This document shows, in pieces, positions 1 through 41,695 of a stretch of 41,695 bases of DNA. Both the position numbers and the translations under genes were made by a program. Source of the DNA: a bacterium (GTDB lineage Bacteria; JAJVIF01). The notes under the pieces were generated by a model that did not search any database, had not been told where the DNA came from, and was given only the letters and a program-made list of their open reading frames with translations. The stretch lies in NCBI GenBank assembly GCA_022072165.1, contig JAJVIF010000002.1:388358-430052 (forward strand). Direction: 5' to 3'. Positions within the stretch are counted from its first letter, which is position 1; each line of letters opens with the position of its first letter.

Positions 1-767
1 CCCCCGGTCGCCCGGTGATGGCGCGCCTCGCGCCTGGGCCGCCGGAGCGCCCCGCTCCGGCCGGGAACGCGACAATTCACGATGCACGAGGCGTCCCCCT
101 CCGGACGCGGGGCGCGTCCGGGTCCCACCGACCGGGGGTCGGGCCACCGGGCGAGCAGGGCTCGCCCCTCCGGTTGAACTTTTCATCCAGGATCTCGTTC
201 CACGAAAGTCGTCTCGCCTCGGAGGGGCGCCCCCCGGTCGCCCGGTGATGGCGCGCCTCGCGCCTGGGCCGCCGGAGCGCCCCGCTCCGGCCGGAAACGC
301 GACGATTCACGATACACGAGGCGTCCCCCTCCGGACGCGGGGCGCGTCCGGGTCCCACCGACCGGGGGTCGGGCCACCGGGCGAGCAGGGCTCGCCCCTC
401 CGGATGTGCATTTCAATCAGGATCTCGTTCCACGAAAGTCGTCTCGCCTCGGAGGGGCGACCCCCGGTCGCCCGGTGATGGCGCGCCTCGCGCCTGGGCT
501 GCCGGGGCGCCCCGCTCCGGCCGGGAACGCGACAATTCACGATGCACGAGGCGTCCCCCTCCGGACGCGGGGCGCGTCCGGGTCCCACCGACCGGGGGTC
601 GGGCCACCGGGCGAGCAGGGCTCGCCCCTCCGGTTGAACTTTTCATCCAGGATCTCGTTCCACGAAAGTCGTCTCGCCTCGGAGGGGCGCCCCCCGGTCG
701 CCCGGTGATGGCGCGCCTCGCGCCTGGGCCGCCGGAGCGCCCCGCTCCGGCCGGAAACGCGACAATT
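1..767. repeat. 230-bp tandem repeat array of hairpin modules (three full units plus part of a fourth)
   Basis: The sequence starting at 1 recurs at 231, 461 and 691, a period of exactly 230 bp, and the array probably continues off the left edge. Each unit holds four short stem-loops. In unit 1 they are CCGGAGCG-CCC-CGCTCCGG at 42-60, GGACGCG-GGG-CGCGTCC at 103-119, CCGACC-GGG-GGTCGG at 128-142, and GGGCGAGC-AGG-GCTCGCCC at 149-167. Units 1 and 3 share one linker type (near 174 and 634) and unit 2 has another (near 404), giving an A-B-A order. The fourth unit breaks off at about 767, where the transposase region begins, and resumes at about 1426. Short open frames in the array are by-products of the G+C-rich repeat and are not annotated. 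No other gene is seen in 1-849. Confidence 0.9.
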
Positions 768-849
768 TTCAACCTCCGACGTGCGGAATTTGCCCCCTCC
801 ACGGCATCACTCCCAACAGCAAACACCTGCCGCCCCCCGGAGTCCCGCC

Positions 850-1419
850 ATGATGACCCGCCCTCGCGCTATCCCCCATTTGGACATTCCCGGGGCTACC
901 CAAATGATCACGTTCCGTCTGCTCGATGCGCTTCCGCCGCGTCAAGCATCCAGCCATCACACCACACCCTCCACAACGAATCAGTCCGTACTCTGGTTTC
1001 GCAATTACGACTCCACGCTGGATGCCGGGCATGGCGCATGCCTGCTGCGAATGCCGTGGGCGGCCAAAGTGGTCCAGGACTGCCTGCTCTGTGAAGCTAA
1101 CACGAAGTACGACCTGGAGGCCTGGGTGGTGATGCCGAATCATGTTCACTTGTTGGTGCGCCCGCATGAAGGTGTCGCGCTGCGGTCACTGGTTCAGGCA
1201 TGGAAGTCCGTGACGGCCCATCGAATCAACGCGCTGCTGGGGCGTCACGGTCCGGTCTGGCAACGGGACTACTTCGATCGGGTCGTGCGGACGGACAGAC
1301 ATCACATGATGGCCCGGGAGTACATTGAAATGAATCCGGTTCGGGCCGGATTGGTTGCGTCACCGACTCAATATCGCTGGTCGAGCGCGTATCACGCAGT
1401 AGAGATTGAGCGCCTGTGA
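850..1419 (+). CDS. REP-associated tyrosine transposase (RAYT, Y1 HUH family)
   Basis: A single-domain Y1/HUH transposase of about 189 aa, of the kind that mobilises or maintains REP palindromes by single-strand DNA cleavage. Visible hallmarks are the N-terminal PHLDIPGATQMITFRL segment, the HUH metal site in VVMPNHVHLLV, the WKSVTAHRIN helix, a candidate nucleophilic Tyr in VWQRDYFDR, and the C-terminal signature YIEMNPVRAGLV followed by WSSAY. I place the start at ATG 850, because the family begins shortly before this PHxD-type segment; an upstream GTG at 781 would add 23 low-complexity residues. All expected motifs are present, so the gene looks intact. Hairpin-repeat sequence flanks it on both sides, ending at about 767 and resuming at about 1426, as expected for a RAYT living among its own REP targets. 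Confidence 0.92.
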   Translation: MMTRPRAIPHLDIPGATQMITFRLLDALPPRQASSHHTTPSTTNQSVLWFRNYDSTLDAGHGACLLRMPWAAKVVQDCLLCEANTKYDLEAWVVMPNHVHLLVRPHEGVALRSLVQAWKSVTAHRINALLGRHGPVWQRDYFDRVVRTDRHHMMAREYIEMNPVRAGLVASPTQYRWSSAYHAVEIERL

Positions 1420-1426
1420 TGCTATG

Positions 1427-1504
1427 TCCCTCCGGACGCGGGGCGCGTCCGGGTCCCACCGACCGGGGGTCGGGCCACCGGGCGAGCAGGGCTCGCCCCT
1501 CCGG
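1427..1504. repeat. three-hairpin REP module directly downstream of the RAYT gene
   Basis: This is the same three-stem-loop block found in each 230-bp unit (unit positions about 93-173), starting eight bases after the transposase stop. It reads as the second half of the fourth array unit, so the transposase sits inside a unit. The linker after it begins ATGTGC, like the unit-2 type. Confidence 0.88.
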
Positions 1505-1516
1505 ATGTGCCACTGA

Positions 1517-1522
1517 TACACT
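1517..1522 (+). promoter_or_regulatory. -10 box (TACACT) of a leaderless-type promoter
   Basis: TACACT ends 6 nt before the ATG at 1529 and no Shine-Dalgarno sequence is present. Transcription would therefore begin at or next to the start codon. No clear -35 box is seen. Confidence 0.5.
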
Positions 1523-1528
1523 CCCTTC

Positions 1529-2263
1529 ATGCGATATCTCACCGCTGCCCTGCTGTTGCTCCTCCTCGCGACTCCTGTCAGTGCGACCCCCACGTTTTGC
1601 GTTGAGCAGCGCTTCGACGACACAGACCGTGACCGCTATGCTCCGCTTTCGGTGCGCCTTTCCGACAGCGCGACCCCTGACATGCTGGCGATGCAGGACG
1701 CCCTGATCGATGCCCTGCTGCAGTTCGCCGAAGCGACCTACCTTGAGGGGCAGTTCGCCTTTTCTGCTGCTACGGATGTGAGCTGTCTTCACGCTTTCCG
1801 CGGTCCCATCTGGCGCGCTGATAAAGCCCCCGAAGGTCTCGGCAGCGTTATCTACACGGAGGCTCTCCTCGCCGATGCCATTGCAACGGTCCCCCCGGAC
1901 ATCCGGGACCGGGCACTGACGCCCTACCTCGCGGCCTGGCCGATGCTCGCGCTTGTCGCGTCCATAACACCAGCAGGCCCTGACCTCGATGTGGAGCGCG
2001 TCCAGGAAGACATCGATCGGCTCGAAGCGCTGGCGGGCTGGTGGATCGGCCAGCAGCCCCGTGCAGAGGCAGGGGACCTGCTGACCATCGCTCGCTGGCG
2101 TACCTCTGAGGCGGGCACGTTGTGGGATCCCTATGCGGCGCTACAGGCTGGCTTTGCCTTGCGCGCACTTTCCTGGGACGAACTTCATGAAGTGCTGATG
2201 CCAGGCACCGTGAGCGAGTCCGATGCTGCCGCGTCTTCTCAATCCAGCGCTGACCAGGACTGA
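1529..2263 (+). CDS. exported protein of unknown function
   Basis: A 244-aa protein that I do not recognise. Residues 1-19 form a clear signal peptide (MRYLTAALLLLLLATPVSA) with an Ala-x-Ala-like cleavage site. The mature part is acidic and probably mostly helical, with two cysteines (in FCVEQ near residue 24 and VSCLHAF near residue 87) that could form a disulfide. The ATG at 1529 is preferred because the signal peptide starts there and a -10 box lies 6 nt upstream. The next gene's promoter -35 box overlaps this gene's stop codon, so the two are probably transcribed separately. Confidence 0.75.
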   Translation: MRYLTAALLLLLLATPVSATPTFCVEQRFDDTDRDRYAPLSVRLSDSATPDMLAMQDALIDALLQFAEATYLEGQFAFSAATDVSCLHAFRGPIWRADKAPEGLGSVIYTEALLADAIATVPPDIRDRALTPYLAAWPMLALVASITPAGPDLDVERVQEDIDRLEALAGWWIGQQPRAEAGDLLTIARWRTSEAGTLWDPYAALQAGFALRALSWDELHEVLMPGTVSESDAAASSQSSADQD

Positions 2264-2288
2264 CACCCACCGGCGCACCGGCTACACT
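2260..2288 (+). promoter_or_regulatory. sigma-70-type promoter: CTGACA, 17 bp, TACACT
   Basis: CTGACA at 2260-2265 and TACACT at 2283-2288 are separated by exactly 17 bp. The predicted transcript start near 2295 gives a leader of about 35 nt carrying GAGGTG (2316-2321), a Shine-Dalgarno sequence 8 nt before ATG 2330. Confidence 0.7.
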
Positions 2289-2329
2289 CTGCGACGTACT
2301 CACACTTGGCGCACCGAGGTGCTGTTCTC

Positions 2330-3406
2330 ATGCTGCGCGCACTCGCCCCCTTCCTCTTCCTGGCTCTCATGTCACTCTGGATGCCTGCCCCCGCGATGGC
2401 GGCTGGCGAACTACCCGATACCCTGCTTGGCTTCGGCCCCAACTCCACCAAAGAGATGCTGCTGCAGCGGGCGGGCACCCGGGTCGAAATCTCCGGAGCG
2501 GGCCAGACAGAGGAGTACCAGTACTCCTGGCTGGAGGGGCAGCTGAATGCCCGTTTTTCGTTTGTGCCGGGCGACAGCCGGATCCAGCAGATTGTCGTGA
2601 TGCTCTGGCCCAACGAGAATTTCTCCATCAGCAAAGTCCGCGAGACCCTCGCGAAAATGCAGATGGACAGCCCGGAGCTGGACTATCTGATGGCCCACCG
2701 ACCGGACATCGTGAGCGACTTCGGCGAGCCTCCATCGGCGTTCATGGATGCCTGGCTCACCTATCCCCTCCCCGGTGGCGGTAGCTTTGAGTTCTATCTT
2801 GCCGATGAGCCCATGCGCTGTGTTGAGATGACGCTCCGCTTCGACTACGAAGAGGTCCCGGAGGCCTATGCCATTCCCATCCCGCCGAAAGTCATCGGCA
2901 CCGAAGACCTCACGACCCGCTCGTCCTTCTATGGGCTTTCCCTGGGGCTCAATGAGTCCGAATTGCTACGGCTCAAGGGCGAACCGGAGCACAAGGAAAC
3001 CTGGAGCGAGGACTATCCCGACTGGTACTACGCCAAGGATGGGGTCGATTTCACCTGCGTGGTGGGGCTCTCGAAGGTCGGCGAATATGATGCCGAGTGG
3101 GACAAGCAGCCCGGCGCGTTCCTCGTGAACCGGATCGCAGTCGAGACCTGGTCACTGGACAGCATCCCCGACCTCAAAGCGGCGCGTCAGGAACTCGTGA
3201 ATCGGGGCTTCGATGATCCCCTCCTGACCGCCATCGGGATGGGCCGGGGGGACCTGCGCAAGCGCTTCGGGGACCCTGACAGCTACAGCAGCTACAGCTG
3301 GTTCTACGAGATTCCCGGCGCGGATTACACGATCGCGGTGGACTTCCGGTTTTCCGGCAGCGCTGAGACCGCCCGGGTCACCGGCGTGACTGTCAGCCGC
3401 TGGTAG
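2330..3406 (+). CDS. exported protein with BamE/SmpA-like repeats
   Basis: A 358-aa exported protein. The start is ATG 2330, with Shine-Dalgarno GAGGTG 8 nt upstream, rather than the in-frame TTG at 2306. Residues 1-24 are a signal peptide ending AMAA. The mature protein contains two or three repeats opening with a short strand and helix of the type found in BamE/SmpA-like modules: LGFGPNSTKEMLLQRAG, LSLGLNESELLRLKGEP, and IGMGRGDLRKRFGDP. Each is followed by Trp/Tyr-rich beta segments. BamE-like modules occur in outer-membrane assembly and other periplasmic proteins, but the specific role here is unknown. The similarity is judged by eye, and the protein is much longer than BamE itself. Confidence 0.7.
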   Translation: MLRALAPFLFLALMSLWMPAPAMAAGELPDTLLGFGPNSTKEMLLQRAGTRVEISGAGQTEEYQYSWLEGQLNARFSFVPGDSRIQQIVVMLWPNENFSISKVRETLAKMQMDSPELDYLMAHRPDIVSDFGEPPSAFMDAWLTYPLPGGGSFEFYLADEPMRCVEMTLRFDYEEVPEAYAIPIPPKVIGTEDLTTRSSFYGLSLGLNESELLRLKGEPEHKETWSEDYPDWYYAKDGVDFTCVVGLSKVGEYDAEWDKQPGAFLVNRIAVETWSLDSIPDLKAARQELVNRGFDDPLLTAIGMGRGDLRKRFGDPDSYSSYSWFYEIPGADYTIAVDFRFSGSAETARVTGVTVSRW

Positions 3407-3417
3407 CTATATGTTAG

Positions 3418-3486
3418 GGGCGCGATTCATCGCGCCCTGCATCTACCACTCTTGCACCCTTAAGACCGCGATTCATCGCGCCCTGC
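3418..3486. repeat. two copies of a second REP-like palindrome family
   Basis: The first copy is a perfect palindrome, GGGCGCGATTCATCGCGCCC (3418-3437). Its right part recurs 46 bp later, so that CGCGATTCATCGCGCCCTGC occurs at both 3421-3440 and 3467-3486. It lies between two plus-strand genes, with no T-run typical of a terminator. Confidence 0.7.
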
Positions 3487-3584
3487 CTGCTGCTCTGGCG
3501 TCGCCATTTTCTTCAGCACCCCCCGGCCCGGGGGGTGTACTGTTATGCGGTTTCTGACCTCTGACCGACCGGAGTACCTGCGCG

Positions 3585-5225
3585 ATGGCCGCCCCCTTTG
3601 TTCCTGCCCGGTTCCAGGCACCTCTGCCACAGTCGCACTTCATCGTGGAGGAGGCCCCGAACGAAGAAGCCCTCCCCATGGATGTCCTCATCGTGGGCGG
3701 GGGTCCGGCAGGACTCGCCTGTGCGATTCGTCTGAAGCAGCTATGCGCGTCGGATCCCGCCCTCGGGGACCTGGAAATCGGGGTACTCGAAAAGGCCCCC
3801 GACCTGGGCGGGCATTGCCTCTCCGGGGCGGTCATGAATCCGGTCGCTCTCAAAAGTCTCTTCCCCGACCTGCCGGAGAGTGAACTCCCCCTGCGGACCA
3901 GGGTCGACAGTGAGGCAGTCTATCTGCTGACCGGCTCCGGGCAATTCAAAATCCCGACCCCGCCGACCATGGCCAATCATGGCAACTATGTGGTGAGCCT
4001 CTGCGAGGTTGTGCAGTGGCTGGGCAGTCAGGCGGAAGCACTCGGTATCAATCTCTTTCCCGGCTATCCCGCCGAGAGCCTCCTGGTGCAGGGGACGGCG
4101 GTCGTGGGGGCCAGGACAGTCCCGGTTGGCCTGGACCGCAGCGGAGTACCAACGGACAACTACACGCCCCCGACAGATGTCACGGCCCGGGTGACCGTCC
4201 TTGCCGAAGGGACCCGCGGTCCCCTGGCGCAGGCGTACTGTCAGTGGCAGGGCCTGACCTCCACGAATCCCCAAATCTTTGCGCTGGGCGTCAAGGAACT
4301 CTGGGAAGTCAAAGCTGCGCCGAAGCAGGTCATCCACACCCTCGGCTGGCCGCTCCCCACCGATGCCTTTGGCGGCAGCTGGCTCTATCCGATGGCCGAC
4401 AACCTGGTGTCACTGGGACTCGTCGTGGGTCTCGACTATCGGCAGCAGCAGCTGGATGTCCACAACATGCTCCAGCACCTGAAGCGGCATCCGCTCATCG
4501 CCCCGATCCTCGAGGGTGGGCAACTGGTGGAGTGGGGCGCGAAGACCATTCCTGAAGGAGGCTGGCACAGCCTCCCCACCCGACTGCACGGAGAGGGTCT
4601 CCTGATGGCAGGCGATACTGTCGGCATGGTGAATGTCCCGGCTCTGAAGGGGATTCACCTCGCGATGCAGGCGGGCATCTTCGCCGCGGAGACCATTGCG
4701 GCGGCCCTGAAGCAGGATGACACCACGGCCGCCGCACTGTCGTCCTACGACACGCGGGTGAAAGAGAGCTTTATTGGGCAGGACATGTACGCCACCCGCA
4801 ACATGCGACTGGCATTCAAGGATGGCTTCTATCTCGGCGGCTTCCAGGCGGTGCTGATGACCCTCACGAAGGGGGGCTTCCCTGGCGGCACGATTGCGAT
4901 GCACGCCGATGCCGACGCGAGTCGTCGCGAAGGTGCTCCCTGCAGCGCCCTCCCCGAGGGGGGGATGTCGAAGCTCGATGCGGTCTTTTACTCCGGGAAT
5001 CAGACCCGGGATGACATCCCCTCGCACCTGATTGTCGGCCAGGACATCCCCGGCGAGGTCGCGGACTTCTACGCCGCCATGTGTCCGGCGGGTGTCTATG
5101 AACGGCAGGGCGATGCACTGGTAGTCAACGCCCCCAACTGCATCGACTGCAAGGCCACCGATGTCCTGGGACCCCGGTGGACGCCCCGCGAAGGGGGCTC
5201 CGGTCCCAGTTACAAGCGGATGTAG
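3585..5225 (+). CDS. electron transfer flavoprotein:ubiquinone oxidoreductase
   Basis: A 546-aa FAD and iron-sulfur enzyme that passes electrons from reduced electron transfer flavoprotein to membrane quinone. Visible features are the FAD-binding motif DVLIVGGGPAGLACA near residues 28-42, the ETF-QO signature GGHCLSGAV followed by substrate-domain segments, the GLLMAGDTVGMVNVPALKG second FAD/quinone segment near residues 340-360, and a C-terminal ferredoxin-like end. The end normally carries four cysteines for a [4Fe-4S] cluster. Here three are present (CPAGVYE and NCIDCK), but the last position of the CxxCxxC is Thr (CIDCKAT) and the following loop is shortened. The enzyme stands alone, with no etfA or etfB in the window. 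The sequence before ATG 3585 has GGAG about 10 nt upstream. Confidence 0.9.
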   Translation: MAAPFVPARFQAPLPQSHFIVEEAPNEEALPMDVLIVGGGPAGLACAIRLKQLCASDPALGDLEIGVLEKAPDLGGHCLSGAVMNPVALKSLFPDLPESELPLRTRVDSEAVYLLTGSGQFKIPTPPTMANHGNYVVSLCEVVQWLGSQAEALGINLFPGYPAESLLVQGTAVVGARTVPVGLDRSGVPTDNYTPPTDVTARVTVLAEGTRGPLAQAYCQWQGLTSTNPQIFALGVKELWEVKAAPKQVIHTLGWPLPTDAFGGSWLYPMADNLVSLGLVVGLDYRQQQLDVHNMLQHLKRHPLIAPILEGGQLVEWGAKTIPEGGWHSLPTRLHGEGLLMAGDTVGMVNVPALKGIHLAMQAGIFAAETIAAALKQDDTTAAALSSYDTRVKESFIGQDMYATRNMRLAFKDGFYLGGFQAVLMTLTKGGFPGGTIAMHADADASRREGAPCSALPEGGMSKLDAVFYSGNQTRDDIPSHLIVGQDIPGEVADFYAAMCPAGVYERQGDALVVNAPNCIDCKATDVLGPRWTPREGGSGPSYKRM

Positions 5226-5260
5226 CGCCTCGACTTGTGCGGGGAGAACGGCAGGAGCCG

Positions 5261-5266
5261 TATCAT
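5261..5266 (+). promoter_or_regulatory. -10 box TATCAT for the PQQ-propeller lipoprotein gene
   Basis: TATCAT lies 31 nt before the GTG start at 5298. The leader carries GAGGT (5286-5290), a Shine-Dalgarno sequence with 7-nt spacing. No convincing -35 box is seen. Confidence 0.4.
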
Positions 5267-5297
5267 TACGGCACTCCCAGCCTGCGAGGTTGCTGCC

Positions 5298-7802
5298 GTG
5301 CTCCTGTTGTCGCGATCAGTGATCGGATGCGTCGGACTGACTCTGCTCCTGACCAGCTGTCAGCAGGCCTATCAGCCTGTACCTGCGGCACCAGCCGCCA
5401 CACTCCCGCCGGTGATCACGGCGGTGTCGTCGACCGGGAGTCCCCAGGAGGGATCAGGCACCCTGGGACTCTTTCGGCTGGAGATCGCCGAAGACCAGGC
5501 TGCGCTGGTCCCCCTGCGACAGTCGACCCTCACCGATGCGCTGGAGATCATCGATATCACCAGCTTCCTCTCAGCTGCGCCCTGTACCGACTGTGTCCGC
5601 ATCGAGCGCTTTCGTCGCATCGCCCCGCAGATCGTGGGAATCGACATTGCCCTGCGGCATCCGTTCCCGGCCGGTGATGCGAGCCTTCCCATTTCTGGCA
5701 GCAATCGCGCCGACCTGCATGTCTTCAATGTGGAGGGGCAGCTGCTGAGTGACCGACCGGCGTCCTGGTTTCCGGGGAGTGGCCAGCGGGTGGTCCCCGG
5801 AGTCCTGCGCAACGCCGATGGGTATTCGGGCTATCTGGACCCCGTGCTCGATCCCGTGGTACCGACCGACGCCTCCGCGCATCCTTACCGCCTCTTCTTT
5901 GCAGACTACTCCGATGGCAACTTCAACCCCGCGCTTCCGACCGGATTCGCCTCGGTCACGACCCCCCCACCCTCGGGGCATCTGGTGATGCCGCAGGGGT
6001 CAGGCTGGGATGTCCGGGAGTACGAAATCGATTTGAGCGACGGCCCCACCGGTTTTTATCTCGCCATCGGCTGTACTTTCGGACTTTCGGTCAGTAACCG
6101 CACCCAACGCTTCACGCCGGAGTACCGCGTTCCTCAGCATCTGAAGAAGGCCGCGAGTGAAGTGCATCTGTCGCTGATGGCCAACGGGCTGGAAGGGGGG
6201 ATCACGACTTCAACAGCGACCCTGGAAGTCCGGGTGGTGGATCCCTCGCATCAGGTCCCCGTCGGCAACGCCCTGAACGAAATGGCGGCGGATTCCTCCA
6301 TCGCCGAGGTCCGGGTGGAATGTCCGGGGCTCTTGCCAGCCCCTCTGACGATGCCCACTTCTGGTGGCAGCGGTGGTGGCCGGACCCCCGCCGATCCCTG
6401 GGTCGGGAGCTTCCAGATCGCGAATCAGCTCGGTGCCCCGGAGGGGACCTATCCCGTGCTGGTGGGAGTCATCGACAGCTATATCACCGGGCAGAATCAG
6501 GCCCCGCTCCTTCAGGGCAAAGACGCCATCGGCCCGGTCCCGATCGGGGCCAATCCACTGACCGGCCTTTACGACCTCTCGACTTTTGCCACCTGGCAGA
6601 CGCTTTGGCTTCCGGTTGGTCCTGCCGGGACCCCGCTGCCGAACTGGACGGTCTACATGGGGAACCCCGCCCATCAGGGCGGCCTTGGGCTGCCGGGACC
6701 TACGGGGACCTTCACGGCCCCTACCTGGCAGAGCGGCTGTTCCCAATGGAATTGCTGGGGGAACCCGCTGCTGGTCTACCTCGATGACACCACGGCCTAC
6801 TTCTCCAACACGGGCGACGGCGGATCGCTCCCCGCGCAGGCAGTGGACCTCGCGACCCGGCAGGTGAAGTGGACCCAGAAGTTCAACGACATTCCACAGA
6901 ACTGGCTCAATGCGAAGGGCATCAGCATCACCCCTGAAGGGACAGTCGTGTTCTGCCACGAGAACAAAACCGGCAATCTGTATGGCCTCGATGGCGCTGA
7001 TGGCGAGCCCCTCTGGACCCTCCCGGCCTGGGGACATCTGCGGGCGGACTCTTACGCCACGACTGATGAAGATGGCAACTTCATCATCGGCAGTTCCAGC
7101 TGCATTGGGGGCTGTCCACAGGGAACCTTTGGCATCTACTCACTTAATCCCCGCACGGGCGTGCAGAACTGGCATTACCCGACGGGGGATCCCGGATATG
7201 CAGTGCCGGCCTATGCCGATGGTCGGGTCTATGTGATCGTCAACGGAACCATGCATGCCATCAATGCCGCTACTGGCGCGGGGATCTGGACCTATGCCGG
7301 CTTGGGAGATCATCGCGGCAATGCGATCACGGTCCACCCCGATGGCGGCATTCTCATCCACACCATGAACGGCCTCTATTGCCTCGATGACACCGGGACT
7401 GCCGCCACCCAGCGCTGGGTCCAGTCGTACAACTGCCCCTTCTATACCGGCAGCGGTGTGGGTCCTGACGGCACCATCCATGTCATCGACTATGACGGTG
7501 TGTTCCGGCGTTGCGATCCCTTAACCGGCGCGACAATCGCGAGCATGGGCGGCTGGGAGGATGGCTACGCCGGTCGCCCGACGATCGACAGCAACGGCAT
7601 GACCTACTTCACCCTTCGACGAGCAGTCGCCAATGAGTCGTACCTGGTGGCGGTGAATCCCGATGGCTCACAAAAGTGGGCGTATTTTGCTGGTGCGTGG
7701 ATCGGGTCGGCCGGGATCCCGGCCCCCTGTTCGCTGGGCAAAGATGGCACGCTCTACTCGTCGGTCCGTCCCCTGGGACTCATCGCCTTCCGGGATCCTT
7801 AA
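5298..7802 (+). CDS. lipoprotein with paralogue-like N-terminal region and PQQ-type beta-propeller
   Basis: A large exported lipoprotein of 834 aa. The GTG at 5298 is chosen because it has a Shine-Dalgarno sequence and begins a canonical lipoprotein signal with lipobox LTSC near residue 20. The N-terminal 400-450 residues follow, in order, segments also found in the metalloprotease lipoproteins at 24170-36170: GTLGLFRLE, ALRHPFP with RADLHVFNVE, NADGYSGYLDPVLDP, HPYRLFFADYSDGNFNP and LVMPQGSGWDVREYEI. From about residue 460 to the end there are blade-like repeats typical of PQQ-like (quinoprotein/outer-membrane assembly type) propellers: AVDLATRQVKWTQKF, LYGLDGADGEPLWTL, AINAATGAGIWTY, LVAVNPDGSQKWAY. 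Its stop codon overlaps that of the convergent gene by 4 bp. A surface structural or binding role is inferred. Confidence 0.8.
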   Translation: MLLLSRSVIGCVGLTLLLTSCQQAYQPVPAAPAATLPPVITAVSSTGSPQEGSGTLGLFRLEIAEDQAALVPLRQSTLTDALEIIDITSFLSAAPCTDCVRIERFRRIAPQIVGIDIALRHPFPAGDASLPISGSNRADLHVFNVEGQLLSDRPASWFPGSGQRVVPGVLRNADGYSGYLDPVLDPVVPTDASAHPYRLFFADYSDGNFNPALPTGFASVTTPPPSGHLVMPQGSGWDVREYEIDLSDGPTGFYLAIGCTFGLSVSNRTQRFTPEYRVPQHLKKAASEVHLSLMANGLEGGITTSTATLEVRVVDPSHQVPVGNALNEMAADSSIAEVRVECPGLLPAPLTMPTSGGSGGGRTPADPWVGSFQIANQLGAPEGTYPVLVGVIDSYITGQNQAPLLQGKDAIGPVPIGANPLTGLYDLSTFATWQTLWLPVGPAGTPLPNWTVYMGNPAHQGGLGLPGPTGTFTAPTWQSGCSQWNCWGNPLLVYLDDTTAYFSNTGDGGSLPAQAVDLATRQVKWTQKFNDIPQNWLNAKGISITPEGTVVFCHENKTGNLYGLDGADGEPLWTLPAWGHLRADSYATTDEDGNFIIGSSSCIGGCPQGTFGIYSLNPRTGVQNWHYPTGDPGYAVPAYADGRVYVIVNGTMHAINAATGAGIWTYAGLGDHRGNAITVHPDGGILIHTMNGLYCLDDTGTAATQRWVQSYNCPFYTGSGVGPDGTIHVIDYDGVFRRCDPLTGATIASMGGWEDGYAGRPTIDSNGMTYFTLRRAVANESYLVAVNPDGSQKWAYFAGAWIGSAGIPAPCSLGKDGTLYSSVRPLGLIAFRDP

Positions 7803-9715
7803 AACAAATCCTTCAAACGGTTTTTGACCGCGCCGGAGATGTTGGCCTCGAGCTCGGGGTCAAACTCCGCGTTGGCCACTGTCCCACCGACCGAGAACTT
7901 GAACTGCACAAAGCCATCCTTCTCCGCCGGCACATGCCGGATGTAGCTCCCGACCTTTCGCATAGCCCGCGCCACAGATTTCCGTGCGCGGATGGTACCA
8001 GTCAGCGCGACTGGCTGCGGGTCCGTGACCTGTCCGCTGACATCCAGATGGAAATCTGGTGCCCGCAGCTTGAGACTGGTGAGCTGGAGTCGTTTCGGAC
8101 GCACTGTCGCCCGCAGGTCGATGAGGCTGTAGGGCATCAGGCTCCCCCCTTTCGCTTTTCCCGACTTTACCCGCTCTGCGAAATCTGCCGCAAAAGGCGA
8201 GAGCATCGTGCCCTGCGTGCTATTCAGCTCCACCTGCGCCTGCCAGTCCGTGGCGGACTTCAACGTGTATGTCACGGTGCCACCCATGCGACCGGTGACT
8301 CCATAGGTCGGCAGTTGCAGGTCCTGCAGGATGGTGCCGAAGTGGATGTTTTCCAGCCGGAGCGTCGCCGCTGCGGGCGACTTCCCCCAGGTCGCAACAT
8401 CGTGGGCCTGGCCGCTCAGGAAGACCCGTCCGCCCCCCGGCGGGACAAAACGGGTATCGCGTAACCGGATGCCGCCATCGGCATAGCTCAGATACGCCAC
8501 CAGATCCGTGCAGGGGAGCCCGGCGACCTCGAACTGCTCTGTCTCCAGTTCGATCTCCGCCGCGATCCGCTGGTCCCGGTCGAGGGTGAGGGTTGCGCCG
8601 CCGGTCACCGATCCTTCGAGGCCGTAGTTGGGCTGTCCGAGGGCGGCGAAAGCCTGACCCGGATTGATTCCCTCGATCCGCAGTTGCAGGGTGCTGGCCG
8701 GACCGGTCACCGCCACCCGCTTGCTGTGGTGGGTGCCATTCACCATGATGCCGCCACCAAACGCCTCAATTCGTCCCTCCCGCAGCTCCAGCGATCCCTC
8801 ACGGATGAAGAAAGGGAGGTCAATCTGCTCAATGCCCAGATGGTTGAACTGCATCGCTGCTGCTTTGAGCGACCCTTCGATCACCGACTCCCCCTTCTTG
8901 CCGGTGATGGTGCCAGTGAGCGTGACATCTCCCTCGATAAATCCCGTGCGCGGGGCTTCGCCGAACTGTTCCAGCAGCCCCTGTATGCCCAACGGACCCA
9001 GGGTGGTCGCGATGGCATAGGGACGATCTCGTCGGTACCAGAAGGAGCCACTGGCACTGAGTGGTGCCTCCTGATAGAGCCCCTCCAGCGATGTCACCTG
9101 GAGCAGGCGGCGATCTGCATAGATCGCCTCCGCGGTGATCTGCGTGACGGTGAGCGGGGGGAGGCCGTCGTGCTCCAGGGCCGGCAGGTGATAGTGAACG
9201 GTCCCCTGGTCGAGGCGAATCTGCACCTGGCGGTCACCATACTTCTGGACTGGCCAGGCGGTGGGGTCGGCGGGCGGCGGCTCCGGCATCCCGGTCTCAG
9301 GTCCGAGATCCGGCTCCGGCGAGTTGGGGTCCCCGTCAAACTCGAAGCGAGGAAAGATCAAATCGTTGTTGTCATCCACGCGGAGCGCCAGTTCAAAGCC
9401 TTCCAGGGTGACTTTTCGCGGCCAGGCCTTTTTGGTCCGCTGGTACAGATCCCAGTCGAGCTGGGCTGTAGCGCGCCGGACCTCCCCCACTTTTACGGGG
9501 GTCGGAACATCGGCAACCACGAAGAGGCTGGTGTCCCGGAGTGTCAGGGTGCCGTTGAGGGTGCCATCGACCCGGGTAGGGACCACTTCGCCGCCAGACT
9601 GCTCGATGACAAAGGCGACCAGGTCGACTTCCGCTTTCCGCCAGAGGAGCAGGATCGCGCCAATGACGCCAAGCACGAGCAGCAATACCAGGGCGATTTT
9701 GCGGAAGCGCGGCAT
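7799..9715 (-). CDS. AsmA/TamB-like membrane-anchored periplasmic protein
   Basis: A 638-aa protein with one N-terminal membrane helix (residues about 6-25) and a long beta-rich periplasmic part. The order is an N-terminal G-x-V-x-G-T-L-x-G-x-L segment (TRVDGTLNGTLTLRDTSLFV), a disordered acidic Pro-rich stretch near residues 130-160, then many short beta repeats with paired hydrophobics (for example GRIEAFGGGIMVNGT and LEGSVTGGATLTLDRDQ). This pattern is typical of AsmA-like and TamB-like proteins, bridge-like proteins involved in envelope lipid transport or outer-membrane homeostasis in diderms. The C-terminus overlaps the convergent gene by 4 bp. Length is similar to AsmA and shorter than TamB. 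The exact subfamily is uncertain. Confidence 0.65.
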   Translation of the reverse strand: MPRFRKIALVLLLVLGVIGAILLLWRKAEVDLVAFVIEQSGGEVVPTRVDGTLNGTLTLRDTSLFVVADVPTPVKVGEVRRATAQLDWDLYQRTKKAWPRKVTLEGFELALRVDDNNDLIFPRFEFDGDPNSPEPDLGPETGMPEPPPADPTAWPVQKYGDRQVQIRLDQGTVHYHLPALEHDGLPPLTVTQITAEAIYADRRLLQVTSLEGLYQEAPLSASGSFWYRRDRPYAIATTLGPLGIQGLLEQFGEAPRTGFIEGDVTLTGTITGKKGESVIEGSLKAAAMQFNHLGIEQIDLPFFIREGSLELREGRIEAFGGGIMVNGTHHSKRVAVTGPASTLQLRIEGINPGQAFAALGQPNYGLEGSVTGGATLTLDRDQRIAAEIELETEQFEVAGLPCTDLVAYLSYADGGIRLRDTRFVPPGGGRVFLSGQAHDVATWGKSPAAATLRLENIHFGTILQDLQLPTYGVTGRMGGTVTYTLKSATDWQAQVELNSTQGTMLSPFAADFAERVKSGKAKGGSLMPYSLIDLRATVRPKRLQLTSLKLRAPDFHLDVSGQVTDPQPVALTGTIRARKSVARAMRKVGSYIRHVPAEKDGFVQFKFSVGGTVANAEFDPELEANISGAVKNRLKDLF

Positions 9716-9741
9716 ACATCACGAGGATACCCCCAACCCCG

Positions 9742-9770
9742 TTGCCCCGTCCCCGCCGGAGCCCTACACT
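9742..9770 (+). promoter_or_regulatory. sigma-70-type promoter: TTGCCC, 17 bp, TACACT
   Basis: TTGCCC (9742-9747) and TACACT (9765-9770) are exactly 17 bp apart in the divergent region between the AsmA/TamB-like gene and the AhpD-fold gene. The leader is about 38 nt and carries GGGAG at 9801-9805, 9 nt before ATG 9815. Confidence 0.65.
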
Positions 9771-9814
9771 GGAGCGGTTTCATCTCACCTGTTCCAGCCC
9801 GGGAGTCCCCGCCG

Positions 9815-10354
9815 ATGCCTGTCCAGACCCTACTGCTCAATGCGCCATCGCCCAGCAGCCTCGCTGATTCCGCAGGAATCGCCAGGATGCAGGCGGAGAC
9901 TGGCTCGTATCTCGAGCTTGCCACGTTGCTGGGGCTCCGTCCGGACCTGTATGACGCGATCGGGAAGGGTTACGACGCCTTCTTCCGGAATCCGGCATCG
10001 GAACTCTCTGAAGAGGAGCGCGAACTCTCGGCGCTCCTGACCGCGCTACTGTGCCATTCGCCCTACCCGGCGCGCCTGCATCGGGCGCGCATTCAGCAGC
10101 TCAATGTGTCAGCGGCGGTGCTGGAAGCGGTCGAGACCTTCGAACTGAATTCGCAGGACCTGAGCCACCGTCAGCGGGCCTACCTGAACTTTGTCCGGAA
10201 GGTGGCGGCGTTCCCGCACACCATTGTGGACAAGGACATCATTTATCTGGAGCAGAACGGCTTCACGCAGTCGGCCATGCTTGAACTGGCGTCACTTGCG
10301 TCCTACGTCACCATGCTGGGTCGATTGTCGGATGCCCTGAACGTCGGACTCTAG
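9815..10354 (+). CDS. AhpD/carboxymuconolactone-decarboxylase-fold protein lacking the redox Cys pair
   Basis: A 179-aa all-helical protein resembling the peroxidase-related AhpD-like/CMD family. The pattern is the helix ATLLGLRPDLYDAIGKGYDAFFR, then LSEEERELSALLTALLCHSPYPARLHR, then YLNFVRKVAAFPHTIVDKDI. Family members normally carry a CxxC and a following His at the end of the central helix. Here the equivalent segment is CHSPYPARLH: one Cys and the His remain but the second Cys is replaced by Pro. A thiol-peroxidase mechanism is therefore unlikely unless another Cys substitutes, and none is seen. The start at ATG 9815 has a Shine-Dalgarno sequence and a promoter; the same frame stays open far upstream only because it runs antisense to the neighbouring gene. 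Confidence 0.65.
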   Translation: MPVQTLLLNAPSPSSLADSAGIARMQAETGSYLELATLLGLRPDLYDAIGKGYDAFFRNPASELSEEERELSALLTALLCHSPYPARLHRARIQQLNVSAAVLEAVETFELNSQDLSHRQRAYLNFVRKVAAFPHTIVDKDIIYLEQNGFTQSAMLELASLASYVTMLGRLSDALNVGL

Positions 10355-10357
10355 TCG

Positions 10358-10434
10358 TCCTCCGGACGCGGGGCGCGTCCGGGTCCCACCGACCGGGGGT
10401 CGGGGGACCGGGCGAGCAGGGCTCGCCCCTCCGG
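10358..10434. repeat. dispersed three-hairpin REP module
   Basis: A solitary copy of the three-stem-loop block seen in the 230-bp array and next to the RAYT gene. It begins 3 bp after the stop of the AhpD-fold gene. The first hairpin matches the array consensus; the linker after the second hairpin has changed from CC to GG. Confidence 0.88.
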
Positions 10435-10439
10435 CGTTC

Positions 10440-10481
10440 GGTCCCCCCCATTTGTGGGCGAGCGCGCAGCGACCGGGGGCC
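10440..10481. repeat. companion repeat of the REP module (poly-C / GCGACCGGGGG motif)
   Basis: A G-G-T-poly-C tract, then a GTGGGCG-like segment, then CAGCGACCGGGGG. A related sequence follows the REP module copy at 41366-41439 with the same order, so the two parts probably form one larger mobile or dispersed unit. Confidence 0.55.
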
Positions 10482-10486
10482 TCCCG

Positions 10487-10492
10487 TATCAT
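10487..10492 (+). promoter_or_regulatory. -10 box (TATCAT) of a leaderless-type promoter
   Basis: TATCAT ends 6 nt before ATG 10499 and there is no Shine-Dalgarno sequence, implying a leaderless mRNA for the rhodanese gene. Confidence 0.5.
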
Positions 10493-10498
10493 CACCAC

Positions 10499-10867
10499 AT
10501 GAAGCACTCCCCCGAGTTCGAAGCGCTCTGCGCCGAAGCCCGCGCTCAGGTTAAGGAAACCTCCATTGAAGAGGTCGCCAGCCGCCTCCAGCAGGGCGAA
10601 ACACTCGCCCTCATCGATGTCCGGGAAGAGAGCGAGTTTGCCGCCGGTCATATCCCCGGTGCGGAGCATCTCGGACGGGGCATCATTGAGCGTGACATTC
10701 TTGGAGCCCACCCTGACAAAAACGAGGAGCTGATCCTCTATTGCGGCGGGGGGTACCGCTCCGCGCTGGCCGCGGTGAACCTGCAAAAAATGGGCTACAC
10801 CAAGGTCCGGAGCATGTGGGGCGGGATGCGGGGCTGGCGCGAGGCGGGGCATCCAGAGGGCACCTAA
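10499..10867 (+). CDS. single-domain rhodanese-like protein
   Basis: A 122-aa cytoplasmic protein with one rhodanese domain, a sulfur-transfer fold that carries persulfide on an active-site cysteine. Visible features are LALIDVREESEFAAGHIPGA (residues about 36-55, the CH2A motif) and the active-site loop YCGGGYRSA with Cys82 and Arg87, followed by the GYTKVRSMWGGMRGW end (CH2B-like). No signal peptide is present. ATG 10499 is chosen because the domain starts about 35 residues later and a -10 box sits 6 nt upstream. It follows a REP module and precedes the S41 protease gene, which has its own -10 box. The physiological acceptor is not evident from the neighbours. Confidence 0.9.
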   Translation: MKHSPEFEALCAEARAQVKETSIEEVASRLQQGETLALIDVREESEFAAGHIPGAEHLGRGIIERDILGAHPDKNEELILYCGGGYRSALAAVNLQKMGYTKVRSMWGGMRGWREAGHPEGT

Positions 10868-10919
10868 GCCGCACCATCGTTCAGGAAACCAGCCCCCCCC
10901 CAATCGCGACATCTGGCGA

Positions 10920-10925
10920 TACACT
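10920..10925 (+). promoter_or_regulatory. -10 box TACACT upstream of the S41 protease gene
   Basis: TACACT lies 62 nt before GTG 10988. The -35 position falls inside a run of nine C residues (10893-10901), so no -35 box is recognisable. The leader ends with CGGGGA (10975-10980), a Shine-Dalgarno sequence with 7-nt spacing. Confidence 0.4.
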
Positions 10926-10987
10926 CAGTAGCAGTACCGTCCCGCAATCTGCCGGGATGGTGACCTTTGCCTGTCGGGGATGGACCC

Positions 10988-12436
10988 GTGCGCCGATACC
11001 TCGCTCTGCAGATCGCAGCCCTCATCTTTTTGAGCGCCTTTTTCGGCTTTAAAGCGTCGCAGGTGATGGCAGCCGCCGACTGGCCGACCCAGCTCGCCCA
11101 GTTGCCAGGGGGCAAGTCGGTGGTCCAGGCCAAGGCCCCGACCAAGTCCGATTTGCGGACCTTTGAAGCGATCCTGAACCTCCTGACGACGGACTATCTG
11201 GAGCCGGTCGAAGACCGCAGCAAGCTGATGGAAGGCGCGATTCAGGGGAGCGTGGCGGCGCTGGGGGATCGGTACAGCCGGTATATCCCCAAGGTCCACA
11301 ACACAGCGCTGACCGAGGAAATCCAGGGGTTTTACGGTGGGATCGGGGTCCTGATCGAACAAAAGGGCGGCCACACGCTTGCGGCGACTGTCTTCCCCGA
11401 ACAACCAGCAGCGGTGGCGGGGATGGAAGTCGGGGACATCATCCTGGAGGTCGATGGCGAGGATGTGTCGGATAGGTATGTCACGGACATCGTGGCGAAG
11501 ATCAAAGGCCCGGTAGACACTGAAGTGGTGCTGAAAATCTACCGACCAGCGCTGGAAGATGTCCGGGATCTGACCATCACCCGCAAGCAGGTGAAGTACC
11601 CCTCGGTGTGGGAAAAGAAGATGCTGCCGGAGCAGCGGGGCGTGGGGTACATCAAGCTGATCCAGTTCAACGAGGAGTCGGGCTCGGACTTCATCGAGGC
11701 GGTCAACGAGCTCAAAGGCGAAGGCATGACCCGACTGGTGCTGGACCTGCGGCAGAACACTGGCGGGACCTTCACCGATGCCTTCGAGATCGCCGATGCC
11801 CTGGTGAAGAGTGGTCCGCTGGTCTACACCGAGACCCGCAATGGTCAGCGACGTCCGTTTGAGAGCCGGGATGGCGGACTGGGTCTCGACATCCCCCTGG
11901 CGATCCTGACCGATGGCTATTCCGCCTCTGCCTCGGAGATCGTCGCTGGAGCGGTCCAGGACACCCGCAGCGGGATCCTGGTCGGCACGAAGACCTTCGG
12001 GAAAGGGGTCGTGCAGAGTGTGATCCCCCTGACCGATGGCTCCAGCCTGATTCTCACCACCGCCCGGTATCTGACCCCGAATGGCCGGGACATCAACAAG
12101 CATGGCATCCGCCCCGACATCCCCATCGATGTGGAGACGATTACGAAAGACGACCCCTTTGTCACTTCCCGTCTCGACCGCATTGAAGCCCTGAGCAAAG
12201 AAGCCGTCGCTCTCCGGGAGGAACTCCAGGAGTATTTCCGGGACAAGGACTTCGCCATGGATGAAGCCCTCCGGATCCTGCAGGATGAAGCGGCGTACCA
12301 GGCGATTCTGGCGACCGCTGGTCCTACACCAGCCGATGACGAAGCCGCCTGGGCTGCGGAGCAGGCAGCTGAAAAAACCGCCGCCGGCCCCGCTGGGCTG
12401 ATGAATGCGCCAGTCGAAGAGGCCGCTGGCGAGTAA
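10988..12436 (+). CDS. carboxyl-terminal processing serine protease (S41, CtpA family)
   Basis: A 482-aa exported protease of the C-terminal processing family, which trims C-termini of envelope proteins in the periplasm using a Ser-Lys dyad. Order of parts: an N-terminal membrane/signal segment (about residues 4-28), an N-terminal helical domain, a PDZ domain with YGGIGVLIEQ and GMEVGDIILEVDGEDV (about residues 115-195), then the S41 core with GVGYIKLIQF, LVLDLRQNTGG, the catalytic Ser in GYSASASEIVAGA, and the catalytic Lys in TKTFGKGVVQS. The C-terminal 60 residues are Glu/Ala-rich. GTG 10988 is supported by a Shine-Dalgarno sequence 7 nt upstream; the longer TTG start at 10967 is not. All catalytic motifs are intact. 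Confidence 0.94.
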   Translation: MRRYLALQIAALIFLSAFFGFKASQVMAAADWPTQLAQLPGGKSVVQAKAPTKSDLRTFEAILNLLTTDYLEPVEDRSKLMEGAIQGSVAALGDRYSRYIPKVHNTALTEEIQGFYGGIGVLIEQKGGHTLAATVFPEQPAAVAGMEVGDIILEVDGEDVSDRYVTDIVAKIKGPVDTEVVLKIYRPALEDVRDLTITRKQVKYPSVWEKKMLPEQRGVGYIKLIQFNEESGSDFIEAVNELKGEGMTRLVLDLRQNTGGTFTDAFEIADALVKSGPLVYTETRNGQRRPFESRDGGLGLDIPLAILTDGYSASASEIVAGAVQDTRSGILVGTKTFGKGVVQSVIPLTDGSSLILTTARYLTPNGRDINKHGIRPDIPIDVETITKDDPFVTSRLDRIEALSKEAVALREELQEYFRDKDFAMDEALRILQDEAAYQAILATAGPTPADDEAAWAAEQAAEKTAAGPAGLMNAPVEEAAGE

Positions 12437-12609
12437 GGCAGCGCAAGCGGGAGTATGATGCTGGCGGGTCGGAGAGCGCCTGGTCCGTTGTGACGACTGG
12501 TGCCCGCTGACTCTGCGGCACCGACGAGTTGACCGTATCCGGACGTCGGGCCCCGTATTTACAGACTCCTCGTCCTGACCGGGACGTTCTCACGAGGTCC
12601 ACCGTCACC

Positions 12610-13179
12610 ATGGCCCCTCGGCCCAAAGTGGGCGCCGCTCAGCGTGTCGCCATTTTCATCGACGTGCAGAACATGTTCTATTCCGCGAAGTACAAGTACC
12701 GCGGCAAGCTCGATTACGAAAAGCTCCTCAACCTCATCCAGCGGGATCGCCAGGTCATCCGGGCGCTCTGCTATGCGGTCCAGACGCCCGAAATCGACCA
12801 GACCAGCTTCATGAAGATCCTGGAGAACATGGGATTCGAAATCCGGATCAAAGACCTGAAGCTCCGACCCGATGGCACCGCCAAGGGTGACTGGGATATG
12901 GGAATGGCGATTGATGCCATGTCCCTGGGGAGCAAGATGGATGTCGCTGCCCTGGTGTCAGGCGATGGCGACTTCTCTTCGCTGGTGGAGTTCCTCAAAG
13001 CGCAGGGAGTGAAAGTGGAGGTGTATGCCTTCCGCTCCAACACGGCTGATGAGCTGATCAAGAGCGCCAGCCAGTTCATCCCACTGGATGACAGTGTCAT
13101 CCTCGCCGGGTCCATGGCCTCGGTGGAGGAAGTGGAGTCGGTTGCGAGCCGGCGACGTTATGCCCCACGGGCACGGTAA
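12610..13179 (+). CDS. NYN-domain (LabA/DUF88, PIN-like) nuclease-type protein
   Basis: A 189-aa protein made of a single NYN domain, a PIN-like fold usually associated with metal-dependent RNA cleavage. The acidic active-site residues are visible: Asp18 in AIFIDVQN, Asp96 in KGDWDMGMAID, and Asp119/Asp121 in LVSGDGDF. The KVEVYAF strand and the SNTADELIKSASQFIPLD end are typical of the LabA/DUF88 group. ATG 12610 is preferred over an in-frame TTG at 12529, because the extra 27 residues are Arg/Pro-rich and unlike the family. The 173-bp gap upstream contains a possible -10 box, TATGAT (12454-12459), which would imply a leader of about 145 nt. The gene overlaps the next by 20 bp. Confidence 0.88.
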   Translation: MAPRPKVGAAQRVAIFIDVQNMFYSAKYKYRGKLDYEKLLNLIQRDRQVIRALCYAVQTPEIDQTSFMKILENMGFEIRIKDLKLRPDGTAKGDWDMGMAIDAMSLGSKMDVAALVSGDGDFSSLVEFLKAQGVKVEVYAFRSNTADELIKSASQFIPLDDSVILAGSMASVEEVESVASRRRYAPRAR

Positions 13180-14398
13180 CCACCGTGCAACCAGCCTGAT
13201 AGGTCGCCTCGCCCTCCTTGTCCTGGGGTGGCTCAGTTGTTGCTGGTTCGCGCCAAGCGAAGCCGGAACCGGCGACTTCGCCCTTCCCGGCTATGGCGAT
13301 CCCCAGTTCCTCCCCCTCCCTTCCGGCGGACAGACCGGGCAGTTCGCCTTTGAGTCAGACCCCACCACCCCGACTGATCTGCACTGGTTCCCGGGGACCA
13401 GCACCCTGCAGCGTCTGGTCTCCACAGGAGGCTTGCGGCTGTCCTGGCGACGGGGGGAACAGGGCGTGCAGGCGGTCGCCGACTCCCTCATCTACGAGCG
13501 TGACAGTGCAGCACCGGATGCTCCGGAACGCTTCACGCTCATCGGCAATGTTGCGGTCGTGACACCTCAGGGGGGAGTCCGATCATCGGCACTCACACTG
13601 GAAGTCCAGCAGGACACCGTCCTGCTCAGCGCCCGGGGGGGCGTCCTGGCGCAGTTTGGCCAGCAATGGATCAGGGCAGCGCAGGCGGAATTGCAGTATC
13701 AAACTCTCGTTCCTGCCGGGATGGCTCCTGCGGAGCTTACTCACCAGGGGCATGTCGCCGGCGATGTTCGTATCGAGTTTGCGCTTGATCCGGGAGCGGC
13801 AGAACTGCAGGAGCGTGTGAACCCACTGCACGGTCCACGCCCATTCTTTGAAGGCGTGGATCTGGCGCCGCAGCAGGTCGAGATCATCGGTCCCCGCTTC
13901 GACTTCACCTACCGCACCACCGGACTCAACTCGGTGGCAGCCGATGCGCCATCGGTCCTGACGCTGCTGCGTCGCGGGGGCAGCGATTCCGACGAGGAGC
14001 CACTGCGAATGTCCTTGGCCGCTCCCATTTTCGAAGCGACCTTTGAGTCGACTGAAGTTACCAACGGCGATGCTTCAGGGACCCGGCTCACCAGTCTGCG
14101 GACATTCGAAGCGCCGGTGGGGCTGGTGGTCAGTTATCTGGAAGGGACTATCCAGGCTGGACAGGGCGCGCTGGATCTCGCGCCAGACCGGCAGTCCCTG
14201 ACCCTCAGCGGAGGGGTCCGGGCCGAGCAGGGGGGCGCGCTGATGTTCGCCGCCGACCTGGGGCTCTGGTTCGACGCAGAGGGACAAATCCGTCTGGAGG
14301 CCTCAGGACGCCCCACATTTCTGTTCGAAAGCTCCCGATTCGCGCCATTAGCCAGTATTTTGGGCAAAATCCGCCCTGGAGGGTCCCAGCAATGGTAG
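13160..14398 (+). CDS. exported OstA/LptA-like protein
   Basis: A 412-aa exported protein. The ATG at 13160 lies inside the end of the NYN gene and begins a peptide with a signal sequence (hydrophobic core LIGRLALLVLGWLSCCWF, then APSEAG). After about residue 95 it shows repeated short beta segments such as VQAVADSLIYER, FTLIGNVAVVTPQGGVRSSALTLEVQQDTVLLSARGGV and LTLSGGVRAEQGGALMFAADLGLWFD. This alternation of modified-strand and hydrophobic residues is characteristic of the OstA_N/LptA beta-jellyroll used in lipopolysaccharide transport. It is longer than LptA and may be a divergent LptA/LptC-like periplasmic protein. Assignment is by pattern only. efp follows after 43 bp. Confidence 0.6.
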   Translation: MPHGHGNHRATSLIGRLALLVLGWLSCCWFAPSEAGTGDFALPGYGDPQFLPLPSGGQTGQFAFESDPTTPTDLHWFPGTSTLQRLVSTGGLRLSWRRGEQGVQAVADSLIYERDSAAPDAPERFTLIGNVAVVTPQGGVRSSALTLEVQQDTVLLSARGGVLAQFGQQWIRAAQAELQYQTLVPAGMAPAELTHQGHVAGDVRIEFALDPGAAELQERVNPLHGPRPFFEGVDLAPQQVEIIGPRFDFTYRTTGLNSVAADAPSVLTLLRRGGSDSDEEPLRMSLAAPIFEATFESTEVTNGDASGTRLTSLRTFEAPVGLVVSYLEGTIQAGQGALDLAPDRQSLTLSGGVRAEQGGALMFAADLGLWFDAEGQIRLEASGRPTFLFESSRFAPLASILGKIRPGGSQQW

Positions 14399-14441
14399 GC
14401 TTCTAGATTGTGCCCAATACGACGGAGGACCGCACGCATCC

Positions 14442-15005
14442 ATGATCTCCGCCAACGACCTGAGGCCCGGGAAGGCCTTCAAGTGGGATGGCTCCCTGTA
14501 CAAGTGTACGGAGTACGCCCATGTGAAGCCCGGCAAGGGACCTGCTTTCGTCCGAGTCAAGCTGTTGAACATCGAGACCGGCGCGAATGTCGAACATACC
14601 CTCAAGCCGGAACTGAAATTCGAGGAACTGCGGGTCGAAAATCGGCCGGCGGCTTTCCTGTACGCCAACGGCGACACCTTCGTCTTCATGGACAGCGAGA
14701 GCTTTGAACAGCACGAACTGACCGGCGATTTCATCGGGAAGCCGAAGCAGTTCCTCAAGGAAAACATGGAGGTCACCCTGATTCATGCCGACGGTCGCAT
14801 CATCGATTGCGAGCTGCCGAGCCATGTCGTGACCTCCATCATCTATACCGAGCCGGGCATGAAGGGGGACACCGCCACCGGTGCCACCAAGCCGGCGCAG
14901 GTCGAAGGGGGCGCGACCATCAACGTGCCGCTTTTCGTCGAAATCGGCGACCGTGTCAAGGTCGATACCCGGGAAGTGAAGTACCTGGAGCGGGTCCGGG
15001 ACTGA
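14442..15005 (+). CDS. efp: translation elongation factor P
   Basis: A full-length 187-aa EF-P, which binds between the P and E sites and helps ribosomes make consecutive Pro-Pro bonds. All three beta-barrel domains are present. The domain I loop is VKPGKGPAFVRVK with Lys32 at its tip, the residue modified in lysine-type EF-Ps. Domain II contains the YANGDTFVFMD segment, and the C-terminus shows INVPLFVEIGDRVKVDTR. The start ATG 14442 has GGAGG about 14 nt upstream. A strong intrinsic terminator follows 28 bp after the stop. No EpmA or EpmB gene is in the window, so the modification chemistry cannot be told. Confidence 0.97.
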   Translation: MISANDLRPGKAFKWDGSLYKCTEYAHVKPGKGPAFVRVKLLNIETGANVEHTLKPELKFEELRVENRPAAFLYANGDTFVFMDSESFEQHELTGDFIGKPKQFLKENMEVTLIHADGRIIDCELPSHVVTSIIYTEPGMKGDTATGATKPAQVEGGATINVPLFVEIGDRVKVDTREVKYLERVRD

Positions 15006-15033
15006 CCGGATCCCGCGCTAAGCCGAAAACAGA

Positions 15034-15072
15034 GCAACCGCAGACGATCCCGTCTGCGGTTGCTTCTTTTTT
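15034..15072 (+). terminator. intrinsic terminator after efp
   Basis: A perfect 13-bp stem, GCAACCGCAGACG (15034-15046) with CGTCTGCGGTTGC (15051-15063), a 4-nt ATCC loop, then a T-rich tail TTCTTTTTT (15064-15072). This is the clearest terminator in the window. It may also limit read-through into the antisense strand of fabG. Confidence 0.93.
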
Positions 15073-15101
15073 GCGAGGAGTCCAGTGTGTGCTACTGGCT
15101 C

Positions 15102-15842
15102 TCAGAGCGCGCCACCGTTCACGGCGATCTCCGCGCCGCTGATGAACGATGCTTCCGGTGACACCAGGAAGTGGACCGCCGCCGCGATGTCTTCGGTCGT
15201 GCCCATGCGTCCGGCAGGTATCCCCGCGAGGATGGCCTTCAGCTGCTCTTCCGGCATTGCCCTGGTCATATCAGTATCGATGAGTCCGGGCATGATGACG
15301 TTGCTGGTAATCCCCCGGTTCGCATATTCCTTTGTCAGGGCCTTCGAGAACCCAAAGAGTGCACTCTTGGAGGTGCAGTAGATCGTCTGCATGGGCGAGC
15401 CGAGATTCGCGACGATGGATGACATGTGTACCAGCCGTCCCCACCGCGCCTTGCGCATGTTCGGCAGGGCGCGTCGCGTGCAATAGATCGTGCCGAAGAG
15501 ATTCGTGGAGAGGACCGCCTGGATCTCCTCATCCGACATCCGCACCAGGTGTTGCTCGATATTGATGCCGGCATTGTTGACCAGAATATCGACAGGGGCC
15601 TGCGCTTCGATGGTCGCGAACATCGCCTCCACCGCTTCAGGCTGAGCAACATTGCCCCCTATCACCTCCGCCTTTCCGCCATTCGTGCGAATCTCCGCCG
15701 CCAGGGCATCGGCAGAGTCGCGACTTGCGTTGTAGTGGACCCACACAAACGCTCCGGCGGCCGCGAGACGTCGGGCGACTCCGCTGCCAATCCCCCGGCT
15801 CGCGCCAGTCACCAATGCCGTTTTGCCGGACAGATCAAACAT
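15102..15842 (-). CDS. fabG: 3-oxoacyl-[acyl-carrier-protein] reductase
   Basis: A 246-aa short-chain dehydrogenase that reduces beta-ketoacyl-ACP with NADPH in type II fatty acid synthesis. Visible features are the nucleotide-binding TGASRGIGSG motif (residues about 12-21), the NNAG motif (about 89-92), the catalytic set Asn114, Ser141/142, Tyr155 and Lys159 (HMSS and YCTSK), and the PGLIDTDMT loop. The start is placed at 15842 (MFDLSGKTALVTG); a longer frame would add 16 non-conserved residues. It overlaps the upstream fabD by 8 bp, which suggests translational coupling and supports the FabG assignment among the many similar reductases. Confidence 0.92.
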   Translation of the reverse strand: MFDLSGKTALVTGASRGIGSGVARRLAAAGAFVWVHYNASRDSADALAAEIRTNGGKAEVIGGNVAQPEAVEAMFATIEAQAPVDILVNNAGINIEQHLVRMSDEEIQAVLSTNLFGTIYCTRRALPNMRKARWGRLVHMSSIVANLGSPMQTIYCTSKSALFGFSKALTKEYANRGITSNVIMPGLIDTDMTRAMPEEQLKAILAGIPAGRMGTTEDIAAAVHFLVSPEASFISGAEIAVNGGAL

Positions 15843-16797
15843 GAGCAGTCTCCCTGAGGGCCGCGATGGTCGCGGTGAGTGCGGCAGCATCGACGGTAGT
15901 GTGGCAGGTTACCGGATGGTCTTTCCAGCCCCGCTTCAGCATGTTGCTCAGGACGCTTCCAGCGCCCAGTTCGATGAACGTATCGCAGCCCAGCGCGAGC
16001 AACTGATCGCAGCACGCGGTCCAGCGGACCGGGGCCGTAATCTGTCGAATCCCCAGATCGTGGACCCGCGCCGCGTCCTGATTGGGGGTCGCTTCAAGAT
16101 TGGTCACAATCGGGAAAGCCAGCGGATGAATGGTGATTTTCGCAAAGCGGTCGGCGAACCGATCCTGCGCCGGCTGCATCAATGGCGAATGGAAAGGCGC
16201 GGAAACCTCGAGCGGAATCACCTTACGGATCCCGTGCTCTGCTGCCAGGAGCCGGGCGCGCTCGACTGCAGCCGCACTCCCGGAAATCACGACCTGACCA
16301 GGTCCGTTGAAATTCGCGAGGGCCAGGACCCCGTGGGCTCCTTCAGCCTGGACCGCAGCGACCAGCGCTTCCACCGCCGGAGCCTCCGCAAGACAGGCCG
16401 CCATCGCCCCTTCCCCGACTGGGACCGCTTCCTGCATGTAGGCTCCCCGATCCCGCACCAGGGGGACCGCCTCTTCCAGTGTCAGGGCGCCAGCGGCGGT
16501 CAGGGCAGAAAACTCCCCCAGGGAGTGACCAGCAGCGGCGGTGATGGTGAGGTCCGGCAGCGCTTCCCGGAGGGCGGCCCAGGCCATCGTGCTGACTGTC
16601 AGGAGTGCAGGCTGAGCATTGGTGGTCCGGGTGAGGAGGTCCTGCGGTCCGGTAGCCAGGAGGGTCGCGAGACCCCCGCCAAAGGCGGCATCGGCGCGGG
16701 CCAGGATGTCGGCGGCGGCGGCGGAGGCGGCAGCGAGGTCCTGGCCCATGCCGACCACCTGGGATCCCTGTCCGGGGAAGAGAAGGGCGATTCGCAT
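15835..16797 (-). CDS. fabD: malonyl-CoA:ACP transacylase
   Basis: A 320-aa enzyme that loads malonate from CoA onto acyl carrier protein. It begins at the canonical FPGQGSQ motif (residues 7-13). The active-site Ser92 is in GHSLGE and the catalytic His203 is in APFHSPLM. The start at 16797 fits the family length; the frame remains open upstream but that part is unlike FabD. An AATAAT -10 box lies 7 nt before the ATG. fabG follows with an 8-bp overlap, so fabD-fabG form a two-gene fatty acid synthesis operon. No acpP or fabF is in this window. Confidence 0.95.
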   Translation of the reverse strand: MRIALLFPGQGSQVVGMGQDLAAASAAAADILARADAAFGGGLATLLATGPQDLLTRTTNAQPALLTVSTMAWAALREALPDLTITAAAGHSLGEFSALTAAGALTLEEAVPLVRDRGAYMQEAVPVGEGAMAACLAEAPAVEALVAAVQAEGAHGVLALANFNGPGQVVISGSAAAVERARLLAAEHGIRKVIPLEVSAPFHSPLMQPAQDRFADRFAKITIHPLAFPIVTNLEATPNQDAARVHDLGIRQITAPVRWTACCDQLLALGCDTFIELGAGSVLSNMLKRGWKDHPVTCHTTVDAAALTATIAALRETAHV

Positions 16798-16804
16798 AGG
16801 CGGC

Positions 16805-16810
16805 ATTATT
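16805..16810 (-). promoter_or_regulatory. -10 box (AATAAT) of a leaderless-type promoter for fabD
   Basis: On the minus strand AATAAT ends 7 nt before the fabD ATG at 16797, with no Shine-Dalgarno sequence between. The same spacing is seen at several other genes in the window. Confidence 0.45.
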
Positions 16811-16932
16811 CCATTGACCGCCTGATTTGCATCCCGCTCACACTCCGAGATTTTTGCCACAACGGGGCGACTTTCTGCCTCGATACACGATATTAGAAAA
16901 GCGCCATGTGCCAGCATGACGGGAGGTCCTAG

Positions 16933-17781
16933 GTGCCCCGTACGACCGAGCGTGAATTGCGGACGATGGAGGCCTGGTCCTACCGGGTGCATCAGGCGCA
17001 TGCCCTGGTCCGGGAACGGCTATCGTCGGTCGATCACGGGCGACATGTGGATGAACTGCGCCGCCTGCTGGTCCGACGGTACCTGGTGATTCCCTTTCTG
17101 GAGCTTGAGAACGCATTTATTCTGGCGACTGACTCCACGCCGGCTGACCTGGCCTCGGCGGTCTCCTCCACCCTGGATGAGCGACCGACCGAGTTTCTGC
17201 CCCCGGCCTTTCGCCGGATCCACGAAGGGGGCTGGCTCGCGGGTCCCGGCTCTGCCGCGACCCTCTCGGAGCATCTCTTCGCCCTCCCCCCTGAAGAACG
17301 GGCAGCAATCGAGCGACTGCTCGAAGACCTCACATCCGCCCCATTGCGCCTCCCGGTGACACGCCCACTGACTCCGCCGACTGAGCCGGACCCGGAGCCC
17401 ATCCTGACGTCAGCCCAGCTGGCGGAGCGGGCAGCGATGGGGCTGACTGCCCCACCAGACACCGACAGCCTCCCGCGATCCGCGTCGCTGACTGCAGCGC
17501 AACGGATTCTGGTGGTCTATATCCAGGAGCGGGGGCGTCAGCGCTTCGACATGATCCAGGCGACCCTCTTCAAGGGGCTCAAGCTCCTTCCTGCCTTTGG
17601 ATGCGAACGCCTTTGGCTCTATGCGCAGGGGGGCTTCGATGTGGATTACGAACGGGACCTGAGCACGACCCGGGAGTTTGAGCAGGAGGGGGAGCGGTTC
17701 TACACACGGGTCGCTTTCCTCTCGCCCTTCGATGTCGCGATGCACCTGCTGGAGACCGCGGGCCGCCCCGAAAACAGCTGA
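16933..17781 (+). CDS. conserved-looking cytoplasmic protein of unknown function
   Basis: A 282-aa protein that I do not recognise. The GTG start at 16933 has an excellent Shine-Dalgarno sequence (GGGAGG at 16921-16926, 6-nt spacing). The N-terminal 75 residues are helical and basic (RELRTMEAWSYRVHQAHALV), the middle is Pro-rich (about residues 140-180), and the C-terminal 100 residues look like a folded domain (AAQRILVVYIQERGRQRFDMI, then FGCERLWLYAQGGFDVDYERD). No signal peptide or membrane helix is seen. It is divergent from fabD and 36 bp upstream of pyrE, which has its own -10 box. Confidence 0.7.
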   Translation: MPRTTERELRTMEAWSYRVHQAHALVRERLSSVDHGRHVDELRRLLVRRYLVIPFLELENAFILATDSTPADLASAVSSTLDERPTEFLPPAFRRIHEGGWLAGPGSAATLSEHLFALPPEERAAIERLLEDLTSAPLRLPVTRPLTPPTEPDPEPILTSAQLAERAAMGLTAPPDTDSLPRSASLTAAQRILVVYIQERGRQRFDMIQATLFKGLKLLPAFGCERLWLYAQGGFDVDYERDLSTTREFEQEGERFYTRVAFLSPFDVAMHLLETAGRPENS

Positions 17782-17803
17782 CCTGCGTGTTCGTCGGCCC
17801 ACG

Positions 17804-17809
17804 TATGAT
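17804..17809 (+). promoter_or_regulatory. -10 box (TATGAT) of a leaderless-type promoter for pyrE
   Basis: TATGAT ends 8 nt before ATG 17818 and no Shine-Dalgarno sequence is present. Confidence 0.5.
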
Positions 17810-17817
17810 GCCCCGTC

Positions 17818-18369
17818 ATGGGATCCCTCACCGCACTGCGTGACCTCATCCAGCAGCAGGCTTTGCTGGCCGGTCAGTTCACCCTGAAATCAGGTGCCAT
17901 CAGTCCGTACTACTTTGATTTGCGGCGCGTAACCCTCGCTGCAACTGGCGCACGGCTCATCGGGCAGGCGTTGTGGGAGCACTGTCGCCAGACCTCCGCT
18001 GATGCCGTCGCGGGGCCCGCCACCGCTGCCATCCCCCTCATCACCGCCACGCTGGTCGCAGCGGCTGAAGCTCATGCGGGAGACTTCCGGGGGGGTTATG
18101 TCCGGTCGGAAGCCAAGGGACATGGCACAGGGCAACGCCTCGAAGGACCGATTCAGCCCGGCGACCGCGTCCTCCTGGTGGAAGACACGGTCACCAGCGG
18201 CGGCTCGCTACTCGACACCGCCGCTGTCCTGCAGGAGGCCGGCTGCACCATCGTCGGCGCGGTCTGGCTGGTCGACCGGGGAGCCGGGGGCCTCGACGCG
18301 GTCCGGCAGGCGGGCATCGCGGCGACCTCCCTCTTCACACTCGAGGACTTCGACCTGCCAACCGCGTAA
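17818..18369 (+). CDS. pyrE: orotate phosphoribosyltransferase
   Basis: A 183-aa enzyme that joins orotate to PRPP, giving orotidine 5-monophosphate in pyrimidine synthesis. The type I phosphoribosyltransferase signature VLLVEDTVTSGGSLL (residues about 120-134) binds PRPP. The orotate loop FTLKSGAISPYYFDLR (about 22-37) and the flexible catalytic loop RSEAKGHGTGQ (about 98-108) are both present. The length is normal for short bacterial PyrE. The next gene starts 10 bp after the stop codon; its candidate -10 box overlaps this gene's TAA. Confidence 0.95.
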   Translation: MGSLTALRDLIQQQALLAGQFTLKSGAISPYYFDLRRVTLAATGARLIGQALWEHCRQTSADAVAGPATAAIPLITATLVAAAEAHAGDFRGGYVRSEAKGHGTGQRLEGPIQPGDRVLLVEDTVTSGGSLLDTAAVLQEAGCTIVGAVWLVDRGAGGLDAVRQAGIAATSLFTLEDFDLPTA

Positions 18370-18372
18370 AAT
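18367..18372 (+). promoter_or_regulatory. candidate -10 box (TAAAAT) overlapping the pyrE stop codon
   Basis: TAAAAT ends 7 nt before GTG 18380. There is no Shine-Dalgarno sequence, so either a leaderless transcript or coupling with pyrE would be needed for translation. Confidence 0.35.
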
Positions 18373-18379
18373 CCCCAGC

Positions 18380-19390
18380 GTGCCCCCCACGGAGTCCACC
18401 GAACAGGCGCTGGGACGCTGGCAGCGGCTGGAATCGCTGCTGGGAGCGGCGGAGTCGGATATCCGCGTGCTGGGGGCTGATGAATTGCGGGAACTGGCAC
18501 GACTCTATCGTCTCTCCAGCCTCGACCTCGCCCGGCATCAGCAACGCCGGACCCCCGGTCCGGTGATCCCGTATCTCAATGGCCTGGTCCTGCGCGGACA
18601 ACGGGTGATCTACGCGCGTCAGCGGTCAGTGATTCGCTGGCGCGGACTTTGGGACCTGCTAGCCTTCGATTTCCCCCGGACTCTCATGGCAGAACGCCGA
18701 CTGTTCGCCATCACCTCACTATGGTTCGCGCTCTGTGCCGTCGGGGGCTATGCGGCTATGGCGCATGACCCGGCCTGGATGCGGAGTCTCTTCCCGGAAC
18801 TCTTCACGCTCTTTGAGATGGAGGGCTACGGCAGTCAGATCGACCCCTCCGCCCTGGCATCGGGCAACATCTCCCCCGGGACAAACGCGAAGGCGAGCGC
18901 GTATATCGCAGCGAACAACATCCGGGTCAGCATCCTGGCCTATGGTCTCGGGGCGGCGCTGGGGGTCGGAACGCTGTACCTGCTGGCGATGAACGGGGCC
19001 TTGCTGGGAGCAGTCTCCTGGTTTTACCTGGGTCGCGACGCCCGCTTTCAGGAATATTTCTACGCGGGGATCCTGCCGCATGGGGTCTGGGAGCTGACCG
19101 CCATCGCCATTAGCGCTACGGCCGGACTGATGCTCGCGCGGGCCGTGCTGTTTCCCGGTGAAGAGCGACGGGCTGCGGCCTTGCGGCAGGCCGCCCGCCG
19201 GACGCTTCCGCTGGTGGGTGGCGTCATCTTCATGCTCCTGGTGGCCGGGGTGATCGAAGGCTATGTGACGCCCGCCGCGATTTCATCGGAGGCGAAGGTC
19301 CTGACCGGCGTGGGGAGCGGGGTCCTCTTCGTGCTGTATATCCTGATCGCGGGGCGTCCCATGCCACAGCCGACAGGGAGCGCATCGTAA
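18380..19390 (+). CDS. SpoIIM-family integral membrane protein
   Basis: A 336-aa membrane protein of the stage II sporulation protein M family (DUF95), widespread also in non-sporulating bacteria. The cytoplasmic N-terminus (about 100 residues) is helical. It is followed by a first membrane helix (FAITSLWFALCAVGGYAAM) and a large loop. The family core comes next: NNIRVSILAYGLGAALGVGTLYLLAMNGALLG, the conserved LPHGVWELTAIAISATAGL, and a last pair of helices including GVIEGYVTP. GTG 18380 is chosen as the first start after pyrE; the longer frame overlaps pyrE entirely. lnt starts 1 bp after its stop, so the two are probably co-translated. The physiological role in this organism is unknown. Confidence 0.82.
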   Translation: MPPTESTEQALGRWQRLESLLGAAESDIRVLGADELRELARLYRLSSLDLARHQQRRTPGPVIPYLNGLVLRGQRVIYARQRSVIRWRGLWDLLAFDFPRTLMAERRLFAITSLWFALCAVGGYAAMAHDPAWMRSLFPELFTLFEMEGYGSQIDPSALASGNISPGTNAKASAYIAANNIRVSILAYGLGAALGVGTLYLLAMNGALLGAVSWFYLGRDARFQEYFYAGILPHGVWELTAIAISATAGLMLARAVLFPGEERRAAALRQAARRTLPLVGGVIFMLLVAGVIEGYVTPAAISSEAKVLTGVGSGVLFVLYILIAGRPMPQPTGSAS

Positions 19391-19391
19391 G

Positions 19392-21182
19392 ATGCTGCGC
19401 ACTATGCCGCCCCTCGCCGATCTGCTGCACTACGCCCTGCGCGGGTCATTGGCCCTGCTGTCAGGGACGCTCCTGGCGGCGGCACTGAACACCGAGATGC
19501 CCCTCTGGCCGCTGATGCTCTGCGGGCTGCTCCCTCTGCTCTACGCCATCCGGCATGTCCGTCCGCTGGAAGCAACCTGCTACGGCCTGATCACTTTTTG
19601 GTGGTACCTGACAGTCAGTGTCTGGTGGCTCTCACAGTTCGGCCCAGACAAGGCGATTTCCCTCTGTTTCATGGAGGGGATGGCGTATGCCATCGCCATC
19701 GGGCTCTTTAGCTGGCTGCGACATCGCTTCCGTGGTGATGTCTATGGTCTGCTCCTCCCGGCCTGCCTGGTGCTGGTGGACTTCAAACGGAATCTGGGAC
19801 TCTGGGCTTTCCCCTGGCCGATGCTGGGACATGCCCTGGTCTATCAGCCCGTCCTGCTGCAGTCGGCAGCGGTGATCGGCGTCATGGGGCTGTCGTTTGT
19901 CTGCATGTGGTGCAATGCGGTCCTGGCGCGACTCCTGTTCGAGGAAGTCCGGCCCCCCGCGGCGCGCTGGCGCGAGGTCCGCCCCTTTATGCTGGTCTTG
20001 CTCTGGATGGGGGCCTATGGTCAGTACAGTCTCCTCGCCGCACCGTACATCGAAAGGCGTCAGGAAGCCTTCCCGGCGACTGTCGTGCAGCGTGTGGAGG
20101 GGACCCTCTCCCGATGGCACGACACCTTCATCATGCGGGCTTTAGATGAATACGATGCCCTCACGCGAGAGCAATTGCAGCTTATGGGGATCCTGCCGCT
20201 GCCACCGGGCACGGTGGGACCGCCGGTCCCTCGGCCTGAGCTTCCCCCGGGACTCATCGTCTGGCCGGAGAACGCAGTCCCGAAATCGGCGCAGGGGGGA
20301 CAGGCGGTTATCGACTCCCGCATTCAGCGCCTCGTGAATGAGAGCGGCTCCGTCTTGGTGATGGGGACCTTTGCCCGGGTCCCGGTCGGCTCCCCGGAGC
20401 CGGGGAGTCCGGAAGCGTTGCCGCTAACCACAGAGCGCGTCAAGGAATACGGCGCGCTGGAACTCGCGGGCGAGGAAATGGACGCTTACAACAGCATCGA
20501 GATCCGGGTACCGGGAGCATCGGAAGCGCTGGGCATTACGAGCAAGTACCACCTGGTCCCCTTTGGGGAGAGCGTCCCGATGAAACGGTACCTGTCGATT
20601 GTCGATAACCCCTGGGGGCGCGGGAAGAATGTTACGGCCTCCCGACGACTGGCTCCCTTCGAGACCCCCATCGGAGAAGTCGGCGTCGTGGTCTGCTACG
20701 AGTCGCTCTTTGCGCCGCTGGTCCGCTCGCTGGTTCGCCAGGGGGCAGAGGTATTGGTGCTGGCCAGTAACACGAGCTGGTTCGGGAAGCATGTCGATGC
20801 CACCTATCAGCACGCCTACTACGACCGGGCTCGGGCCGTGGAAAACCGGATCCCGTTCGTACGGGCCGCCACAACCGGTGTCAGCAGCATCATCGACCCC
20901 TGGGGTCGCGAACTCGCCATCACCGAGCCTTTCGAGGGGCGTCGGCTCGATGGCGAAGTCGCCAGGACCGAAGGAGCCGCCCGGACCGCGTTCATCCGCA
21001 AGCGCTTCGGCACCAGCGTCTACACCGTCCTGGGTGACTGGGTCGCGACCCTGAGCCTCTTCGGCATCCTGGGGGCGTTACTGGAAGTCTGGTTCCCCGG
21101 CTGGTACCTGGCCCTGACCCGTCGCTATGGCCCCCGCCTGACCGGCCAGTCCCTGCCATCACCTGAACCGGCCTTCCGGTAG
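19392..21182 (+). CDS. lnt: apolipoprotein N-acyltransferase
   Basis: A 596-aa inner-membrane enzyme that adds the third acyl chain to the N-terminal cysteine of lipoproteins, the last step of maturation in diderm bacteria. About six to seven N-terminal membrane helices precede a periplasmic nitrilase-like domain. The catalytic triad is visible: Glu293 in VWPENAVP, Lys385 in SKYHLVPFGE and Cys435 in VVVCYES. The NTSWFG motif follows, and one C-terminal membrane helix closes the protein. It is longer than typical Lnt (about 510 residues) because of an extended loop near residues 255-285 and another near 330-365. The gene starts 1 bp after the SpoIIM-family stop. Its presence fits the many lipoproteins encoded in this window. 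Confidence 0.93.
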   Translation: MLRTMPPLADLLHYALRGSLALLSGTLLAAALNTEMPLWPLMLCGLLPLLYAIRHVRPLEATCYGLITFWWYLTVSVWWLSQFGPDKAISLCFMEGMAYAIAIGLFSWLRHRFRGDVYGLLLPACLVLVDFKRNLGLWAFPWPMLGHALVYQPVLLQSAAVIGVMGLSFVCMWCNAVLARLLFEEVRPPAARWREVRPFMLVLLWMGAYGQYSLLAAPYIERRQEAFPATVVQRVEGTLSRWHDTFIMRALDEYDALTREQLQLMGILPLPPGTVGPPVPRPELPPGLIVWPENAVPKSAQGGQAVIDSRIQRLVNESGSVLVMGTFARVPVGSPEPGSPEALPLTTERVKEYGALELAGEEMDAYNSIEIRVPGASEALGITSKYHLVPFGESVPMKRYLSIVDNPWGRGKNVTASRRLAPFETPIGEVGVVVCYESLFAPLVRSLVRQGAEVLVLASNTSWFGKHVDATYQHAYYDRARAVENRIPFVRAATTGVSSIIDPWGRELAITEPFEGRRLDGEVARTEGAARTAFIRKRFGTSVYTVLGDWVATLSLFGILGALLEVWFPGWYLALTRRYGPRLTGQSLPSPEPAFR

Positions 21183-21206
21183 CTGGGTCCTGAACTGGCA
21201 GACCGG

Positions 21207-21212
21207 TACAAT
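21207..21212 (+). promoter_or_regulatory. -10 box (TACAAT) of a leaderless-type promoter
   Basis: TACAAT ends 5 nt before ATG 21218; a second ATG follows directly at 21221. No Shine-Dalgarno sequence is present. Confidence 0.5.
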
Positions 21213-21217
21213 CTCTC

Positions 21218-22411
21218 ATGATGGTCGAGGGACTCCCATCGCCAGGACCTGCCCACCCCGACGAGCCTGTCGTGCCTGCGGAGCCTGACATGATCCGGAC
21301 GGTGCTCACCGCCGCCGGCATCCCCACGATTCCCGCGCATCCGGATCAACTGGCCGTCCCGGAAGCCACGGCTGCCGTGGAGCCTGCGCCCTCCCCGGCC
21401 GCACCTCATGCCGTCCCAGAGCCGGCACCAGCGCTCATCGCCCCGCCACCAGCTCCCGCAACCGCTCCAATGACAGCGATGCCTGAGGACGTGCCTCTGG
21501 CGCTGCGCCTGCCAGCGATCCAGGCGGCCCTTCTTTACTTCGCCACCTACGCACCCTGGACCATTGCGTTCGCTGCACTGCTCCCCTTTACGGTGCGTCC
21601 GGTGGAAATCGGCGACTGGTGGGGTCCCTATCTGCTGGCGTGGCTGGCCTGCTTCCTGGGGACCAGTGTCGCGATGTATAGCCAGGCCCTGATCGGCTTC
21701 GGGCAGCCAGGGCGACGTCCGGTGGCCATGATCGGCGCGTTTTTCTTCGCCGCGATGCTCTTCGCTGCCACGTCCTGGTGGATGCGGGAAGCGGACCTCT
21801 ACAACGCCCCGGCGTGGATCCTGGTGAATACGCTGGCGCTGCTCGCGGCTGCCTCCGCTGCTGGCTATGCCATTGCCCGGGAGATTCAGCAGTCCGGGCA
21901 TCTCATTGCGGTCGCGCTGGTGGGCGTGACTGTCGACATGTGGTCAGTGTTCCAAGGGCCGAGCAAGCAGATCGCGTCATCGGTCATTGATGCCGTCGAG
22001 CGGGGGGTATACACCGGGGAAGTCGCCCCTCCCTGGATCTCGTTCCTGCTCATGCGCTTTCCGGTGCCGGGAGTCCCGGAGATTCAGGCGATGATGGGAG
22101 TCGGGGATGTCGTGTTCCTCGCCTTTTTCTTCGGTTGCGTGGTGCGATTCGGGCTGCCACCGATGCTCAACTTTGTCGGGTTGACCCTGGGAGTCGTGGG
22201 GTCGATGCTGCTGGTGAACATCCTCCACGCACTGTTTGCGATCCCGGCGATCCCGGCGCTGCCGATCATTGCGCCTCTCTTTATCCTGCTGAATGCCGGT
22301 CACCTCCGGATGGACGCACGAGAATGGCGCGTTACGCTGGTGTTTGTGGGGCTGCTACTGATGGCGATTCTGGCCATGACCGCCATGCGGCTCCTCCCGG
22401 CGGCCGCCTGA
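21218..22411 (+). CDS. putative presenilin/SPP-like GxGD intramembrane aspartyl protease
   Basis: A 397-aa polytopic membrane protein with a Pro/Ala-rich, probably disordered cytoplasmic N-terminus of about 95 residues and about nine membrane helices. Three sequence marks match the presenilin / signal peptide peptidase clan in the right order. These are an Asp inside a membrane helix followed by an archaeal-presenilin-like segment (VTVDMWSVFQG, Asp240), a GxGD motif in the next helix (MMGVGDVVFLAFF, Asp297), and a Pro-Ala-Leu motif before the last helices (AIPALPII, residues 346-348). In the known family the two Asp residues are catalytic and PAL shapes the active site. The Tyr that usually precedes the first Asp is Val here. 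Identification is by motif and topology only; substrates are unknown. Confidence 0.72.
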   Translation: MMVEGLPSPGPAHPDEPVVPAEPDMIRTVLTAAGIPTIPAHPDQLAVPEATAAVEPAPSPAAPHAVPEPAPALIAPPPAPATAPMTAMPEDVPLALRLPAIQAALLYFATYAPWTIAFAALLPFTVRPVEIGDWWGPYLLAWLACFLGTSVAMYSQALIGFGQPGRRPVAMIGAFFFAAMLFAATSWWMREADLYNAPAWILVNTLALLAAASAAGYAIAREIQQSGHLIAVALVGVTVDMWSVFQGPSKQIASSVIDAVERGVYTGEVAPPWISFLLMRFPVPGVPEIQAMMGVGDVVFLAFFFGCVVRFGLPPMLNFVGLTLGVVGSMLLVNILHALFAIPAIPALPIIAPLFILLNAGHLRMDAREWRVTLVFVGLLLMAILAMTAMRLLPAAA

Positions 22412-22518
22412 TGCCCCCAGCCTGATCCTTCTTCCTCTCCTGACAGGCACGATTTCGGGGCTCCGGGACGATAGTAGTCAGTGGTACCGGTCACACCCTG
22501 CGGAGGCACACAGCGACC

Positions 22519-23091
22519 ATGAAGACCCTTGCCCTGCGCTGGCTCATCGGCGGCCTCCTGTTGCTGGGCCTCGCCTGGGGCTGTGGCAGCGGTCCGAAGA
22601 AGGCCGACTCCACCAGTGCGCAGAAGGGGGTAGCCACCGTAGATGAGGAGGCGTATGTCCTCCCGCCCCTCTCAGAATTCGAGACGTTTCCCCAGAACAT
22701 TGCCGATGACATCCGCGCCAAATGTGCGATGCAGGGGTTTGTGCTGGATGAGCTGAAGCGGACCAAGGGCGCGCGACGCCAGAGCATCCTCGCCCGCTTC
22801 GGCGGGTCCACCGCCGGGATGCCACCGCAGGCCGAGGTCCTGGCGATGCTGCGACTCCTCGGCACCAATTTTGCCAATGTCGCCCGGATTGTCCTGGAGT
22901 TCCCCGGCGCTGGAGCCCCGGCCTATGTGGTTGCCAATGGGCATAAAGTGGAAGAGTACCTGGGGCCCCGCAGTGGCGAAACAAACGTTGATGAGTTTTG
23001 GCAGACCCTGGAGTTCGAAGTGACCCCGGAAGATGCCCCTATGCCCGCCGAGAGCACCAGCCAGGTCCCATCCGCGCCGCCGGTCTCCTGA
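22519..23091 (+). CDS. lipoprotein of unknown function
   Basis: A 190-aa putative lipoprotein. Residues 1-22 form a signal peptide ending in a lipobox (LAWGC), with Gly-Ser after the cysteine. The mature part has two conserved-looking segments, IADDIRAKCAMQGFVLDELKR and AMLRLLGTNFANVARIVLEF, then a Pro-rich C-terminal tail. I do not recognise a family. ATG 22519 has GGAGG 12 nt upstream. The gene converges on ftcD with only 12 bp between stop codons, so transcription from both sides meets here without a visible terminator. Confidence 0.72.
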   Translation: MKTLALRWLIGGLLLLGLAWGCGSGPKKADSTSAQKGVATVDEEAYVLPPLSEFETFPQNIADDIRAKCAMQGFVLDELKRTKGARRQSILARFGGSTAGMPPQAEVLAMLRLLGTNFANVARIVLEFPGAGAPAYVVANGHKVEEYLGPRSGETNVDEFWQTLEFEVTPEDAPMPAESTSQVPSAPPVS

Positions 23092-23103
23092 ACTGGTACG
23101 CCG

Positions 23104-24048
23104 CTAGCCCGACTCCGCCACGCGCTGGGCGATGCGCGCTTCCAGGACCCGATCCGGGGTCCAGTCCTTCAGGCGCAGGCGTCCGATGTCGTAGCCTACC
23201 GTGGCCGCTTCCGGAATGAGACCGATGAGTTCTGAGTGCCTGACTTTCACACCGGCCATGGTCGCCAGCCGTTCCACCCATTCGAACACCTTCTCCAGCG
23301 TAGTCTGTCGATAGTCCACCAGGTTGATACTGACCTGTACGCAGTCCTGGGCGGTGAGCCGGAATCCCAGCGCCCGGACTCCCGGTAAACCACCCGGAGC
23401 CGTTGCGCGGATACGTGCCGCAATCTGCCGGGCAACTGCCAGCTCATTGGTGTCGAGATGCACGTTGAACGCGATGAGGAAGAAGCGGACCCCGACCATG
23501 CAGGCTCCGGCAGTGGGGTGCAGGGCTTTGGGACCAAAGTCCGGGGTCCACTCCGGTTGCGTGATGAACTCCCGGAGAAACTCCCAGCCCCGGTTACGGA
23601 TGAACGAGAGCGGCGCTCTCTCAGGGCGCAGGGCTGCGGCGTCGTAGCAATAGACCGGAATCGAGAGTTCCTCGGCGATACGGGTGGCGAGGGCATGGGC
23701 CACGGGCACCAGATCCGCAAGGGTCGCCCCGCGAATCGGGATAAGGGGAACGACGTCCGCCACACCGATCCGGGGATGGACCCCCTGATGCTGCCGGATG
23801 TCCAGCTGTTCAGCGGCGGTCCGGACTCCGGCAAAAGCGCTCTGCAGCAGGGCATCGGTAGTGAAACTTACGGCGGTTACCACGGACCGATGGTGATCGG
23901 CATCGGCGGTTTCATCCAGCAGCAAGGTCTGCGGGACCGCCCCAATGGCACTGGCAATACGTTGCACTATCGCCAGGTTCCGGCCTTCAGCAAAGTTGGG
24001 GACCGTTTCAAACAGGGGCTGGGCGGGGTCGAGGAACGGCGAGGTCAT
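23104..24048 (-). CDS. ftcD: glutamate formimidoyltransferase
   Basis: A 314-aa enzyme that moves the formimino group from formiminoglutamate to tetrahydrofolate, the last step of one histidine-degradation route. The family is recognised from VPNFAEGRN (residues about 16-24), the DADHHRSVVT segment (about 49-58) with the His pair implicated in catalysis, HPRIGVADVVPLIPI, and the NVHLDTNELAVARQIAARIR segment. The start at 24048 is supported by a TACAAT box 8 nt upstream and by family length; the longer frame adds 22 unrelated residues. It is the formiminotransferase domain alone, without the cyclodeaminase. No hut genes are nearby, so its pathway partners lie elsewhere. Confidence 0.9.
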   Translation of the reverse strand: MTSPFLDPAQPLFETVPNFAEGRNLAIVQRIASAIGAVPQTLLLDETADADHHRSVVTAVSFTTDALLQSAFAGVRTAAEQLDIRQHQGVHPRIGVADVVPLIPIRGATLADLVPVAHALATRIAEELSIPVYCYDAAALRPERAPLSFIRNRGWEFLREFITQPEWTPDFGPKALHPTAGACMVGVRFFLIAFNVHLDTNELAVARQIAARIRATAPGGLPGVRALGFRLTAQDCVQVSINLVDYRQTTLEKVFEWVERLATMAGVKVRHSELIGLIPEAATVGYDIGRLRLKDWTPDRVLEARIAQRVAESG

Positions 24049-24056
24049 GGTCAGCG

Positions 24057-24062
24057 ATTGTA
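24057..24062 (-). promoter_or_regulatory. -10 box (TACAAT) of a leaderless-type promoter for ftcD
   Basis: On the minus strand TACAAT ends 8 nt before the ATG at 24048. There is no Shine-Dalgarno sequence and no clear -35 box. Confidence 0.5.
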
Positions 24063-24113
24063 GACCGCGGTGCCCAGAGCGCCTGATGCTCCTATGCCAG
24101 GCAGATAGCAGCA

Positions 24114-24135
24114 CGCCCCGGCAAACACCGGGGCG
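24114..24135 (-). terminator. hairpin downstream of the first metalloprotease lipoprotein gene
   Basis: A perfect 8-bp stem, CGCCCCGG (24114-24121) with CCGGGGCG (24128-24135), and a 6-nt loop, 35 bp past the stop of the gene at 24170. No T-run follows on the minus strand, so it may be a weak or factor-dependent terminator or an mRNA-stabilising hairpin. Confidence 0.45.
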
Positions 24136-24169
24136 CGGGAAAAAGGTGTCAGCGCAGGGCGATCCGCGC

Positions 24170-26989
24170 TTAGGGCAGAAGGCTGTACTGGTTGAACCAG
24201 TCGTTCACCACCTGATATTGCGAATGCGGATTCCCGGGCCAGATCATGCAGGACCCGGGAGTCTCGACGAAGACGTTCTCCTTCAAGCTGACATCGTTGG
24301 TGCCGTAGCCCATGAGATTGCGGTTCAGGTCGGTGATCGGACTGGTGTTCGTCCGGGTGTGGGGCAGATTGAAGACATGTCCCAGTTCGTGCGCCGCAAT
24401 CTTCTGCGCAAAGACGGTGGTGTAACTGACGCCGATACAGCCCCGGTTGTTGTTGGTGTAATCGCAGAACCGGTCGCTCATGACGCCTGCCCAGCCACTG
24501 TAGTTGTTGCGATTGATGCAGTAGTAGTTAAGGCGGCTGTAGTCTCCCTGGAAGTAGAGCATGTTGAACAGCTCGTTGTTCTCGGAGGCGTTGTCGAGGT
24601 TGTAGAGATGCGGCTTGTCCTCGATGTAGATCACGCGGATGTCATCCGGAGGAATCCGGACTGCCGCCGGTTCGAAGACGGAGTTGACGTAGAGGTCGAA
24701 CCACTCCGCGACATCTTCCTCGCTCCAGGAGGGGAGATTCCACCAGAGGGTCGGGAAGGTCGCGCCGTTCTTAATGACATAGACGTTCATGCCGGCTTCG
24801 CGATAGCGGATCTCGTAGTCGAAGCTGAAGTCGGTGCTGCCGTAGCGGTTGCTCACAGTCACACGTCCGGTGTAGGTACCCGGCATCCCGGAGGTCACCT
24901 GCGGCGTGGCCTCGGTACTCTCATTGGGGGTACAGCCACCTCCGAAGTCCCAGGCCCATTCTTCGACCCGCCCGGTGCCCGGATCAGTGGTGACGGCAAA
25001 CGTCACGGGGCGTCGGCCATACACCCATCCCGGCAGGACTTCGGTCACTACTGGCGCTGTCGCGGGAATGATGGTGAAGGTGAACGGGATAGTGCTGTTG
25101 CCCGAAATGTTGGACGCGGTGACAGTCCCCTCGAAGGTGCCGGGAATGAGTCCGGTGACGGTCGGGGTTGCTTCCACGCTGGTGCCTGGAGCAGTCGCGG
25201 CCACGAAGTCCCAGTCCCAGCTACTGGCGGGACCACCGGTGTTGACCGCGCTAAAGGTCGCCTCTTCGGTCTGCCAGAACTCGAATGGCGTGACACTCTC
25301 CAGCACTGGCGGCGGCGGATGGATGGTGAACGTGAAGAACTCACTGTCGCTGCCAGCAGCGTTGCTGACGGTCACAGCACAGCGCTGGGTGCCATAGCTG
25401 ATGAGGGTCACGGTGGGCGACTCGTCGGTGCTGACCGGGGGATCGAAGCTGAAGGTCAGTGCCCATTCCCAGTCGGTGACGGCATCACCATCGGTGATGA
25501 CCTGCAGCTGCACCTGGTCGCCTTCCATTCCCTCCAGCGGCTCGATGCTGACAATCTCCGGCGGCCGGAGACCCCGCTGAATGGGGACCTCGATTTTCTG
25601 GTATCGGGACGATGGCTGGAAGCCCGCCGGACCAGTTTGCGGCACCAGATTCTCATCCAGCAGCAGCTGAGTGGGCTGCGTGAAGTCCTGCTGATCCCGG
25701 AGCCGAATGAGCCCGGGCAGGAGCGCCCCGCCGGCGGGGGCTTTGTAGGTCATGTCGGCGTTGTTGACGTCGAAGCGCATTTCCAGGAAACGGGGAACGT
25801 CGGCAGCGATGGGCGTGATGCCAAGTCCGTTGAAGACCCCGTTGGCTTTCAGCGCCGGGACACTTACCTGCGCATCCTGGACCCCCGAGCGCTCGGCTAT
25901 GTGCGTAATGTTGCTGTGGTCCGGGAAGGCCAGGGAAGTCGTGGCGGTAGCATCCCAGTCCTGGACCGTGGCCCGGACAGTCACGACGTCGGTCTTGTTC
26001 GTATCCAGGAGTTCGCCAGTGACATTAGCGGAAATGACCTGCATGTCGCCGCAGGCTTCTGGCAGGAAGTACCGCAGTCCGGTGGGGTCCGCGCTGGGGA
26101 GCCGATTCTGTCGCTTGTCGTAGGCACTGTTGCCATTCCGCGGGTCCATGTACTTTGCGAGGACCACCAAGGGGAGGGGGTCATTGGGGACGGCGTTGCT
26201 GATCCGGACGTTGACCTGGGCCTCCGCTCCCTGAGGAATCACGTCGTACCCCGACGGATTCAGGTACTCGTTACCGACCCAGCCATCCACAGCGTCATAG
26301 TTGCCGGCAGGGTTCAGGTCGTTAATGTTGTGGATCAGCTTGTACGGGAACGTATTGGCGTTGGCGATCCCAAAGGCCGCTGTGTCAAACAGGGGTCCGA
26401 CGCCGCGGTAGCCATCAGCGTTGGGCACGGCATCCAGGTTCGCCCAGACAGTCCCGCCGAAGAAGCCCTGCTGCCCATCGCCATCAGCGGCGACGAGCAA
26501 CGTGGTGTCAAAGATGAAGAGGTCCACCCGCTTACTCGCCGACTGGGGCGGGTCGAGGTTGGTCGGCATGTCGAACGGATGCGTGAAGCGGAACACGTAA
26601 TCGGTGGTGTTGTTGGGTCCGGCGGTGGTTCCGAGAATCACCAGGTCGAGGGCCGACATAAAGGGCCGGATCGATAACGCAAAGAGATCACCCTGGGTCT
26701 TGGCCTGCGCGGAGCGAGGCATCTCCAGGCGGGCGATAGACGGATCGGCGGGGTCGCGGTGGAGGTAGTAGACCCCCAGGACTCCCTGGGCCATCCCAGC
26801 GCTGTCCACGGACTGCGGCAGGGTGCTGACGTCGAAGGTTTCTGGCAGCGGAACACTCGCGGGAGCGGCTGCAGGCTGCGGGTCCGCCGGCAGGGGGGCG
26901 GTTGCGGGGGTGCTACTTCCGCCGCTACCACAGCTGGTAAGGAGAAGGGCACTGACAGCGGTCAGAAGAGCGGGGAGCAAATGGCGCAT
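24170..26989 (-). CDS. large lipoprotein with PKD-like domains and C-terminal metzincin-type protease domain (paralogue 1)
   Basis: A 939-aa exported lipoprotein. The start at 26989 has GGAGG 7 nt upstream and gives a signal peptide with lipobox LTSC. Order of parts: a Pro/Ala-rich linker; a conserved N-terminal region of about 450 residues of unknown function, with LGVYYLHRDPADP, FRFTHPFDMP, KRVDLFIFD, NADGYRGVGPLFD, GYDVIPQGA, AKYMDPR and LIRLRDQQD; three PKD-like domains (WEWALTF, SWDWDF, EWAWDFGGG); and a protease domain opening with VYVIKNGATFP. Near residue 867 it has the zinc motif HELGHVFNLPH, then the Met-turn NLMGYG. The usual metzincin Gly at the eighth position is Asn. It probably acts on the cell surface, but its substrate is unknown. 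Shares overall design with the genes at 27767, 30374 and 33369. Confidence 0.85.
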   Translation of the reverse strand: MRHLLPALLTAVSALLLTSCGSGGSSTPATAPLPADPQPAAAPASVPLPETFDVSTLPQSVDSAGMAQGVLGVYYLHRDPADPSIARLEMPRSAQAKTQGDLFALSIRPFMSALDLVILGTTAGPNNTTDYVFRFTHPFDMPTNLDPPQSASKRVDLFIFDTTLLVAADGDGQQGFFGGTVWANLDAVPNADGYRGVGPLFDTAAFGIANANTFPYKLIHNINDLNPAGNYDAVDGWVGNEYLNPSGYDVIPQGAEAQVNVRISNAVPNDPLPLVVLAKYMDPRNGNSAYDKRQNRLPSADPTGLRYFLPEACGDMQVISANVTGELLDTNKTDVVTVRATVQDWDATATTSLAFPDHSNITHIAERSGVQDAQVSVPALKANGVFNGLGITPIAADVPRFLEMRFDVNNADMTYKAPAGGALLPGLIRLRDQQDFTQPTQLLLDENLVPQTGPAGFQPSSRYQKIEVPIQRGLRPPEIVSIEPLEGMEGDQVQLQVITDGDAVTDWEWALTFSFDPPVSTDESPTVTLISYGTQRCAVTVSNAAGSDSEFFTFTIHPPPPVLESVTPFEFWQTEEATFSAVNTGGPASSWDWDFVAATAPGTSVEATPTVTGLIPGTFEGTVTASNISGNSTIPFTFTIIPATAPVVTEVLPGWVYGRRPVTFAVTTDPGTGRVEEWAWDFGGGCTPNESTEATPQVTSGMPGTYTGRVTVSNRYGSTDFSFDYEIRYREAGMNVYVIKNGATFPTLWWNLPSWSEEDVAEWFDLYVNSVFEPAAVRIPPDDIRVIYIEDKPHLYNLDNASENNELFNMLYFQGDYSRLNYYCINRNNYSGWAGVMSDRFCDYTNNNRGCIGVSYTTVFAQKIAAHELGHVFNLPHTRTNTSPITDLNRNLMGYGTNDVSLKENVFVETPGSCMIWPGNPHSQYQVVNDWFNQYSLLP

Positions 26990-27102
26990 GACGCGGCCTC
27001 CGGGAGAGACAGGAGTCCGGCATGACCGCCACACAGGGCGTCTGGACACACGCCGGATCTCTCAAAGAGCATGACGGGAACGGAACGGGAAGGGAAACAA
27101 CC

Positions 27103-27135
27103 CCTCCGGCCCGGGTACGCAAGCCGGGCCGGAGG
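27103..27135 (-). terminator. hairpin terminator after the helical-repeat gene
   Basis: A 12-bp stem, CCTCCGGCCCGG (27103-27114) with CCGGGCCGGAGG (27124-27135), and a 9-nt loop. On the minus strand it is followed by a short T-rich stretch (TTGTTT). It lies 22 bp past the stop of the gene at 27158 and separates it from paralogue 1. Confidence 0.65.
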
Positions 27136-27157
27136 CAGGAGAGTCTTGATGGGCGAC

Positions 27158-27754
27158 CTAGTTGCCGGCGGAGACCTGGACGCTCTGCAGCTTCTGCAGG
27201 GCTGTCTGGAGATTTCCCTTCAGACGCGGATTGGTCTCCGCGCTGATCTGCGTTGTCAGCAACTGGACGATCTCCTGGCGCAACCCCGGAATCCGGGCAC
27301 CGGTGCGGGCGAGCTGGGCAACATCCACATCCGCGAGGATGCTGGAGGCCGAATCCCGGGTCTCCTCATCGCGGTCCATCGCACCGATGGCCACCAGCCG
27401 GAGGCCGGACCAGTCGGGGCTGAACGAGACCGCGCCCATGACCATGCGACGGAACGAGGGAGAGCCGTTGCGGACGACCTGCTCTGCCAGCTGGCGGGAC
27501 GTGTCGTCCTTCATGCTGCCGAGGTACCACATCAGGATCTCGTTGGAGATGTCCGCATCGAGGATCTGGAAGCCCGTGGCCCGGGAGTAAATCTCCGGCC
27601 CAAAGCGACGCAGGATGTCCTCGACCTGGAACTCCGGTTCACCGACCCCACAACGTGGGCTCAGGAAAGCATCGAGCTCCGACGCCTGCGCTGGCAGCAG
27701 GCCGCCAGTCAGGGTGAGCGCGAGTACCAGGGTGGGAAAGAGAGTCTTCTTCAT
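27158..27754 (-). CDS. exported helical-repeat (HEAT-like) protein
   Basis: A 198-aa exported protein with a clear signal peptide (MKKTLFPTLVLALTLTGGLLPAQA). The mature part is almost entirely helical and shows HEAT-like helix pairs: ISNEILMWYLGSMKDDTSRQ, SPSFRRMVMGAVSFSP, MDRDEETRDSASSILADVD and NPRLKGNLQTALQKLQ. Such repeats usually bind other proteins. The gene starts 12 bp after the stop of paralogue 2, whose TAG overlaps its Shine-Dalgarno sequence (GGAG, 9-nt spacing), so the two are co-transcribed and probably coupled. I infer a partner or chaperone role for the metalloprotease lipoprotein, but nothing in the sequence proves it. Confidence 0.72.
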   Translation of the reverse strand: MKKTLFPTLVLALTLTGGLLPAQASELDAFLSPRCGVGEPEFQVEDILRRFGPEIYSRATGFQILDADISNEILMWYLGSMKDDTSRQLAEQVVRNGSPSFRRMVMGAVSFSPDWSGLRLVAIGAMDRDEETRDSASSILADVDVAQLARTGARIPGLRQEIVQLLTTQISAETNPRLKGNLQTALQKLQSVQVSAGN

Positions 27755-27766
27755 GATGCCGGGCTC

Positions 27767-30298
27767 CTACATGTACGTGTGGGTCCAGTCGTTCGAGACC
27801 TGGAACTGGTTGACAGGGGGCGTACCGAAATAGGTGATGCAGCTGGCAGACTCTTCCCGGACAGCCGAGGCTGACAGGGCATTGGAGAGCGTGCCATAGC
27901 TCATCAGGTTGTAGTTGTTCGAGTTGACCGGGTTGGTGCTGGTCCGGACGTGGGGCAGGTTGAGGATATGCCCGATTTCGTGCGGCAGCACCACACGGTC
28001 GAAGTCCGCGTTGAACGCGATGATCCAGGCCCCGCGGTTGGCGTTGTTGATGTTACAGCCCGACGACGTGTCGGTCATGATACCGCCGAGCCCGGGAGCC
28101 AGCGGACAAGAGTTCACGACCAGCGTGTTGATCTTGTTCGGGTTCTGACTCAGCACCAGGTTGAAGGCCTGGTTCGCCTCGGCATTGGTGTCGATGTTGA
28201 ACAGCGAGGGGTTGTTCACTTCCACGATCTCAATCTGGTTGAGATCAATCTCCACCCCCGCATCACGGAAGGGAACATTGAACCAGGTCTGCATCCAGTT
28301 ATTGAAGCTGGTCTGGCTCCAGTCCGGCATCCCCTGCAGCACCCGCGGGAACGTCGCGCCGTTCTTGATCACCTGGATGCGGAGACCAATCTTTTTCGTG
28401 GTGGTGGTGTACTCAAAAACGTACTCGTCGCTCGACCCACCCTGATTCATCGCGGACACGCGACCGGTGTAGGTCCCGGGCTTCGCCAGGCGGACCACCG
28501 GCGCAGCGGCCGTGGAGGTATTCGGAGTCGCACCACCACCGAAGTCCCAGGACCAGGACTCCGCCGCCTCACCCACGTTGGTGGGGGTGAAGGTGCAGTT
28601 GCGGAGGGCGAAGTTCGTCGAGAGTGAGACATCGGTGATAACTGGGACGGCCTTCTGGACATCCAGGTTGAAGTAGAAGTCCTGGCTCCCGAACTCGTTA
28701 CTGGCCCGCACCAGGCAGGTGTAGATCCCGTGCGCGCCCAGCCGGACATTCGGCCTGGCGTCGGTGCTGGTGTTCGGAGTCGCACCGCCACCGAAGCCCC
28801 AGGTGTAGCTGGTGATGGGACCACCGGAGTTCACGACATCGAACTCCACCATCGCCTGCGAGATCCCGGTCAGGGGCGTGACTGCGGTGATATTCGGCGC
28901 AACCCGGCCTGTCTGGACAGGGACCCAGGCCAGCTGGAAGCGGGTCGAGGGTTCATAGCCTGGGGGGATCGGCTGGACGGCCAGAGACTCGTCGAGCAGG
29001 ATCTGCGCCGGGCTGGTGGCGTCCTGCGTGTCGCGAACCCGAATCAGCCCCGGGACCGTGGTGCCGCCCGGAGGCGCAACGAACGTGTTGTCGGAGTTGT
29101 AGATCGGCAGTGCGGCACTGATGTACTCATTGATAGCGCCGGTCGGCTGGCTGAGGCCCGAGGAGGAATAGGTGCCGTTCAGCCGCAGGTCCGGGAAGCT
29201 CGCCTCGATCTGCGTTGGTCGGGAGAGCTCGCTGATCTGATTCAGCAGGAACTGATTGGGGAAGGAGGTCGCGACATCAGCGTCGTTGTCCCAGTCGAGG
29301 ATTTCGATGGTGACCATCGCTTCCGCATCGCTGGAGTTGTCGCGGACTGTCCCTTCGACTGTGACCCGGATGTTCTGCAGGTCGCCGGCGGCTTCCGGCA
29401 GGAAATACCGCAGATTGGAGGGGTCGGCGTTGGGAAGCCGATTCGCACGCTTGGTGGGTGCATCGTCGCCAGCCCGGGGATCCATGTACTTGGCCAGCAT
29501 CACCAGCGGCACACTCGCACCGAGGCTGTCGGCCAGCCGGATCGAGGCATCTGCGGTCGAGCCCTGCGGAATGACGTCATACCCGGTGGCGTTCAGATAC
29601 TCGTTCTGAATCCAGCCATCGGTGCCGTAGTTCCCCGCCGGATTGCCAGCGTCGATCCGGTGGAAGAGCCGGAACGGGAAAACGTTGGTGCCGTCCGTGA
29701 GCCCAAAACGGGAGAGGTCGAGGAGCGGACCCACCATGCGGTAACCGCTGACAGTCCCTACCTGGGTCGTGTTGGTCTTGATGCCGGCATTGAAGAAGAG
29801 CCGGTCACCGGGGATCATCGCGACAAGATTGAGATCGAAGATGAAGAGGTCGAGCCGCTTCGACGCGGTCGCCGGCGGATTGAAATCTGCCGGGAGCCCA
29901 AAGGGGTGGGTGAAGCGGAGGGTGTAGTCTGTGAAACCACCCGGAGCCGGGGAGGACGACAGGAGCGTCAGACTGTCCAGGGTCATGTAGGGCCGGACAG
30001 AGAGGGCGTAGAGGTCACCCTGGGCGGCCTGTGCCTGACGGTCCATCACCAGCTGTGCCTTGGTGGGGTCGGCGGGGTCGCGCTCCAGGAAATAAATCCC
30101 CAGCGGCCCTTCCGCCATCCCAGAGGCAGGATGAATGAGCTGGGCGGTCATCGCACCACTGGCGGCAGCCGCTTCAGATGTGATAGGTGCAGTCGGATCT
30201 CCCACCGCGTTTTGCGGCGTGGTGGAGTTCGAAGCCTGGTTGCACCCGACAAGCACTGCCAGAGTGCAGAGGGCAAGGAAGGAAGTTCGTAGGTTCAT
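27767..30298 (-). CDS. large lipoprotein with PKD-like domains and C-terminal metzincin-type protease domain (paralogue 2)
   Basis: An 843-aa lipoprotein, the shortest intact paralogue. The signal peptide ends in lipobox LVGC. The shared N-terminal region is complete (LGIYFLERDPADP, LRFTHPFGLP, KRLDLFIFD, TGYDVIPQG, AKYMDPR, LIRVRDTQD). It has two PKD-like domains (YTWGFGGG and SWSWDFGGG) rather than three. The protease domain opens with IQVIKNGATFP and has HEIGHILNLPH near residue 773, then the Met-turn YNLMSYG. The Asn in place of Gly within the zinc motif is conserved here too. No clear Shine-Dalgarno sequence precedes the ATG at 30298. It forms an operon with the helical-repeat gene downstream. 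Confidence 0.85.
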   Translation of the reverse strand: MNLRTSFLALCTLAVLVGCNQASNSTTPQNAVGDPTAPITSEAAAASGAMTAQLIHPASGMAEGPLGIYFLERDPADPTKAQLVMDRQAQAAQGDLYALSVRPYMTLDSLTLLSSSPAPGGFTDYTLRFTHPFGLPADFNPPATASKRLDLFIFDLNLVAMIPGDRLFFNAGIKTNTTQVGTVSGYRMVGPLLDLSRFGLTDGTNVFPFRLFHRIDAGNPAGNYGTDGWIQNEYLNATGYDVIPQGSTADASIRLADSLGASVPLVMLAKYMDPRAGDDAPTKRANRLPNADPSNLRYFLPEAAGDLQNIRVTVEGTVRDNSSDAEAMVTIEILDWDNDADVATSFPNQFLLNQISELSRPTQIEASFPDLRLNGTYSSSGLSQPTGAINEYISAALPIYNSDNTFVAPPGGTTVPGLIRVRDTQDATSPAQILLDESLAVQPIPPGYEPSTRFQLAWVPVQTGRVAPNITAVTPLTGISQAMVEFDVVNSGGPITSYTWGFGGGATPNTSTDARPNVRLGAHGIYTCLVRASNEFGSQDFYFNLDVQKAVPVITDVSLSTNFALRNCTFTPTNVGEAAESWSWDFGGGATPNTSTAAAPVVRLAKPGTYTGRVSAMNQGGSSDEYVFEYTTTTKKIGLRIQVIKNGATFPRVLQGMPDWSQTSFNNWMQTWFNVPFRDAGVEIDLNQIEIVEVNNPSLFNIDTNAEANQAFNLVLSQNPNKINTLVVNSCPLAPGLGGIMTDTSSGCNINNANRGAWIIAFNADFDRVVLPHEIGHILNLPHVRTSTNPVNSNNYNLMSYGTLSNALSASAVREESASCITYFGTPPVNQFQVSNDWTHTYM

Positions 30299-30373
30299 AG
30301 TTCTGACTGACGCAGGGGTTACCGGGTTGGACGCACACCCCCGGTGAAAACCGGCCAGAAGGCTGCCGGATGC

Positions 30374-33199
30374 TCAAGTGTAGCAAGCTTTTCCGATCGG
30401 TGCGACACCCTTTCTACCGAAGATAGAACCCCCGGGTGTCCGGGAACCGGACACCCGGCGTGTGCGGACCGGGGGCGACGTGTGCATATGGGCCCAGTTG
30501 TTCATGACTTCCAACTGGTTCATGGTCGGCGGGATGTAGAGGAAGCAGGGAGGCCCCACTTCCCGGGTGATGTTGCTGGACATGAGCATGCTGTTCATGC
30601 CGTAGCTCATCAGGTTGTCGTTTTGTCCGGTCCGGGGGGAAGTGCTTTCCCGAATATGCGGCAGATTAAAGACATGCGCGAGTTCGTGGGTGAAGAGCCG
30701 ACGATCGGTCGCCAGGACTCCTGTACTCAGGCTGTAGCATCCGCGGTTCACGTTGTCCGGGTTACAGGAGAGGTCCTTCATGATGCCGCCGGTTCCAGGA
30801 GGGAAGGGGATAGAGTTCACCACATAGACCCAGATCGCACTGGAGCCATGGGCGAAGATGAGGTCGAAGAGCTGGTTCTCTTCAGTGAGGGTGTCGATGT
30901 TGACGAGTGCGGGTTGTTGACCGTGGCGTAGCTCATGATCGTGAAATTCGAGCTGAAGACCCCAGCATCTGACAGCGTCGGCTGCACGTTGCTGACAAAC
31001 CAGTTGTAGAAGTTGAGCTTGCTCCAGCTGGCCATCCCGCCCAGAGGCGCGGGAGGGGTCGTTCCGTTCGTGACCACCCGGATATGGACCTGTACCCATT
31101 TTTCATTCACAGAGTACGAAAAGTTGAAGGGCGTGCTGGTTCCGGCAGCATTGGTCGCGGTCACCGTACCGTTGTAGACCCCTTTCGCACCAAACTTGAC
31201 CGTCGGATTGGCGCTGGTGCTGGTGTTCGGTGTAGCACCGCCGCCAAAGTTCCAGCTGTAGGTTGAGATCGCCCCCCGGCATTGATGAGGCTGAAGGACT
31301 GATTCACGCCGGACGGCCCACTCAGGGGCGTGACACTCGTGATGTTCGGCAGCGGCATCGTCACCGTCATGATGAAGTTGAACGTGGAGTTGCCGCCACC
31401 GTTGGTAGCGGTCACCGAGCCGTTGTAGGTCGAACCGTTCGTCCCGGTGATCGTGACAGTCGGGTTGCTCGCCGTACTCGTGTTCGGACTCGCGCCGCCG
31501 CCAAAGTTCCAGGACCAGGAGGTGGCGACACCTCCGATGTTCGTCGCCGAATAGGAGCGTGACGCGTTCTGCGGAACGCTTAATGGTGAGTCGGCTGTGA
31601 GGTTCGGCGCCAGCGTGGAGACCGTGAGGACAAAGTTGAACGTCGAGTTCCCCGACACATTGGTAGCGGTCACACTGGCGTTGTAGTTCCCCGGCGTGGC
31701 GGAGAGGGTGACGGAGGGTGAGGACGCCGTGCTGGTGTTCGGGCTCGCGCCTCCGCCGAAGTTCCAGGACCAGGAGGTCGGAGTGCCGCCAGTGTTGGTT
31801 GCGGTGAAGGTCCGCGCCTGACTTGGTGTGCCGCCCAGGGGGCTGACGGCCGTGAGATTCGGTTTCGCCGGGTTTACGGTCAGGGTGAAGTTGAACGTAT
31901 GCTCACCGAGCGTGTTAGAGATAGAGATCTTCGCCCTGCGGATTGCTCACCTGATGCGTCATCTTCTGGTTGAACACCTGGAAGGTACCACCAACAAACT
32001 GCAGGTCCGGACCGAAGCCCGCCCCTGGCCCCTGCGTAGGAGTCTGCGGAGTCGCGTGCAATTTCGGGAAGTCCACCCGCAAATTGGTGGGCCGGGAGAG
32101 ATGGCGAATCGACCGGGGCTGATCCGCATCGAGCACATGGCTGTTCAGGACTGGGGCCGCGTTATCTCAGTCGAGAATCGTGTAGTCGATGGTCACGATG
32201 TCTGTATTGCGGTCTTCCCGAAGTGTGCCGGCGACGTCCAGCTTGATGGACTGGATGTCACCAGCCGCTTCTGGCAAATAGTAGAAGCAGGCGGAAAAGT
32301 CATTGGGATCTGGCAGCCGATTCGCCCCGCTTCTGAGCGGCAGTCACGCCTTTACGTGGGTCCATGTATTTCGCGAAGACCACCAGCGGTGCCAGACTGA
32401 CATCCTGATGCAGTTCCATCGTGATGCCATCGACCACCGCCGCGTGCGGAATGGTGTCGAGACCGGTCGGATTGAGGAACTCGTTGCCCCGCCACCCATC
32501 AGTGCCGTAGTTGCCATAGGCATTCCCGGTCATCGATGCCCGACTGATCAGGCGATACGGGTAGATATCCATCCCACCAGAGGGGGTGACCCCCAACTGC
32601 GCCTCATCCACCAGCCCTCGCACATGACGGAACGCGTCCGGATCCCGCATGACCCGCGGATTAAAAAAATGCGAGTTCCCCAGGAACGACTCAGTCCCCT
32701 GCACCACTGCCGTCAGCGTGACATCGTTGATGAAGAGGTCGACCCGCTTGGTCGCGCTCTGAGGGCGGTTGAGATCCGCTGGCATGGCAATGGGATGCTC
32801 GAAGCGGAAGGTGTATCGGATGTAAGGGTCGCCCTCCATGGCGTCCATTTCGGTGAGCTGCAGGTGCTGCGGCCCCATAAACGGACGAATCGAAAGGGAG
32901 TAGAGGTCGCCATGGGCACTGAGGGTCCGTGCCTGGGTCAGCGACGCTGCCTGCGTCTCCTTGTCTTACTCCAGCCAGTAGACCCCCAGCGCTTCCATGG
33001 TCGTCAGATCATCCAGCGCGACGGGGGTGGTCATCACCGGATCGAACTTGTCCGGGATCTGCAGGTCCGCTGCCGCAGCAGGCATTTCCGCTTCGGGGAC
33101 TGGCGCCGGCGAGGTGTCAGTGAGTGGCGCTGTGCCCCCACCCTGGCAACCGATAAGCGCAAAGAGTCCCAGCAGGACGCTGGCGAGTCGCAGATTCAT
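30374..33199 (-). pseudogene. degraded third paralogue of the PKD/metzincin lipoprotein family
   Basis: Homology to the neighbours runs from a lipoprotein signal (start 33199, MNLRLASVLLGLFALIGC) to a C-terminal protease domain with HELAHVFNLPH and NLMSYG, but the frame is broken many times. In-frame nonsense codons are TAA at 32966-32968 (just after GVYWLE, with homology continuing in the same frame) and TGA at 32167-32169, where the paralogues have TGG (ILDWDN). Frameshifts occur at a C4 run (32325-32328, one extra base), near 31915-31930 (with loss of the RVRD-type segment), at a C6 run (31272-31277, one base short) and near 30909-30913. Three PKD-like domains remain readable between about 31150 and 31890. 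The last frame overruns the paralogues' C-terminus by about 35 residues. Homopolymer shifts could be assembly errors, but the two nonsense codons make true decay likely. Confidence 0.85.
30432..30458 (-). terminator. long hairpin at the 3' end of the third paralogue
   Basis: A perfect 12-bp stem, CCGGGTGTCCGG (30432-30443) with CCGGACACCCGG (30447-30458), and a 3-nt GAA loop. It lies where the paralogues' coding sequence would end, and is now inside the overrunning last frame. No strong T-run follows on the minus strand. Confidence 0.5.
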
Positions 33200-33243
33200 G
33201 GAGACTTCCCTCAGGTATGCGATGGGGTAGGCAGCCTGTGTAA

Positions 33244-33260
33244 CCATCCGGCCCGGATGG
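33244..33260. other. perfect inverted repeat upstream of the pseudogene
   Basis: CCATCCGG (33244-33251) and CCGGATGG (33253-33260) with one central base, 45 bp upstream of the pseudogene start. It could be an operator half-site pair or a small hairpin in the leader. Confidence 0.4.
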
Positions 33261-33317
33261 CTACGCCATAACATCATAGCGCATAATCTCGCGCTGGCTC
33301 GAGGGAATCACTTGCCC

Positions 33318-33336
33318 CAGCCATAAACCATGGCTG
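33318..33336 (-). terminator. small hairpin downstream of the fourth paralogue
   Basis: CAGCCAT (33318-33324) pairs with ATGGCTG (33330-33336), 5-nt loop, 33 bp past the stop at 33369. No T-run follows on the minus strand, so termination here is only a possibility. Confidence 0.35.
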
Positions 33337-33368
33337 CGCCTGGCAGGGTAAACGAAGGTCATACAAAG

Positions 33369-36170
33369 TTACATGTACTGATGGATCCAGTTGTTGACCA
33401 CCTGGAACTGGTTCATGGGATTACCGCCCCAGACAATGCAGTTGCTGCTCGCTTCTCGCGTGATGTTGCTGCTCATCGAGGTGTTCAGCGTCCCATACGA
33501 CATCAGGTTGTAGTTCGCCGAAGTCAGGGGACTGGTGTTCGTGCGAATGTGCGGCAGGTTGAAGACATGCCCCAGTTCATGCGGCAGCACGATGGTGTCG
33601 AAGCTCGAGTTGAACGGGATGATGTAGCAGCCGCGACCCGAGTTGTTCTGATTACAGGAACTGTCACTCATCACCCCACCCAGACCGGGGTCCTTGGGCT
33701 GACTGTTGATCACCCAGACATTGATCCGGTTCGAGGGGCCGCCCAGGACCAGACTCCAGAGCGAGTTTTCTTCGCTGTTCGTGTCGATGTTGAAGAGGGC
33801 GGGACTTTCGTAGGTCGCGTAGTCGGTCAGCGTCGTGTCGAACCGCGTGGCGGTCCCCACAAAGAGCGGGTTGACGTAGCTTTCGATCCAGTTATTGACG
33901 TTAGTCAGGTTCCAGCTGGAAGCCGGCATCCCCTGCAACCGGGTTGGCAGGGTCCCACCGCTGGTGATCACCCGAATCCGCATCCCGACCGTCTTGTACG
34001 TCACAGTCAGCGTGAAGGGAAACGTGTTGCTGTTGCCACAGGCATTGGTCGCGACCACGGTCCCGTTGTAGGTCCCCGGTACGCCGAGCGTGACGCTCGG
34101 GCTGACCGCAGTGCTCGTGTTCGGAGTCGCGCCACCACCGAAGTTCCAGGACCAGGAGGTGGGGCTGTTCGTGACAGTCGCTGTGACGGTCGAGGAGCGG
34201 AGCCCGAAGGTGGCAGAGAAGTTGACCGCCGAGATGACCGGGGGGGAACAACTGGTGACCGTCAGCGTAAAGGGGAAAGTGCTGTTGCCTGCTCCATTGG
34301 TCGCCGTGACAGAGCAGCTGTAGCTTCCTACAGCACCAAGCGTCACCGTCGGACCGGCGGCGGTACTGGTATTCGGGGACGCGCCCCCGCCGAAATTCCA
34401 GGACCAGGAGGTCGCCGCTCCACCAATGTTGGTCGCGCTGAAGGTGCGACTGGAACCCGCACCACCGTTGAGGGGTGTGACACTGGTCAGATTCGGCGGC
34501 GCGGGGGTCACCGTGAGGGTAAAGGGAAAGACGCTGTTCCCGGCGACATTGGTGGCGGTCACCGAACAGTTATAGGTTCCCACCGCGCCCAGCGTGACGG
34601 TCGGATTGGCGGCGGTGCTGGTGTTGGGGGTCGCGCCCCCCCCGAAGTTCCAGGACCAGGAGGTGGCCGGGTCCCCGGTGTTGGTGGCCGAGAAGGTTGG
34701 GGTCGAAGCGGTCTGCCCGGAGAGCGGAGTCACCGCCGTAATGTTCGGAGTCGCGGGACCAGGCGGCGGCTCCACCAGGACTTCGACTCGCTGATAACGT
34801 GTCGAGAGTTCGAAGTCCGATGGCAGGGTCTGGACTTCCAGGGCTTCATTCAGAACAAAGGGGACGGGGACCGTTCCATCCTGTGTGTCCCGGACCCGCA
34901 TCAGCCCCTGCACCAGATCCCCCGTACTGCTGATGACGGTATAGGTGCGGTCGACATTGTTGACGAGCGCACTAACCGTGATGAACTCACTGATGAGTCC
35001 GCTCGATGCGCCGACCGTGCCACTGAAGGGGGAGGTCGCCCGGAGTTGCGGGAAGCTGACCTCTACCTGGGTCGGACGGGAGACCTCACTAATCTGATTC
35101 AGATTGGACTGATTCGGAAAAGTCGATGCTTTGGTGGCGTTGTTATCCCAGTCGAGAATGGTGGCGGTGACCGTGGCAAGTTCGCTGGAGGAGTCGGCCT
35201 TGAGGGTCCCGACGACTTCCACGCTGATGTCCTGCAGGTCCCCGGCACCTTCGGGCATGAAGTACCGGCAGGCGGTGGGGTCCGCCGGATCCGGCAGGCG
35301 ATTCGCCCGCTTCTGCGCGGAGGTGGTCCCTTTGCGGGGGTCCATGTACTTGGCGATGACCACCACCGGCAAAGGTGGCGTCACGACATTCCGAAGGCGC
35401 ATGGTGGTCGTGGCGGTCGCGCCCTGGGGGATGACGTCGTAGCCGGTCGGGGCGAGGAACTCGTTCCCCAGCCAGCCGCCGACGGCATCGTAGTTTCCGG
35501 CAGGGGCGCTGTGATTCGCGCGGGTCAGGAGCTTATAGGGGAAGACATTGGTGCCGCCGCCGACCCCCAGGCCCGCCATGTTCACCATCGGCCCCACCAT
35601 GCGATACCCGTTGGCGTTCGGCATGATGGCGATGTTGGTTTTGACCAGGCTGCTGAAGAAGAGATCGGAGCCGCTGATGCCCAGGACCAGCGTGACATCG
35701 TTGATGAAGAGGTCGACCCGCTTAGTCGCGCTCTGCGGACGGTTCAGGTCCGGCGGCATCGCGAAGGGATGCGTGAACTGGAAGGTGTAGTCGGTGGTGC
35801 CTGCCGGTCCGGCAGCGGTATTGGTGATGACCAGTGAAGAGGCGTTCATGTAGGGACGGACTGACAACGCATAGAGGTCGCCCTGTGCCTGGGCGGCGCG
35901 GCCCATCTCCAGTTGCACCAGCGTGGGGTCCTCGGCATCCCGGGTCAGCCAGTAGACCCCCAGGGCACCGCTGCTGTTGCCGGCGGCATCGATGACCGCT
36001 CCCCCGGTGAGGTCCCCCTGCGCCAGCGGGGCTTCTACAGCAGGCGCAGCAGGAGTAGTCGCGGGTGAGGTCGATTGCGGCGTGCCGCTCACCGGTTCGT
36101 TTGAGCGCTGGCACGCCATGAGGGTAGTGAGCAGCAGCCCCAGGGAGAGGAGCGAGAAGATCTGGCGCAT
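33369..36170 (-). CDS. large lipoprotein with PKD-like domains and C-terminal metzincin-type protease domain (paralogue 4)
   Basis: A 933-aa lipoprotein. The start at 36170 gives a signal peptide with lipobox LMAC, and AAAGGAA lies about 11 nt upstream. The N-terminal region carries every family landmark: LGVYWLTRDAEDP, FQFTHPFAMP, KRVDLFINDVTL, NANGYRMVGP, TGYDVIPQG, AKYMDPR and LMRVRDTQD. Three PKD-like domains follow, all with SWSWNFGGG and two of them very similar at DNA level. The protease domain opens with IRVITSGGTLP and has HELGHVFNLPH near residue 864 and YNLMSYG as Met-turn. It is closest to the pseudogene copy: the KRVDLFINDVTL-coding DNA is nearly identical in both. A 19-bp palindrome 94 bp upstream may control it. 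Confidence 0.87.
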   Translation of the reverse strand: MRQIFSLLSLGLLLTTLMACQRSNEPVSGTPQSTSPATTPAAPAVEAPLAQGDLTGGAVIDAAGNSSGALGVYWLTRDAEDPTLVQLEMGRAAQAQGDLYALSVRPYMNASSLVITNTAAGPAGTTDYTFQFTHPFAMPPDLNRPQSATKRVDLFINDVTLVLGISGSDLFFSSLVKTNIAIMPNANGYRMVGPMVNMAGLGVGGGTNVFPYKLLTRANHSAPAGNYDAVGGWLGNEFLAPTGYDVIPQGATATTTMRLRNVVTPPLPVVVIAKYMDPRKGTTSAQKRANRLPDPADPTACRYFMPEGAGDLQDISVEVVGTLKADSSSELATVTATILDWDNNATKASTFPNQSNLNQISEVSRPTQVEVSFPQLRATSPFSGTVGASSGLISEFITVSALVNNVDRTYTVISSTGDLVQGLMRVRDTQDGTVPVPFVLNEALEVQTLPSDFELSTRYQRVEVLVEPPPGPATPNITAVTPLSGQTASTPTFSATNTGDPATSWSWNFGGGATPNTSTAANPTVTLGAVGTYNCSVTATNVAGNSVFPFTLTVTPAPPNLTSVTPLNGGAGSSRTFSATNIGGAATSWSWNFGGGASPNTSTAAGPTVTLGAVGSYSCSVTATNGAGNSTFPFTLTVTSCSPPVISAVNFSATFGLRSSTVTATVTNSPTSWSWNFGGGATPNTSTAVSPSVTLGVPGTYNGTVVATNACGNSNTFPFTLTVTYKTVGMRIRVITSGGTLPTRLQGMPASSWNLTNVNNWIESYVNPLFVGTATRFDTTLTDYATYESPALFNIDTNSEENSLWSLVLGGPSNRINVWVINSQPKDPGLGGVMSDSSCNQNNSGRGCYIIPFNSSFDTIVLPHELGHVFNLPHIRTNTSPLTSANYNLMSYGTLNTSMSSNITREASSNCIVWGGNPMNQFQVVNNWIHQYM

Positions 36171-36263
36171 GGCGAACGGGTTCCTTTGCGGAGTCGCGGA
36201 CTGGCAGGGTCGCGGAGAGGATAGCAGACTCAGGCATCGGGACACAGGGTATCAGGTGCCGAA

Positions 36264-36282
36264 GTGTGCAAAATTTGCACAC
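36264..36282. promoter_or_regulatory. 19-bp operator-like palindrome
   Basis: GTGTGCAAAATTTGCACAC is a perfect inverted repeat of two 9-bp arms around a single base. It is A/T-centred, unlike the G+C-rich hairpins elsewhere, which suits a dimeric repressor site more than a terminator. It lies 94 bp upstream of the ATG of paralogue 4. The regulator is unknown. Confidence 0.55.
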
Positions 36283-36374
36283 CAGGCCCCTCTGGGTGGA
36301 GGGGGACGCGGAACATGCGACAAACCGCTCGCTCCTGCTGGCGTTCTGCCTCCTGGAACGGAAAGTAAGCGTGG

Positions 36375-36406
36375 AGCAGCGTTCCCATCATCTACTGAAC
36401 GCTGCT
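36375..36406 (-). terminator. hairpin terminator of the Cys-rich/lipoprotein operon, with the stop codon in its loop
   Basis: A perfect 10-bp stem, AGCAGCGTTC (36375-36384) with GAACGCTGCT (36397-36406). The 12-nt loop contains the TAG stop of the last gene (36392-36394). On the minus strand a moderately T-rich stretch (TTACTTTCC) follows. Confidence 0.6.
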
Positions 36407-37360
36407 GGCTTCCCTGCCCTCTTTCCCCTGCCCCTGGCAGTCTACTGAAGCATCTGCACTCCAGAAAGGGTTCGGCATCGGGGTCCAATAGCCCGGCTTA
36501 GCGATGAAAAAGTTATCAAGCAGCATTTGCGGTGTTTCAGGTCCCAGTTCGACAATTGACTTCATGCCTCTATGTTCTGGCGGAGTTCGCTGCCCCGTTG
36601 CTTCAAACAGATTTCTGTCGGTGATCAAGAGCCATCGTTGAGCCCCATCTTTCCTGAAGGCACACAGAATCTCTGCACTTGCGGACACTGAAAACACTAG
36701 CTGGCCGAACTTGCTCTGGATTCTGGATGCCGTAATTGGCGGCACACGCATACGCCAGTAGGAGTACAACACGCAATCCTCTACTCTGACCTCCTGCGGC
36801 GTTTGCATGAGGATAGACATTAAAGCCACCAGAGCCCGCCACTCTGGCGGTGTGATGGTACCGGGAGGATAGGCTCCCGGCAGATGCGAAGCGTGAACTC
36901 CAGAGAATTTCGTGGGAATCTCTGGCAGGGGCGCGACCGTGGTGCCCTCGGGACTTTTCCAGAGAAGCTGCGCTTCGCCTTCCGGACTTTCATGGAAGTA
37001 CAGTCTGTCTGACCCGACGCCAGATCCATCCATTGCCACCTCGGTACCTGCATCACTGAGCAGCAAGACAGGTAACAATAAGTCGCTGGCGACTGGATCA
37101 CCATTCAGCACGTCGGACCAGCCGACGGGGCCAGGGGTCAGAGCCCTTTGCCATGCCCCCCTCAAACAGACCAGTCGCTCCTGCCGTGAAACCATCCGCA
37201 CCCGGCCTGATGCGACCACTTCGGTGTGCGGGAGGGTCTTCAGGCTCAGCTCAGGTGCTGGTCGCTTCTCTTCCTTGTGGCATGCGACAGACATTGCGCT
37301 TAGCATGGCTGTGCAGCACCACAGCGCCCAGGCCCCACTATGAAAGGGGATCACTAGCAT
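36392..37360 (-). CDS. putative lipoprotein, second copy of the operon's lipoprotein component
   Basis: A 322-aa protein of unknown function, last gene of the phase-variable operon. The N-terminus is a signal-like stretch ending MLSAMSVACHKEE, where the Cys could be lipidated although the residue three before it is Ser rather than Leu. The mature part has LVALMSILMQTPQEV and a C-terminal region with AQRWLLITDR. This resembles DQRWLVYIPL in the lipoprotein at 37836, so the two may be distant homologues. Its ATG overlaps the previous gene's stop in ATGCTAG (37354-37360), which indicates translational coupling. The stop codon lies inside the terminator loop. Codon and base use are more A/T-rich than in the neighbouring thiC and metalloprotease genes. 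Confidence 0.68.
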   Translation of the reverse strand: MLVIPFHSGAWALWCCTAMLSAMSVACHKEEKRPAPELSLKTLPHTEVVASGRVRMVSRQERLVCLRGAWQRALTPGPVGWSDVLNGDPVASDLLLPVLLLSDAGTEVAMDGSGVGSDRLYFHESPEGEAQLLWKSPEGTTVAPLPEIPTKFSGVHASHLPGAYPPGTITPPEWRALVALMSILMQTPQEVRVEDCVLYSYWRMRVPPITASRIQSKFGQLVFSVSASAEILCAFRKDGAQRWLLITDRNLFEATGQRTPPEHRGMKSIVELGPETPQMLLDNFFIAKPGYWTPMPNPFWSADASVDCQGQGKEGREASSVQ

Positions 37361-37815
37361 CCTGAGGCTTCCGCTTCACAATCACAAAAGCGCGGGTAAA
37401 ATAATTCAGGCAGGCGGGGAATGCATCCCAGATTGTAGCATCCCGCATCGCAGATGGCCTGGCCAAAGATTTTAGGTGGCCAGTCATGGTTAAACACCAA
37501 GCCTGGTCCTACTGTCATGCATGGAATTGGCGGAGGATACAGCGGGCTGGTGCAGTCTTCGTCGTAGCCACAGGTATATATTACAAACATCCCTCCCGGG
37601 TGCTGAACGCTTACATCAGCCTGCATTTCAATACAATCATCAGGATCCTCTCTGTTGCAACAACAGCGGAAGGAGCTATATTCCAAAACCCCTTCTGGAA
37701 TAGCAAGCAACGCGATGGGGATGCAGCAATCAGCGGTTGCGCTGACTGGTGGAGGGCTGGCGAACAGAACAGTCAGCATGATTCCTGCTCCTGCCAGCCA
37801 CTGTTGCAGTCGCAT
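37354..37815 (-). CDS. Cys-rich exported protein (copy 2)
   Basis: A 153-aa exported protein with signal peptide MRLQQWLAGAGIMLTVLFASPPPVSA and 15 cysteines in the mature part. The cysteine pattern begins CC, then CCC, then single residues including DEDCTSPLYPPPIPC, and ends CDCEAEASGC. The N-terminal CC, the DC-T-x-P-x-Y segment and the cysteine total match the protein at 38790, so the two are probably paralogues. Shine-Dalgarno AGGAGG lies 9 nt before the ATG at 37815. No known family is recognised; toxin-like, adhesin-like or metal-binding roles are all possible. It lies 20 bp after the previous gene and overlaps the next by 7 bp. Confidence 0.7.
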   Translation of the reverse strand: MRLQQWLAGAGIMLTVLFASPPPVSATADCCIPIALLAIPEGVLEYSSFRCCCNREDPDDCIEMQADVSVQHPGGMFVIYTCGYDEDCTSPLYPPPIPCMTVGPGLVFNHDWPPKIFGQAICDAGCYNLGCIPRLPELFYPRFCDCEAEASGC

Positions 37816-37835
37816 AGAACGGGTCCTCCTGGTAG

Positions 37836-38768
37836 CTATTCGGTTGCTTCAGACGGCAGTAAATTGCTGAGGGCGATTTCGCAGGTACGCCATTCTTCCG
37901 GGTTCCATGGCGCTGCCGCTGCCAGCCAGCGGTCGATGTCATACTGCTCATGGTGGAAGAACCCCAACATTTCTCCGTGCAGGCGCCTTTCCTCATTCAG
38001 GGGTATGTAGACCAGCCAGCGCTGGTCAGCCGCTTTGTCTGTGAAGGTGATGCCTATCTGCCGCATGTCAGATCGCCGCCACCAGGCCATGGAGAACGAT
38101 CCTGCCGCCAGACGGTCCAGATACTCCGGGTTAGTGCAGGCGCCGATTCTGTCCAGGCTGTCGCTCAGGGTCACCGGATCTTCCTGATACGCGTGGGCGT
38201 GAATCGCGATCGCAGTCAACCACTGGCCAGCCAGAGCCACGTCAGTAGGTGGTGAGATGGCCGTGTGTTGCTGCTCAATCGCTTCTGCGGGTGATGGCAG
38301 AAAGCCGCTGAAGATATCCTGCGAGGATAACGTGGCGTCATCTGTCACGCTCATCCCGTTGGCCAGGGGACTCGACAAGTTGCTGATCACAGCTCCTGGA
38401 GTGTTCAGCGATGCATTCTCGGGCAGGATGGGCCACGGCGTTTGACCAGAATAGGATGGCCACACGACGATGAATGGCAGGAGTTCTGAGAGGTTGACAG
38501 GGTCCCGACCATGCCGGCGAACATAAGCACCGAGAGCACTTACAGCTACGGACTTCACCAGCATCCGCTGCAGCTGGAGTTGCTTGTTGGCCTCAACGTC
38601 GAACGGTACTCCTTCATCGGCAGCGCCAGCCCTCGGTTTCGATGGCATCGCTCCCGATGAATTCCGTTGACTGGCACCAGTATTGCACCCTGGTACGGCG
38701 ACCAATCCAACGCTGACCAGAAGCACCAGGGAAATGCCCCATTGTGCAGACAGCAGACTTGTGGTCAT
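37836..38768 (-). CDS. putative lipoprotein, first copy of the operon's lipoprotein component
   Basis: A 310-aa exported protein with a lipoprotein-like signal (ISLVLLVSVGLVAVPGC, lipobox VPGC). After a short linker it has a helical segment with AYVRRHGRDPVNLSELLPF, a pattern reminiscent of the Y-x-G-x-x-P-x-x-L-x-E-L stretch in many pilin-like and pseudopilin-like proteins. That likeness is weak. Further on are ALAGQWLTAIAIHAHAYQEDP and DQRWLVYIPLNEE. No family is recognised. Shine-Dalgarno AAGGGAG lies 7 nt before the ATG at 38768, and the gene begins 21 bp after the upstream Cys-rich gene. Confidence 0.7.
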   Translation of the reverse strand: MTTSLLSAQWGISLVLLVSVGLVAVPGCNTGASQRNSSGAMPSKPRAGAADEGVPFDVEANKQLQLQRMLVKSVAVSALGAYVRRHGRDPVNLSELLPFIVVWPSYSGQTPWPILPENASLNTPGAVISNLSSPLANGMSVTDDATLSSQDIFSGFLPSPAEAIEQQHTAISPPTDVALAGQWLTAIAIHAHAYQEDPVTLSDSLDRIGACTNPEYLDRLAAGSFSMAWWRRSDMRQIGITFTDKAADQRWLVYIPLNEERRLHGEMLGFFHHEQYDIDRWLAAAAPWNPEEWRTCEIALSNLLPSEATE

Positions 38769-38789
38769 TTCAACGCTCCCTTCACGCGA

Positions 38790-39272
38790 CTATGGCCTGG
38801 GCAGAAGATATGGGCAGTCGCCCGGGTGACAGTACAGGCGTTCCAGGCAGATGTCCTGCGGCACCCCAGTCGTGCAGATCAGGACAAATTCTGGCGGTTG
38901 GCAGCTTTCCCATGTCCAATAGGTGCCCCGGCAGTCGTAGGTGAACGGGCAGGTGAAGTCCTGGCACATTTTTTCGCACGGTTCTGCCCCCGCCGGCACC
39001 CAGTAACTGGGATGGGTGCAGTCTCCGGGATTTTGAGCACCTGTAAATTTCCGAACGACTGCATTGCGGGCGACCACATTTCCCCAATGGACGATTTCCT
39101 GAAATGGACGGACCTGCTGCTTGCAGACACAAGAGATCAAGAAGTTACAAAACAGCCCTGTATCCACGGGCGTTTCGAGGACACAGCACCCAATTGGAAC
39201 GGCTACAGCCGCCGGCACACTCAGGATGCTCCAGCAGAGCAGTATGGTCCACAGCCTCAAGACAGCTTTCAT
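38790..39272 (-). CDS. Cys-rich exported protein (copy 1), first gene of a phase-variable operon
   Basis: A 160-aa exported protein with signal peptide MKAVLRLWTILLCWSILSVPAAVA and 15 cysteines in the mature part. The pattern begins with CC and CxxxxxCxC (FCNFLISCVC), followed by GDCTHPSYW and a dense C-terminal half with EPCEKMCQDFTC and CHPGDC. It resembles the Cys-rich protein at 37354 in size, export and cysteine count. The ATG at 39272 lies 8 nt after a TACAAT -10 box, so this first gene is probably leaderless, whereas the second and third genes of the operon have strong Shine-Dalgarno sequences and the fourth is coupled through a 7-bp overlap. Function is unknown; disulfide-rich surface or secreted proteins are often variable-expression factors. 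Confidence 0.72.
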   Translation of the reverse strand: MKAVLRLWTILLCWSILSVPAAVAVPIGCCVLETPVDTGLFCNFLISCVCKQQVRPFQEIVHWGNVVARNAVVRKFTGAQNPGDCTHPSYWVPAGAEPCEKMCQDFTCPFTYDCRGTYWTWESCQPPEFVLICTTGVPQDICLERLYCHPGDCPYLLPRP

Positions 39273-39280
39273 GGATTGTT

Positions 39281-39313
39281 ATTGTAAGAGAGAGAGAGAG
39301 AGAGAGATGTCAA
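39281..39313 (-). promoter_or_regulatory. putative phase-variable promoter: TTGACA, T(CT)10 spacer of 21 bp, TACAAT
   Basis: On the minus strand, consensus -35 TTGACA (39313-39308) and near-consensus -10 TACAAT (39286-39281) flank exactly 21 bp made only of T and ten CT units. The optimal sigma-70 spacer is about 17 bp, which eight CT units would give. Slipped-strand mispairing in the tract would therefore change promoter strength. The present 10-unit state is predicted to be weak or off. The -10 box ends 8 nt before the ATG of the first operon gene. Confidence 0.75.
39287..39307. repeat. (AG)10A dinucleotide microsatellite
   Basis: Ten uninterrupted AG units plus one A on the plus strand (CT on the coding strand of the operon). 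It is the only dinucleotide tract of this length that I see in the window. Confidence 0.95.
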
Positions 39314-39362
39314 GGGCTCGCTTCGGAGTCGCTCCACGCCTTCTGCCACATATGGAACGTGT

Positions 39363-39473
39363 CCGGGTCTAAAGACCCGGCGTCCAGCAGACCCGGACCC
39401 CAAGTCTTCAGACTTGGGACGTGAGCCTGCATCAGCCCGAGAGCAGTCGCGTGGTGCCTGGGTCACAAGACCC
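39363..39473. repeat. third palindrome family between thiC and the Cys-rich operon
   Basis: Three palindromes lie in a row: CCGGGTCT-AA-AGACCCGG (39363-39380), CCCAAGTCT-TC-AGACTTGGG (39399-39418), and GGGTC-ACAA-GACCC (39460-39473). The first and third share an AGACCCGGCGTCC tail, so they are two imperfect copies of one element. They could act as a bidirectional barrier downstream of thiC. Together with the promoter at 39281 they fill the 218-bp gap. Confidence 0.75.
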
Positions 39474-39490
39474 GGCGTCCGGGGAGACCC

Positions 39491-41317
<1,827 letters not shown>

Positions 41318-41365
41318 CTAGCGTACCTCAAGCAGAACGGTGGTGGCGACGGGCAGCTCCGACGA

Positions 41366-41439
41366 TCCCGACGCGGGGCGCGTCGGGCACCCACCGACCG
41401 GGGGTCGGGACACCGGGCGAGCAGGGCTCGCCCCTCCGA
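41366..41439. repeat. divergent three-hairpin REP module with a compensatory base-pair change
   Basis: Same three stem-loops as at 1427 and 10358. In the first stem the outer pair has flipped from G-C to C-G: GGACGCG with CGCGTCC elsewhere, CGACGCG with CGCGTCG here. The second and third hairpins are unchanged. It lies between the thiC riboswitch and the response-regulator gene. Confidence 0.85.
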
Positions 41440-41455
41440 GTCTCCTGCTAATACG

Positions 41456-41500
41456 GTCCCCCCCCCCGCTTGCGGGGGTGGTCGCTCAGCGACCGGGGGT
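41456..41500. repeat. companion repeat after the REP module (poly-C10 and GGTCGCTCAGCGACC hairpin)
   Basis: Ten C residues (about 41458-41467) followed by GCTTGCGGGGG, then the palindrome GGTCGCTCAGCGACC and GGGGG. It parallels the sequence at 10440-10481, which also follows a three-hairpin module, so both parts probably belong to one dispersed unit. Confidence 0.6.
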
Positions 41501-41518
41501 GTTGCGCAGCCTGCATGT

Positions 41519-41524
41519 CATAAT
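41519..41524 (+). promoter_or_regulatory. candidate -10 box (CATAAT) for the response-regulator gene
   Basis: CATAAT lies 56 nt before ATG 41580. The predicted leader contains a hairpin, GTGTCC-CCAC-GGACAC (41541-41556), and Shine-Dalgarno AAGGAG (41562-41567). GATTAT at 41535 is an alternative -10 box. Confidence 0.4.
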
Positions 41525-41579
41525 CCGGGAGTCCGATTATGTGTCCCCACGGACACACCGGAAGGAGCCACTCGCCGCC

Positions 41580-41695
41580 ATGAAAGGCCTCATCCTCGTG
41601 GTCGAAGACGACCGCGGAGTCGCCCGGTCCCTGACCACCATCCTGCAGACTGAAGGCTACGACACGCTGATTGCACCGGACTACGCCGAAGGCCG
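41580..41695 (+). CDS. response regulator receiver domain, partial (cut by window end)
   Basis: The first 38 residues of a protein that begins with a classic CheY-like receiver domain: LILVVEDDRGVARSLTTILQTEGYDTLIA. The acidic pair after the first strand (EDD) is visible; the phosphoacceptor Asp and any output domain lie beyond the window. ATG 41580 has AAGGAG 12 nt upstream. The partner kinase is not in the window. Confidence 0.88.
   Translation, partial: MKGLILVVEDDRGVARSLTTILQTEGYDTLIAPDYAEG

Follow-up and report, generated by a model that had tools for sequence, protein, structure and literature searches.

Dinucleotide tracts occupy the promoter spacers of nine paralogous operons for predicted exported proteins and probably form a multi-locus set of contingency loci

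A CT tract was found to make up the entire spacer of a sigma-70-type promoter, and eight further dinucleotide tracts in the same genome lie in equivalent promoters; together the nine probably constitute multi-locus promoter-spacer contingency loci resembling the hifA/hifB switch (probability roughly 0.78). From the sequence, a set of surface or secreted proteins is probably toggled at random by repeat slippage. The window, meaning the whole 41,695-nucleotide stretch of DNA analyzed, lies on contig 2 of a 3.26-Mb genome (4 contigs, 99% complete), and this one assembly was searched by sequence patterns, with AT and CG runs checked in a 442-kb genome sample only. The CT tract in the window, designated T4, appears to be one member of a genome-wide set (T1 to T9).

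On the minus strand, positions 39313..39270 of the window read TTGACA-T(CT)10-TACAAT-AACAATCC-ATG, an arrangement that occurs once in the window and 0 times in shuffles preserving dinucleotides. The -35 hexamer TTGACA (39308..39313) matches the consensus at 6/6 positions and the -10 hexamer TACAAT (39281..39286) matches TATAAT at 5/6, while the T(CT)10 tract (39287..39307; period 2, 10.5 copies, 100% by Tandem Repeats Finder) forms the whole 21-bp spacer. A further 8 nt (39273..39280) separate the -10 hexamer from the gene 1 start codon (39270-39272), so the layout proposed in the sequence-only reading is exact in every element. An in-frame TAA overlaps the end of the -10 hexamer, between the tract and the ATG, and the tract is thus outside translation in the frame of gene 1. 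The 8-nt gap implies a leaderless or near-leaderless transcript, as judged from the placement of the hexamer. Across minus-strand positions 36000-41695, no second sigma-70-like site with a 16- to 18-bp spacer was identified. The window contains no long dinucleotide run other than the T4 tract; at a larger scale, positions 1-767 contain a 230-bp unit repeated 3.3 times with 95% matches.

The T4 promoter reads into a minus-strand operon of four genes. Gene 1 (38790..39272; P0001) encodes a Cys-rich protein of 160 amino acids with a signal-peptide-like N terminus, and gene 2 (37836..38768; P0002) encodes a lipobox protein of 310 amino acids belonging to family A of the paralogous operons. Gene 3 (37354..37815; 153 amino acids), a second Cys-rich protein predicted to be exported and related to gene 3 of the T7 operon, and gene 4 (36392..37360; 322 amino acids), a second lipobox-type protein, make up another copy of the same gene pair. 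Signal peptides and lipobox motifs were read by eye from the N termini of the translations. Searches of Pfam, NCBIfam, and PDB sequences with genes 1 and 2 returned no meaningful family, an 18-residue PDB match being discarded, and no credible relative of gene 1 was found in 59 genomes or in a genome-contig search; a match from Rufibacter covered only a 26-residue Cys-rich stretch and was not accepted as a relative. Downstream of the operon, a 958-amino-acid open reading frame with PKD domains occupies positions 33369-36245 (minus strand). Upstream and co-directional, but outside the system, lies thiC (39491..41278, minus strand); the 218 bp between it and gene 1 contain strong inverted repeats. 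The intergenic DNA following thiC (39314..39490, minus strand), which is rich in inverted repeats and forms a good RNA fold (z score, -3.2), may shield the operon against read-through from thiC. Short palindromes, GGGTCT..AGACCC and CCAAGTCT..AGACTTGG, cluster at positions 39320-39490, and similar palindromes were identified elsewhere in the genome (at L105, C1:1595254, and C1:1595332), indicating a repeated hairpin element.

Seven AG/CT runs of at least 7 units are present in the genome, and a six-unit threshold gives the same seven. All seven lie 0 to 2 nt from a TTGAC and end at or beside a -10-like hexamer. Among the four GT/AC runs of at least 6 units, two (T8 and T9) have TTGAC on one side and a -10-like hexamer on the other. 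All nine spacer tracts are on the strand reading into a paralogous operon of the Cys-rich plus lipobox type, and both this placement and its recurrence were observed directly. The -35 ends of the loci lie at C1:1545065 (T1), C2:53930 (T2), C2:315497 (T3), C2:427670 (T4), C2:551962 (T5), C3:163554 (T6), C4:125762 (T7), C1:1587183 (T8), and C1:1590678 (T9). Of the other two GT/AC runs, a (GT)10 designated T10 (G000:C4:114753-114772; L074) directly precedes TAAGAT upstream of another such operon with no recognizable -35, possibly reflecting a decayed or differently built promoter, and an (AC)6 (C2:574789-574800; L073) precedes the start codon of a lipoprotein gene by about 20 nt and occupies no clear promoter spacer. 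On the sense strand the unit is AG at T1, T2, T5, T6, and T7, CT at T3 and T4, and GT at T8 and T9. Perfect runs range from 14 to 26 bp, and the T2 tract is interrupted by CG. The sequences flanking the tracts share no similarity and could not be aligned between loci; thus, the set is not accounted for by a single recent duplication of a promoter, and what persists, given also the different units, is a position rather than one duplicated sequence.

Measured from the best-scoring -10 hexamer, the spacers are 19 bp (T1), 17 bp (T2), 17 bp (T3), 21 bp (T4), 16 bp (T5), 15 bp (T6), 19 bp (T7), 25 bp (T8), and 17 bp (T9), the choice of -10, and hence the length, being uncertain at T1, T2, T5, and T6. 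T3 has a full-consensus TATAAT at 17 bp (-35, 5/6; -10, 6/6), and the -10 match is weak or ambiguous (3 to 4 of 6) at T1, T2, T5, T6, T7, T8, and T9. Spacer length is odd at eight of the nine loci, so that 17 bp is reachable in whole repeat units, although this parity is suggestive only. The series is predicted to represent a mixture of ON and OFF states, with T2, T3, T5, and T9 predicted to be ON and T4, T7, and T8 low. At T4, T8, and T9 the -10 hexamer ends 6 to 8 nt before the ATG, a placement that is consistent and independent of the tract and that implies, by its position, leaderless transcripts at these three loci.

To gauge chance, AG/CT runs were counted in the 442-kb sample: 3-unit runs occurred 70 times, 4-unit runs 4 times, and runs of 5 to 6 units were absent from this tally (the other register holds a few of 5 units), whereas runs of 7 to 11 units were confined to the promoter-spacer loci. 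The frequency of TTGAC is about one per 2,100 strand-bases, and nine of the 11 long dinucleotide tracts abut it (P of about 1e-21 by a simple binomial). A narrow control, using the single pattern TTGACN0-3(AG)6 and hence AG units only, was applied to 385 genomes, comprising this one and mostly unrelated bacteria, and was positive in seven; it gave five loci here versus one or two in each other positive genome. No spacer tracts of the T1 to T9 kind were found in three genomes of the same class. In one unrelated bacterium (L081; G016:C33), TTGACA-(AG)14-TATAAA has a tract that likewise fills the spacer, at one locus.

At all 10 loci (T1 to T10), a short predicted exported protein is followed by a lipobox protein. 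The gene 2 products fall into family B (T2, T5, T6, and T10), with 28 to 41% identity and E values down to 1e-116, and the more diverged family A (T1, T3, T4, T7, T8, and T9), linked by some pairwise matches and one profile; neither family has a Pfam or NCBIfam match. Proteins of the tract loci are often only 20 to 43% identical, yet perfect tracts are retained. Using profile searches, further family A and B operons lacking a dinucleotide spacer tract were found, bringing the total to 17 operons, about 15 of them repeat-bearing. The tract-less promoters read TTGACA-17-GATAAT (L106), TTGACA-17-TATAGT (L115), TTGACA-17-TATTTT (L116), TTGACG-17-CATATT (L114), TTGACT-16-TATTAT (L117), and TTGACC-14-TAAGAT with an A8 run in the spacer (L118), and no TTGAC promoter was recognizable at L105. 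In G003, which belongs to another family of the class, a tract-less family B homologue has the promoter TTGACA-17-TATATC. Since most tract-less paralogues and the G003 homologue have spacers of 16 to 17 bp, the sequences indicate that promoters of this family normally have a spacer of about 17 bp; 17 bp is also the commonest distance from TTGACN to a -10-like hexamer in the 442-kb sample. The suggestion that the T4 spacer is two CT units away from 17 bp agrees with this norm. In four tract-less paralogues, a 100%-perfect tandem array lies in the leader, downstream of the -10 hexamer and ahead of the start codon, with units and copy numbers of 10 bp x 4.4 (L106:933-976), 17 bp x 4.1 (L115:2353-2422; the unit holds a ribosome-binding-like AAAGGAG and an ATG), 8 bp x 4.9 (L116:958-996), and 12 bp x 6.1 (L117:2297-2369). 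Taking the spacer tracts at nine loci with T10, the A8 run in one spacer, and the leader arrays at four loci together, we lean slightly toward stochastic control across the whole family through independently recruited repeats.

We propose that the CT tract serves as the adjustable spacer of the T4 promoter. Replication slippage would add or remove whole CT units, shifting the distance between -35 and -10 in 2-bp steps, and the promoter would fire near 17 bp and be weak or silent at 21 bp. The sequenced T4 allele would then be OFF or low, with the loss of two units (10 to 8) turning it ON. T1 to T9 would provide at least nine such switches, each on one Cys-rich/lipobox operon, so that individual cells would express different combinations of operons. 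Slippage and its rate, the effect on transcription, and surface exposure of the products are all inferred, and the advantage may lie in escaping phage, predators, or a host. The genome encodes MutS, which usually steadies dinucleotide tracts, and the rate of slippage is therefore possibly modest. Other observations run against a switch: the weak -10 hexamers, the absence of a -35 at T10, the (AC)6 outside any spacer, the 14-bp spacer of L118, and the lack of such tracts in the three same-class genomes. The earlier proposal of a phase-variable switch, which considered T4 alone, gains partial support from the same layout at nine paralogous operons, from three different dinucleotides in the spacer, and from the 16- to 17-bp spacers of most tract-less paralogues.

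Some of these features would also fit an evolutionary tuning knob, in which the strength of the promoter is set by a tract length that changes only slowly and does not switch often within a population. The graded spacers of 15 to 25 bp, the presence of MutS, and the CG interruption in T2, which would slow slippage, all point that way. However, perfect dinucleotide runs of 8 to 13 units are typically hypermutable, and perfect tracts persist despite the divergence of the proteins; slow tuning is considered unlikely. That the tract lies outside the working promoter, with the operon read from elsewhere (for example, by thiC read-through) or the repeat acting by frameshifting, is very unlikely: thiC is indeed co-directional upstream and a reading frame crosses the tract at T3, T8, T9, and T10, but inverted repeats intervene between thiC and the T4 promoter, TTGAC is retained at nine of nine loci, and the gene's frame is closed through the tract at most loci. 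A coding-frame switch was rejected on account of the in-frame stop between the T4 tract and the ATG.

Paralogy of the tract-bearing operons would be expected if the tracts were neutral intergenic microsatellites or if one ancestral repeat-bearing promoter had been copied with its operon. We give this a slighter chance still, as long runs are essentially restricted to promoter spacers, three different units occupy one position, the flanks are unrelated, and the tract-less paralogues and the G003 homologue have ordinary spacers. Least probable is a regulator site or DNA-structure element of fixed length and sequence. AG/CT tracts are polypurine-polypyrimidine and can adopt unusual DNA structures, but T8 and T9 have GT, which is not polypurine, in the spacer, the AG or CT strand flips between loci, and the perfect runs vary in length; with GT tracts in the equivalent place, a regulator site was rejected.

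Spacer length is critical in sigma-70 promoters, and changes in tract length switch hifA/hifB and porA (PMC2651432, PMC3899988). The H. influenzae hifA/hifB fimbrial promoter has (TA)9-11, according to van Ham et al. (1993) as cited in PMC2651432 and PMC3899988. As there, a dinucleotide tract lies between -35 and -10, spacing is set by repeat units, and the products are exported (here as predicted). The hif promoter, in contrast, drives divergent pilus genes in both directions and has TA units, whereas here the promoters are unidirectional, contain AG, CT, or GT, and serve nine paralogous non-pilus operons, with some -10 hexamers seemingly placed for leaderless transcripts. Divergent pilin/chaperone genes of the hif type are absent at T4, where thiC is upstream and co-directional and the downstream genes have no Pfam or NCBIfam match. 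The -10/-35 spacer of Neisseria meningitidis porA contains a poly-G tract (PMC3899988), and the length of this spacer governs how an exported protein is transcribed, as probably happens here, although the porA tract is mononucleotide and changes in 1-bp steps, whereas the tracts here would change in 2-bp steps and serve a family of paralogous operons. The 7-bp repeats upstream of H. influenzae hmw1A/hmw2A (PMC2651432) resemble the 8- to 17-bp arrays between promoter and gene in the four tract-less paralogues but differ in unit length and belong to unrelated genes. Helicobacter pylori sabA has a T-tract near -35 (PMC4081817). Repeat length modulates sabA promoter output stepwise, as may be the case here, but its tract is outside the spacer and acts via alignment with UP-like elements, whereas ours are within it.

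Switching by spacer tracts is therefore already known; the new aspect is that a sparsely sampled lineage would deploy it across a whole operon family, with one repeat able to stand in for another. The best-known cases of promoter-spacer phase variation are single loci of host-adapted pathogens. Nine or more paralogous promoters with repeat-replaced spacers would show that selection keeps the position in the promoter and not the repeat sequence. T1 to T9 offer a natural spacer series (15, 16, 17, 19, 21, and 25 bp) and a prediction for each locus of whether its operon was ON in the cell that was sequenced. If true, family-wide repeat control would give this organism, from a lineage with very few sequenced relatives, a repertoire of exported proteins that could be turned on and off in combinations.
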